Translations under genes and position numbers: made by a program
DNA from: Diphasiastrum complanatum
Taxonomy: Eukaryota; Streptophyta; Lycopodiopsida; Lycopodiales; Lycopodiaceae
Direction: 5' to 3'
Length of the DNA: 64,000 bases
Assembly: GCA_029204225.1 (NCBI GenBank)
Contig: CM055094.1
Span: forward strand, 19,474,702-19,538,701
Notes under the pieces: model-generated
What the model saw: the letters and a program-made list of their open reading frames with translations, nothing else
Databases searched by the model: none
Told to the model about the DNA's origin: nothing
Shown: positions 1 to 64,000 of the stretch, piece after piece
Layout of the letters: the number at the start of each line of letters is the position of its first letter
How positions within the stretch are numbered: position 1 is the stretch's first letter

Positions 1-1357
1 AAAATCATAAGCATGCTAGTAAGTCGACTCTGATAGGACGAAAAGACGGGGACAAGTCAGTTCCAACGACGGCATCTAATTCGATCGGGAGCTCTTCTCA
101 GCCAGATTTAATTTCGTCGACCGGTTGGAGAGCTCCATTCCTCAAAGATACGTACGTCTATGAAATGCTTTCACCAAAGCAAATTCAGAATGATCCTTCT
201 TTCGACCCAAGTTTTCGTAGAGGACGAGCGCTAGCATGGAGATCGGAAGACAACATATCTACATATCCTTGCAACTTTGCGATAATAGATGGCTCGTTCT
301 CTTCTCAGAAGGAATGTCATACATCAATCAATAATTCCTAGGAACTGAGTTCCGATTCTCGCGATCCTAAAATCCAGCTACAACAGAAGTTCTGCCTGAT
401 TCTGATACTGTCATGGGCCAAAGGTTTGAGCAAGATCCACAATTTTTCATCAATCCCAACAAAGTGGTCCTTCACATGGAGGATACCAGGATCTATTTAC
501 GGATTCAATACTTTCCTGCAGACTCCATACATATCTTCGAAGAGATGTGCACTTCAGGATTTATTATCAATGCTGATGAGGGTTACATGTACACCCAGAG
601 ATCAAAAGCATTTACTGGTCGAAGACAAATACTGACTCGAAACTGCTTCAACTGGCTACGTGAGCAAAATCATAAGCATGCTAGTAAGTCGACTCTGATA
701 GGACGAAAAGACGGGGACAAGTCAGTTCCAACGACGGCATCTAATTCGATCGGGAGCTCTTCTCAGCCAGATTTAATTTCGTCGACCGGTTGGAGAGCTC
801 CATTCCTCAAAGATACGTACGTCTATGAAATGCTTTCACCAAAGCAAATTCAGAATGATCCTTCTTTCGACCCAAGTTTTCGTAGAGGACGAGCGCTAGC
901 ATGGAGATCGGAAGACAACATATCTGCATATCCTTGCAACTTTGCGATAATAGATGGCTCGTTCTCTTCTCAGAAGGAATTTCATACATCCATCAAGAAT
1001 TTTTGCAAATTAACTTCCGATTCTGATGATCCTACAATCAAGCTACAACACAAGTTCTGCCAGTTTCTGATGACTGTCATGGGCCGAAGGTTTGAGCAGG
1101 ATCCACAATTTTTCATCAATCCCAAAAAACCGGCGCTTCACATGGAGGATACCAGGATCTATTTACGGATACAATACTTTCCTGCAGACTCCATACAAAT
1201 CTTCGAAGAGATGTGCACTTCAGGCTTTATCATCAATGCTGATAAGGCTTACACCCAGAGATCAAAAGCATTTGCTGGTCGAAGACAAATGCTGACTCGA
1301 ACCTGCTCCAAGTGGCTGCGCGAGCAATATCATAAGCATGATGCCCACTATTCCTGA
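1..1357 (+). pseudogene. A-block gene, C-terminal part, tandemly duplicated
   Basis: Unrecognised protein family. The first ~665 bases are repeated by the next ~675, so the C-terminal part is present twice in tandem. The first unit enters from the left edge in frame 3, and stops near 340 (a TAG after a Ser-Ile-Asn-Asn-Ser stretch). An uninterrupted ORF from ATG 413 to 1357 (314 aa) then covers the end of unit 1 and all of unit 2. The repeated module contains RFEQDPQFFINP, a LHMEDTRIYLRIQYFPADS stretch and a basic tail ending near WLREQ-HKH. The N-terminal membrane segment seen in the copies at 25.1k and 43.6k lies outside the window here. The duplicated state plus an internal stop suggests a decayed copy, but the 314-codon run is long for pure debris. 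Confidence 0.55.
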
Positions 1358-1689
1358 ACAAATGTTATGAAGAAAATCCTTTAGGCGCAATTTCTTGAAT
1401 TGAGTACATTGAAAACATCAACATTTGTTGATTGGAGCTTTTAAGATTGACCATTATAGTCATCTAGGGCCAATGTATATGGCACTCAACTGCTAATCTA
1501 TCTCTCCACTGCTTTTGAAATGTCCACTTTAGTTCATGATCTATGATCCTTCTTCTCGTTGTGTATATATATATGTTCTCATCGTTGATATTTGATTTAA
1601 TGTATTAAATGAACATTGAATGCGCATTAAATCAAAATCAACAATAATTAGGTTACACATATTATGTTCAAAAAATATTTAGACACACA

Positions 1690-1902
1690 ATGAAAATATC
1701 ATATCGACAAGAGAGAACATATCACGGCAAAAGGACTAGACATAAATTGTTTGTTAGTGATCATCCATCCAAAGTAGGCGCACCACTTCCAAATTCTAAT
1801 GTTACTCCAAGCCTTTTTGTGAGACTACTAATATTTTTGGAAAACACATGTTCTTCATATTCCAAGCATGCTCAGCATACCTCCAAGCACATAGCAAAGT
1901 AA
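1690..1902 (+). CDS. Small conserved ORF, 70 aa, unknown
   Basis: ATG-started ORF lying about 330 bases after the A-block gene on the same strand. Near-identical copies occur at 23053-23265 and 42635-42847 (both minus), each open over its full length. It is rich in basic and Ser residues with a hydrophobic LFVRLLIFLE stretch. No family recognised. Conservation may only reflect recent block duplication, so coding status is doubtful. Confidence 0.25.
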   Translation: MKISYRQERTYHGKRTRHKLFVSDHPSKVGAPLPNSNVTPSLFVRLLIFLENTCSSYSKHAQHTSKHIAK

Positions 1903-2179
1903 ACCGTACATCTTCTTTCCTTGCCCTACTTGTTGGTCTTCATCTCGTATGGTAAGTACTCGACCCTTGATTGTTCCTTTGAATAAGAGCTTTTTGCTAT
2001 AGTTTCAAGAGAGAAGCTTCCTGGGAAAGGGTCAACTTGGGAGTAGCTTAATATATTGATGTCATTTCAAATCATGATATCTTCATGGTTGTCACTCAAA
2101 ATAATAGTAAACTGTTTGGTAACTTGGGGTAGCTTGATATGTAGCTAGACAACTAAAGAACAAATCACCTCTAGATGGC

Positions 2180-2520
2180 TTCACAAGCTTGTCTAACTCA
2201 TTCTTATAATTACTACCATTGTGTCTAACTTGCCAAATGCTAGGTGTAAAAGTATTTGACAAATGCATAACTCTTTACTCTCCAAGTCTTAAGACTTACC
2301 AAGTGTTGTTTGCAGCTCATACTAGATGCTTTGAGAAGTTATATTAAGAATTGGGGGGGGGGGGGGGGGGGGGGGGGGGTTATCGCAAAGAATCCGATCT
2401 TGCCAAATACTAGGTGTAAAAGTGTTTGACATATTCCTAACTCTTTACTCTCCAAGTGTTGTTTTTAGCTCATAGTACATGCTTTGAGAATAATGTTACT
2501 GGTTATATTAATTTGGGGGG
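2180..2520 (+). repeat. Dispersed repeat family, two tandem copies around poly-G
   Basis: A ~125-base sequence (TTGCCAAATRCTAGGTGTAA through a TTATATTAA followed by a G-run) occurs here twice, at about 2225-2379 and 2401-2520. Related copies are at 11000-11170 (minus), 22450-22780 (minus, two), 42040-42340 (minus, two), and 58430-58575 (plus). A more diverged relative is near 16.4-16.6k, 26.25-26.4k, 44.6-44.75k and 53.0-53.15k. I cannot assign it to a known transposon class. Confidence 0.6.
2353..2379 (+). repeat. Poly-G tract (27 G)
   Basis: Uninterrupted run of 27 G after TTATATTAAGAATT. Counterparts differ in length: 22580-22602 (C), 42165-42184 (C), 10993-11002 (C) and 58568-58576 (G). 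A run this long can form G-quadruplexes and is prone to replication slippage. Confidence 0.9.
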
Positions 2521-2625
2521 ATTGTAAAGAATCGAACTTGAGTGTACAAGCCCAACTCAAGTGCAGACACCAACTCACCACACATGGGAAGATCATTAAA
2601 TTTTAATTTGAAGAAAAATCAAAAT
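2518..2625 (-). repeat. Inverted repeat arm 1 (partner at 4035-4140)
   Basis: This ~105-base stretch, from GATTGTAAAGAATCGAACTT to a CATGGGAAGATCATTAAATT stretch, is the reverse complement of 4035-4140 with a few mismatches. The arms enclose about 1.4 kb. The array's strand switch at 22.35-22.44k lies inside a fused version of these two arms. Confidence 0.75.
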
Positions 2626-3253
2626 TAAAAAAAAATGAAAAACTATTTCTCCTTAGAGGCATTGTGGTCATCATCTAGACGAGCTGTGCTTGCTTGAATC
2701 AATAGAAACAAAGAAAATAATAATAACCAGTTTTTATCCTATTAATGCACCAATAATATATAAATATAATTGAATTAAATGGGAAGATTATAATATTTAT
2801 CGCTTCATTTAAACATTGATCTACTAATTTCAATGATTTCGTTCAAATTCGAATTCCAATGATTTGTGAAGTGTGAATGAATGCAATGTAACTTGCATAT
2901 GTTTGGAACATAGCATAGATTCATTATATGCTTTTTAACTATGTGTTATTTAGTCGTGTAACAAGGAATAAGCATTTTTTTTAACAAATTTTCAATTTGT
3001 TTTTGGAAACCCTAGATTACAACATTTTAATATATTAACAAAATTGACTTAATTTGCATGAACAACTTTGAGTTTTGAAAATCCTAGATTACAGCTTCAT
3101 TCAATCTTCAAATTTCCAAGCTCGTTCAAACTTCAATGAAATATAATTCATTCCAAAATCCATTCTCGAATCCTAGAACGATGTATTTTAAAAACTTTTG
3201 TAATGTGAAAGAGAGATCACTGAGCTAAAACATGACCCTGATTGCATTCTGAA

Positions 3254-3735
3254 TTGCTTTCAAAAACTTATAAATTGTATTCATCAATGGAGATGTCTAG
3301 AGGACATGGTGTGAAAAATTGTCAACTAGTTTGGTTTTTTATTTGGCAATTTTGGAGGCCAAAATGAATCTCAACTTTGAGTTAGTTTCATATTTGTTAA
3401 TAAGGGCCTAAATAGTAGTTTAACTACCTCTGGCAAGTAGATAAGTGGATGAGGTCGAGTTTGGACCCATTCTAATTGGCTAAATTTTGGTACATTGCTT
3501 TCAAAAAGCTTATAAATTGTATTCATCAATGGAGATGTCCAGAGGAGATGGTGTGAAAAATTGTCAACTAGTTTGGTTTTTCATTTGGCAATTTTGGAGG
3601 CCAAAATGAATCTTAACTTCGAGTTAGTTTCATATTTGTTAATAAGGGCCTAAATAGTGGTTTAACTACCTCTGGCAAGTAGATCAGTGGATGAGGTCGA
3701 GTTTGGACCCATTCTAATTGGCTAATTTTGGTACA
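3254..3735 (+). repeat. 241-base tandem duplication
   Basis: The sequence beginning GCTTTCAAAAACTTATAAAT at 3255 recurs at about 3496 with a GCTTTCAAAAAGCTTATAAA start, and similarity continues to the TGGCTAATTTTGGTACATTG near 3735. The A' block carries the same pair inverted (about 40.85-41.32k), so the duplication predates the block copies. Noncoding. Confidence 0.75.
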
Positions 3736-4024
3736 TTGCATCTAGACTAGATTTTCTAGGTTTTTGATAAAGTATCTAGAAGTTTCCAAATTAGGTCAAG
3801 TTTGGGGCAAGTGGCCAAATGACATTTTGGAAGATATAAATAGTTGTACCTAAGTGGAGAAATAATCATCAAAGTTTCTTTCTTTGTGGAGAATTCATCT
3901 CTTATGTCCATCTCATGTGATTTTCTCTATCTTGGTTTTCTATGTGTAGAATGTTGATTTTCTTGTAGATCTTGATTCCACACGTGTGACGATTATAATA
4001 TATATGATTTTGTTAAACATCGAT

Positions 4025-4240
4025 CTACAAACATTTCAATGATTTTTCTTCAAATTCAAATTTAACGATCTTCCCATGTGTGGTGAGTTGGTGTATGCGC
4101 TTTTGTTGGGCTTGTACACTCAAGTTTGATTCTTTGGGATCCTTCGCCAACTGTGGTTTCAATACTTTCTCTGCAAGATTCTCATTTGAAATTTGCTTGG
4201 GACCCTTCTTATCTCCATCAGATATTTGTTTCAACGTTGA
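4025..4240 (-). CDS. Conserved short ORF (~67 codons), unknown
   Basis: On the minus strand this reads a Lys/Gln/Glu-rich peptide (SDGDKKGPKQISNENLAEKV, then a GKIVKFEFEEKSLKCL end and stop). The same frame is open at 40337-40546 (plus). It sits directly beside the CT/GA microsatellite, and its 3' end overlaps inverted repeat arm 2. Composition is protein-like and hydrophilic, perhaps the end of an exon or of a retroelement gag. No family recognised. Confidence 0.3.
   Translation of the reverse strand, partial: STLKQISDGDKKGPKQISNENLAEKVLKPQLAKDPKESNLSVQAQQKRIHQLTTHGKIVKFEFEEKSLKCL
4035..4140 (+). repeat. Inverted repeat arm 2 (partner at 2518-2625)
   Basis: Matches the reverse complement of 2518-2625, including GATCTTCCCATGTGTGGTGA and the GTACACTCAAGTT core. 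The 22.2k junction carries this arm's outer flank joined to the outer flank of arm 1. Confidence 0.75.
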
Positions 4241-4266
4241 TGCTAGGCCATACCACAGGCAAGTAG

Positions 4267-4424
<158 letters not shown>

Positions 4425-4435
4425 CCAGTCAAGCC

Positions 4436-5215
4436 TACATGGCAGACCCACGTGGTATAGCTTAGTTGGCTTGCCACACAAGCCTATGTCAAGCCTATAT
4501 GGCAGACTGTATCAAGCCTATATCATGCCTATATGACCTACCACGCAAGCCTATGATAGGCCTACATGGCTTGCCACATGGCAAGTCCCAAGCCTATGTG
4601 GTTTATCTCATGACATGCCTACATGGCTTGCCACATGGCAACTTGGGAGCCCCAGCTCTCTCTCTCTAGCTCCACTCAAGCCTACATGGCAGAGCTTGGT
4701 TGGCTTGCCACACAAGCCTATGGCAAGCCTATGTGGTATCCTGTGACATGCTTACGTGGGAAGCATCACAAATATGCCATGCCTATGTGGCCTGCCATGC
4801 ATGCCTATGGCTTATCTCATGACATGTCTACATGGCTTGCCACATGGCAACTTGGGAGCCCCAGCTCTCTCTCTCTAGCTCCACTCAAGCCTACATGGCA
4901 GAGCTTGGTTTGCTTGCCACACAAGCCTATGGCAAGCCTATGTGGTAGCCTGCGACATGCTTAGGTGGGAAGATTAATATGCCATGCCTATGTGGCCTGC
5001 CACGCAAGCCTATGGTAGGCCTGTATGGTTTGCCAAGTGGCATCTTTTGAGCCCACCTATATATATATATATATCTCTAGGTCCACTCAAGCCTACGTGG
5101 CACAGGGCTCAGTTGGCTTGACATACAAGGTTATGGTAGGCCTACAGGGCTTGCCACATGGCAACCCTCAAGCCTGCATGATTTGCCATGTGGCATACCG
5201 CTGTCATAGGTGTTT
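4436..5215 (+). repeat. CAAGCCTA/TTGCCACATGGCAA minisatellite array
   Basis: Degenerate array built from CAAGCCTAYRTGGC and GGCTTGCCACATGGCAA units, with an internal ~230-base duplication (ATGGCAACTTGGGAGCCCCA at about 4636 and 4845). The TTGCCACATGGCAA core is nearly palindromic. Other arrays of the family are at 12200-12620, 39946-40121 and 56960-57365. A short (AT)n stretch lies near 5058-5074. The array's edge supplies the C-terminal codons of the histone-like ORF. Confidence 0.8.
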
Positions 5216-5589
5216 CGAAATCTCATGACAAGAAGCATGTCCTTGGGCATCAGTGTTACCCCCTTGCCATGAATGGAACACAGCATCGAATCCTCAAACA
5301 ATTTTGTCTGGAAGTCCTCGTATGCAATATGGAGGGCCTCCAATGCAGCGATATTCCACCTCACTGCATAGGGCAGATGGGTTGTCATATCTTGTGTAAC
5401 CTCCCTCACAGCCCGATACAAGGCTGCTTTTGGGATCACAAGTTTGGTGTACCTCTGCAAGGCCCTGATGTCCCTCAACCATGGACGGCGAGGTCTTCCA
5501 CGTCTTTGCGGACGTATGGGTTCAGATGTCTGGAGACGGGACGGTTGAACAAAATGGGTAAGCCTAGCAGTTTGCTTCGTCCGAGCCAT
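5131..5589 (-). CDS. Divergent CENH3-like histone H3, intact ORF
   Basis: Encodes 152 aa from a true ATG at 5589. The tail starts MARTKQTAR, exactly as histone H3, but Lys9 is Leu and the later acetylation/methylation lysines (14, 18, 23, 27, 36) have no equivalents; the tail is short and Arg-rich (RRGRPRRP). The histone fold spans about residues 37-126. In it IP replaces the IR of canonical H3 (LVIP, residues 50-53), RW is at 77-78, ALEALHIAYEDF at 82-93, and LFEDSMLCSIH then VTLMPKD at 97-117. The IP, RW and SMLC-IH signatures resemble plant centromeric H3 (CENH3) more than canonical H3. Residues after ~130 come from the neighbouring minisatellite, not from H3. There are no introns, unlike typical plant CENH3 genes, which suggests a retrocopy or a captured gene. 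Identification as an H3-fold gene is firm; the CENH3 assignment is probable. Function is unproven. Confidence 0.85.
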   Translation of the reverse strand: MARTKQTARLTHFVQPSRLQTSEPIRPQRRGRPRRPWLRDIRALQRYTKLVIPKAALYRAVREVTQDMTTHLPYAVRWNIAALEALHIAYEDFQTKLFEDSMLCSIHGKGVTLMPKDMLLVMRFRNTYDSGMPHGKSCRLEGCHVASPVGLP

Positions 5590-5725
5590 TAAGGCCGGAT
5601 ATCTATACCATGCGAGGACAAAGATACAACAGAAGAGAGAGCTAAATTATCTCGCGTAATGGCGACACTGAGAACTCTAAGGGTGATATCGCTACAACGC
5701 GAGAGAGTGGCAGAGACAGGCGGGG
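5590..5725 (-). promoter_or_regulatory. Remnant 5' leader of the histone-like gene
   Basis: Upstream of the start codon this copy keeps only the last part of the leader: one complete and one partial unit of the ~85-base repeat (TCGCCATTACGCGAG, CTCTCGCGTTGTAGC on the minus strand). At about 5725 the leader is cut and joined straight into X2 coding sequence. The leader repeats, TATA-like box and G-box array of the 39k copy are therefore missing here. Confidence 0.65.
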
Positions 5726-7110
5726 AGGGGCAGGAAATTGTTTTATATGTACTTGTCCAAATGCCTCTTTGATAATTTCAAACATTGTGTCATATGCATC
5801 CCTGCTAATACGAGAATAATCACATGATCCTTGTATCAATTTTCGGTCAATGATCTTGCCGACTTCACCCATAAGCGCCTCTGCAATCTTGGGCTTGATT
5901 CAAGAATATCGTTGATTTCCAAGTAGACTCGTCGTTGACTTGGCTGTAAGTACTGCACTCAAAGACTTTCCAATCATGTCCTTGTCTTTCAGATTTTCAT
6001 TGGTGACTAAAGCTGCTCTGCAAAATAAAAATAAGATTTAGAAAAAAACAATTCACAACCATTGATGTGCTAGATGAAACAAAACACATGAATAGTTTAA
6101 AACATAATCCTACTTGAAAGCATATATTCTTTTTTTCCATTGACCCCCACTTGTTGAGAGCTCGTCAATAGTGTTTAAAATAACTCTTTTTTGCTTATTG
6201 TTCAGTATTTTCTTCCGTAATGTGTTTACTTCTACATTTATTTGACAATATGAGGTACACAATGTTTGTACAATTAGTTTCATATTGTCAGTTTCTTGGT
6301 TGGGATTTAATATAATATCTTGCAAACGAGAATTATCTATCTTCAATATTTCATTTTCTTCTTTTGTTTGCAAAAAAAAGGTTTATTTTTCTCAGTAGTC
6401 AGTAAGCAAATCATTCAACATATTTTCCAAACAGTGGATTTTCTTCATTGAATAACTAATGCCATAACTTTTCAATCGTTCACAATAACCCAATAGACTA
6501 TTGTGTCCTTCACACAAAAACAGTATGAGTTGTGTGACCGATCTAAAATTTGGATGTTGCATTGAGCTTGGATCGATTGGATACAAACATCCATCAACCC
6601 ATAGATCATAATGTTTCCTGTCTTTCATCCTTTGGTGAGCTGGTAAGGTGGATCCTTTCAGATTTTTTCTCGACAGTGGAGCATATTCTATGGGAAGATC
6701 AATATGGAGATGATATTTAGACATATTAATAATCGATAGATTAATCTAGTAGAAAACCCACATGTTATATATCTTGTAAGCTATTAAAACTCGTCTTAAT
6801 TATATAAAAAAATAACAGTAAAAGTTTGAAATGACCTTGGCACTCTTTTTGATCCATCACACTCCATGTTTCTTGCCTTATATGCAAAATCAAAGCTTTG
6901 CAGTTATGAGCAAAGTAAGCAAAATATTTTTTCAATAGATGTGTGTTGAAATTGCAAATTTTAGATTGCAAGAGTTTGAGATAACCTTGCCGTTCCATTT
7001 GATCCAACGCACTCCATATTTTCAGAATTTCAAAAATTTAGATTCACGTTGGCGCTCATTGTGATCCAAAATATTCAAAGTTTCTTGCCATGATTTGCAG
7101 ATCGATAAGA
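5690..7110 (-). pseudogene. X2 gene, copy 1, 3' end deleted
   Basis: Minus-strand counterpart of the 36.84-38.95k copy. In order it holds the short helical repeats (about 7100-6830, two frames), the MSKYHLHIDLP exon (6724-6392), a frame break at a run of 8 A, the coiled-coil segment (6373-6110), a GT-AG intron (about 6113-6020), and the exon with IGKSLSAVLTAKSTT-like sequence (about 6019-5725). It then fuses to the histone leader in the 76-aa frame 5872-5642. The last X2 exons and the G-box promoter are missing. Confidence 0.6.
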
Positions 7111-7195
7111 CTATTTTTCTTTGATGTGAACGCTTTTGTAGATGGAAAGAAAACTTTGATGTGCAATACGATTTGCATTTACATGAGAAGTCATG

Positions 7196-8720
7196 TTAGT
7201 TAATGGTAGAAAATAGAATCTTGAAGTATGGACCCCACGCGTTGTGGCTACCCAACTTCCAGTTAACTACATATGTTACTAGTGAGGTCAAGTCATCGGA
7301 GTTGTGCGGGCAGACCAAAAACTCGATCGGAGTTTTAAAATTCGACGATTTTCTCTCTCTTACATGGCATTTCTTAGACAGCCCTTTTGGGCCATGGAAC
7401 TCCTCGAATGTAAACTCCATATCATTTGAGTCTGTTTCATCTGATGAAGCATGACGCTTCGCTTGTATCGATCCGTCATCTGTGACATAGAGTACATGGG
7501 TGTCTTTCTCGATGTAAGCTTCACTAGGTCGACCGTCTGGTGCTTTGCAGTTGGCCCTTGTGGAGAGAAAGAACTCTTTCTCTTTTGAGAAGCCGCTTGC
7601 GTGGAATCTGTTGCAATAGGCCTAGAAGTAGAGCTGGTATTCTTGGCTGGTTTTGAGGGAGTCTCCCAAGCTTTTATCTGCTAGCATCAAGTGGTCTCAA
7701 AATCGCGGTCAGTGGCTAAACTGCTGCAAAGTGACATCTATCAGAAGATAGCCCAATAACTGGAGGTTTGCTTGTTCTTGATATAGTCATGGAGGCAGTT
7801 GGAAGCAAACTGGGCCCAGTCATAAAGGTTCTGATCGTGTAGTTTAGAATCAGCCATCATGTGAAATAGTTTCATGGGGATACGCGTGACCGCACGAAGC
7901 AGCTAAGGGCTTATCATTTATGACCTCGATAAGGTAACCATCTTTTTTTTCCCATTTGTCCACTGAGGGGTCTATGTATTTGAAGTATGTTGTGGACTCA
8001 ATCTTTTTGAGGGTCCTATTGACTGTGTTTGGTCCCGTAGGGAAGCCAAATGTATTGAGGTCAACTCCAGAAATAGGGATAATATAAACACAATTTTGGT
8101 TAGGAGGTAACATGAACTGGAAAATCTGATGGTGTGGTTATAAGCAATATGCAATCGAAACGGGCTCTGATAGCCACTGATGAAAAGAGAAAGTTGGAAC
8201 TCTATGTGGCTCGAGAATTAGTGTGCCTCCTGGTACCAAGTATTCATCTCAGAGATATCGAGGCTTTCCATGGTGATGTCAATTCTGTCTTGAGTTGGGT
8301 CATCAGAACTGGAAGATGTTGTGGCAGACAGGTTCTGGACTCGGCTGATGACTCTGTTGAAGGTTCGGCTCTGGCAACAGACAAGTGGAGTCTCAGTTCG
8401 GTCGACTGTGGAGGGCTTCGGATCGGTTGTCTTTAGATGGACTCGGCTCAGTCAACTTTGTATGCAGAGTATGGACGCTCAGCTCAGTCCACAGTGAATG
8501 CAGAGTATGGACGCTCGGCTCAGTCCACAGTGATTGCAGAGCATGGGGCCTAGGCTCTCTGAGCAGTGTATGTAGAGTATTGCTCGGCAGTGTATGGAGA
8601 CTAGAAATTTGTGAAAAACTTTGGAGCAATGTTGCTCTGATAGGATGTGGAAACGATGATTATTGCATGATGATTCAACTGATCTTGTAGGAATGATTTG
8701 AAGAGGCATATTTATGTGCA
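7196..8720 (-). pseudogene. X1 gene, copy 1
   Basis: Minus-strand copy of the unrecognised X1 family. Going downstream: the 36-base minisatellite (about 8460-8560, two to three units), an MSATTSSSSDDPTQD-like start (about 8310; here the first codon reads as CTG/TTG), a GADLNTFGFP segment (8113-7850), a YDWAQFASNCLHDYIKN segment (about 7830-7780), the STRANCKAP segment, and the terminal FTFEEFHGPKGLSKK...FKILFSTIN frame ending at 7196. The Pro/Gln-rich linker of copy 2 is deleted here. Several stops and frameshifts make it non-functional as read. Long plus-strand frames here are shadows. Confidence 0.6.
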
Positions 8721-9080
8721 TATGATTCCTTTTGGTTCAGGTTAGGTCGTAATTTAAAAAATATTTTTCTTGATACAAGAATTGTGATTTAAAACACTTT
8801 TAAAATTTAAAAAAAAAAATTAAAAACTTTTGTTTTAATAAGCAAAAAGTTTTTTTTTAGTTATTCTCATGGTTGTGTCCAATGATTTTATTTTGAATAG
8901 TATTATTATTTCATATAAGGTGATGTGCAAAGATTAATAAAAAATTTTTTTAGCATTACAATATCTTTATTTGAAGCATTTTAAATATGGGTATTTTTTT
9001 TATAAAATTAAATTTTTTTTTTGTCTCCATGTCATTTATTTTTTTTGGGATCATCGTGTTTCATTATGAACAATCTTAGT
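8650..9080. other. Copia leader scrap plus AT-rich spacer
   Basis: A ~90-base piece (GATTCAACTGATCTTGTAGG to TTTTGGTTCAGGTTAG) matches the copia leader at 17.44-17.53k. The rest is strongly A/T with homopolymer runs, matching 19.7-20.05k, 32.4-32.7k and 60.7-61.05k. No gene seen. Confidence 0.6.
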
Positions 9081-9960
9081 AAATTCTTCCCTGGTGCATC
9101 CTTCCAAAATTAGATGAATGGCTTTTTTCTTTGGCTACACAAGCTCGCCAGAGATGTTGTTAAGTCACACATACTTTTCTCTTTTTACACCAGCACATGA
9201 TTGATTTGCTGCAAACCCTTCTGCTAAACTCCTTGCCAACTTAGGAGATGCTGAAAACATCAGAGAGATTGAATGCCTCCTCAAAAGACCACATTTTTTC
9301 ACTGTCCAAGATAAATTCTTCCAAAACTCAAATGAAAGGTCTGGTTCTTTCAACCTAAACAACCCTAGTTCGGTGGTTTATGGACAAAATATGGGAAAAA
9401 GAAAGAAGTATACATGATATAAAGGAAAGGAAGGACAAGGCAGTGGTGCAAAAGAAGACTTACTGGCTAAAAGACTGAACTTTTACAGGTATTAACTAGC
9501 TCGCAGGATGTTGAGGATCTGCATAGAAGAACTCTCACTAGGAATACGGTGGATCGACTACAGCTCAACACGCGCAAGGACAAGGCAAAGATATTTTTAC
9601 ATTTATGCTACTGTAACAGAATGTTTGAGACCATTCATGTGAGACACTTTTACACTCGTATTTTATTGCAGATCTTTGGCCTTATATACACAAGTCCTTC
9701 CATGATATTGTGTTTGCTTGGTCATACTTACCTAACATCAAAAGTGAATGGTACTTTCTGTTTGATGTTTTCTGCAATTTTGAAATTGAAAATCTATCTT
9801 TATGTTCTTGCTCTTTTCTGAAACATTTCAAAGATTTCATTTTGGAAAAATTTGACTATGTGCTTAAAACGGACTGCAATATAATTAGAAGTATGTACCT
9901 CATAAAATCTTACCTATTTAGGAAAAACATCATTGAACTCTTGTTTTAAATCTTGCATTA
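9080..9960 (+). pseudogene. Y family coding remnant, copy 1
   Basis: Repeated unrecognised sequence with open stretches at 9549-9821 and 9710-9949 in two plus frames. One reads DRLQLNTRKDKAKIFLHLCY onward; the other reads an aromatic-rich peptide (AWSYLPNIKSEWYFLFDVF). A TTTTACAG acceptor-like site precedes the first frame. Related copies: 20080-20904, 31427-32431 (minus), 49700-50160 (minus), 59826-60700 (minus). It lies tail-to-tail with the gypsy fragment, and coding strand is uncertain. Confidence 0.35.
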
Positions 9961-10629
9961 AAAGCTGTTCTTGATGCTAATTTTTGGTGTTAAAGCATGT
10001 TAACACATTCACATCACAATGCATATGAGATTTCAAAACAAGATGAAAAAGCTCATACTTAGAATTATGTAGTTTTTCCATAACTTCCACCAAGGAAACC
10101 ATCAGTGATGGGAGTACATTAGTCTCCCCATAAATAGAGACTATCTGGTCAAACTTATCTTTAAATACAATATTATGGTTTTTAAAATCTATTTTCAACG
10201 AATCTGATTTATCAAAAAACCATTCATATCCTAGGATTACATAAGTTCTATCAAGATTCATAACATGGAAGTCGAGCCGCTCAACATGATCTTGCATCCG
10301 AACCTCCAAATTAGGGACTTTCACATCCCAAACTTCTGTGTCTGACCCTGAGGCTAGAGGACCACATAATGTTGAGCACTGGCCATGGTGGGCACCCGAA
10401 GCTTCTATACAAGCCGCACATTCAAAAAGTTGTGAGTACCTCCAAATTCAAACATTATACTTATGTCTTTTCCTAGAATATTGCCTTTAACTTGAAACCA
10501 TTGATTAGACTTGAAAGAAAGTGTACTGAAGTTACAAGTATATTCACAACCATTTAACAAATCAACTTTCAATTCACAACCATTTAACAAATCGACTTTC
10601 AATTTACCTGTCGGTAAATCCATCGCCAT
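9925..10629 (-). mobile_element. Ty3/gypsy gag-protease remnant, copy 1
   Basis: The minus strand reads MAMDLPTGKLKVDLLNG from ATG 10629, then ILGKDISIMFEFGGTHNFLN. The latter aligns with the retropepsin motif of Ty3/gypsy elements (D-S-G-A-T-H-x-F), but here the catalytic Asp is Glu and Ser is Phe. After a stop, 10324-9977 gives YVILGYEWF, the usual ILG-x-x-W end of the protease, and then a QDLKQEFNDVFPK-like linker that normally precedes reverse transcriptase. RT, RNase H and integrase are absent. This is a dead fragment. Confidence 0.7.
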
Positions 10630-10642
10630 GAAACTTGATGAT

Positions 10643-10861
10643 TTATTTTCCCTCTCGGATCTCTGTTTGGCATGATGCCCAAGTTTGTTGGCAAGCAGTA
10701 GCTTCTAGTTCATCAAAAAATAGATTTTTTATCTTATTATTTTTTGGCTTTTCATTCTTAGGCTTTTGGGCTGATTGGCTGTGCAAACTCTTCCGTGAGG
10801 CAATCACGGTGCTATCGTAGGCTTTAGCTACTCGGATAGCATCTTTCAATATGGAGGACAT
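10643..10861 (-). mobile_element. Gag-like remnant upstream of gypsy protease
   Basis: 72-codon minus frame (MSSILKDAIRVAKAYDS, then a Lys/Asn/Pro-rich stretch PKNEKPKNNKIKN). It ends 14 bases before the protease fragment and on the same strand, so it is probably the end of the same element's gag. No zinc knuckle is visible. The plus copy is 58824-59096. Confidence 0.4.
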
Positions 10862-11195
10862 TCCCTTTGCACTTTTTTTTTAAGGCTTTCAATTGCCTTA
10901 ACCCAAAAAAGTAAATAGGAAAAAGTAATGGCAAACCTAAATGCAATAAAGGAACTTCCAAAATTCCTATTCAAGAGCAAAAATTCCAAAATCCCCCCCC
11001 CCATTAATATAACTAGTAACATTATTCTCAAAGCATCTACGATGAGCTACAAACAACACTTGGAGAGTAAAGAATTAGGAATCTGTCAAATACTCTTGCA
11101 TCTAGTATTTGGAAAGTTAGACATAATGATAGTATCATAAGAATGAGTTAGAGAAGCTTGTGAAGCCATCCAGTGGTGTGTTGTTGTTTTATTAG
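10862..11195 (-). repeat. Dispersed repeat with short poly-C tract
   Basis: Minus copy of the family at 2180-2520, with a 10-base C run at 10993-11002. It lies between the gag-like piece and the truncated end of the reverse transcriptase, and its far edge replaces the RT C-terminus. Confidence 0.6.
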
Positions 11196-11199
11196 TTGC

Positions 11200-12117
11200 C
11201 TAGATACATATCAAGCTACCCCAAGTTACCACAGACCTATTATATGAGTTAAACACAGGTCTATATGAGGCAAGGTGTATATATTGCAAAAAGCAAAAAG
11301 GAAGGTCTCCCCTTTTATCATATTTGGACAGATGTGTACAACCGGTAATTGGGTTAAAGGTAATTGTAATATTCATAAAGTTCACCAAATTACATGTGTT
11401 GTCGTTTCCGTCTATCTCAAGGTATTCTAGGGGATAGATCCAAAAAGGATTGTCAGGTGTTCTTGGTTGAGTCTTGTCTAGGAAACGTCCAACCGTATGA
11501 TTATTGATAAAGCATATATTGTCAATGTACCTGAACGAATATTTGAAGTCGTTTATAAATATAATTTCCCCTAATCTTGCAAGCCTCTTAATAAACTACA
11601 TTTAAAAAAAAGAAAGGTACCAATTACAAGACATTGGTGAATATGAAAAACCCATTGGTATTCCCCCAACCTGTCGCCAAGTATGATCCCCAAGTCTGAT
11701 AATGCAATTGTCTATCAAATAGGAATTCCAAATGCATAAGGTATTCTTGCGGTCTATAGTACTCCATTCATATGAACCTGTATTTTTCGAAACCCATTTA
11801 AAATCATTGGTTCCAGATATTCGTTTGTATTTGAGCAATTTGATTTTGGCAATTTTAGATGCCGAACAAATCATTTTAGTCATAATAGTTTTCAAATCGT
11901 CAATCCCGTTCAAAGGAATATTGCTTTTTTGGGGGTAACCTAATTCTTTGCTTGCTGGTTTTTTGAGTTTGTAATGCAATTTTAGGCTGAAATTTTCAGC
12001 ACACAAGGCTTGTAGGAGGGCGAGTTCCTGCATCCATCTAATGTGTGGTTTCGACACATTTTGGTGCTGATTTTTTAGATTTGATACTTGCTGTTTTTTG
12101 TGTCTTTTTGGGCACAT
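11200..12117 (-). pseudogene. Reverse transcriptase with GIPMG motif, frameshifted
   Basis: Minus-strand RT copy. ATG 12117 opens a basic N-terminus (MCPKRHKKQQVSNLKNQHQ), continuous through NGIDDLKT, WRQVGGIPMGFSYSPMSCNW and to 11602. There one extra base in a T run (relative to the 57.45k copy) breaks the frame, so the YIDD palm motif lies just beyond in another frame. The tail FLNITITFNPITG and YDKRGDLPF region continues to about 11240. Keeps Trp at the position where the 57.9k copy has TGA. The GIPMG plus YDKR-D pattern resembles scattered eukaryotic RTs near the Penelope-like group; this placement is from memory. Confidence 0.65.
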
Positions 12118-12169
12118 TTAGGGTTTGAAAAAGTTTATCTTCTTGGCTGGTTTTTATGGCAAGAGATTT

Positions 12170-12620
12170 GAGCCCACCTATATATATATATAGATCTCTA
12201 GGTCCACTCAAGCCTACGTGGCACAGGGCCCAGTTGACTTGACATACAAGGTTATGGTAGGCCTACATGGCTTGCCACATGGCAACCCTCAACCCTGCAT
12301 GATTTGCCATGTGGTAGACCTACGTGGCTTGCCATGTGGTAGTGTGCGATAGGCTTCGCAAATAGCAGACCACGTAGGCAGAGCCTGGTTGGCTTGCCAG
12401 CCTATGATGGGCCTACGTGGCTTGCCACGTGACTAGCCCCAAGCCTGCATGATTTGCCACATGGCAGTCATACGTGACTTGACACGTGGGCACCTATCAC
12501 AGCCTTGGTCAATCGCAGGCCTATGTGGCCTGCTACACAAGTCTATGGTAGGCCATGTGGTAAACCACACAAGCCTATGGTAGGACTTAGTGGTTGTAGT
12601 TGTAGCCTTGTAGCCTCAAC
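12170..12620 (-). repeat. CAAGCC minisatellite array, C-block copy
   Basis: Same unit family as 4436-5215, here 5' of the RT gene and preceded by (TA)n. It alternates GGCTTGCCACRTGG and AAGCCTRYATG units. The inverse copy is 56960-57370. Confidence 0.75.
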
Positions 12621-12624
12621 TCGT

Positions 12625-13110
12625 CGTATGTTGACCTTTCTGAAATCCCTGGAATCACCGGCCATTGTACAATCCCCGGGAATGGACTTATATAGGAGAA
12701 AAAAGTTGGCACGTGTGAATCCCAGCGACACGTGGCCCAGTCAGTAGCTGACATGTGGAACCACACGTTTGTATACGCATTTGTGAAACTGCACATCTGG
12801 ATCAACACGTGTGGGATCCCATGTGGGGACACGTGGCTGAATGGATCAGTGACATGTGTTCTTGCATGTATCGGCTTGCACGTGTGGTCACGTGGCCCAA
12901 TCAGTACTTGACGTGTGGGACCACACTTCTTTATCCGCATGTGTGAAACTTGCACATGTGGCCATGTGGTCGAATGGCTTGGTGACGTGTGTTCTGGCAC
13001 GTGTTATCTCGCACGTGTGGGCTCGTGGCCGAATGGCAGATTGACGTGTATTGTAGCACGTGTGGTCTCACACGTGTGGACTGTTGTATTACGTGCCGTA
13101 GATCTGATCC
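12625..13110 (-). promoter_or_regulatory. G-box (CACGTG) array with TATA box, copy 1
   Basis: On the minus strand a ~390-base array of CACGTG and ACGTG/CATGTG variants, arranged as degenerate ~160-base repeats, is followed by CTATATAAGTCCATTCC (TATA at about 12688-12695). About 25 bases after the TATA is ATG GCC GGT GAT, starting a short MAGDSRDFRKVNIRR peptide that runs into the CAAGCC array. This is the layout of a plant core promoter with clustered bZIP/bHLH sites. In this copy the histone leader is missing downstream. Confidence 0.55.
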
Positions 13111-13179
13111 GTTGTTGGATCGACGAGTGTACGGCTTGGGTTTTATTGGTTCTAGCTATATAAATGTTGTTTGATCAGT

Positions 13180-13940
13180 TAAACATTTCGCTTAGTTTTG
13201 GATTTTCACTCCCTGTAGCTCTTGGTGTGTGAACCAAATGACATTCCACCTTAAAATCACCTATTCTAGGAACATTGAGTGGTGTGTCACTCATATGATT
13301 CTTAATTATCTCTGGATATTTTGTTTTACTAAAAATCCAAAATAGAATTTCATGATCTTCTTTAAAACCTGTTTGAAACTTGTTTCCTGTCTGGTAAGGT
13401 GGATCCTTTCAGATTTTTTCTCGACAGTGGAGCATATTCTGTGGGAAGATCGATATGGAGATGATATTTAGACATCTTAATAATCGATAGATTAATCTAG
13501 TAGAAAACCAACTTGTTATATATCTTGTAAGCTATTAAAACTATTCTTAATTATAAAAAAAGATTAATTGGAAAAGTTTGAAATGACCTTTGCGCTCTTT
13601 TTGATCCATCACACTCCAAGTTTCTTGCTTTATATGCAAAATCAAAGCTTTGCAGTTATGAGCAAAATAAGCAAAATATTTTTTCAATATATGTGTGTTG
13701 AAATTGCAAATTTCTGAATTGCAAAACTTTGAAATAACCTTGCCGCTCCATTTGATTCAACACACTCCGTATTTTCTGAATTTCAAGATTCACGTCGGCG
13801 CTCATTGTGATCCAAAATATTCAAAGTTTCTTGCCATGATTTTCAGATCGATAAGACTGTTTTTCTTTGATGTGAACGCTTTGAGTAGATGGAAAGAAAA
13901 CTTTGATGTGGAATATGATTTGCATTTACATGAGAAGTTA
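13180..13940 (-). pseudogene. X2 gene, copy 2, internally deleted
   Basis: Minus copy retaining the 5' helical repeats (about 13860-13580) and the first codons of the MSKYHL exon (about 13470-13400). Sequence then jumps directly to the last exon (FKEDHEILFWIFSKT-like, about 13385-13200). The middle, including coiled coil and intron, is deleted. The same deletion is in 55.73-56.40k. Confidence 0.6.
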
Positions 13941-13942
13941 TG

Positions 13943-15484
13943 CTAGTTAATGGTAGAAAATAGAATCTTGAAGTATGGACCCCACGCATTGTGGCTATCC
14001 AACTTCCAGTTAACTACATACGTTACTAGTGAGGTCAAGCTCCATATCATCTGAGTCTGTTTCATCTGATGAAGCATGACGCTTCGCTCGTATCTTGGTC
14101 CTTTGCCTGGATTGTTGTGTTGGTGGTGGTTGGACGAGTGTGGTGGTGTCTTCATGTTGAGCAAAAGACTCTTCAGCAGAATGATCCTTCGTCTGTGACA
14201 TAGAGGACATGGGTGTCTTTCTCGATGTAAGCTTCACTAGGCCAACTGTTTGGTTCTTTGCAGTTGGCCCTTGTGGAGAGAAGGAACTCTTTCTCTTTTG
14301 AGAAGCCACTTGCGTGGAATCTGTTGCAATAGGCCTAGAAGTAGAGTTGGTATTCTTGGCTGGTTCTGAGGGAGTCTCCCAAGCTTTTATCTGCTAGCAT
14401 CAAGTGGTCTCGAACTCGAGGTCGGTGGCTCAACTGCTACAGTGACATCTATCAGAAGATAGCCCAATAATTGGAGGTTTGCTTGTTCTTGATATAGTCA
14501 TGGAGGCAGTTGGAAGCAAACTGGGCCCAGTCATAAAGGTTCTGATCGTGTAGTCTAGAATCAGCCATCATGTGGAATAGTTTCATGGGGATACGCATGA
14601 TCTTGGACCTATAGCGCTATGTATATTTCGTCAGATAGGCGCATGGAGCAGCTAAGGGCTTATCATTTATGACCTCGATACGGTAACCATCTTTTTTTTT
14701 CCATTTGTCCACTGAGGGGTCTATGTATTTGAAATATGTTGTGGATTCAATCTTTTTGAGGGTCCTGTTGACTGTGTTTGGTCCCCTAGGGAAGCCAAAT
14801 GTATTGAGGTCAGCTCCAGAAATAGGGATAGTATAAACAAAATTTTGGTTAGGAGAACTGGAAAATCTGATGGTGTGGTTATAAGCAATATGCAATAGAA
14901 ATGGGCTCTAATAGCCACTAAAAAGAGGAAGTTGGAACTCTATGTGGCTCAAGAACTAGTGTGCCTCCTGGTACCAAGTGTTCATCTCAGAGATATCGAG
15001 GCTTTCCATGGTGATGTCAATTATGTCTTGAGTTGGGTCATCAGAACTGGAAGATGTTGTGGCAGACAAGTTCTGGACTCGGCTGATGACCCTGTTGAAG
15101 GTTCGGCTCTGGTAACAGACAAGTGGAGTCTCGGCTCGATCGACTGTGGAGGGCTTCGGATCGGTCGACTTTTGATGGACTCGGCTCAGTCAACTTTGTA
15201 TGTAGAGTATGGACGCTCAATTCGTTCCACAATGAATGTAGAGTATGTACGCTAAGCTCAGTCCACGGTGATTGTAGAGTATGGGGGTGCGGCTCTATGA
15301 GCAGTGTATGTAGAGTATTGCTCGGCAGTGTATGGAGAATAGAAATTTGTGGAAAAATTTGGAGCAATGTCGCTCTGATAGGATGTGGAAACGATGATGT
15401 TTCTTCGCGATAACGTACTAGTAGAGAGATTTCAACCCAAATCGGTGTTGAATGTGTGGTTTTGACAAGCTGCAGTAGCACCAC
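13943..15484 (-). pseudogene. X1 gene, copy 2
   Basis: Minus copy with the Pro/Gln-rich linker that copy 1 lacks (TTTLVQPPPTQQSRQRTKIR at about 14150-14085) and the acidic SSDETDSDDMELDL stretch. The FTFEEFHGPKG segment is deleted, so the sequence jumps to LTSLVTYVVNWKL and the common end at 13943. The 5' part holds the 36-base minisatellite (about 15190-15275). Stops interrupt the frame. Confidence 0.6.
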
Positions 15485-16160
15485 CCCTCAGCCTTCTCGT
15501 GCTAGATGTGACGATTTTTGTGTAATGTAGCAAGTCTCGACAGCTTAGGATTTTTGAAAATGGATGATGATGGCACTCTGGATCCGTGGTGGATGTATGT
15601 AGATGGTGTCCAAGGATGCAAAGGAGTAATCAAGCACGGTCGTAGCGAATGATAGATCGCCACTAAAAGATGGAAAATCGATCCTTTGAAGCTATAGCTT
15701 TTCAAAGCTTATGAATTCCATTTCCATGCTTGAAGAAGGAAGTGCCAGCATCAAATCTTCTCCCATCAGAGTTTGTTTTCATTTCCTAAAAAGCATGCAT
15801 GGCAACATAGCAGTAAAGCGTGATATTGTGAATTTTTGTAATGTTCTGCAACATTTGCTTACATACATAGCTACACCAAATGAGAAAATTAAGGACCTAG
15901 ATTCTTAAAGAGTTTTATGAGGTTGAAGTTCTAGTTTTTCTACAAATCAACTTCCTCTGAAAGTTTCTTTTTGGTGGAAATGATACTATTTATACCAAGT
16001 GTAGGCTAATTTATAATGGCAAAGATCGAGTTCACAGCTCACCATGATTATGATCATTTGCAAGTAGCCTATTATAAGCAAATTGTGCTGCACTTTCGTG
16101 TTATCTTAGCACATTTGAATGTAGCTTGTGATATTATCGGTTCGATATTCTAGTAGCTTT
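15485..16160 (-). promoter_or_regulatory. X1 upstream region with TATAAATA box
   Basis: This ~670-base region precedes X1 in several copies. It carries GGTATAAATAG on the minus strand (TATA core 15987-15994), followed by a conserved leader. Other copies of the box: 22066-22073 (minus), 30199-30206, 48586-48593, 53572-53579 (plus). A 65-codon plus frame (15711-15908) and a 67-codon minus frame (15705-15502) within it recur in the copies but are probably incidental to leader conservation. Confidence 0.5.
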
Positions 16161-17430
16161 TCTGCACCATTAGAGGTAAGAGAAAGAGAGCACAATCAGA
16201 TAATGATGCAATAGGTTGGTCCGGTATCTCCAATTTCTAGGAATTTGGTCATGAAGACAATCCGGCTCGAATCATGCACAGAAAAATTGATGAGTGTTTG
16301 CCATCTTGTTTGCATGTATGTGATGATTTTTGTTGTTTAATTATATCGATGTCGATTGAAACTATGATAACTTCCTGGTTGTCATTCGTAATATTAAAAG
16401 TTTTTTTTCACCTTATCTTGGGGCAAGTTGACAAATAGCAAGGTAACAAATTGGGACTCGGCAAGAACTCACTCCAAATGACTTTTTGAGCTTCACTAAC
16501 TTGTTCTCATGAATTTATCATTGTGTCTAACTTGCCATATACCAGTTTTATAAGTATTTGCTTGATGCTTTACTCTTAAATGAACCATAATGGTACCCCC
16601 CTTTGCATGTGCCATAGTCCTAGAGCTCTAAAATTAACAATGTATACACATGTATGGAAGTTTTCAAGACATACTGATGTTTTTGCATCCACTTGTCTTT
16701 AAGCTTAAACATGTTCTTTGTAGTTCCTGAAGAAGTCTTGAAAGTTTGAAGCTTGTGTGTTAAGCCAAGTGTTGTTGTAGTTCATCGTAGATGCTTGGAG
16801 TTCATTATTGGCCACCTCCAAGGACATAGCCTTAAAAAAATTTGTCTAGGCCCCTTCATTTTTTAACACTTGCTTCTTGTACAACCAAATTACCTTCCAA
16901 TTTTTTCAAGCCTATTTGTGGTAAAGTGTCTCACATCTCTATGGAACATATGCACAAAAGTGAATCACTTTCTGCCACGTGATGATAGTGATACATTGTG
17001 CACTAGGGAATCACATTGTTGATAAGTTGGATTCACATTTACATCATGAAGCAAATAGTCTTGTAAGTTTCGTGTTCAACTGGATCGGAAGCTCACTACA
17101 ATGGATGTTGAGATTAATATATCATGCTATCTCTAGCCTAATAGCCACACACTAGATGGTTGGATCCAGAAAATATTCACACAAAGGGACACAAGTCTAC
17201 CACATAGGTCTGCCACATAGTTTTCAATCAATCAAAAAGGAAGGTAGATCCTTATCTTTGGTACTGTGATAGTTAGTTCTTAGACTTATTGAGATCTTAG
17301 AAATTAAATTTTAGGGTCAGCCCAAAGTTTATGACAATTGCTCATCAAGTGAATGCAATTCTAGTCAAGATTGTGTTCAATTTTGCTTGATTTGTGATAT
17401 AGTTTGGATTGATTATTGCTTGATGATTCA
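16161..17430. other. D-block spacer, repetitive, no gene seen
   Basis: Includes a diverged member of the dispersed repeat (about 16400-16600), and sequence shared inverted with 35.1-35.7k and 52.3-53.3k. No frame is protein-like. Confidence 0.55.
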
Positions 17431-18657
17431 ACTGATCTTGTAGAAATTATTTGAAGAAGCATATTTATGTGCATATGATTCCTTTTGGTTCAGGTTAGTT
17501 GAATCCTATATCCTTGTGAAGTCGAGATCAAGGAGGAGGCAGTTTTACATCCAATTTTTATGCAAATTCAAGCTAGTTTCCATTCTTGTTAACATTAATA
17601 GATATGATTTGGCTTAAGATCGGGTAGGATCATATTGAGAGGTCAAGTTTTGAGCTTTCTCAAGTCCCTAGGTAGTGGGATACCTAGTCTTTTAATCATT
17701 TCTATTTTGCATCTATTCAAAAAGAAGCAAACTCAAAGTCCAGCAAATCTTGGTCAAGAGGAAGAGGAGAGCTCTCATGAAGATTTCGTCATGATGCCAA
17801 GTTTCTCTTCTTCAAGCATAAGAGGTGAAGACCCTTGGTGGATAGATAGTGGGGCTAGCTCCCACATGACAAATAAGAGGGAGTATTTTTCAACCTTATC
17901 TACCTATGAAGGACCTATCAAGTCAATTTTTACAACAAATAATTATGCTTGTAAGATAGAAGGAATAGGATCCATACCTTTATGCTTGGGATTTTCAAGG
18001 AAAATCAAGATTGATGGAGTACTTTACATTTTTAGTATCACTAAGAACTTGCTTAGTCTAGGACAATTGCTTGACAATGGTTTGATTGTGGAGTTCGCCA
18101 CAAATACATGTAACATCGAGAAGGATGGCAAGATCATTGCTAAAGGCATAAGGTTTGGAAGATTGTTCAAACTAGATGCCTATGTGGATGCTAATATTGT
18201 GATGCTAGCCAAGGAGACCAAGCTATCCAACCATATTCTATGGCACAAAAGACTTGGCCACATCAACTCAAAATCATGGAGATCATGTGCAAGGAGGAGC
18301 TTGCCTCAGGACTTCCAAGATCCTTAGCAAAGTTTATATGATATTCCAACTCTCTACAATGACAACATTTCAGTCCAACACCTTGCAACCAACCCAATCT
18401 TCCATGCAAGACCAAAACATATCGAGATCTCTCATCATTTTGTGTCAGAGAAGGTGCAATCTAAGGAGATATCTTTGGAGCATGTGGCAAGTAGTGAATG
18501 TGTTGCTGATATCCTCACTAAACCACTTCAAAGAGCTGCATTTGTGAAGTTAAGGTCAGCCCTAGGGTTGATAGCAATTCTATGTTATCTTCAAACTAGT
18601 TGTGAGGAGGAGTGTTATTTACACAAGCTAGTTTGCATGAATTCCACTTGTATATGA
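17431..18657 (+). mobile_element. Ty1/copia deletion derivative, copy 1
   Basis: Leader at about 17440-17560, then a frame from about 17641. It has the protease motif WWIDSGASSHMT (about 17838-17873), then the GAG-pre-integrase motif LWHKRLGHINSKS (about 18237-18275). After a frame break the sequence is already the end of copia RNase H: DNISVQHLATNPIFHARPKH, then ASSECVADILTKPLQ near 18485-18530. Integrase and reverse transcriptase are deleted. Gag is also lost between leader and protease. A purine tract GAGGAGGAG (18604-18612) and TGTTATTTACACAAG at 18613 mark the expected 3' LTR start. Same deletion as at 33.84k and 51.0k. Confidence 0.85.
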
Positions 18658-20080
18658 CTTTGAGGCCATGATGTGAGATGTCACACATGCCAAAAGCATA
18701 GGATACCTTATTCTAAGTCAAATTGTTAACCTAGCTTTGGAATGATACCTTTGGAATGTGTCCAAAGAGTGCATAGATAGGGTAGAAAAAAAGTAGGAGC
18801 TTAAAATAGCAGTTTTTGCATTGTTTTTGGATCTCGAGGTATCGACCCTAAATAGGGTGGATCAACTGGATCTTTAGGTTGGATGTTAGGGTTAGGTTGT
18901 GATGATTACATAGAAGCCGTAATACGCTCAAATTCGAGCTCTACATGTATAAATATGTGATGGGATTTCCATCCAATTATGAGCAAAATTGAGATTTTCC
19001 TTCTTGACTAGTTTGAGTCTATGATTTGACTGATGAATGCTATTGGCTTATGCTTTTATCATTGAATGAGATTGGAGTTGCAGGTATAGTACGCAGGCAG
19101 CAGCAAGCCGTACATCCACATGTGTGAAGAGTTTTGGAGATAATTCATGGAGTTCAAGCCAAGATAAACTAGGAATCAATGCATTGATTAGTAATCTAGC
19201 TTCTAGATCTTGTTTGGATTTTAAGTAGGTGCTTTCTCCATCATTTCTAGAATCAAATGGGTTTATTTTGCTGTATTTTTATCAAAAAGAACCCCAACCT
19301 CCTACTAGTGGAAAAGTGGGTGATAAAGGGAAGTTGGCTGATGTCCTAGTTCAGGATAAATGTGGTTACAGTTGTCAAGGAAATTGTGGAAGAGGTGCAA
19401 ATTGACACTGCAATGGCTCCTTCAGAAAAACAAAAAATGTAAATGATCTTGATGATTTCTCGGAGTAATAAATTCTCTTTTATTTTAGAAAACAATTGCG
19501 TTTATATTTCTTGAAATATTGTGTATTGAAATCTTTTTGATTAATTTAATGTTTTTAAATTTGTTTGTATTAAAAATATAGATTTAGCAGTTTTTTAATG
19601 ATTTAAATATTAGCAAAACTAAAATTGCAACGAACTGTCAGTTTTTTAATATTTTTATTTTGCGTTGTGTTTAAATATAATTAAAGATTTAAAAACCAAT
19701 TAAAATTTTGTCATAATTTAAAAAATATTTTTCTTGATACAGAAATTGTGATTTAAAACACTTTTAAAATTTTTAAAAAAACATTGAAATTTTTTGTTTT
19801 AATAAGCAAAAAGGTTTTTTTTAGTTATTCTAATGGTTGTGTCCAATGATTTTATTTTGAATAGTATTATTATTTCATAAAAGCTAATTTGCAATTATTA
19901 ACAAAAATCTATTAACAAAATTTTAGTAGGTTGATTAATTTTCTTGCAAAATACAACATTTTTTTTAGCATTACAATATCTTTATTTGAAGCATTTTAAA
20001 TATGGATATTTTTTTATAAAATTTAAAAAAAACAACAAAAAAAAGAGCCTCCATGTCATTTTTTTTTTTTTTTGGGTCAT
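18613..20080. other. Presumed copia 3' LTR start and AT-rich spacer
   Basis: Begins with the TGTT that follows the polypurine tract. I could not find the far LTR end with confidence. A GTACGCAGGCAGCAGCAAGCC stretch near 19090 is conserved in the inverse copies (33.37k, 50.57k). From about 19480 the sequence is very A/T-rich. No gene seen. Confidence 0.5.
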
Positions 20081-20904
20081 CGTGTTTCATGATGAACAAT
20101 CTTAGTAAATTCTTCAGTGGTGCATTCTTACAAAATCAGATGAATGGCTTTTTTATTTGGCTACACAAGCTCGCCAGAGATGTTGTCAAGTCACACCTAC
20201 TTTTCTCTTTTTATGCCAGCACATGATTGATTTGTTGCAAACCCTTTCTGTTAAACTCCTTGCCAACTTAGGAGATGCTGAAAACATCAGAGAGACTGAA
20301 CGCCTCCTCAAAAGAACAAATTTTTTCGCTGTCCAAGATAAATTCTTCCAAAACTCAAATGAAAGACCTGGTTCTTTCAACCTAAACAACCCTAGTTCGG
20401 TGGTTTTTGGACAAAATATGGGAAAAAGAAAGAAGTATACATGATATAAAGGAAAGAAAGGACAAGGGAGTGGTGCAAAAGAAGACTTACCGGCTAAAAG
20501 ACTAAACTTTTACAGGGATTAACTGGCTCACAGGATGTTGAGGATCTGCATAGAAGAACTCTCACTAGAAATATGGTGGATCGACTACAACTCAACACGC
20601 ACAAGGACAAGGCAAAGATATTTTTTCATTTACAATACTGTAATAGAATGTTTGAGACCATTCGTGTGAGACACTTTTACACTTGTATTTTACTACAGAT
20701 CTTTGGCCTTATATACACAAGTCCTTCCATAATATCGTGTTTGCTTGGTCATACTTACCTAACATCAAAAGTGAATGGTACTTTCTGTTTGATGTTTTCT
20801 GCAATTTTGAAATTGAAAATCTATCTTTATGTACTTGCTCTTTTCTGAAACATTTCAAAGATTTCATTTTGGAAAAATTTGATTATGTGCTTAAAATGGA
20901 CTGA
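20080..20904 (+). pseudogene. Y family coding remnant, copy 2
   Basis: Contains a 95-codon frame (20157-20444: LGDAENIRETERLLKRTNFF, then a KRKKYT end) that appears unchanged in the inverse copy 32270-31983, and the downstream frames 20573-20848 and 20683-20904. A possible intron acceptor (CTTTTACAG, ~20516) precedes the second open part. The minus strand is also open in places, so coding direction is not proven. Unrecognised family. Confidence 0.4.
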
Positions 20905-21003
20905 AATATAATTAGAAGTATGTACCTCATAAAATCTTACCTATTTAGGAAAAACATCATTGAACTCTTGTTTTAAATATTGCATTAAAAGCTGTTCTTG
21001 ATG

Positions 21004-21235
21004 CTAATTTTTGGTGTTAAAGCATGTTAACACATTCACATCATCATTCACATCACAATGCATACGAGATTTCAAAACAAGATGAAAAAGCTCATACTTA
21101 GAATCATGTAGTTTTTCCATAACTTCCGCCGAGCAAACCATCGATGATGGGAGTACATTAGTCTCCCCATAAATAGAGACTATATGGTCAAACTTATCTT
21201 TAAATACCATAGTATGGTTTTTAAAATCTATTTAC
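21004..21235 (-). mobile_element. Gypsy protease-end fragment fused to X1
   Basis: Minus frame of 68 codons matching the end of the gypsy protease piece (FKDKFDHIVSIYGETNVLPS). It has a small internal duplication (DVNDDVN). At about 21235 it joins X1 5' sequence. The same join is at 31.2k and 49.47k. Confidence 0.65.
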
Positions 21236-22212
21236 AAGTGGAGTCTCGGCTCGATCGACTGTGGAGGGCTTCGGATCGGTCGACTTTTGATGGACTCGGC
21301 TCAGTCAACTTTGTATGCAGAGTATGGATGCTCAGCTTGGTCCACAGTGAATGCATAGTATGGATGCTTGGCTCGGCTCTATGAGCAGTGTATGTAGAGT
21401 ATTGCTAGGCAGTGTATGGAGACTAGAAATTTGTGGAAAAATTTGGAGCAATGTCGCTCTGATAGGATGTGGAAACGATGATGTTTCTTCACGATAACGT
21501 ACTAGTAGAGAGCTTTCAACCCAAATCGGTGTTGAATGTGTGGTTTTGACAAGCTCCAGTAGCACTACCCCTCAGCATTTGGCTCGTGCTAGATGTGATG
21601 ATTTTTGTGTAATGTAGCATGTCTCGACAGCTTAGGGTTTTTGAAAATGGATGATGATGGCGTTCTGGATCCATGGTGGATGTATGTAGATGGTCTCCAA
21701 GGATGCGAAGGAGTAATCAAGCATGGTCGTAGCAAATGATAGATCGCCACTAAAAGATGGAAAATCAATCCTTTGAAGCTATAGCTTTTCAAAGCTTCTG
21801 AATTCCATTTCCATGCCTGAAGAAGGAAGTGCCAGCATCAAATCTTCTCCCATCAGAGTTTGTTTGCATTTCCTAAAAAGCATGCATGGCAGTAAAGCAT
21901 GATATTGTGACTTTTTGTAATGTTCTGCAACATTTGCTTACATACATAGCTACACCAAATGACAAAATTAAGGACCTAGATTATTAAGCAGTTTTATGAT
22001 GTTGAAATTCTAGTTTTTCTACAAATCAACTTCCTCTGAAAGTTTCTTTTTGGTGAAAATGATGCTATTTATACCAAGTGTAGGCTAATTTGTAATCGCA
22101 AAGATCGAGTTTGCAGCTCACCATGATTATGATCATTTGCAAGTAGCCTATTATAAGCAAATTGTGCTACACTTTCGTGTTATCTTAGCACACTTGAATG
22201 TAGCTTGTGATA
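21236..22212 (-). pseudogene. X1 5' end and upstream region, truncated
   Basis: Repeats 15120-16160 in the same orientation: X1 minisatellite and N-terminal part (about 21565-21240), then the upstream region with TATTTATA at 22066-22073 (TATAAATA on the minus strand). X1 coding sequence beyond the Thr/Cys-Leu codons is replaced by gypsy DNA. D is thus bounded by ~1-kb direct repeats. The right end is cut at about 22212. Confidence 0.6.
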
Positions 22213-22440
22213 TTATTGGTTCTCTATCTTGGTTTTCTGTGTAGAATGTTGATTTTCTTCTAGATCTTGATTCCACACGTGTGAAGATTATAATATATAT
22301 GATTTTGTTAAACATCGATCTACAAACATTTCAATGATTTTTCTTCAAATTCAAATTTAATGATCTTCCCATGTGTGGTGAGTTGGTGTCTGCACTTGAG
22401 TTGGGCTTGTACACTCAAGTTCGATTCTTTGCAATCCCCC
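22213..22440. other. Strand-switch junction of the array
   Basis: D sequence ends in ATTATTGGTTC and is followed by TCTATCTTGGTTTTC, the plus-oriented sequence of 3930-4050. That runs into a fused inverted-repeat arm (about 22345-22430) and emerges as the reverse complement of 2520 and below. In other units D is followed by E at this point. This is the point where block orientation flips. Confidence 0.75.
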
Positions 22441-23050
22441 GGAATTAATATAACCAGTAACATTATTCTCAAAGCATGTACTATGAGCTAAAAACAACAC
22501 TTGGAGAGTAAAGAGTTAGGAATATGTCAAACACTTTTACACCTAGTATTTGGCAAGATCGGATTCTTTGCGATAACCACCCCCCCCCCCCCCCCCCCCC
22601 CCAATTCTTAATATAACTTCTCAAAGCATCTAGTATGAGCTGCAAACAACACTTGGTAAGTCTTAAGACTTGGAGTGTAAAGAGTTATGCATTTGTCAAA
22701 TACTTTTACACCTAGCATTTGGCAAGTTAGACACAATGGCAGTAATTATAAGAATGAGTTAGAAAACCTTGTGAAGCCATCTAGAGGTGATTTGTTGTTT
22801 AGTTGCCTAGCTACATATCAAGCTACCCCAAGTTACCAAACAGTTTACTATTATTTTGAGTGACAACCATGAAGCTATCATGATTTGAAATGACATCAAT
22901 ATATTAAGCTACTCCCAAGTTGACCCTTTCCCAGGAAGCTTCTCTCTTGAAACTATAGCAAAAAGCTCTTATTCAAAGGAACAATCAAGGGTCGAGTACT
23001 TACCATACGAGATGAAGACCAACAAGTAGGGCAAGGAAAGAAGATGTACG
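22440..23050 (-). repeat. A' spacer with poly-C tract
   Basis: Reverse complement of about 1910-2520, with two dispersed-repeat copies and a 23-base C run at 22580-22602. The 1.4-kb interior between the inverted-repeat arms is missing here. Confidence 0.7.
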
Positions 23051-23052
23051 GT

Positions 23053-23265
23053 TTACTTTGCTATGTGCTTGGAGGTATGCTGAGCATGCTTGGAATATGA
23101 AGAACATGTGTTTTCCAAAAATATTAGTAGTCTCACAAAAAGGCTTGGAGTAACATTAGAATTTGGAAGTGGTGCGCCCACTTTGGATGGATGATCACTA
23201 ACAAACAATTTCTGTCTAGTCCTTTTGCCGTGATATGTTCCCTCTTGTCGATATGATATTTTCAT
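23053..23265 (-). CDS. Small conserved ORF, 70 aa, A' copy
   Basis: Minus counterpart of 1690-1902 with a few substitutions (for example KRTRQKL). Same doubts about coding status. Confidence 0.25.
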   Translation of the reverse strand: MKISYRQEGTYHGKRTRQKLFVSDHPSKVGAPLPNSNVTPSLFVRLLIFLENTCSSYSKHAQHTSKHIAK

Positions 23266-23606
23266 TGTGTGTCTAAATATTTTTTGAACAGAATATGTGT
23301 AACCTAATTATTGTTGATTTTGATTTAATGAGCATTCAATGTTCATTTAATACATTAAATCAAATATCAACGATGAGAACATATATATATACACAACGAG
23401 AAGAAGGTATATCTAGATCATAGATTATGAACTAAAGTGGACATTTCAAAAGCAGTGGAGAGATAGATTAGCAGTTGAGTGCCATATACATTGGCCCTAG
23501 ATGACTATAATGGTCAATCTTAAAAGCTCCAATCAACAAATGTTGATGTTTTCAATGTACTCAATTCAAAAAATTGCGCCTAAAGGATTTTCTTCATAAC
23601 ATTTGT

Positions 23607-25104
23607 TCAGGAATAGTGGGCATCATGCTTATGATATTGCTCGCGCAGCCACTTGGAGTAGGTTCGAGTCAACATTTGTCTTCGATCAGCAAATGCTTTT
23701 GATGTCCGGGTGTAAGACTTATCAGCATTGATGATAAAGCCTGAAGTGCACATCTCTTCGAAGATTTGTATGGAGTCTGCAGGAAAGTATTGTATCCGTA
23801 AATAGATCCTGGTATCCTCCATGTGAAGCGCCGGTTTGTTGGGATTGATGAAAAATTGTGGATCCTGCTCAAACCTTCGGCCCATGACAGTCATCAGAAA
23901 CTGGCAGAACTTGTGTTGTAGCTTGATTGTAGGATCGTCAGAATCGGAAGTTAATTTGCAAAAATTCTTGATGGATGTATGACATTCCTTCTGAGAAGAG
24001 AACGAGCCATCTATTATCGCAAAGTTGCAAGGATATGCTGATATGTTGTCTTCCGATCTCCATGCTAGCGCTCGTCTTCTACGAAAACTTGGGTCGAAAG
24101 AAGGATCATTCATTTCATAGACGTACGTATCTTTGAGGAATGGAGCTCTCCAACCGGTCGACGCAATTAAATCTGGCCGAGAAGAGCTCCCGATCGAATT
24201 AGATGTCGTCGTTGGAACTGACTTGTCCCCGTCTTTTCGTCCTATCAGAGTCGACTTACTAGCATGCTTATGATTTTGCTCACGTAGCCAGTTGAAGCAG
24301 TTTCGAGTCAGTATTTGTCTTCGACCAGTAAATGCTTTTGATCTCTGGGTGTACATGTAACCCTCATCAGTATTGATGATAAATCCTGAAGTGCACATCT
24401 CTTCGAAGATATGTATGGAGTCTGCAGGAAAGTATTGAATCCGTAAATAGATCCTGGTATCCTCCATGTGAAGGACCGCTTTGTTGGGATTGATGGAAAA
24501 TTGTGGATCTTGCTCAAACCTTTGGCCCATGAAAGTCATCAGAAACTGGCAGAACTTATGATGTAGCTAGATTGTAGGATCGCGAGAATCGGAACTCAGT
24601 TCCCAGAAATTATTGATTGATGTATGACATTCCTTCTGAGAAGAGAACGAGCCATCTATTATCGCAAAGTTGCAAGGATATGCTGATATGTTGTCTTCCG
24701 ATCTCCATGCTCATCTTCTACGAAATCTTGGGTCGAAAGAAGCCTTTCATTCACGTGCGTATCTTTGAGGACTGGAGCTCTCAACCGGTAGACGCCATTA
24801 ATTCTGGCTGAGAAGAGCTCCCGATCAAATTAGATGCCGTCGTTGGAACTGACTTGTCCGCGTCTTTGCGTCCTACCAGAATCGAATTACTGATATCATG
24901 TGCCTCCAAATCTCTTCCGCATATAGATTTCGTAGTTTCTGATATTTTGGCCAAACGGATTTTCTCAGCCGCCGAAACTATGTTCATTTCTAGGTCCTGC
25001 TCCGTCTTCCTAAGCCGATGTTGGATCAACAATCCTTTTCGGAGACTCTTCAGCCTTCTGTAAATGACGAAAATAAGAGGCGAAATCAGAAGGACAGAGA
25101 ACAT
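23607..25104 (-). pseudogene. A-block gene, longest copy, N-terminus present
   Basis: Minus strand. The ATG at 25104 starts MFSVLLISPLIFVIYRRLK, a hydrophobic segment followed by basic residues, as expected for an N-terminal signal anchor. Next is a charged, probably helical region (KTEQDLEMNIVSAAEKIRLA), then a Ser/Thr-rich linker ending at a stop in ASTG (24781). A stop-broken stretch follows. From 24539 to 23607 (310 codons) the C-terminal module occurs twice, with RFEQDPQF at the start of each, as in 1-1357. The protein is probably membrane-anchored; its function is unknown. It lies just downstream of the (CT)n tract as read on this strand. Confidence 0.55.
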
Positions 25105-25109
25105 CGATA

Positions 25110-26500
<1,391 letters not shown>

Positions 26501-26509
26501 CATGGGAAC

Positions 26510-27963
26510 ATTACAAAAAATCACAATATCATGCTTTACTGCCATGCTGCCATGCATGCTTTTTAGGAAATGAAAACAAACTCTGATGGGAGAAGATTTG
26601 ATGCTGGCACTTCCTTCTTCAGACATGGAAATGAAATTCAGAAGCCCTGACAAGCTATAACTTCAAAGGATCGATTTTCCATCTTTTAGTGGCGATCTAT
26701 CATTCGCTACGACAGTGCTTGATTACTCCTAGGTATCCTTGGACACCATCTACATACATCCACCACGAATCCGGAGCGCCATCATCATCCATTTTCAAAA
26801 ACCCTAAGCTGCCGAGATCTGCTACACTACACAAAAATCGTCACATCTAGCACAAGCCAAATGCTGAGGGGTAGTGCTCCTGGAGCTTGTCAAAACCGCA
26901 CATTCAACATCGATTTGGGTTGAAAGCTTGCTACTAGTACGTTACTGCGAAGAAACATCATCGTTTCCACATCCTATCAGAACGACATTGCTCCAAATTT
27001 TTCCACAAATTTCTAGTCTCCATACACTGCCGAGCAATACTCTACATACACTGCTCATAGAGCCAAGCCCACATACTCTGCATTCACTATGGGCCGAGCT
27101 GAGCGTCCATACCCTCCATACAAGTTGACCGAGATGAGTCCATCAAAAGTCGACCGATCCGAAGCCCTCCACAGTCGACCGAGCCGAGACTCCACTTGTC
27201 TGTTACTAGAGCCGAACCTTCAACAGAGTCCTCAGCCGAGTCCAAAACATGTCTGACACAACATCTTCCAGTTCTGATGACCCAACTCTAGACAGAATTG
27301 ACGTCACCATGGAAAGCCTCGATATCTATGAGATGAACACTTGGTACCAGGAGGCACACTAGTTCCTGAGCCACAAAGAGTTCCAACTCCCTCTTTTGAT
27401 CAGTGGCTATCAGAGCCCATTTCGATTGCATATTGCTTATAACCCCACCGACAGATTTTCCAGTGCATGTTCCCTATTTCTGGACTGACCTCAATACATT
27501 TGGATTTTCTAGGGGACCAAACACAGTTAGTAGGACCCTCAAAAAAATTGAATCCATAGCATACTTCAAATACATAGACCCCTCAGCGGACAAATGGAAA
27601 AAAAAGATGGTTACCGTATTGAGGTCATAAATGATAAGCCCTTAGCTGCTCCATGTGCCTATCTAGCGAAATATACACAGCGCTATAGGTCCAACATCAC
27701 GCGTATCCCCATGTAACTATTCCACATGATGGCTGATTCTAGACTACACAATGAGAACCTTTATGACTTGGGCCCAGTTTGCTTCCAACTGCCTCCATGA
27801 CTATATCAAGAACAAGCAAACGTCCACGTTATTAGGCTATCTTCTGATAGATGTCACTTTGCAGCAGTTGAGCCACCGACCTCGAGTTCGACACCGGTTG
27901 ACACTAGCAGATAAAAGCTTGGGAGACTCCCTTAGAACCAGCGATCCACTATTCTCACCTTGA
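26510..27963 (+). pseudogene. X1 gene, copy in E block
   Basis: Upstream sequence from about 26510, then the 5' frame with the 36-base minisatellite (near 27060-27120, one and a half units), ATGTCTGACACAACATCTTC at about 27249, the NTFGFSRGPNTV segment near 27490-27530, and DYIKNKQTSTLLGYLLIDVT near 27800-27860. It ends at 27963 in DPLFSP, where it is fused to inverted copia DNA. The later X1 segments are missing. Interrupted. Confidence 0.6.
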
Positions 27964-27989
27964 AGTTGAGGCTTCTGCTATCGCTGCTG

Positions 27990-29342
27990 CACTTGATTCT
28001 TGCCCTTGGAATAGTCTTTCTTCTTGGTGTACAGGGCTATGGATTTGTCTTTGATGGACAGGCCATTGGTCTTTCTTCACATTTCTTCCTGAAGAAGATG
28101 ACCGATCACCTTTTGAAGAGTGAGGCCGGGTTGTGTGGAGATCATCACCCCTTTAGCAATGATCTTGCCATCCTTCTTGATGTTACAAGTATTTGTGGTG
28201 AACTCCACAATCAAACCATTGTCAGGCAATTGCCCTATACTAAGCAAGTTCTTAGTGATACTGAAAATGTAAAGCACTCCATCAATCTTGATCTTCCTTG
28301 AAGATCCCAAGCATAAAGGTATGGATCCTATTCCTTCTATCTTATAAGCATAATTATTTGCTATAAAAATTTACGTGATAGGTCCTTCATAGGTAGATAA
28401 GGTTGAAAAATACTCCCTCTTACTTGTCATGTGGGAGCTAGCCCCACTATCTATCCACCAAGGGTCTTCACCTCTTATGCTTGAAGATGAGAAACTTGAC
28501 ATCATGACGAAATCTTCATGAGAGCTCTCCTCTTCCTCTTGACCAAGGTTTTCTTGACTTTGAGTTTGCTTCCTCTTGAAGCACTCCGAGGCATAGTGCC
28601 CCGTCTTGCCACAAAAGTAGCATTTGATCTTCGACTTATCCTTCTTTGGCTTGCTCGAGCTTTGACTTCGTTCTTCTTGAATGCAACACCTTCGCCTTTG
28701 TATTTTCTCTTGATCTTGATGAAAAGAGCCTTGTCATCTCCATCATTGAGGGAGAGCTTCTCCATCCTTGACTTGATGTGAGTTCTCCTACTCTCCTCGA
28801 CCATGAGGAATCCTTGGAGATCTTCAAGTGAAGGCAACTTGCCCATGATTGCATAGCCTTGCACCAAGTTAGCAAAATCCACACTTAAACCATTCAAGAT
28901 TGGTTGAACAAGTTCACTTTCCTTGATGGAATCTCCTCTGTAAGCAAGCTCTTTGTTTAAGTCCTTGACTCTCAGCACATATGGATTTGATTCTTCAAGG
29001 ATATCAACCTTGAAGTATTCTTGGATTCATATATCTTTTGAAGAGTTTCCCATGATTCTGGAGCCAAGATGCAAGCACCTACCTCCTTAAGAAGCTGATG
29101 AGCTACATTCATTTTATACAATGGAGAGCAACCTTGCACCTCCTTTTGTATTTTGTAGCTTCTTGAGGGTGAATAGGCTCATCCTCTTCGCCACTCCCTA
29201 TATCCATTAGATCTTGTAAAATAAGGATTGATTCCATTCTTAGCTTCCAAATTGAATAATTAGAAACATTCAATCTATCATGTGAATCCAAAAGATATGC
29301 ATTCATTGATCTCGACTGCCTCCTCCTTGATCTCGACTTCAC
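27990..29342 (-). mobile_element. Ty1/copia gag-protease fragment, E copy
   Basis: Minus strand. Gag N-terminus at 29306-29109 (MNAYLLDSHDRLNVSNYSIW, typical UBN2-type copia gag), continuing through ELVQPILNGLS at about 28930-28890. A zinc knuckle CYFCGKTGHYASEC (CX2CX4HX4C) is at about 28625-28580, and the protease motif WWIDSGASSHMT near 28460-28425. About 28130-27990 is a piece of another gag frame (STQPGLTLQKVIGHLLQEE) joined after KIIAKG. Integrase, RT and RNase H are absent. Frameshifts separate the parts. Confidence 0.8.
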
Positions 29343-30046
29343 AAGGATATAGGATTCACCTAACCTGAACCAAAAGGAATCATATGCACATAAATATGCC
29401 TCTTCAAATCATTCCTACAAGATTAGTTGAATCATCATGCAATAATCAATCCAAACTATATCACAAATCAAGCAAAATTGAACACAATCTTGACTAGAAT
29501 TGCATTCACTTGATGAGCACTTGTCAAAAACTTTGGGCTGACCCTAAAATTTAATTTCTAAGATTTCAATAAGTCTAAGAACTAACTGTTATAGTACCAA
29601 ATATAAGGATCTACCTTCCTTTTGATTGATTGAAAACTACGTGGCAGACCTACGTGGTAGACCTATCTCCCTTTGTGTGAATATTTTCTGGATCCAAACA
29701 TCTAGTGTGTGGCTATTAGGCTAGAGATAGCATGATATATTAATCTCAACATCAATTAGAGCGAGCTTCAGATCCACTTGAACACGAAACTTACAAGACT
29801 ATTTGCTTCATGATGTAAATGTGAATCCAACTTATCAACAATGTGATTCCCTAGTGCACAATGTATCACTATCATCACGTGGCAGAAAGTGATTCACTTT
29901 TGTGCATATGTTCCATAGAGGTGTGAGACACTTTACCGCAAATAGGCTTGAAAAAATTGGAAGGTAATTTGGTTGTACAAGAAGAAAGCGTTAAAGATTG
30001 TGCTCTCTTTCTCTTACCTTAAATGGCGCAAAAAAGCTACTAGAAT
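29343..30046. other. Copia leader and flanking spacer
   Basis: The first ~110 bases are the copia leader (GGTTAGGTGAATCCTATATC on the minus strand). The rest is flank shared with 35.0-35.6k and 47.8-48.4k, including ATCATCACGTGGCAGAAAG. No gene seen. Confidence 0.55.
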
Positions 30047-31200
30047 ATCGAACCAATAATATCACAAGCTACATTCAAATGTGCTAAGATAACATGAAAG
30101 TGCAGCACAATTTGCTTATAATAGGCTACTTGCAAATGATCATAATTATGGTGAGCTCCAAACTCGATCTTTGCCATTACAAATTAGCCTACACTTGGTA
30201 TAAATAGCATCATTTCCACCAAAAAGAAAATTTTAGAGGAAGTTGATTTGTAGAATAACTAGAATTTCAACCTCATAAAACTCTTTAAGAATCTAGGTCC
30301 TTAATTTTCTCATTTGGTGTAGCTATGTATGTAAGCAAATGTTGTAGAACATTACAAAAACTCACAATATCATGCTTTACTGCCATGCTGCCATGCATGC
30401 TTTTTAGGAAATGCAAACAAACTCTGATGGGAGAAGATTTGATGCTGGCACTTCCTTCTTCAGGCATGGAAATGGAATTCAAAAGCTTTGAAAAGCTATA
30501 GCTTCAAAGGATTGATTTTCCATATTTTAGTGGCGATCTATCATTTTTTACGACCATGCTTTATTACTCCTTCGCATCCTTGGACACCATCTACATACAT
30601 CCACCATGGATCCAGAGCGCCATCATCATCCATTTTGAAAACCCTAAGCTGCCGAGACATGCTACATTACACAAGAATCGTCACATCTACGCATCCTTGG
30701 ACACCATCTACATACATCCACCATGGATCCAGAGCGCCATCATCATCCATTTTCAAAAACCCTAAGCTGCCGAGACATGCTACATTACACAAAAATCGTC
30801 ACATCTAGCACGAGCCAAATGCTGAGGGGTATTGCTACTGGAGCTTGTCAAAACCACACATTCAACACCAATTTCGGTTGAAAGCTCTCTACTAGTACGT
30901 TATTGCGAAGAAACATCATCGTTTCCACATCCTATCAGAGCGACATTGCTCCAAATTTTTCCACAAATTTCTAGTCTCCATACACTGCCGAGCAATACTC
31001 TACATACACTGCTCATAGAGCCGAGCCCCCATACTCTGCAATCACCATGGACCGAGCCGAGCATCCATATTATGCATTCACTGTGGACCAAGCTGAGCAT
31101 CCATACTCTGCATACAAAGTTGACTGAGCCGAGTCCATCAAAAGTCGACCGATCCGAAGCCCTCCACAGTCGATCGAGCCGAGACTTCACTTGTAAATAA
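30047..31200 (+). pseudogene. X1 promoter and 5' end, truncated, D' copy
   Basis: Upstream region with TATAAATA at 30199-30206. A ~115-base segment (ACCATCTACATACATCCACC) is duplicated in tandem at about 30585-30690 and 30700-30805. The X1 N-terminal frame has three minisatellite units (about 31030-31135), the most among the copies. At about 31195 it joins gypsy protease DNA. The X1 body is absent. Confidence 0.6.
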
Positions 31201-31424
31201 ATTTTAAAAACCATACTATGGTATTTAAAGATAAGTTTGACCAGATAGTCTCTATTTATGGGGAGACTAATGTACTACCATCATCGATGGTTTGCTCGGC
31301 GGAAGTTATGGAAAAACTACATGACTCTAAGTATGAGCTTTTTCATCTTGTTTTGAAATCTCGTATGCATTGTGATGTGAATGATGATGTGAATGTGTTA
31401 ACATGTTTTAACACCAAAAATTAG
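31201..31424 (+). mobile_element. Gypsy protease-end fragment, D' copy
   Basis: Plus counterpart of 21004-21235 with the same DVNDDVN duplication and the same join to X1. It ends in NTKN and a stop, with an EFNDVFPK-type linker remnant just after. Confidence 0.65.
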
Positions 31425-31426
31425 CA

Positions 31427-32431
31427 TCAAGAATAGCTTTTAATGCAAGATTTAAAAAAGAATTCAATGATGTTTTTCCTAAATAGATAAGATTTTATGA
31501 GGTACATACTTCTAATTATATTGCAGTCCGTTTTAAGCACATAATCAAATTTTTCCAAAGTGAAATCTTTGAAATGTTTCAGAAAAGAGCAAGAACATAA
31601 AGATAGATTTTCAATTTCAAAGTTGCAGAAAACATCAAACAGAAAGTACCATTTACTTTTGATGTTAGGTAAGTATGACCAAGCAAACACAATATCATGG
31701 AAGGACTTGTGTATATAAGGCCAAAGATCTGTAATAAAATACAAGTGTAAAAGTGTCTCACATGAATGGTCTCAAACATTCTAGTACAGTAGCGTAAATG
31801 TAAAAATATCTTTGCCTTGTCCTTGTGCGTGCTGAGTTGTAGTCGATCCACCATATTTCTAGTGAGAGTTCTTCTATGCAGATCCTCAACATCCTGTGAG
31901 CCAGTTAATCCCTGTAAAAGTTTAGTCTTTTAGCCGGTAAGTCTTCTTTTGCACCACTCCCTTGTCCTTTCTTTCCTTTATATCATGTATACTTCTTTCT
32001 TTTTCCCATATTTTGTCCAAAAACCACCGAACTAGGGTTGTTTAGGTTGAAAGAACCAGGTCTTTCATTTGAGTTTTGGAAGAATTTATCTTGGACAGCG
32101 AAAAAATTTGTTCTTTTGAGGAGGCGTTCAGTCTCTCTGATGTTTTCAGCATCTCCTAAGTTGGCAAGGAGTTTAACAGAAAGGGTTTGCAACAAATCAA
32201 TCATGTGCTGGCATAAAAAGAGAAAAGTAGGTGTGACTTGACAACATCTCTGGCGAGCTTGTGTAGCCAAAGAAAAAAGCCATTCATCTGATTCTGGAAG
32301 AACGCACCAGGGAAGAATTTACTAAGATTGTTTATCATGAAACACGATGACCCAAAAAAGAAAAGAAATGACATGGAGACCCATTTTTTTATGTCGTTTT
32401 TTTTGTTTAATTTTATTAAAAAAATATCCAT
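31427..32431 (-). pseudogene. Y family coding remnant, copy 3
   Basis: Minus copy with frames 31744-31427 (DLWPYIHKSFHDIVFAWSYL), 31854-31579, 32270-31983 (95 codons, same peptide as 20157-20444), and 32431-32201 (LHKLARDVVKSHLLFSFYAS). These may be exons of one gene, but the joins are not proven. Confidence 0.4.
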
Positions 32432-33840
32432 ATTTATAATGCTTTAAATAAAGATATTGTAATGCTAAAAAAAAAGTTGTATTTTGCAAAAAAATTAATC
32501 AACCTACTAAAATTTTGTTAGTAGATTTTTGTTAATAATTGCAAATTAGCTTATATGAAATAATAATACTATTCAAAATAAAATCATTGGACACAACCAT
32601 TAGAATAACTAAGAAAAACCTTTTTGCTTATTAAAACAAAAGTTTCAATGTTTTTTTAAAAATTTTAAAAGTGTTTTAAATTACAATTCTTGTATCAAGA
32701 AATTTTTTTTTCAAATTATGACAAAATTTTAATCAGTATTTAAATCTTTACTTATATTTAAACATTAAATGATTGCAAATGAAATTATTTCTAAAAACTT
32801 CTTATAAAAACACAACGAAAAATTAAAATATTAAAAACCTGACATTTCGTTGCAATTTTAGTTTTGCTAATATTTAAATCATTAAAAAACTGCTAAATCT
32901 ATATTTCTAATACAAACAAATTTAAAAACATTAAATTAATCAAAAAGATTTTAATACACAATATTTCAAGGAAATATAAACGCAATTGTTTTCTAAAATA
33001 AAAGAGAATTTATTACTCCCAGAAATCATCAAGATCATTTACATTTTTTGTTTCTTTGAAGGAGCCATTGCAGTGTCAATTGGCACCTCTTCCACAATTT
33101 CCTTGACAAGTGTAACCACATTTATCCTGAACTAGGACATCAGCAAACTCCCCTTTATCACCCACTTTTCCACTAGTAGGAGGTTGGGGTTCTTTTTGAT
33201 TAAAATATAGCAAAATAAACTCATTTGATTCTAGAAATGATGGAGAAAGCACCTACTTAAAATCCAAACAAGATCTAGAAGCTAGATTACTAATCAATGC
33301 ATTGATTCCTAGTTTATCTTGGCTTGAACTCCATGAATTATCTCCAAAACTCTTCACACATGTGGATGTACGGCTTGCTGCTGCCTGCGTACTGTACCTG
33401 CAACTCCAATCTCATTCAATGATCATAAAAAATCATAAGCTAATAGCATTCATCAGTCAAATCATAGACTCAAACTAGTCAAGAAGAAAAATCTCAATTT
33501 TGCTCATAATTGGATGGAAATCCCATCACATATTTATACATGTAGAGCTCGAATTTGAGCGTATTACGGCTTCTATGTAATCATCACAACCTAACCCTAA
33601 CATCCAACCTAAAGATCCAGTTGATCCACCATATTTAGGGTCGATACCTCGAGATCCAAAAACAATGCAAAAACTACTATTTTAAGCTCCTACTTTTTTT
33701 CTACCCTATCTATGCACTCTTTGGACACATTCCAAAGGTACCATTCCAAAGCTAGGTTAATAATTTGACTTAGAATAAGGTATCCTATGCTTTTGGCATG
33801 TGTGACATCCCACATCATGGCCTCAAAGTCATTTACAAGT
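32432..33840. other. AT-rich spacer and presumed copia LTR
   Basis: Inverse of about 18613-20080. Very A/T-rich to about 33000. The copia LTR side ends at TTAACA (33871-33875), next to the reverse complement of the polypurine tract. No gene seen. Confidence 0.5.
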
Positions 33841-34854
33841 GGAATTTATGCAAACTAGCTTGTGTAAATTTAACACTCCTCCTCACAACTAGTTTGAAGA
33901 TAACATAGAATTGCTATCAACCCTAGGGCTGACCTTAACTTCACAAATGCAGCTATTTGAAGTGGTTTAGTGAGGATATCAGCAACACATTCACTACTTG
34001 CCACATGCTCCCAAGATATCTCCTTAGATTGCACCTCCTCTGACACAAAATGATGAGAGATCTCGATATGTTTTGGTCTTGCACGGAAGATTGGGTTGGT
34101 TGCAAGGTGTTGGACTGAAATGTTGTCATTGTAGGGAGTTGGAACATCATATAAACTTTGCTAAGGATCTTGGAAGTCTTGAGGCAAGCTCCTCCTTGCA
34201 CATGATCTACATGGATTTTGACTTGATGTGGCCAAGTCTTTTGTGAGGTAGAATATGGTTGGATAGCTTGGTCTCCCTGGATAGCATCACAATATTAGCA
34301 TCCACATAGGCATCTAGTTTGAACAATCTTCCAAACCTTATGCCTTTAGCAATGATCTTGCCATCCTTCTCGATGTTACATGTATTTGTGGCGAACTCCA
34401 CAATCAAACCATTGTCAAGCAATTGTCCTACACTAAGCAAGTTCTTAGTGATACTAGAAATGTAAAGTACTCCATCAATCTTGATTTTCCTTGAAAATCC
34501 CAAGCATAAAGGTATGGATCCTATTCCTTCTATCTTACAAGCATAATTATTTGCTGTAAAAATTGACTTCATAGGTCCTTCGTAGGTAGATAAGGTTGAA
34601 AAATACTCCCTCTTATTTGTCATGTGGGAGCTAGCCCCACTATCTATCCACCAAGGGTCTTCACCTCTTATGCTTGCAGAAGAGAAACTTGGCATCATGA
34701 CGAAATCTTCATGAGAACTCTCCTCTTCCTCTTGACCAAGATTTGCTGGACTTTGAGTTTGCTTCTTCTTGAATAGATGCAAAATAGAAATGATTAAAAG
34801 ACTAGATATCCCACTACCTAGGGAATTGATAAAGCTCAAAACTTGACCTCTCAA
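33841..34854 (-). mobile_element. Ty1/copia deletion derivative, copy 2
   Basis: Minus copy of 17635-18657. Protease DSGASSHMT near 34650-34615, pre-integrase end at LPHKRLGHIKSKS (LW of copy 1 is LP here), then a direct jump to RNase H ending ADILTKPLQ near 33985-33955, then CTCCTCCTC (polypurine tract reversed, 33876-33884). Same integrase/RT deletion. Confidence 0.85.
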
Positions 34855-35720
34855 TAAGATCCTACCCGATCTTAAGCCAAATCATATCTATTAATTTTAA
34901 CAAGAATGGAAACTAGCTTGAATTTGCATAAAAATTGGATCTAGAACTACCTCCTCCTTGATCTCGACTTCACAAGGATATAGGATTCACCTAACCTGAA
35001 CCAAAAGGAATCATATGCACATAAATATGCCTCTTCAAATAATTTCTACAAGATCAGTTGAATCATCAAGCAATAATCAATCCAATTATATCACAAATCA
35101 AGCAAAATTGAACACAATTTTGACCAGAATTGCATTCACTTGATGAGCACTTGTCAAAAACTTTGGGCTGACCCTAAAATATAATTTCTAAGATCTCAAT
35201 AAGTCTAAGAACTAGCTATTACAGTACCAAAGATAAGGATATACCTTCCTTTTGATTGATTGAAAACTACGTGGCAGACCTACGTGGTAGACCTGTGTCC
35301 CTTTGTGTGAATATTTTTTGGATCCAAACATCTAGTGTGTGGCTATTAGGCTAGAGATAGCATGATATATTAATCTCAACATCCATTGGAGTGAGCTTCC
35401 GATCCACTTGAGCATGAAACTTACAAGACTATTTGCTTCATGATGTAAATGTGAATCCAACTTATCAACAATGTGATTCCCTAGTGCACAATGTATCACT
35501 ATCATCACGTGGCAGAAAGTGATTCACTTTTGTGCATATGTTCCATAGAGATGTGAGACACTTTACCACGAATAGGCTTGAAAAAATTGGAAGGTAATTT
35601 GGTTGTACAAGAAGCAAGCGTTAAAAAATGAGGTGGCCAATAATCAACTCCAAGCATCTATGATGAACTACAACAACACTTGGCTTAACACACAAGCTTC
35701 AAACTTTCAAGACTTCTTCA
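34855..35720. other. Copia leader and spacer, D' copy
   Basis: Leader (about 34950-35060), flank with CACGTGGCAGAAAGTGATTC near 35505, and an abrupt join at about 35727 into X1 (CTCGATATCTCTGAGATGAA). No gene seen. Confidence 0.5.
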
Positions 35721-35727
35721 GGAACTA

Positions 35728-36811
35728 CAAAGAACCCCTCGATATCTCTGAGATGAACACTTGGTACCAGGAGGCACACTAGTTCCTGAGCCACATAGAG
35801 TTCCAACTTCCTCTTTTGATCAGTGGCTATCAAAGCCCATTTCGATTGCAGAATGCTTATAACCACACCGACAGATTTTCCAGTTCATGTTACCTCCTAA
35901 CCAAAATTTTGTTTATATTATCCCTATTCCTGGAGCTGACCTCAATACATTTGGCTTCCCTAGGGGACCAAACACAGTCAATAGGACCCTCAAAAAGATT
36001 GAATCCACAACATACTTCAAATACATAGACCCCTCAGTGGACAAATGGGAAAAAAACGATAGTTACCGTATCGAGGTCATAAATGATAAGTCCTTAGCTG
36101 CTCTGTGCGCCTATCTAACAAAATATACATAGGGCTATAGGTCCACATGATGGCTGATTCTAAACTACACGATCAGAACCTTTATGACTGGGCCCAGTTT
36201 GCTTCCAACTGCCTCCATGACTATATCAAGAACAAGCAAACCTCCAGTTATTGGGCTATCTTCTGGTAGATGTCACTTTGCAGCAGTTGAGCCACCGACC
36301 TCGATTTTGAGGCCACTTGATGCTAGCAGATAAAAGCTTGGGAGACTCTCTCATAACCATCCAAGAATACCAACTCTACTTCCAGGCCTATTGCAAGAGA
36401 TTCCACGCAAGCGGCTTCTCAAAAGAGAAAGAGTTCTTTCTCTCCACAAGGGCCAACTGCAAAGCACCAAACGGTTGACCTAGTAAAGCTTACATCGAGA
36501 AAGACACCCATGTACTCTATGTCACAGACGAAGGATCGATACAACCGAAGTGTCATGTTTCATCAGATGAAACAGACTCAAATGATATGGAGTTTACATT
36601 CGAGGAGTTCCATGGCCCAAAAGGGCTGTCTAAGAAATGCCATGTAAGAGAGAGAAAATTGTCGAATTTTAAAACTCTGACCGAGTTTTTGGTCTGCTCG
36701 CACAACTCCGATGACTTGACCTCACTAGTAACGTATGTAGTTAACTGGAAGTTGGGTAGCCGCAACGCGTGGGGTCCATACTTCAAGATTCTATTTTCTA
36801 CCATTAACTAA
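35728..36811 (+). pseudogene. X1 gene, B' copy, lacks 5' end
   Basis: Begins inside X1 at SLDISEMNTWYQEAH, then a TAG, the ISGYQSPFRLQ frame, GADLNTFGFPRGPNT (35930s), the YDWAQFASNCLHDYIKN region, STRANCKAP (about 36445), and the intact terminal 74-codon frame FTFEEFHGPKGLSKKCHVRE to FKILFSTIN and stop at 36811. No promoter or minisatellite. X2 follows on the same strand within 100 bases. Confidence 0.6.
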
Positions 36812-36839
36812 CATGACTTCTCATGTAAATGAAAATCGT

Positions 36840-38947
36840 ATTGCACATCAAAGTTTTCTTTCCATCTACTAAAGCGTTCACATCAAAGAAAATTAGTCTT
36901 ATTGATCTGCAAATCATGGCAAGAAACTTTGAATACTTTGGATCACAATGAGCGCCAACGTGAATCTAAATTTTTGAAATTCAGAAAATATGGAGTGTGT
37001 TGGATCAAATGGAGTGGCAAGGTTATCTCAAACTTTTGCAATTTCAACACACATCTATTGAAAAAATATTTTGCTTATTTTGCTCATAACTGCAAAGCTT
37101 TGATTTTGCATATAAAGCAAGAAACATGGAGTGTGATGGATTAAAAAGAACGCCAAGGTCATTTCAAACTTTTCCAATTATTATTTTTTATTATGAAGAC
37201 GAGTTTTAATAGCTTACAAGATATATAACAAGTGGGTTTTCTACTAGATTAATCTATCGATTATTAAGATGTCTAAATATCATCTCCATATTGATCTTTC
37301 CACAGAATATGCTCCACTATCGAGAAAAAATCTGAAAGGATCCACCTTACCAGCTCACCAAAGGACGAAAGACAGGAAACATTGTAATCTATGGGTTGAT
37401 GGAAGTTTGTATCCAATCAATCCAATCTCAATGCAACATCCAAATTTTAGATCGGTCACACAACTCATACTGTTTTTGTGTGAAGGACACAATAGTCTAT
37501 TGGGTTATTGTGAAAGATTGAAAATTTATGGCATTAGTTATTCAATGAAAAAATTCCACTGTTTGGAAAATATGTTGAATGGTTTGCTTACTGACTACTG
37601 AGAAAAAGAAACTTTTTTTTGCAAACAAAAGAAGAAAATGAAATCTTGAAGATAGATAATTCTCGTTTGCAAGATATTATATTAAACCTCAACCAAGAAA
37701 CTGACTATATGAAACTAATTGTACAAACATTGTGTACCTCATATTGTCAAATAAATGTAGAAGTAAACCCAATACAGAAGAAAATACTGAACAATAAGCG
37801 AAAAAGAGTTATTTTAAAAAGTATTGATGAGCTCTCAACAAGTGGGGGTCAACGGACAAAAAGAATATATGCTTTCAAGTAAGATTATGTTTTAAAATAT
37901 TCATGTGTCTTGTTTCATCTAGCACATCAATGGTTGCGAATTGTTTTTTTTCTAAATCTTATTTTTGTTTTGCAGAGCAGTTTTAGTCACCAATGAAAAT
38001 CCGAAAGACAAGGACATGATTGGAAAGTCTTTGAGTGCAGTACTTACAGCCAAGTCAACGACGAGTCTACTTGGAAATCAACGATATTCTCGAATCAAGC
38101 CCAAGATTGCAGAGGCCCTTATGGGCGAAGTCAGCAAGATCGTTGACCAAAAATTGATACAAGGAGCATGTGATTATTCTGGTATTAGCAGGGGTGCATA
38201 TGACACAATGTTTAAAATTATCAAAGAGGCATTTGGACAAGTACATATAAAACAATTTCCTATTCCCCGGCCCTTTCAAATCAAATTAGAGAGGGATGTG
38301 TTAAACAAGGGTTTGCAAAACATCATTGGTATTCCTTACCATATCAATGAAATTTATAACTCAAAACATGGCACTTTGTCATATGATTCTACCAACAATA
38401 TGTTTGTAGATCTGAATCATTTATAGAGATTTATTGTAAAGTTTTATGGAATCACAAATGAAATTGTTGGAAAATTGATATTAGTTCTCCAAGTTAGATG
38501 AATCAGAAGTAATAAAGGGACAAAAGCTGGAAAGGGTTAGTTTTACACTTATGAATGGAACATTAAGCAATACGATAAACTCGGAGAGTCTTAATTTCAG
38601 TGTGCAGTCCGAAAATAATATTTGGTGGTTGGCAGCTTTCCAAGTTTAAATCTATTCTATTTCATTTCAATAAATTAATGGTTTTGTGTTTTAAGCTAAT
38701 ATTAGTTTGTTATTATAATTCTCTTAAAATAGTTCATGATTTTGTGTTTCAAACAGGTTTTAAAGAAGATCATGAAATTCTATTTTGGATTTTTAGTAAA
38801 ACAGAATATCTTGAAATAATTAAGAATCATATGAGTGACACACCAATCAATGTTCCTAGAATAGGTGATTTTAAGGTGGAATGGTATTTTGTTCGCACAC
38901 CAAGAGCTACAGGGAGTGAAAATCCAAAACTTAGCGAAATGTTTTAA
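36840..38947 (+). pseudogene. X2 gene, most complete copy
   Basis: Unrecognised multi-exon gene. The 5' part has three degenerate ~19-residue helical repeats (ETLNTLDHNERQRESKFLKF; WSVLDQMERQGYLKLLQF-like; ETWSVMDQKERQGHFKLFQL) in two frames. ATG 37269 opens MSKYHLHIDLSTEYAPLSRK for 110 codons to a TGA. After a run of 8 T (frame break) comes a coiled coil (EENEILKIDNSRLQDIILNL) to 37878. A 97-base intron follows, then AVLVTNENPKDKDMIGKSLS through KLIQGACDYSGISRGAYDTM and HGTLSYDSTNNMFVDLNHL, stopping at a TAG (38424) after which the frame stays open (KFYGITNEIVGKL). Last exon GFKEDHEILFWIFSKTEYLE ends at 38947. Probably a decayed gene. Confidence 0.55.
37879..37975 (+). other. GT-AG intron in X2
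   Basis: GTAAGATTATG donor and TTTTTGTTTTGCAG acceptor bound a 97-base AT-rich intron. Removing it joins the frame ending AF to AVLVTNEN through one Lys codon, with no shift. Equivalent donor and acceptor are kept in 63700-63800 (GTAGG donor) and on the minus strand at about 6113-6020, evidence that the ancestral gene was spliced. Confidence 0.75.
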
Positions 38948-38989
38948 CTGATCAAACAACATTTATATAGCTAAAACCAATAAAATCCA

Positions 38990-39440
38990 AGCCGTACACT
39001 CGTCGATCCAACAGCGGATCGGATCTATGGCGGGTAATACAACCGTCCACACATGTGAGACCACACGTGCTACAATACATGTCAATCTGCCATTCGGCCA
39101 CGTGCCCACACGTGCAAGCAAACACGTGCCAGAACACACGTCACCACACCAGTCGACCACATGGCCACATGTGCAAGTTTCACACATGCGGATACAGAAG
39201 TGTGGTCCCACACGTCAAGTACTGATTGGGCCACGTGACCACACGTGCGAGCCGATACGTGCAAGAACACATGTCGCTGATCCATTCGGCCACGTGTCCC
39301 CACATGGGATCCCACACGTGTTGATCCAGACGTGCAGTTTCACACATGCATATACAAATGTGTGGTTCCACATGTCAGCTATTGACTGGGCCACGTGTCG
39401 CTGGGATTCACACGTGCCAACTTGTTTCTCCTACATAAGT
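38990..39440 (+). promoter_or_regulatory. G-box (CACGTG) array before the histone-like gene
   Basis: About ten exact CACGTG hexamers between 39064 and 39417, plus many ACGTG/CATGTG variants, arranged as degenerate ~160-base repeats (GTTTCACACATGC recurs at about 39176 and 39337). CTACATAAGTCCATTCC follows at 39431, a TATA-like box that is TATATAAG in the other two copies. It lies ~330 bases upstream of the truncated histone-like ORF and 40 bases after X2. CACGTG is the classic plant bZIP/bHLH site; the regulators are not known. Confidence 0.6.
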
Positions 39441-39514
39441 CCATTCCTGGGGATTGTATAGGTTTTCGCGTAATTTGCTGTCATGTTTGATTGCTTCCAT
39501 ACGACCTGCATGCG

Positions 39515-39766
39515 TGATATCGCCATCATGCGAGCGACCTCGTCTCCAGGCCTATTCCTGACACCCTCTCACGTCGTAGCGATATCAGCCTGACTTTCCT
39601 AGTATCGCCATCATGCAAGCCCCTGCCTCTCCCCACCTGTCTTTGCCACTCTCTCGCGTTGTAGCAATTTCACCCTTAGAGTTCTTAGTGTCGCCATTAC
39701 GCGAGATAATTTAGCTCTCTCTTCTGCTATATCTATGTCCGCACATGGTATAGATATCCGGCCTCA
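39515..39766 (+). repeat. Three ~85-base repeats in the histone leader
   Basis: ATCGCCATCATGCGAGC starts at about 39519, a close copy at 39604, and a diverged one (GTCGCCATTACGCGAG) at 39690, with CCTGTCTTTGCCACTCTCTC and CGTYGTAGCRATWTCA motifs in the repeat bodies. They fill the space between the TATA-like box and the ATG, so they would be transcribed leader. They also contain small ATGs (ATC ATG) that could act as upstream start codons. Confidence 0.7.
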
Positions 39767-39945
39767 ATGGCTCGGACGAAGCAAACTTCTAGGCTTACCC
39801 ATTTTGTTCAACCGTCCCGTCCCCAGACATCTGAACCCATACGTCTGCAAAGACGCGGAAGACCTCGCCATCCATGGTTGAGGGACATCAGGGCCTTGCA
39901 GAGGTACACCAAACTTGTGATCCTGAAAGCAGCCTTGTACCGGGC

Positions 39946-40282
<337 letters not shown>

Positions 40283-40336
40283 TGAGTGAGGAGTCACACA
40301 TGAACTACTTCCCTGTGGTATGGCCTAGCATCAACA

Positions 40337-40546
40337 TTGAAAATAATATCTGATGGAGATAAGAAGGGTCCCAAGCAAATTTCAAATGAGAATCTTGCAG
40401 AGAAAGTATTGAAACCACAGTTGGCGAGGGATCCCAAAGAATCGAACTCGAGTGTACAAGCCCAACAAAAGCGCATACACCAACTCACCACACATGGGAA
40501 GATCGTTAAATTTGAATTTGAAGAAAAATCATTGAAATGTTTGTAG
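40337..40546 (+). CDS. Conserved short ORF, A' copy
   Basis: Plus counterpart of 4025-4240; reads SDGDKKGPKQISNENLAEKV and ends EEKSLKCL. Two to four residues differ from the other copy. Unrecognised; possibly an exon end. Confidence 0.3.
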   Translation: MKIISDGDKKGPKQISNENLAEKVLKPQLARDPKESNSSVQAQQKRIHQLTTHGKIVKFEFEEKSLKCL

Positions 40547-42634
40547 ATCGATGTTTAACAAAATCATATATATTATAATTTTCACACTTGTGGAATCAAG
40601 ATCTACAAGAAAATCAACATTCTACACATAGAAAACCAAGATAGAGAAAATCACATGAGATGGACATAAGAGATGAATTCTCCACAAAGAAAGAAACTTT
40701 GATGATTATTTCTCCACATAGGTACAACTATTTATAGCTTCCAAAATGTCATTTGGCCACTTGCCCCAAACTTGACCTAATTTGGAAGCTTCTATATACT
40801 TTATCAAATACCTAGAAAATCTAGTCTAGATGCAATGTACCAAAATCAGCCAAATAGAATGGGTCCAAACTCGACCTCATACACTGATCTACTTGCCAGA
40901 GGTAGTTAAACCACTATTTAGGCCCTTATTAACAAACATGAAACTAACTCGAAGTTGAGATTCATTTTGGCCTCCAAAATTGCCAAATGAAAAACCAAAC
41001 TAGTTGACAATTTTTCACACCATGTCCTCTAGACATCTCCATTGATGAATACAATTTATAAGTTTTTGAAAGCAATGTACCAAAATTTAGCCAATTAGAA
41101 TGGGTCCAAACTCGACCTCATCCACTTATCTACTTGCCAGAGGTAGTTAAACCACTATTTAGGCCCTTATTAACAAATATGAAACTAACTCGAAGTTGAG
41201 ATTCATTTTGGCCTCCAAAATTGCCAGATAAAAAACCAAACTAGTTGACAATTTTTCACACAATGTCCTCTAGACAATTCCATTGATGAATACAATTTAT
41301 AAGTTTCTGAAAGCAATTCCGAATGCAATCAGGGTCATGTTTTAGCTCAGTGATCTCTCTTTCACATTACAAAAGTTTTTAAAATACATCGTTCTAGGAT
41401 TCGAGAATGGATTTTGGAATGAATTATATTTCATTGAAGTTTGAACGAGCTTGGAAATTTGAAGATTGAATGAAGCTGTAATCTAGGATTTTCAAAACTC
41501 GAAGTTGTTCATGCAAATTAAGTCATTTTTGTTAGTATATTAAAATGTTGTAATCTAGGGTTTCCAAAAACAAATTGAAAATTTGTTAAAAGAAACGCTT
41601 ATTCCTTGTTACACGACTAAATAACATATAGTTAAAAAGCAATATAATGAATCTATGCTATGTTCCAAACATATGCAAGTTACACTGCATTCATTCACAC
41701 TTCACAAATCATTGGAATTTGAATTTGAACGAAATCATTGAAATGAGTAGATCAATGTTTAAATGAAGCGATAAATATTATAATCTTCCCATTTAATTCA
41801 ATTATATTTATATATTATTGGTGCATTAATAGGATAAAAACTCGTTATTATTATTTTCTTTGTTTCTATTGATTCAAGCAAGCACAGCTCGTCTAGATGA
41901 TGACCACAATGCCTCTAAGGAGAAATAGTTTTTTAAATTAAAATTTAATGATCTTCCCATGTGTGGTGAGTTGGTGTCTGCACTTGAGTTGGGCTTGTAC
42001 ACTCAAGTTCGATTCTTTACAATCCCCCCAAATTAATATAACCAGTAACATTATTCTCAAAGCATGTACTATGAGCTAAAAACAACACTTGGAGAGTAAA
42101 GAGTTAGGAACATGTCAAACACTTTTACACCTAGTATTTGGCAAGATCGGATTCTTTGCGATAACCCCCCCCCCCCCCCCCCCCGATTCTTAATATAACT
42201 TCTCAAAGCATCTAGTATGAGCTACAAACAACACTTGGTAAGTCTTAAGACTTGGAGAGTAAAGAGTTATGCATTTGTCAAATACTTTTACACCTAGCAT
42301 TTGGCAAGTTAGACACAATGGCAGTAATTATAAGAATGAGTTAGACAAGCTTGTGAAGCCATCTAGAGGTGATTTGTTGTTTAGTTGCCTAGCTACATAT
42401 CAAGCTACCCCAAGTTATCAAACAGTTTACTATTATTTTGAGTGACAACCATGAAGCTATCATGATTTGAAATGACACCAATATATTAAGCTACTCCCAA
42501 GTTGACCCTTTCCCAGGAAGCTTCTCTCTTGAAACTATAGCAAAAAGCTCTTATTCGCAGGAACAATCAAGGGTCGAGTACTTACCATACAAGATGAAGA
42601 CCAACAAGTAGGGCAAGGAAAGAAGATGTACAGT
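40547..42634 (-). other. A' spacer, nearly full-length inverse of A
   Basis: Reverse complement of about 1903-4030: contains the 241-base tandem pair (about 40.85-41.32k), the inverted-repeat arm near 41.94-42.03k, dispersed repeats and a 20-base C run at 42165-42184. No gene seen. Confidence 0.65.
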
Positions 42635-42847
42635 TTACTTTGCTATGTGCTTGGAGGTATGCTGAGCATGCTTGGAATATGAAGAACATGTGTTTTCCAA
42701 AAATATTAGTAGTCTCACAAAAAGGCTTGGAGTAACATTAGAATTTGGAAGTGGTGCACCTACTTTGGATGGATGATCACTAACAAACAATTTCTGTCTA
42801 GTCCTTTTGCCGTGATATGTTCCCTCTTGTCGATATGATATTTTCAT
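42635..42847 (-). CDS. Small conserved ORF, 70 aa, second A' copy
   Basis: Identical in peptide to the 23053-23265 copy as far as I can see. Coding status doubtful. Confidence 0.25.
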   Translation of the reverse strand: MKISYRQEGTYHGKRTRQKLFVSDHPSKVGAPLPNSNVTPSLFVRLLIFLENTCSSYSKHAQHTSKHIAK

Positions 42848-42999
42848 TGTGTGTCTAAATATTTTTTGAACAGAATATGTGTAACCTAATTATTGTTGAT
42901 TTTGATTTAATGGGCATTCAATGTTCATTTAATACATTAAATCAAATATCAACGACGAGAACATATATATATACACAACGAGAAGAAGTTATATCTAGA

Positions 43000-43566
43000 T
43001 CATAGATTATGAACTAAAGTGGACATTTCAAAAGCAGTGGAAGAATCGGAAGTTAATTTGCAAAAATTCTTGATGGATGTATGACATTCCTTCTGAGAAG
43101 AGAACGAGCCATCTATTATCGCAAAGTTGCAAGGATATGCTGATATGTTGTCTTCCGATCTCAAAGAAGGATCATTCTGAATTTGGTTTGGTGATTGATC
43201 AAGCATTTCATAGACGTACGTATCTTTGAGGAATGGAGCTCTCCAACCGGTCGACGCAATTAAATCTGGTTGAGAAGAGCTCCCGATCGAATTAGATGTC
43301 GTCGTTGGAACTGACTTGTCCGCGTCTTTGCGTCCTACCAGAATCGAATTACTGATATCATGTGCCTCCAAATCTCTTCCGCATATAGATTTCGTAGTTT
43401 CTGATATTTCAGCCAAACGGATTTTCTCAGCCGCCGAAACTATGTTCATTTCTAGGTCCTGCTCCATCTTCGTAAGCCGATGTTGGATCAACAATCCTTT
43501 TTTGAGACTCTTCAGCCTCCTGTAAATGACAGAAATAAGAGGCGAAATCAGAAGGACAGAGAACAT
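43000..43566 (-). pseudogene. A-block gene, N-terminal half intact, 3' truncated
   Basis: Best N-terminus of the family: ATG 43566 starts MFSVLLISPLISVIYRRLKS, then a charged helical region (KMEQDLEMNIVSAAEKIRL), a Ser/Thr linker, and WRAPFLKDTYVYEM, reading without a stop into CNFAIIDGSFSSQKECHTSI and KNFCKLTSDS. At about 43040 it is cut and joined to noncoding DNA from beyond the normal gene end, losing the RFEQDPQF module. One membrane segment with the bulk probably cytosolic. Function unknown. Confidence 0.5.
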
Positions 43567-43571
43567 AGATA

Positions 43572-43575
<4 letters not shown>

Positions 43576-43608
<33 letters not shown>
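43576..43608 (+). repeat. Short (GA)n microsatellite
   Basis: About 16 GA units at the same place as the ~190-base run at 25113-25304. Confidence 0.9.
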
Positions 43609-43610
<2 letters not shown>

Positions 43611-44850
43611 TTCCATGCATTGCATTCTATTTGTACTATCTCGGGTTAGACGTTGAGGCATTGTAATCATATGTATAGAGCATCCCATCCTTAAAGGAGA
43701 ACTTGTGACCATTCTCTAGGTGACTTGAATAAGCCCGCCCTCCATTCATTTCAAAGTCAAGAATAATCCATGCCCCTTTCACACTCATAGCCATCTATAC
43801 TATACAAACCCCCCCCCCCCCCCCCTTACAACAATCAAATTTTACTTGTCCAAGAATAGAAGAAAGATAAGCATGAGAAAAGGTCACAATTGTACCACAT
43901 TTTAGTTGCCCAAGACAAAGGTAGTGCAAGAGAAATTAAGGCAACAGGAAAGGTTTGTTTGAAGGGAGCTTTTCATGTCACATAAGCACGAAGAGATGTG
44001 ACGAAATCAAAGGTGAAAGTAGATTAATATTGATGTGTGATGTCCCTTTGTGTGAATATTTTCTGGATCCAAACATCTAGTGTGTGGCTGTTAGGCTAGA
44101 GATAGCATGATATATTAATCTCAACATCCATTGGAGTGAGCTTCCGTCCACTTGAACACAAAACTTACAAGACTATTTGCTTCATGATGTAAATGTGAAT
44201 CCAACTTATCAACCATTACAAAAAATTTGAGCACAAAAGGGGCCTTTCATAAACATACCTTTTATTTTTTTCTCAAAAGTTTCTTCCACATGGTCCAATC
44301 AAAACACCCAAATTTGAAATCTACGTAACGTAGCTCCTTCAAATTGATTTTTTTTTTCTTTTTAAAAGAACTGTAATTTTGCGTCGGGGCAGCCCGTAAA
44401 TAAGCCATTTTATTTGTAGTATAGTATGCAACTCAGCAAAAAAATAGTGTAACTTTTGAACGACAACTCGGATAGAGACGATTACGGTGCCATTAGAAAG
44501 CCCTCGACGAGAGCTTTTTCAATGACACGCAACATGACCCAGTTCCGAGCTACAGTGAAGAAGTTATGGCCAGTAAGGGAGTAGCATTATGGTGCATTTA
44601 AGAGTAAAGGATCAAGCAAATACTTATAAAACTGGTATATGGCAAGTTAGACACAATGATAAATTCATGAGGATAAGTTAGTGAAGCTCAAAAGACATTT
44701 GGAGTGAATTCTTGCCGAGTCCCAATTTGTTACCTTGCTATTTGTGAACTTGCCCCAAGATAAGGTGTAAAAATACTTTTAATATTACGAATGACAACCA
44801 CGAAGCTATCATAGTTTCAATCAACATCGATATAATTAAACAACAAAAAT
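43609..44850. other. E' spacer, no gene seen
   Basis: Direct repeat of 25305-26500, with a 17-base C run at 43809-43825 absent from the other copy's equivalent position (7 C there). Confidence 0.55.
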
Positions 44851-44869
44851 CATCACATACATGGGAACA

Positions 44870-46353
44870 TTACAAAAAATCACAATATCACGCTTTACTG
44901 CCATGCTGCCATGCATGCTTTTTAGGAAATGAAAACAAACTCTGATGGGAGAAGATTTGATGCTGGCACTTCCTTCTTCAGGCATGGAAATGAAATTCAG
45001 AAGCCTTGACAAGCTATAACTTCAAAGGATCGATTTTCCATCCTTTAGTGGCGATCTATCATTCGCTACGACAGTGCTTGATTACTCCTTTGCATCCTTG
45101 GATACCATCTACATACATCCACCACGGATCCGGAGCGCCATCATCATCCATTTTCAAAAACCCTAAGCTGCCGAGATCTGCTACATTACACAAAAATCGT
45201 CACATCTAGCACGAGCCAAATGCTGAGGGGTAGTGCTCCTGGAGCTTGTCAAAATTGCACATTCAACACCGATTTGGATTGAAAGCTCGCTACTAGTGCG
45301 TTACTACGAAGAAACATCATCGTTTCCACATCCTATCAGAACGACATTGCTCCAAATTTTTCCACAAATTTCTAGTCTCCGTACACTACCGAGCAATACT
45401 CTACATACACTGCTCATAGAGCCGAGCCCCCATACTCTGCATTCAATATGGACAGAGTTGAGCGTCCATACTCTGCATACAAAGTTGACCGAGACGAGTC
45501 CATCAAATGTCGACCGATCCGAAGCCCTCGACAGTCGACCGAGCCGAGACTCCACTTGTCTGTTACCAGAGCCGAACCTTCAACAGAGTCCTCAGCCGAG
45601 TCCAGAACATGTATGCCACAACATCTTCCAGTTCTAATGACCCAACTCTACACAGAATTGTCATCACTATGGAAAGCCTCGATATCTATGAGATGAACAC
45701 TTGGTACCAGGAGGCACACTAGTTCCTGAGCCACATAGAGTTCCAACTTTCTCTTTTGATCATTGGCTATCAGAGCCCATTTCGATTGCATATTGCTTAT
45801 AACCCCACCGACAGATTTTCCACTTCATGTTGCCTCCTAACCAAAATTTTGTTTATATTATTCCTATTTCTGGAGCTGACCTCAATACATTTGGCTTTTC
45901 TAGGCGACCAAACACAGTTAGTAGGACCCTCAAAAAAATTGAATCCATAGCATACTTCAAATACATAGACCCCTTAGCGGACAAATGCAAAAAAAAGATG
46001 GTTACCGTATTGAGGTCATAAATGATAAGCCCTTAGCTACTCCATGTGCCTATCTAGCGAAATATACACCGCGCTATAGGTCCAAGATCACGCATATCCC
46101 CATGAAACTATTCCACATGATGGCTGATTCTAGACTACACAATGAGAACCTTTATGATTGGGCCCAGTTTGCTTCCAACTGCCTCCATGACTATATCAAG
46201 AACAAGCAAACCTCCACGTTATTAGGCTATCTTCTGATAGATGTCACTTTGCAACAGTTGAGCCAGCAACCTCGAGTTCAAGACCAATTGATACTAGCAG
46301 ATAAAAGCTTGGGAGACTCCCTCAGAACCAGTGATCCACTATTCTCACCTTGA
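44870..46353 (+). pseudogene. X1 gene, E' copy, longest open middle part
   Basis: Includes upstream sequence, one minisatellite unit, the GADLNTFGFS segment (from about 45880) and a 122-codon open frame at 45985-46353. That frame contains YRIEVINDKPLA, a FHMMADSRLHNENLYDWAQF stretch, DYIKNKQTSTLLGYLLIDVT and ADKSLGDSLRTSD. The open stretch is the best view of this unrecognised domain. It fuses to copia after DPLFSP at 46353, as in the 27963 copy. Confidence 0.6.
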
Positions 46354-46369
46354 GTGTGAGGCTTCTGCT

Positions 46370-47700
46370 ATTGTTGCTGCACTTGATTCTTGCCCTTGGA
46401 ATAGTCTTTCTTCTTGGTGTACAGGGCCATGGATTTGTCTTTGATGGACATGCCGTTGGTCTTTCTTTGCATTTCTTCCCGAAGAAGATGACCGATCACC
46501 TTTTGAAGAGTGAGGCCGGGTTGTGTGGAGATCATCACCCCTTTATCTTGCCATCCTTCTTGATGTTACATGTATTTGTGGAAAACTCCACAATCAAACC
46601 ATTGTCAGGCAATTGCCCTATACTAAGCAAGTTCTTAGTGATACTGAAAATGTAAAGCACTCCATCAATCTTGATCTTTCTTGAAGATCCGAAGCATAAA
46701 GGTATGGATCCTATTCCTTCTATCTTATAAGCATAATTATTTGCTATAAAAATTTACGTGATAGGTCCTTCATAGGTAGATAAGGTTGAAAAATGCTCCC
46801 TCTTACTTGTCATGTGGGAGCTAGCCCCACTATCTATCCACCAAGTGTCTTCACCTCTTATGCTTGAAGATGAGAAACTTGACATCATGACGAAATCTTC
46901 ATGAGAGCTCTCCTCTTCCTCTTGACCAAGGTTTTCTTGAGTTTGAGTTTGCTTCCTCTTGAAGCACTCCGAGGCATAGTGCCCCGTCTTGCCACAAAAG
47001 TAGCATTTGATCTTTGACTTATCCTTCTTTGGCTTTCTCGAGCTTTGACTTGGTTCTTCTTGAATGCAACACCTTTGCCTTTGTATTTTGTCTTGATCTT
47101 GATGAAAAGAGCCTTGTCATCTCCATCATTGAGGGAGAGCTTCTCCATCCTTGACTTGATGTGAGTTCTCCTACTCTCCTAGACCATGAGGAATCCTTGG
47201 AGATCTTCAAGTGAAGGCAACTTGCCCATGATTGCATAGCCTTGCACCAAGTTAGCAAAATCCACACTTAAACCATTCAAGATTGGTTGAACAAGTTCAC
47301 TTTCCTTAATGGAATCTCCTCTGTAAGCAAGCTCTCTGTTTAAGTCCTTGACTCTCAGCACATATGGATTTGATTCTTCAAGGATATCAACCTTGAAGTA
47401 TTCTTGGATTCATATATCTTTTGAAGAGTTTCCCATGATTCTTGAGCCAAGATGCAAGCACCTACCTCCTTAAGAAGCTCATGAGCTACATTCATTTTAT
47501 ACAATGGAGAGCAACCTTGCATCTCCTTTTGTATTTTGTAGCTTCTTGAGGGTGAATAGGCTCCTCCTCTTTGCCACTCACTATATCCATTAGATCTTGT
47601 AAAATAAGGACTGATTCCATTCTCAGCTTCCAAATTGAATAATTAGAAGCATTCAATCTATCATGTGAATCCAAAAGATATGCATTCATTGATCTCGACT
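46370..47700 (-). mobile_element. Ty1/copia gag-protease fragment, E' copy
   Basis: Minus copy of 27990-29342: gag N-terminus ending near 47690, zinc knuckle near 46990-46945, protease DSGASSHMT near 46830-46795. A stop (CTAGACC) breaks the gag at about 47180. No downstream pol. Confidence 0.8.
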
Positions 47701-48420
47701 GCCTCCTCCTTGATCTCAACTTCACAAGGATATAGGATTCACCTAACCTGAACCAAAAGGAATCATATGCACATAAATCTAACCTGAACCAAAAGGAATC
47801 ATATACAAGATCAGTTGAATCATCATGCAATAATCAATCCAAATATCTCACAAATCAAGCAAAATTGAACACAATCTTGACTAGAATTGCATTCACTTGA
47901 TGAGCACTTGTCAAAAACTTTGGGCTGACCCTAAAATTTAATTTATAAGATCTCAATAAGTCTAAAAACTAACTATTATAGTACCAAAGATAAGGATCTA
48001 CCTTCCTTTTGATTGATTGAAAACTACATCATAGACCTACGTGGTAGACCTATGTCCCTTTGTGTGAATATTTTTTGGATCCAAACATCTAGTGTGTGGC
48101 CATTAGGCTAGCGATAGCATGATATATTAATCTCAACATCAATTGGAGCGAGCTTCCGATCCACTTGAACACGAAACTGACAAGACTATTTGCTTCATGA
48201 TGTAAATGTGAATCCAACTTATCAACAATGTGATTCCCTAGTGCACAATGTATCACTATCATCATGCGGCAGAATGTGATTCACTTTTGTGCATATGTTC
48301 CATAGAGATGTGAGACACTTTACCGCAAATAGGCTTGAAAAAATTGGAAGGTAATTTGGTTGTACAAGAAGCAAGCGTTAAAGATTGTGCTCTCTTTCTC
48401 TTACGTTAAATGGCGCAAAA
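47701..48420. other. Copia leader and spacer, E' copy
   Basis: Leader at about 47720-47820, with a small tandem duplication of CTAACCTGAACCAAAAGGAA. The flank matches 29.4-30.0k. No gene seen. Confidence 0.5.
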
Positions 48421-49470
48421 AGGCTACTAGAATGTCGAACCAATAATATCACAAGCTACATCCAAATGTGCTAAGATAACATGAAAGTGCAGCACAATTT
48501 GCTTATAATAGGCTACTTGCAAATGATCATAATCATGGTGAGCTGCAAACTCGATCTTTGCCATTACAAATTGGCCTACACTTGGTATAAATAGCATAAT
48601 TTCCACCAAAAAGAAACTTTTAGAGGAAGTTGACTTGTAGAAAAACTAGAATTTCAACCTCATAAAACTCTTTAAGAATCTAGGTCCTTAATTTTCTCAT
48701 TTGGTGTAGCTATGTATGTAAGCAAACATTGCTAGAACATTACAAAAAGTCACAATATCACGCTTTACTACCATGTATGCTTTTTAGGAAATGAAAACAA
48801 ACTCTGATGGGAGAAGATTTGATGCTGGCACTTCCTTCTTCAGACATGGAAATGGAATTCAGAAGCTTTGAAAAGCTATAGCTTCAAAGGATCGATTTTC
48901 CATCTTTTAGTGGCGATCTATCATTCGCTACGACCATGCTTGATTACTCCTTTGCATCCTTGGACACCATCTACATACATCCACCATGGATCCAGAGTGC
49001 CATCATCATCCATTTTGAAAAACCCTAAGCTGCCGAGATCTGCTACATTACACAAAAATCGTCACATCTAGCACGAGCGAAATGCTGAGGGGTAGAGCTA
49101 CTGGAGCTTGTCAAAACCACACATTCAACACCGATTTGTGTTGAAAGCTCTCTACTAGTACGTTATCGTGAAGAAACATCATCGTTTCCACATCCTATCA
49201 GAGCGACATTGCTCCAAATTTTTCCACAAATTTCTAGTCTTCATACACTGCCGAGCAATACTCTACATACACTGCTCATAGAGCCGAGCCCCCATACTCT
49301 GCAATCACCGTGGACCGAGCCAAGCGTCCATACTATGCATTCACTATGGACCAAGCTGAGCGTACATACTCTGCATACAAAGTTGACTGAGCCGAGTCCA
49401 TCAAAAGTCGACCTATCCGAAGCCCTCCACAGTCGATCGAGCTGACACTCCACTTGTAAATAGAATTTAA
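48421..49470 (+). pseudogene. X1 promoter and 5' end, second D' copy
   Basis: TATAAATA at 48586-48593, conserved leader, and the X1 N-terminal frame with minisatellite units (49209-49445). It joins gypsy DNA at about 49460, the same join as at 31195 and 21235. Confidence 0.6.
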
Positions 49471-49690
49471 AAACCATACTATGGTATTTATAGATAAGTT
49501 TGACCAGATAGTCTCTATTTATGGGGAGACTAATGTACTCCCATCATCGATGGTTTGCTCGGCGGAAGTTATGGAAAAACTACATGACTCTAAGTATGAG
49601 CTTTTTCTTCTTGTTTGTAAATCTCGTATGCATTGTGATGTGAATGATGATGTGAATGTGTTAACATGCTTTAACACCAAAAATTAGCAT
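49471..49690 (+). mobile_element. Gypsy protease-end fragment, second D' copy
   Basis: Plus frame 49481-49687 (DKFDQIVSIYGETNVLPSSM) with the DVNDDVN duplication, as in the other two D copies. Confidence 0.65.
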
Positions 49691-49699
49691 CAAGAACAG

Positions 49700-50160
49700 C
49701 TTCTAATGCAAGATTTAAAAGAAGAGTTCCATGATGTTTTTCCTAAATAGGTAAGTTTTTCTGAGGTACATACTTCTAATTATATTGCAATCTGTTTTAA
49801 GCACATAATCAAATTTTTCCGAAATGAAATCTTTGAAATGTTTCAGAAAAGAGCAAGAACATAAAGATAGATTTTCAATTTCAAAATTGCAGAAGACATC
49901 AAACAGAAAGTACCATTTACTTTTGATGTTAGGTCAGTATGACCAAGCAAACACAATATGATGGAAGGACTTGTGTATATAAGGCTAAAGATCTGTAATA
50001 AAATACAAGTGTAAAAGTGTCTCACATGAATGGTCTCAAACATTCTATTACAGTAGCATAAATGTAAGAATATCTTTGCCTTGTCCTTGTGCGTGCTGAG
50101 TTGTAGTCGATCCACCATATTTCTAGTGAGAGTTCTTCTATGCAGATACAATATTTCAAG
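49700..50160 (-). pseudogene. Y family coding remnant, copy 4, shortened
   Basis: Minus frame 50151-49843 (HRRTLTRNMVDRLQLSTHKD onward). The upstream Y segment and most of the AT-rich spacer are deleted; at ~50150 the sequence jumps to the region near 32.96k. Confidence 0.4.
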
Positions 50161-51055
50161 AAATATAAATGCAATTGTTTTCTAAAATAAAAGAGAATTT
50201 ATTACTCCCAAAATTCATCGAGATCATTTACATTTTTGTTTTTTTGAAGGAGCCATTGCAGTGTCAATTGGCACCTCTTCCACAATTTCCTTGACAGTTG
50301 TAACCACATTATAGTCCTGAACTAGGACATTAGCAAACTCCCCTTTATCACCCACTTTTCCACTAGTAGGAGGTTGGGGTTCTTTTTGAAAAGAATACAG
50401 CAAAATAAACCCATTTCATTCTAGAAATGATGGAGAAAGCACCTATTTAAAATCCAAACAAGATCTAGAAGCTAGATTACTAATCAATGCATTGATTCCT
50501 AGTTTATCTTGACTTGAACTCCATGAATTATCTCCAAAACTATTTACAGATGTGGATGTACGGCTTGCTGCTGCCTGCGTACTATACCTGCAACTCCAAT
50601 CTCATTCAATTATCATAAAAAATCATAAGCCAATAGCATTCATCAGTCAAATCATAGACTCAAACTAGTCAAGAAGGAAAATCTCAATTTTGCTCATAAT
50701 TGGATGGAAATCCCATCACATATTTATACATGTAGAGCTCAAATTTGAGCATATTACGACTTCTATGTAATCATCACAACCTAACCCTAACATCCAACCT
50801 AAGTTGATCCACCCTATCTAGGGTCGATACCTCGAGATCCAAAAACAATGCAAAAACTGCTATTTTAAGCTCCTACTTTTTTTCTACCCTATCTATGCAC
50901 TCTTTGGACACATTCCAAAGGTACCATTCCAAAGCTAGGTTAATAATTTGACTTAGAATAAGGTATCCTATGCTTTTGGCATGTGTGACATCCCACATCA
51001 TGGCCTCAAAGTCATTTACAAGTGGAATTTATGCAAACTAGCTTGTGTAAATTTA
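50161..51055. other. Spacer and presumed copia LTR
   Basis: Matches 32.96-33.87k in the same orientation. No gene seen. Confidence 0.5.
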
Positions 51056-51840
51056 ACACTCCTCCTCACAACTAGTTTGAAGATAACATAGAATTGCTAT
51101 CAACCCTAGGGCTGACCTTAACTTCACAAATGCAGCTCTTTGAAGTGGTTTAGTGACAACACATTCACTACTTGCCACATGCTCCAAAGATATCTCCTTA
51201 GATTGCACCTTCTCTGACACAAAATGATGAGAGATCTCGATATGTTTTGGTATTGCATGGAAGATTGGGTTGGTTGCAAGGTGTTGGACTGAAATGTTGT
51301 CATTGTAGAGAGTTGGAACACCATATAAACTTTGCTAAGGATCTTGGAAGTCATGAGGCAAGCTCCACCTTGCACATGATCTCCATGGATTTTGAGTTGA
51401 TGTGGCCAAGTCTTTTGTGAGGTAGAATATGGTTGGATAGCTTGGTCTCCTTGGCTAGCATCACAATATTAGCATCCACATAGGCATCTAGTTTGAACAA
51501 TCTTCCAAACCTTATGCCTTTAGCAATGATCTTGCCATCCTTCTCGATGTTACATGTATTTGTGGCGAACTCCACAATCAAACCATTGTCAAGCAATTGT
51601 CCTACACTGAGCAAGTTCTTAGTGATACTAGAAATGTAAAGTACTCCATCAATCTTGATTTTCCTTGAAAATCCCAAGCATAAAGGTATGGATCCTATTC
51701 CTTCTATCTTACAAGCATAATTATTTGCTGTAAAAATTGACCTGATAGGTCCTTCTTATGCTTGAAGAAGAGAAACTTGGCATCATGACGAAATCTTAAT
51801 GAGAGCTCTCCTCTTCCTCTTGACCAAGATTTGCTGGACT
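51056..51840 (-). mobile_element. Ty1/copia deletion derivative, copy 3
   Basis: Minus copy with pre-integrase end LPHKRLGHINSKS in the 51677-51351 frame, RNase H tail from about 51330, and polypurine tract CTCCTCCTC near 51060. It has two extra deletions: the DILT of the RNase H end, and the DSGAS protease active-site region near 51750. Confidence 0.8.
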
Positions 51841-53400
51841 TTGAGTTTGCTTCTTCTTGAATAGATGCAAAATAGAAATGATTAAAAGACTAGATATCCC
51901 ACTACCTAGGTACTTGAGAAAGCTCAAAACTTGACCTCTCAATAAGATCCTACCCGATCTTAAGCCAAATCATATCTATTAATGTTAACAAGAATGGAAA
52001 CTAGCTTGAATTTGCATAAAAATTGGATGTAGAACTGCCTCCTCCTTGATCTCGACTTCACAAGGATATAGGATTCACCTAACCTGAACCAAAAGGAATC
52101 ATATGCACATAAATATGCCTCTTCAAATAATTCCTACAAGATCAGTTGAATCATCAAGCAATAATCAATCCAAACTATGTCACGAATCAAGCAAAATTGA
52201 ACACAATCTTGACTAGAATTGCATTCACTTGATGAGAAATTGGCAAGAACTTTGGGCTGACCCTTAAATTTAATTTCTAAGATCTCAGTAAGTCTAAGAA
52301 CTAACTATTACAGTACCAAAGATAAGGATCTAGCTTCCTTTTGATAGATTGAAAACTACGTGGCAGACCTACGTGGTAGACCTATGTCCCTTTGTGTGAA
52401 TATTTTCTGGATACAAACATCTAGTGTGTGGCTATTAGGCTAGGGATAGCATGATATATTAATCTCAACATCCATTGGAGTGAGCTTCCGATCCACTTGA
52501 ACACGAAACTTACAAGACTATTTGCTTCATGATGTAAATGTAAATCCAACTTATCAACAATGTGATTCCCTAGTGCACAATGTATCACTATCATCACGTG
52601 GCAGAAAGTGATTCACTTTTGTGCATATGTTGATGTGAGACACTTTACCACAAATAGGCTTGAAAAAATTGGAAGGTAATTTGGTTGTACAAGAAGCAAG
52701 CGTTAAAAAATGAAGGGGCCTAGACAAATTTTTTCAAGGCTATATCCTTGGAGGTGGCCAATAATCAACTCCAAGCATCTGCAATGAACTACAACAACAC
52801 TTGGCTTAACACACAAGCTTCAAACTTTCAAGACTTATTCAGTAACTACAAAGAACATGTTTAAGCTTAAAGACAAGTGGATGCAAAAACATCAGTATGT
52901 CTTGAAAACTTCCATACATGTGTATACATTGTTAATTTTAGAGCTCTAGGACTATGGCACCTGCAAAGGGGGGTAGCATTATGGTGCATTTAAGAGTAAA
53001 GGATCAAGCAAATACTTATAAAACTGGTATATGGCAAGTTAGACACAATGATAAATTCATGAGAATAAGTTAGTGAAGCTCAAAAAGTCATTTGGAGTGA
53101 GTTCTTGCCGAGTCCCAATTTGTTACCTTGCTATTTGTGAACTTGCCTTAATATTACGAATGACAACCACGAAGCTATCATAGTTTCAATCGACATCGAT
53201 ATAATTAAACAACAAAAATCATCACATACATGCAAACAAGATGGCAAACACTCATCAATTTTTCTGTGCATGATTCGAGCCGGATTGTCTTCATGCCCAA
53301 ATTCCTAGAAATTGGAGATACCGGAACAACAGATTTACATTTTTCTAGAACCTATTGCATCATTATTTGATTGTGCTCTCTTTCTCTTACCTTAAATGGT
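51841..53400. other. Copia leader and D' spacer
   Basis: Leader near 52040-52150. The flank includes CACGTGGCAGAAAGTGATTC near 52598. A diverged dispersed repeat lies at 52980-53150. No gene seen. Confidence 0.5.
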
Positions 53401-55562
53401 GCAAAAAAGCTACTAGAATATCGAACCAATAATATCACAAGCTACATTCAAATGTCCTAAGATAACACGAAAGTGCAGCACAATTTGCTTATAATAGGCT
53501 ACTTGCAAATGATCATAATCATGGTGAGCTGTGAACTCGATCTTTCCCATTATAAAGTAGCCTACACTTGGTATAAATAGCATCATTTCCACCAAAAAGA
53601 AACTCTCAGAGGAAGCTGATTTGTAGAAAAACTAGAACTTCAACCTCATAAAACTCTTTAAGAATCCAGGTCCTTAATTTTCTCATTTGGTGTAGCTATG
53701 TATGTAAGCAAATGTTGCAGAACATTACAAAAATTCACAATATCACACTTTACGGCCATGCTGCCATGCATGCTTTTTAGGAAATAAAAACAAACTCTGA
53801 TGGAAGCAGATTTGATGCTGGCACTTCCTTCTTCAAGCATGGAAATGGAATTCAGAAGCTTTGAAAAGCTATAGCTTCAAAGGATAGATTTTCCATCTTT
53901 TAGTGGCGATCTATCATTCGCTACGACCGTTCTTGATTACTCCTTCGCATCCTTTTACACCATCTACATACATCCGCCACGGATCCAGAGTGCCATCATC
54001 ATCCATTTTCAAAAACCCTAAGCTGCAGAGATATGCTACATTACACAAGAATCGTCACATCTAGCACGAGAATGCTGAGGGGTAGTGCTACTGGAGCTTG
54101 TCAAAACCACACATTCAACACCGATTTGGGTTGAAAGCTCTCTACTAGTACTTTATCGCGAAGAAAGATCATCGTTTCCACATCCTATCAGAGCGACATT
54201 GCTACAAAATTTTCCACGAATTTCTATTGTCCATACACTGCCGAGCAATACTCTACATACACTGCTCGTAGAGTCGCGCTCCCATATTCTGCAATCACCG
54301 TGGACCGAGCTGAGGGTACATACTCTGCATTCGCAGTGGAATGAGCTGAGCATCCATACTCTACATAAAAAGTTGACTGAGCCGAGTCCATCAAAAGTCG
54401 ACCGATCCGAAGCCCTCCATAGTCGATCGAGCCGAGACTCCACTTGTCTGTTATCAGAGCCAAACCTTCAACAAAGTCATCAGCCGAGTCCAGAACATGT
54501 CTGCCACAACATCTTCCAGTTCTGATGACCCAACTCAAGACATAATTGACATCACCATGGAAAGCCTCAATATCTCTGAGATGAACACTTGGTACCAGGA
54601 GGCACACTAGTTTCTGAGCCACATAGAGTTCCAACTTCCTCTTTTCAGTGGCTATCAGAGCCCATTTCTATTGCATATTGCTTATAACCACACCGACAGA
54701 TTTTCCAGTTCATATTACCTCCTAGCCAAAATTTTGTTTATATTATCCCTATTTCTGGAGCTAACCTCAATACATTTGGCTTCCCTAGGAGACCAAACAC
54801 AGTCAACAGGACCCTCAAAAAGATTGAATCCACAGCATACTTCAAATACATAGACCCCTCAGTGGACAAATGGAAAAAAAAAGATGGTTATCGAATCGAG
54901 GTCATAAATGATAAGCCCTTAGCTGCTCCATGCGCCTATCTAATGAAATATACATAGCGCTACAGGTCCAAGATCATTCGTATCCCATGAACTATTCCAC
55001 ATGATGGTTGATTCTAGACTATATGATCAGAACCTTTATGACTGGGCCCAGTTTGCTTCCAACTGCCTCCATGACTATATCAAGAACATGCAAACCTCCA
55101 GTTATTGGGCTATCTTCTGATAGATGTCACTGTAGCAGTTGAGCCACCGACCTCGAGTTCGAGACCACTTGATGCTAGTAGATAAAAGCTTGGGAGACTC
55201 CCTCAGAACCAGCCAAGAATACCAACTCTACTTCCAGGCCTATTGCAACAGATTCCACGCAAGCGGCTTCTCAAAAGAGAAAGAGTTCCTTCTTTCCACA
55301 AGGGCCAACTGCAAAGCACCAAATGGTCGGCCTACTGAAGCTTACATCGAGAAAGACACCCATGTCCTCTATGTCACAAACGAAGGATCATTCTGCTGAA
55401 GAGTCTTTTGCTCAACATGAAGACACCACCACACTGGTCCAACCACCACCAACACAACAGTCCAAGCAAAGGACCAAGATACGAGCAAAGCATCAAGCTT
55501 CATTAGATGAAACAGACTCAGATGATATGGAGCTTGACCTCACTAGTAGCATATGTAGTTAA
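53401..55562 (+). pseudogene. X1 gene with promoter, C' copy
   Basis: The most complete X1 order with its upstream region. TATAAATA is at 53572-53579, a ~500-base leader, the N-terminal frame with the minisatellite (about 54290-54375), ATG of SATTSSSSDDPTQD at 54498, a TAG after YQEAH, GADLNTFGFPRR-like segment, STRANCKAPNGRPTEAYIEK (about 55300), and the TTTLVQPPPTQQSKQRTKIR linker and acidic SDDMELDLTS to 55562. The FTFEEF segment is deleted as in copy 2. Frameshifts at short homopolymers and several stops mark it as non-functional. Confidence 0.6.
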
Positions 55563-55629
55563 CTGGAAGTTGGATAGCTGCAACGCATGGGGTCCATACT
55601 TCAAGATTCTATTTTCTACCATTAACTAA

Positions 55630-56400
55630 CATAACTTCTCATGTAAATGCAAATCGTATTGCACATCAAAGTTTTCTTTCCATCTACTCAAAGTGTTCAC
55701 ATCAAAGAAAAACAGTCTTATCAATAAAAGAAACTTTGAATATTTTGGATCACAATGAGCGCCAACGTGAATCTTGAAATTCAAAAAATACGGAGTGTGT
55801 TGGATCAAATGGAGCGGCAAGGTTATTTCAAAGTTTTGCAATTCAAAAATTTGTAATTTCAACACACATATATTGAGAAAATATTTTGCTTATTTTGCTC
55901 ATAACTGCAAAGCTTTGATTTTGCATATAAAGCAAGAAACTTGGAGTGTGATGGATCAAAAAGAGCGCGAAGGTCATTTCAAACTTTTCCAATTAATTTT
56001 TTTTTATAATTAAGACAAGTTTTAATAGCTTACAAGATATATAACAAGTTGGTTTTCTACTAGATTAATCTATCGATTATAAAGATGTCTGAATATCATC
56101 TCCATATTGATCTTTCCACTAAATATGCTCCATTGTCTAGAAAAAATCTGAAAGGATCCACCTTACCAGCTCCCCAAAGGACGAAATACAGGAAACAAGT
56201 TTCAAATAGGTTTTAAAGAAGATCATGAAATTCTATTTTGGATTTTTAGTAAAACAAAACATCCAGAGATAATTAAGAATGATATGAGCGACACACCACT
56301 CAATGTTCCTAGAATAGGTGATTTTAAGGTGGAATGGCATTTGGTTCACACAGAAGAGCTACCAGGAGTGAAAATCCAAAACTTAACGAAATGTTTTAAC
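55630..56400 (+). pseudogene. X2 gene, C' copy, internally deleted
   Basis: Plus copy of 13180-13940. Helical repeats at about 55730-56005, start of the MSKYHL exon at ~56086 (reads MSEYHL), then a jump at ~56195 to the last exon (FKEDHEILFWIFSKT). Confidence 0.6.
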
Positions 56401-56459
56401 TGATCAAACAACATTTACATACCTAAAACCAATAAAACCCAAGCCGTACACTCGTCGAT

Positions 56460-56960
56460 CCAACAACGGATCAGATCTATGGCGCGTAATACAACCGTCC
56501 ACACGTGTGAGATCACACGTACTACAATTCGTCAATCTGCGATTCGGCCACGTGCCCACACGTGCGAGCGAACACGTGCCAGAACACACGTCATCAAACC
56601 ATTCGACCACATGGCCACATGTGCAAGTTTCACACATGCGGATACAAAAGTGTGGTCCCACACGTCAGGTACTAATTGGGCCACGTGACCACACGTGCGA
56701 GCCGATACGTGCAAGAACACATGTCGCTGATCCATTCGGCCACGTGTCCCCACGTGGGATCCCACACGTGTTGATCCAGACGTGCAGTTTCATACATGCA
56801 TATACAAACGTGTGGTTCCACATGTCAGCTACTGACTGGGCCACGTGTCGTTGGGATTCACACGTGCCAACTTTTTTCTCCTATATAAGTCCATTCCCGA
56901 GGATTGTGCAATGGCCGGTGATTCCTGGGATTTCAGAAAGCTCAACATACGATGAGTTGA
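56460..56960 (+). promoter_or_regulatory. G-box (CACGTG) array with TATA box, C' copy
   Basis: Plus counterpart of 12625-13110, with about ten CACGTG cores, TATATAAG at 56882-56889 and ATGGCCGGTGATTCCTGG at 56911. The 15-codon peptide ends at TGA. Confidence 0.55.
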
Positions 56961-57395
56961 GGCTACAACTACAACCACATAGTCCTACCATAGGCTTGTG
57001 TGGTTTACCGTATGGCCTACCATAGACTTGTGTAGCAGGCCACATAGTCCTGCGATTGACCAAGGCTGTTATAGGTGCCCACGTGTCAAGTCACGTACGG
57101 CTGCCATGTGGCAAATCATGCAGGCTTGGGGCTAGCCACGTGGCAAGCCACATAGGCCCATCATAGGCTGGCAAGCCAACCAGGCTCTGCCTACGTGGTC
57201 TGCTATTTGCGAAGCCTATCGCACACTACCACATGGCAAGCCACGTAGGTCTACCACATGGCAAATCATGCAGGCTTGAGGGTTGCCATCTGGCAAGCCA
57301 TGTAGGCCTACCATAACCTTGTATGTCAAGTCAACTGGGCCCTGTGCCACGTAGGCTTGAGTGGACCTAGAGATCTATATATATATATAGGTGGG
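56961..57395 (+). repeat. CAAGCC minisatellite array, C' copy
   Basis: Inverse of 12170-12620, ending in (TA)n at about 57375-57390. It sits between the G-box promoter and the RT gene, so a transcript from that promoter would cross it. Confidence 0.75.
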
Positions 57396-57450
57396 CTCAA
57401 ATCTCTTGCCATAAAAACCACCCAAGAAGATAAACTTTTTCAAACCCTAA

Positions 57451-58365
57451 ATGTGCCCTAAAAGACACAAAAAACAGCAAGTATCAAATCTAAAAAATCA
57501 GCACCAAAATGTGTCGAAACCACACATTAGACGGATGCAGGAACTCTCCCTCCTACAAGCCTTGTGTGCTGAAAATTTCAGTCTGAAATTGCATTACAAA
57601 CTCAAAAAACCAGCAAGCAAAGAATTAGGTTATCCCCAAAAAAGCAATAATTCCTTTGAACGGGATTGACGATTTGAAAACTATTATAACTAAAATGATT
57701 TGTTCGGCATTTAAAATTGCCAAAATCAAATTGCTCAAATACAAACGAATATTTGGAACCAATGATTTTAAATGGGCTTCGAAAAATACAGGTTCATATG
57801 AATGGAGTACTATAGACCGAAAGAATACTTTATGCATTTGGAGTTCCTATTTGATAGACAATTGCATTATCAGACTTGGGGATCATACCTGACGACAGGT
57901 CGGGAGAATACCAATGGGTTTTTCATATTCACCAATGTCTTGTAATTGGTACCTTTCTTTTTTTGAAATGCAGTTTATTAAGAGGCTTGCAAGATTAGGG
58001 AAAATTAAATTTATCAACGACTTCAAATATTCCTTCAGGTACATTGACGATATATGCTTTATCAATAATCATACGGTTGGACGTTTCCTAGACAAGACTC
58101 AACCAAGAACACCTGACAATCCTTTTTGGATCTATCCCTTGGAATACCTTGAGATAGACAGAAAGGACAACACATGTAATTTGGTGAACTTTCTGAATAT
58201 TACAATTACCTTTAACCCAATAACTGGTTGTACACATCTGTCCAAATATGATAAAAGGGGAGACCTTCCTTTTCGCTTTTTGCAATATATACACCTTGCC
58301 TCATATAGACCCGTGTTTAACTCATATAATAGATCTGTGGTAACTTGGGGTAGCTTGATATGTAT
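57451..58365 (+). pseudogene. Reverse transcriptase with GIPMG/YIDD motifs
   Basis: ATG 57451 opens a basic N-terminus (MCPKRHKKQQVSNLKNQHQ). A frameshift near 57655 and a TGA at ~57890 (Trp in the 12k copy) break it. The 151-codon frame 57914-58369 carries the palm: MGFSYSPMSCNW, SFRYIDDICF (58031-58060; catalytic Asp pair at 58046-58051), VNFLNITITFN and YDKRGDLPF. The YIDD is the standard RT catalytic motif. The GIPMG block and the YDKR-D block recall Penelope-like or allied eukaryotic RTs (from memory). The C-terminus is replaced at ~58338 by dispersed-repeat DNA, and no endonuclease domain is seen. Confidence 0.7.
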
Positions 58366-58800
58366 CTAGGCAACTAATAAAACAACAACACACCTCTGGA
58401 TGGCTTCACAAGCTTCTCTAACTCATTCTTATGATACTATCATTATGTCTAACTTTCCAAATACTAGATGGAAGAGTATTTGACAGATTCCTAATTCTTT
58501 ACTCTCCAAGTGTTGTTTGTAGCTCATTGTAGATGCTTTGAGAATAATGTTACTAGTTATATTAATTGGGGGGGGAGATTTTGGATTTTTTGCTCTTGAA
58601 TAGGGATTTTGGAAGTTCCTTTATTGCATTCAGGTTTGCCATTACTTTTTCCCTATTTACTTTTTTGGGTTAAGGCAATTGAAAGCCTTAAAAAAAAAGC
58701 AATTTTTGTTGAGTACTTTGTAGACCTAGCAACCGTAACCTTTTAGAGGTGTATGCTATTTTTTTCCATTTGAAAAAGGCTTCTAATAATCACTTAAGGG
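58366..58800 (+). repeat. Dispersed repeat with short G run
   Basis: Plus member of the family at 2180-2520, with 9 G at 58568-58576, followed by A/T-rich spacer. No gene seen. Confidence 0.6.
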
Positions 58801-58823
58801 TCACTTGATTGGAAGTTGGCACA

Positions 58824-59096
58824 ATGGCAATTCATAGTATGGATTATCAGCCGATTACCAAAAGGAGTGCAAATGGAATGTCCTCGATATTGAAAGATGC
58901 TATCCGAGTAGCTAAAGCCTACGACAGCACCGTGATTGCCTCACGGAAGAGTATGCACGGCCAATCAGCCCAAAAGCCTAAGAATGAAAAGCCAAAAAAT
59001 AATAAGATAAAAAATCTATTTTTTGATGAACTAGAAGCTACTGCTTGCCAACAAACTTGGGCATCATGCCAAACAGAGATCCGAGAGGGAAAATAA
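58824..59096 (+). mobile_element. Gag-like remnant upstream of gypsy protease, C' copy
   Basis: True ATG at 58824 (MAIHSMDYQPITKRSANGMS) leads into the same SILKDAIRVAKAYDS and Lys/Asn-rich stretch as 10861-10643, ending in REGK. Thirteen bases separate it from the next frame. Confidence 0.4.
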
Positions 59097-59109
59097 ATCA
59101 TCAAGTTTC

Positions 59110-59830
59110 ATGGCGATGGATTTACCGACAGGTAAATTGAAAGTCGATTTGTTAAATGGTTGTGAATTGAAAGTTTATTTGTTAAATGGTTGTGAATATA
59201 CTTGTAACTTCAGTACACTTTCTTTCAAGTCTAATCAATGGTTTCAAGTTAAAGGCAATATTCTAGGGAAAGACATAAGTATAATGTTTGATTTTAGAGA
59301 TACTCACGACTTTTTGAATGTGCGGCTTGTATAGAAGCTTTGGGTCCCCACCATGGCCAGTGATCAACATTATGTGGTCCTCTAGCCTCAGAGTCAGACA
59401 CAGAAGTTTGGGATGTGAAAGTCCCTGATTTGGAGGTTCGGATGCAAGATCATGTTGAGCGGCTCGACTTCCATGTTATGAATCTTGATAGAACTTATCT
59501 AATCTTAGGATATGAATGGGTTTTTGATAAATCAGATTTGTTGAAAATAGATTTTAAAAACCATACTATTGTATTTAAAGATAAGTTTGACCAGATAGTC
59601 TCTATTTATGGGGAGACTAATGTACTCCCATCACCGATGGTTTCCTCGGCGGAAGTTATGGAAAAACTACATAATTCTAAGTATGAGCTTTTTCATCTTG
59701 TTTTGAAATCTCGTATGCATTGTGATGTGAATGTGCTAACATGCTTTAAGACCAAAAATTAGCATCAAGAACAGCTTTTAATGCACGATTTAAAACAAGA
59801 GTTCAATGATGTTTTTCCTAAATAGCTAAA
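59110..59830 (+). mobile_element. Ty3/gypsy gag-protease remnant, C' copy
   Basis: Frame 59110-59334 ends ILGKDISIMFDFRDTHDFLN: here the catalytic Asp is kept but Ser-Gly are Phe-Arg. After a stop, 59415-59762 has YLILGYEWV, then QEFNDVFPK near 59800 and a stop. The rest of pol is missing. Complementary damage to the minus copy at 9925-10629. Confidence 0.7.
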
Positions 59831-60700
59831 ATTTTTTGAGGTACATACTTCTAATTATATTGCAGTCCATTGTTAGCACATAATCAATTTTTTCTGAAAT
59901 GAACTCTTTGAAATGTTTTAGAAAAGAGCAAGAACATAAAGATAGATTTTCAATTTCGAAATTGCAGAAAACATCAAACAGAAAGTACCATTCAGTTTTG
60001 ATGTTAGGTAAGTATGACCAAGCAAACACAATATCATGGAAGAACTTGTGTATATAAGGCCAAAGATTGTAATAAAATACGAGTGTAAAAGTGTCTCACA
60101 TGAATGGTCTCAAACATTCTATTACAGTAGCGTAAATGTAAAAATATCTTTGCCTTGTCCTTGCGCGTGCTGAGTTGTAGTCAATCCACCGTATTCCTAG
60201 TGAGAGTTCTTCTATGCAGATCCTCGTGATCCTGCGAGCTAGTTAATACCTGTAAAAGTTCAGTCTTTTAGCCAGTAAGTCTTCTTTTGCACCACTGCCT
60301 TGGCCTTCCTTTCCTTTATATCATGTATACTTCTTTCTTTTTCCCATATTTTGTCCAGAGACCACCGAACTAGGGTTGTTTAGGTTGAAAGAACTAGGCC
60401 TTTCATTTGAGTTTTGGAAGAATTTATCTTGGACAGTGAAAAAATGTGGTCTTTTGAGGAGGCGTTCAATCTCTCTGATGTTTTCAGCATCTCCTAAGTT
60501 GGCAAAGAGATAAGCAAAAGGGTTTGCAGCAAGTCACTCATGTGCTGGCGTAAAAAGAGAAAAGTATGTGTGACTTGACAACATCTCTGGCGAGCTTGTG
60601 TAGCCAAAGAAAAAAGCCATTCATATAATTTTGGAAGGATGCACCAAGGAAGAATTTAATACGATTGTTCATCATGAAACACGATGATCCCAAAAAAAAG
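59826..60700 (-). pseudogene. Y family coding remnant, copy 5
   Basis: Minus frame 60029-59826 (AWSYLPNIKTEWYFLFDVF) and decayed upstream parts to ~60680. Inverse of 9080-9960, broken at more places than copies 2 and 3. Confidence 0.35.
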
Positions 60701-61130
60701 AAATCACATGGAGACCCATTTTTTTTTTTTTATAAAAAAATACCCATATTTAAAATGCTTCAAATAAAGATATTGTATTGCTAAAAAAAATGTTGTATTT
60801 TGCTTGATAATTAATCAAGCTACTAAAATTTTGTTAATAGATTTGTATTAATAATTGCACATTAGCTTATATGAAATAATAATACTATTCAAAATAAAAT
60901 CATTGGACACAACCATTAGAATAACTAAAAAAAAACTTTTTGCTTATTAAAACAAAAGTTTTTATTTTTTTTAAAAAAATTTAAAAGTCTTTTAAATTAC
61001 AATTCTTGTATCAAGGAAAATATTTTTTAAATTATGACCTAACATAAACCAAAAGGAATCATATGCACATAAATATGCCTCTTCAAATCATTCCTACAAG
61101 ATCAGTTAAATCATCATGCAATAATCATCG
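60701..61130. other. AT-rich spacer with copia leader scrap
   Basis: Inverse of 8650-9060. The copia leader piece is at about 61035-61125. No gene seen. Confidence 0.55.
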
Positions 61131-62624
61131 TTTCCACATCCTATCAGAGCAACATTGCTCCAAAGTTTTCACAAATTTCTCGTCTCCGTACACTGCCGAG
61201 CAATACTCTACATACACTGCTCAGAGAGCCTAGCCCCCATGCTCTTCAATCACTGTGGACCGAGCCAAACGTCCATATTCTGCATTCATTGTGGACTGAA
61301 CTGAGCATCCATACTCTGCATACAAAGTTGACTGAGCCGAGTCCGTCCAAAGACGACCGATCCGAAGCCCTCCACAGTCGACCGAGCCGAGACTCCACTT
61401 GTCTGTTACCAGAGCCGAACCTTCAACAGAGTCGCGAGCCAAGTCCAGAACCTGTCTGCCACAACATTTTCCAGTTCTGATGACCCAACTCAAGACAGAA
61501 TTGACATCACCATGGAAAGTCTCGATATCTCTAAGATGAACACTTGGTACTAGGAGGCACACTAGTTCCTGAGCCACATAGAGTTCCAACTTCCTCTTTT
61601 GATCAGTGGCTATCAGAGCCCGTTTCGATTGCATATTGCTTATAACCACACTGACAGATTTTCCAATTCATGTTACCTCCTAACCAAAATTTTGTTTATA
61701 TTATCCCTATTTCTGGAGCTGACCTCAATACATTTGGCTTCCCTAGGGAACCAAACACAGTTAGTAGGACCCTCAAAAAAATTGAATCCATAGCATACTT
61801 CAAATACATAGACCCCTCAGCGGACAAATGGAAAAAAAAGATGGTTATCGTATTGAGGTCATAAATGATAAGCCCTTAGCTGCTCCGTGCGCCTATCTAA
61901 CAAAATATACATAGGGCTATAGGTCCAAGATCACGCGTATCCCCATGAAACTATTCCACATGATGGCTGATTCTAAACTACATGATCAGAACCTTTATGA
62001 CTGGGCCCAGTTTGCTTCCAACTGCCTCCATGACTATATCAAGAACAAACAAACCTCCAGTTGTTGGACTATCTTCTGATAGATGTCACTTTGCAGCAGT
62101 TGAGCCACCGACCTCAATTTTGAGACCACTTGATGCTAGCAGATAAAACCTTGGGAGACTCCCTCAGAACCAGCCAAGAATACCAACTCTACTTCTAGGC
62201 CTATTACAACAGATTCCACGCAAGCGGCTTCTCAAAAGAGAAAGAGTTCTTTCTCTCCACAAGGGCCAACTGCAAAGCACCAAACGGTCGACCTAGTGAA
62301 GCTTACATCGAGAAAGACACCCATGTACTCTATGTCACAGACGAAGGACCGATACAAGCGAAGTGTCATGCTTCATTAGATGAAACAGACTCAAATGATA
62401 TGGAGTTTACATTCGAGGAGTTCCATGGCCCAAAAGGGCTGTCTAAGAAATGCCATGTAAGAGAGAGAAAATCGTCGAATTTTAAAACTCCGACCGAGTT
62501 TTTGGTCTGCCCGCACAACTCCGATGACTTGACCTCACTAGTAACGTATGTAATTAATTGGAAGTTGGGTAGCCACAACGTGTGGGGTCCATACTTCAAG
62601 ATTCTATTTTCTACCATTAACTAA
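61131..62624 (+). pseudogene. X1 gene, last B' copy
   Basis: Plus counterpart of 7196-8720. Minisatellite at about 61240-61325, an MSATTS-equivalent region at ~61457 (start codon lost), GADLNTFGFPREPNT at ~61720, YDWAQFASNCLHDYIKN at ~62000, STRANCKAPNGRPSEAYIEK at ~62265, and an intact end FTFEEFHGPKGLSKKCHVRE to FKILFSTIN at 62624. Confidence 0.6.
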
Positions 62625-62649
62625 CATGACTTCTCATGTAAATGCAAAC

Positions 62650-64000
62650 CGTATTGCACATCAAAGTTTTTGTTCCATCTACTAAAGCGTTCACATCAAA
62701 GAAAAACTGTCTTATCGATCTGCAAATCATGGCAAGAAACTTTGAATATTTTGGATCACAATGAGCGCCAACGTGAATCTAAATTTTTGAAATTCGAAAA
62801 ATACGGAGTGTGTTGGATCAAATGGAGCGGCAAGGCTATCTCAAACTTTTGCAATTCAAAAATTTGCAATTTCAACACACATCTATCGAAAAAATATTTT
62901 GCTTATTTTGCTCATAACTGCAAAGCTTTGATTTTGCATATAAAGCAAGAAACATGGAGTGTGATGGATCAAAAACATCGCCAAGGTCATTTCAAACTTT
63001 TTCAATTATTTTTTTTATAATTAAGACGAGTTTTAATAGCTTACAAGATATATAACAAGTGGGTTTTCGACTAGATTAATCTATCGATTATTAAGATGTC
63101 TAAATATCATCTCCATATTGATCTTCCCACAGAATATGCTCCACTGTCGAGAAAAAATATGATAGGATCCACCTTAGCAGCTCACCAAAGGACGAAAGAC
63201 AGGAAACATTGTGATCTATGGGTTGATGGAAGTTTGTATCCAATCGATCCAAGCTCAATGCAACATCCAAATTTTAGATTGGTCACACAACTCGTAATGT
63301 TTTTGTGTGAAGGACACAATGGTCTATTGGGTTATTGTGAAAGATTGAAAAGTTATGGCATTAATAATTCAATGAAAAAAATTCACTGTTTGGAAAATAT
63401 GTTGAATGGTTTGCTTACTGACTACCGAGAAAAAGAAACTTTTTTTTGCAAACAAAAAAAGAAAATGAAATCTTGAAGATAGATAATTCTCGTCTGCAAG
63501 ATATTATATTAAACCTCAACCAAGAAACTGACAATATGAAACTAATTGTACAATTATTGTGTACCTCATATTGTCAAATAAATGTAGAAGTAAACACATT
63601 ACGGAAAAAAATATTGAACAATAAGCAAAAAAGAGTTATTTTAAAAAGTATTGACGAGCTCTCAACAAGTGGGGGTCAACGGAAAAAAAGAATATATGAT
63701 TTCAAGTAGGATTATGTTTTAAACTATTCATGTGTTTTGTTTCATCTAGCACATCAGTGGTTGTGAATTGTTTTTTTCTAAATCTTATTTCTATTTTGCA
63801 GAGCAGCTTTAGTCACCAATGAAAATCCGGAAGACAGGGACATGATTGGAAAGTCTTTGAGTGCAGTACTTACAGCCAAGTCAACGACGAGTCTACTTGC
63901 AAATCAACGATACTCTCGAATCAAGCCCAAGATTGCAGAGGCCCTTATGGGCTGAGTTGGCAATATCATTGACCGAAAATTGATACAAGGAGCATGAGAT
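62650..64000 (+). pseudogene. X2 gene, last copy, cut by window edge
   Basis: Helical repeats at 62730-63010, MSKYHLHIDLPTEYAPLSRK exon from 63096. Here the TGA after LLTDY is CGA, so this copy reads 126 codons through the T run (63437-63444). The coiled coil follows in another frame (63446-63709), then the intron (about 63707-63802) and the IGKSLSAVLTAKSTT exon. A TGA replaces the GEV of MGEVSKI at ~63951. It continues past the window. Confidence 0.55.

Follow-up and report, generated by a model that had tools for sequence, protein, structure and literature searches.

Histone genes carried by transposons are, as such, already known from fungi. H3-like genes have been described in hAT transposons of Pyrenophora tritici-repentis (H3L) and Pseudocercospora fijiensis, according to the available parts of two papers (PMC3538342, PMC6710886). 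For plants, the accessible portion of a review (PMC13317346) covers Ulp1-carrying Mutator-like elements, i.e., Kaonashi/KIU and Vandal with VANC. The same portion states for the Vandal VANC/KIU case that a transposon gene brings hypomethylation, and that some of these elements carry Ulp1 (PMC13317346). Our searches of the open-licence literature turned up no transposon described as carrying an H3-Ulp1 fusion, and likewise no report of a plant host, of several old families, or of selection acting on a transposon histone.

Here, we analyzed a 64-kb stretch of the clubmoss Diphasiastrum complanatum assembly (C3:19,474,702-19,538,701), referred to as the window. Its H3-like frame is best explained as a truncated, neutrally evolving copy of a transposon-family gene that couples an H3-like to an Ulp1-like part, together with the role that we infer for this gene below; we assign this reading as a whole a probability of roughly 0.8. 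Its structural part appears firmer still: comparison of copies argues strongly for an H3-like part followed by an Ulp1/C48-like part, located in elements with inverted termini, occurring in several families and held by selection on the histone between families.

The H3-like frame of the window and its relatives

The open frame at 5131..5589 is real and lies on the minus strand, with its ATG at 5589, its stop at 5131, and a length of 152 codons. It is a truncated copy of composite origin. Codons 1-130 (5200..5589, minus strand) encode an H3-like tail and histone fold, their homology with the transposon gene reaching as far as about nucleotide 388-390. Codons 131-152 (5131..5199, minus strand) are not histone sequence; they derive from an adjacent 154-bp repeat unit (5046-5199), which is 95% identical to 12167-12320 and to 57401-57248. 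This agrees with the original prediction that repeat DNA supplies the last 22 or so codons.

The Pfam Histone profile (PF00125) matches the frame with 72.6 bits (E 4.5e-20, cutoff 26.4), in line with the predicted histone identity, and at this score the match is not a chance one. Among sequences of solved structures, 174 distinct entries reach E 0.001 or better, with H3 variants at the top. In the protein database, the closest relative is a D. complanatum hypothetical protein, P0001, with 81% identity over 89%. Rfam and tRNA scans of the 64-kb window gave no matches. The N-terminus MARTKQTAR equals the first nine residues of canonical H3, while the later tail differs: Leu replaces Lys9 and residues 6-36 contain no lysine. 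The motifs IP (52-53), RW (77-78), LFEDSMLCSIH and VTLMPKD are present as well, so that the sequence features originally listed were all recovered.

Predicted helices at residues 36-46, 54-66, 75-107, and 115-125 fit the H3 fold, at low confidence of the monomer model (pLDDT 62.4). A Foldseek search with this low-confidence model returned ten matches, with no histone among them and a best E of 7. The host CENH3, folded as a control with nearly the same alignment, gave the same helix lengths and an equally poor model (pLDDT 65.8); hence, structure prediction says little for or against an H3 fold.

The window frame is highly repeated. In a genome search, the best 150 of 7,378 first-look candidates (a number that is not a copy count) were scored, and all 150 match at 80-100% identity. 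We refer to the repeat family containing the window frame as family A. Across the genome, a 26-base motif taken from the gene is matched 359 times with at most three mismatches, the reversed control not once. Copies are spread over many chromosomes and form dense clusters on C3 and C14, which hold 92 of the 150 best matches, the other 58 being located elsewhere. The dense clusters, at C3 18.5-21.8 Mb, C3 29.9-30.2 Mb, and C14 49.4-49.9 Mb, are made up of truncated copies in either orientation and at irregular spacing; they may mark a centromere or a rearranged region. The window itself is largely built as an inverted repeat, positions 1-31000 and 64000-32000 being about 93-95% identical, with breaks.

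Five H3-like families, A to E, were distinguished. A search with Arabidopsis CENH3, in which the best 150 of 5,403 candidates were scored, yielded 13 canonical H3 genes and 137 H3-like repeats (E 1e-18 to 1e-14). Sixteen of these 137 were fetched and comprise 14 members of family B and one each of families C and D. Families C, D, and E are represented by one copy each, family E having been met beside C. Family B (14 loci, L047-L053 and L056-L062) has many copies and shows a long polyproline stretch followed by the H3-like end KDLHLARRLRRERN; there is no Ulp1-like part within its frame.

In families A, D, and E, Lys4 is retained and Lys9 is missing. All 68 cluster copies sampled below have Lys4 and Leu9, and 55 of them are free of lysine in residues 6-36. 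Nine further rows of A, D, and E all carry Lys4, with Leu (7), Pro (1), or Ile (1) at position 9, and nine out of ten dispersed copies sampled by motif have Lys at 4 and Leu at 9. In the tree alignment, family A has extra residues in loop 1, while C, D, and E show the canonical H3 length. For annotators, it is of practical note that most H3-like frames with a MARTKQTAR tail in D. complanatum belong to transposons; P0001 is publicly filed as a hypothetical protein.

Parent gene and element architecture

Six dispersed family A copies (L031-L036) were taken from the best matches, mostly for their long frames. The frames around the H3-like part comprise 376, 376, 379, and 382 codons in L032, L034, L033, and L031, respectively; two of the six copies are broken in exon 1, among them L035, which is frameshifted there. 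Downstream of the H3-like part, the six-copy alignment reveals splice-like limits; L055, a copy of family D, shows such limits at the same places and in the same phases as family A. These limits outline a predicted four-exon gene, in which the H3-like part is followed by a basic, proline-rich linker and an Ulp1-like domain. The window frame had been described as intronless. This applies to the histone part, whereas related copies have three predicted introns further downstream, in the region that the window copy, cut after codon 130, has lost together with the protease part.

The Peptidase_C48 profile matches the spliced L035 with 21.5 bits (cutoff 20.7). The spliced family D copy, which has two in-frame stops, scores 19.8 bits and thus just under the same cutoff. 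Neither exon 1 alone nor hand-joined pieces gave a match to this profile. In the Ulp1-like domains of A and D, HW, QQ, and CG are present, and MNSL, with Asn, stands at the expected catalytic Asp; we take these positions to be those of the Ulp1 catalytic His, Asp, Gln, Cys motif. A homologue search with the 357-codon protein produced 1,277 candidates, none of them at E 0.001 or better.

The element around this gene has a left terminus CATTAGAGGAGTTCC in L035 and L036, with similar termini in L033 and at 7410, 36597, and 62410 of the window. Read as reverse complement, the right limit of L035 is CATTAGAGAAGTTTC, and that of L036 differs little from it. The resulting inverted termini are CATTAGAG(G/A)AGTT in L035 and similar though less well kept in L036. 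On C7, the histone gene of a family C element is flanked by a perfect inverted pair of 27 bp, the right outer end of this element being lost. Inside the termini, the histone gene is accompanied by frames that we labelled S, X, Y, gene 2, and Z. Three of these frames (X, gene 2, and Z) have relatives that turn up again close to H3-like genes in family C, D, or E. Pfam searches on the neighbouring frames gave matches below cutoff only, with no hAT or MULE transposase domain in the pieces scanned, and by eye no target-site duplication was recognised in L035 and L036. On structural grounds, the elements are very probably multi-gene DNA transposons with short inverted termini, the transposase itself still being putative. 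The claim that the frame belongs to a mobile, amplified unit with its own H3-type histone is borne out in that it falls within this repeated transposon family.

The window contains parts of three such elements. The one with the 152-codon frame is internally deleted: its left end (5732..7410, minus strand), comprising the terminus CATTCGAGGAGTTCC at 7410, frame S, and the start of X, is joined straight to the leader of the histone gene (5590..5734, minus strand). The junction lies at about 5734, the remaining element being deleted, and the leader is defined by alignment to L032 (-144..388) and L036 (-117..388). A second copy on the plus strand begins with a left terminus at 36597 and an S and X region (36597..38661, X frame 37965-38426). 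It continues with the start of frame Y (38739-38889) and the region upstream of the histone gene (38739..39766), and ends in a second, shorter H3-like gene copy that is cut after codons 1-60 (39767..39947). The third copy (62410..64000, plus strand) has its left terminus at 62410 and its S frame at 63096-63476, while its H3-like frame, L015, with one TAA, starts at 65563, outside the window.

Two further observations concern rearrangements and repeats. In L033, the right-hand Z region is found twice, inverted, at +1178..2362 and +3121..4290 from the ATG. Long pure CT/GA arrays occur at 4268-4421, 25114-25304, and 40122-40280 of the window and recur at element junctions.

Selection, decay and ancestry

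For the cluster sample, 68 copies (65 distinct) were used out of 92 cluster rows, partial rows and some near-repeats being left out. Their mean distance from their own majority sequence is 3.2%. Over codons 1-130, the omega-like ratio is 0.99 (bootstrap 0.75-1.33; 220 variants, with the mutation spectrum allowed for), next to 0.95 and 1.03 in the wrong-frame controls. For variants shared by at least nine copies, the ratio is 0.63 (0.29-1.46), on too few variants to be telling. Eight stop-creating variants are observed in codons 1-130, where 9.5 are expected; the frame is open in 38 of the 68 copies and the ATG is kept in all of them. The cluster to which the window frame belongs drifts neutrally. 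The idea of a recent or selected gene at this locus does not hold: the 68 cluster copies are neutral, the window copy is cut after codon 130, and among the 68 it alone has Gly at residue 116, the others having mostly Arg116. Neutral evolution, which the original prediction had listed as evidence against itself, is what the local copies display.

The picture changes beyond the clusters. Ten dispersed copies sampled by the DNA motif, badly broken (one of ten open) and only roughly aligned, give an omega-like ratio of 0.48 (0.30-0.81) for shared variants and 1.24 for private ones; the wrong-frame controls for shared variants are 1.39 and 0.94. Between families, the histone part of A and D differs by a pN of 0.30-0.31 and a pS of 0.74-0.82, and the ranges across A, D, and E are 0.30-0.36 and 0.65-0.82, with pS at or near saturation. 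Since synonymous sites are nearly saturated and the histone part is nevertheless kept, the gene has long been under purifying selection in mobile lineages. This is how a gene would look that is important while elements move and falls into decay once they have inserted. The prediction that the open frame is more than debris is thereby right for other element families, which hold their histone under purifying selection, and wrong for the neutral window copy.

One observation points the other way: a stop at codon 45 is common to six of the ten motif-sampled copies (L107, L109, L110, L112, L115, and L116). Such sharing indicates that a subfamily without intact histone has spread, and hence that the gene is not needed in cis; this defective subfamily probably spread with help in trans.

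The host has a CENH3 of its own, a separate, spliced single gene (O6H91_03G120200; P0014, 152 aa) at about 74.76 Mb of C3, the same chromosome as the window. A coding-motif search for it gave 29 matches, one of which, at C3:74,762,854, is unlike canonical H3. Two exons at this place led to P0014, followed in the list by CENH3 of Selaginella, Marchantia, and Physcomitrium. The retrieved regions L067 (C3:74761800-74766500) and L068 contain the last two exons only. The earlier ones are not found in the next 8 kb upstream, which implies a long intron or a rearranged assembly there.

In the tree, P0014 groups with the CENH3 proteins of Selaginella and liverworts and is separated from the transposon rows. 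A branch with support 93/80 sets off the 12 transposon rows, and the transposon and CENH3 rows together lie on one side of a long-branched split with 70/80, which is not starred; starred inner branches number 5 of 24. Forcing canonical H3 and the transposon rows into one group costs the best tree 16.8 log units (p-AU 0.037), a weak rejection with long branches, and the nesting inside canonical H3 that would have spoken against the original prediction was not found. The transposon proteins appear to form a long-branched group of their own. The window frame is accordingly no copy of the CENH3 that the host has today, and not clearly one of host H3 either. Its designation as CENH3-like is justified as far as IP, RW, and DSML recall CENH3; on the other side, the nine N-terminal residues are canonical, loop 1 is of canonical length in C, D, and E, and the tree gives no clear verdict on ancestry.

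Candidate roles and comparison with known systems

Several readings of the gene have to be weighed. A functional host gene whose frame has stayed open in decaying surroundings is a highly improbable reading of the window frame. The open frame and the ATG retained in every cluster copy would suit such a gene, as would an NG86 ratio of 0.31, but this value came from 30 copies picked by protein score, and the spectrum-corrected ratio is 0.86 for these top 30 alone and 0.99 for all 68 copies. The number of stops close to expectation, the 38 of 68 open frames, the last 22 codons taken from repeat DNA, and the missing protease part also argue against it. A host H3 gene may instead have been picked up passively and hitch-hike along, as in the fungal hAT elements, precedents of which are given in the available parts of PMC3538342 and PMC6710886. 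The neutrality of local and private changes and the spread of the shared-stop subfamily are compatible with a passenger. We nevertheless regard passive capture as rather unlikely: a mere passenger would not retain its frame across families whose synonymous sites have become saturated, and both the low ratio among shared variants and the exon layout common to families A and D speak against it.

Somewhat less remote, though still doubtful, is that the H3-like fold goes back to an ancient capture of a plant CENH3, that the protein goes to centromeres, and that the elements bias insertion or segregation. The IP, RW, and DSML signatures, the common branch side of transposon and CENH3 rows (70/80), and the weak rejection of a grouping with canonical H3 (p-AU 0.037) point in this direction. 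Against it stand the unstarred support and long branches, a tail that begins as in canonical H3 (ARTKQTAR) where host CENH3 has MPRRKSSP, the canonical loop-1 length of C, D, and E, and copies on many chromosomes despite the dense clusters on C3 and C14. If CENH3 ancestry holds, the elements would also be tangible candidates for mobile DNA that affects centromere identity.

The role that we tentatively prefer for the transposon gene is one in escape from silencing. The protein would be an H3 variant that joins nucleosomes. With a tail that has Lys4, lacks Lys9, and contains almost no other lysine, chromatin of the element would be unable to receive H3K9 methylation, and the fused protease would remove SUMO nearby. 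Acting together, histone and protease could keep the element's DNA open for its own expression and movement. This anti-silencing mechanism is an idea of limited probability. The same caution applies to its evolutionary form, in which a lineage of plant DNA transposons may long have used its own H3 (Lys4 kept, Lys9 dropped), fused to a SUMO protease and built into element chromatin, for blocking silencing marks of the host. The combination of Lys4 kept, Lys9 dropped, and a SUMO protease leads to a sharp, testable prediction on H3K9 methylation. If true, transposons that supply their own nucleosome part to escape silencing would add a new kind of strategy to the conflict between mobile DNA and host genomes.

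Each of the known systems shares some features with the clubmoss elements. Plant CENH3, represented by P0014, has the H3 histone fold and RW in loop 1 in common with the window frame, at an identity-level likeness of 37% or less to its core; it differs by its other tail (MPRRKSSP instead of ARTKQTAR), the absence of a protease part, and its separate place in the tree. The Vandal VANC/KIU case is the nearest printed parallel to an anti-silencing role. In the accessible portion of the review, Mutator-like elements are likewise plant DNA transposons with an extra Ulp1-domain gene, and related Vandal genes counter silencing (PMC13317346). They differ in that the word 'histone' is absent from this review (PMC13317346), while the clubmoss elements have no MULE transposase domain in the pieces scanned. 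The fungal hAT elements, according to the available parts of the papers, resemble the clubmoss elements in having inverted termini, an H3-like gene beside other frames, and many copies, which in P. fijiensis are mostly broken. In contrast, these parts describe a hAT transposase and 8-bp target duplications and report no H3 fusion, whereas the clubmoss elements combine an H3-like with an Ulp1-like part in a predicted fusion, have introns, several old families, and a histone apparently held by selection, with no hAT domain in the pieces scanned.
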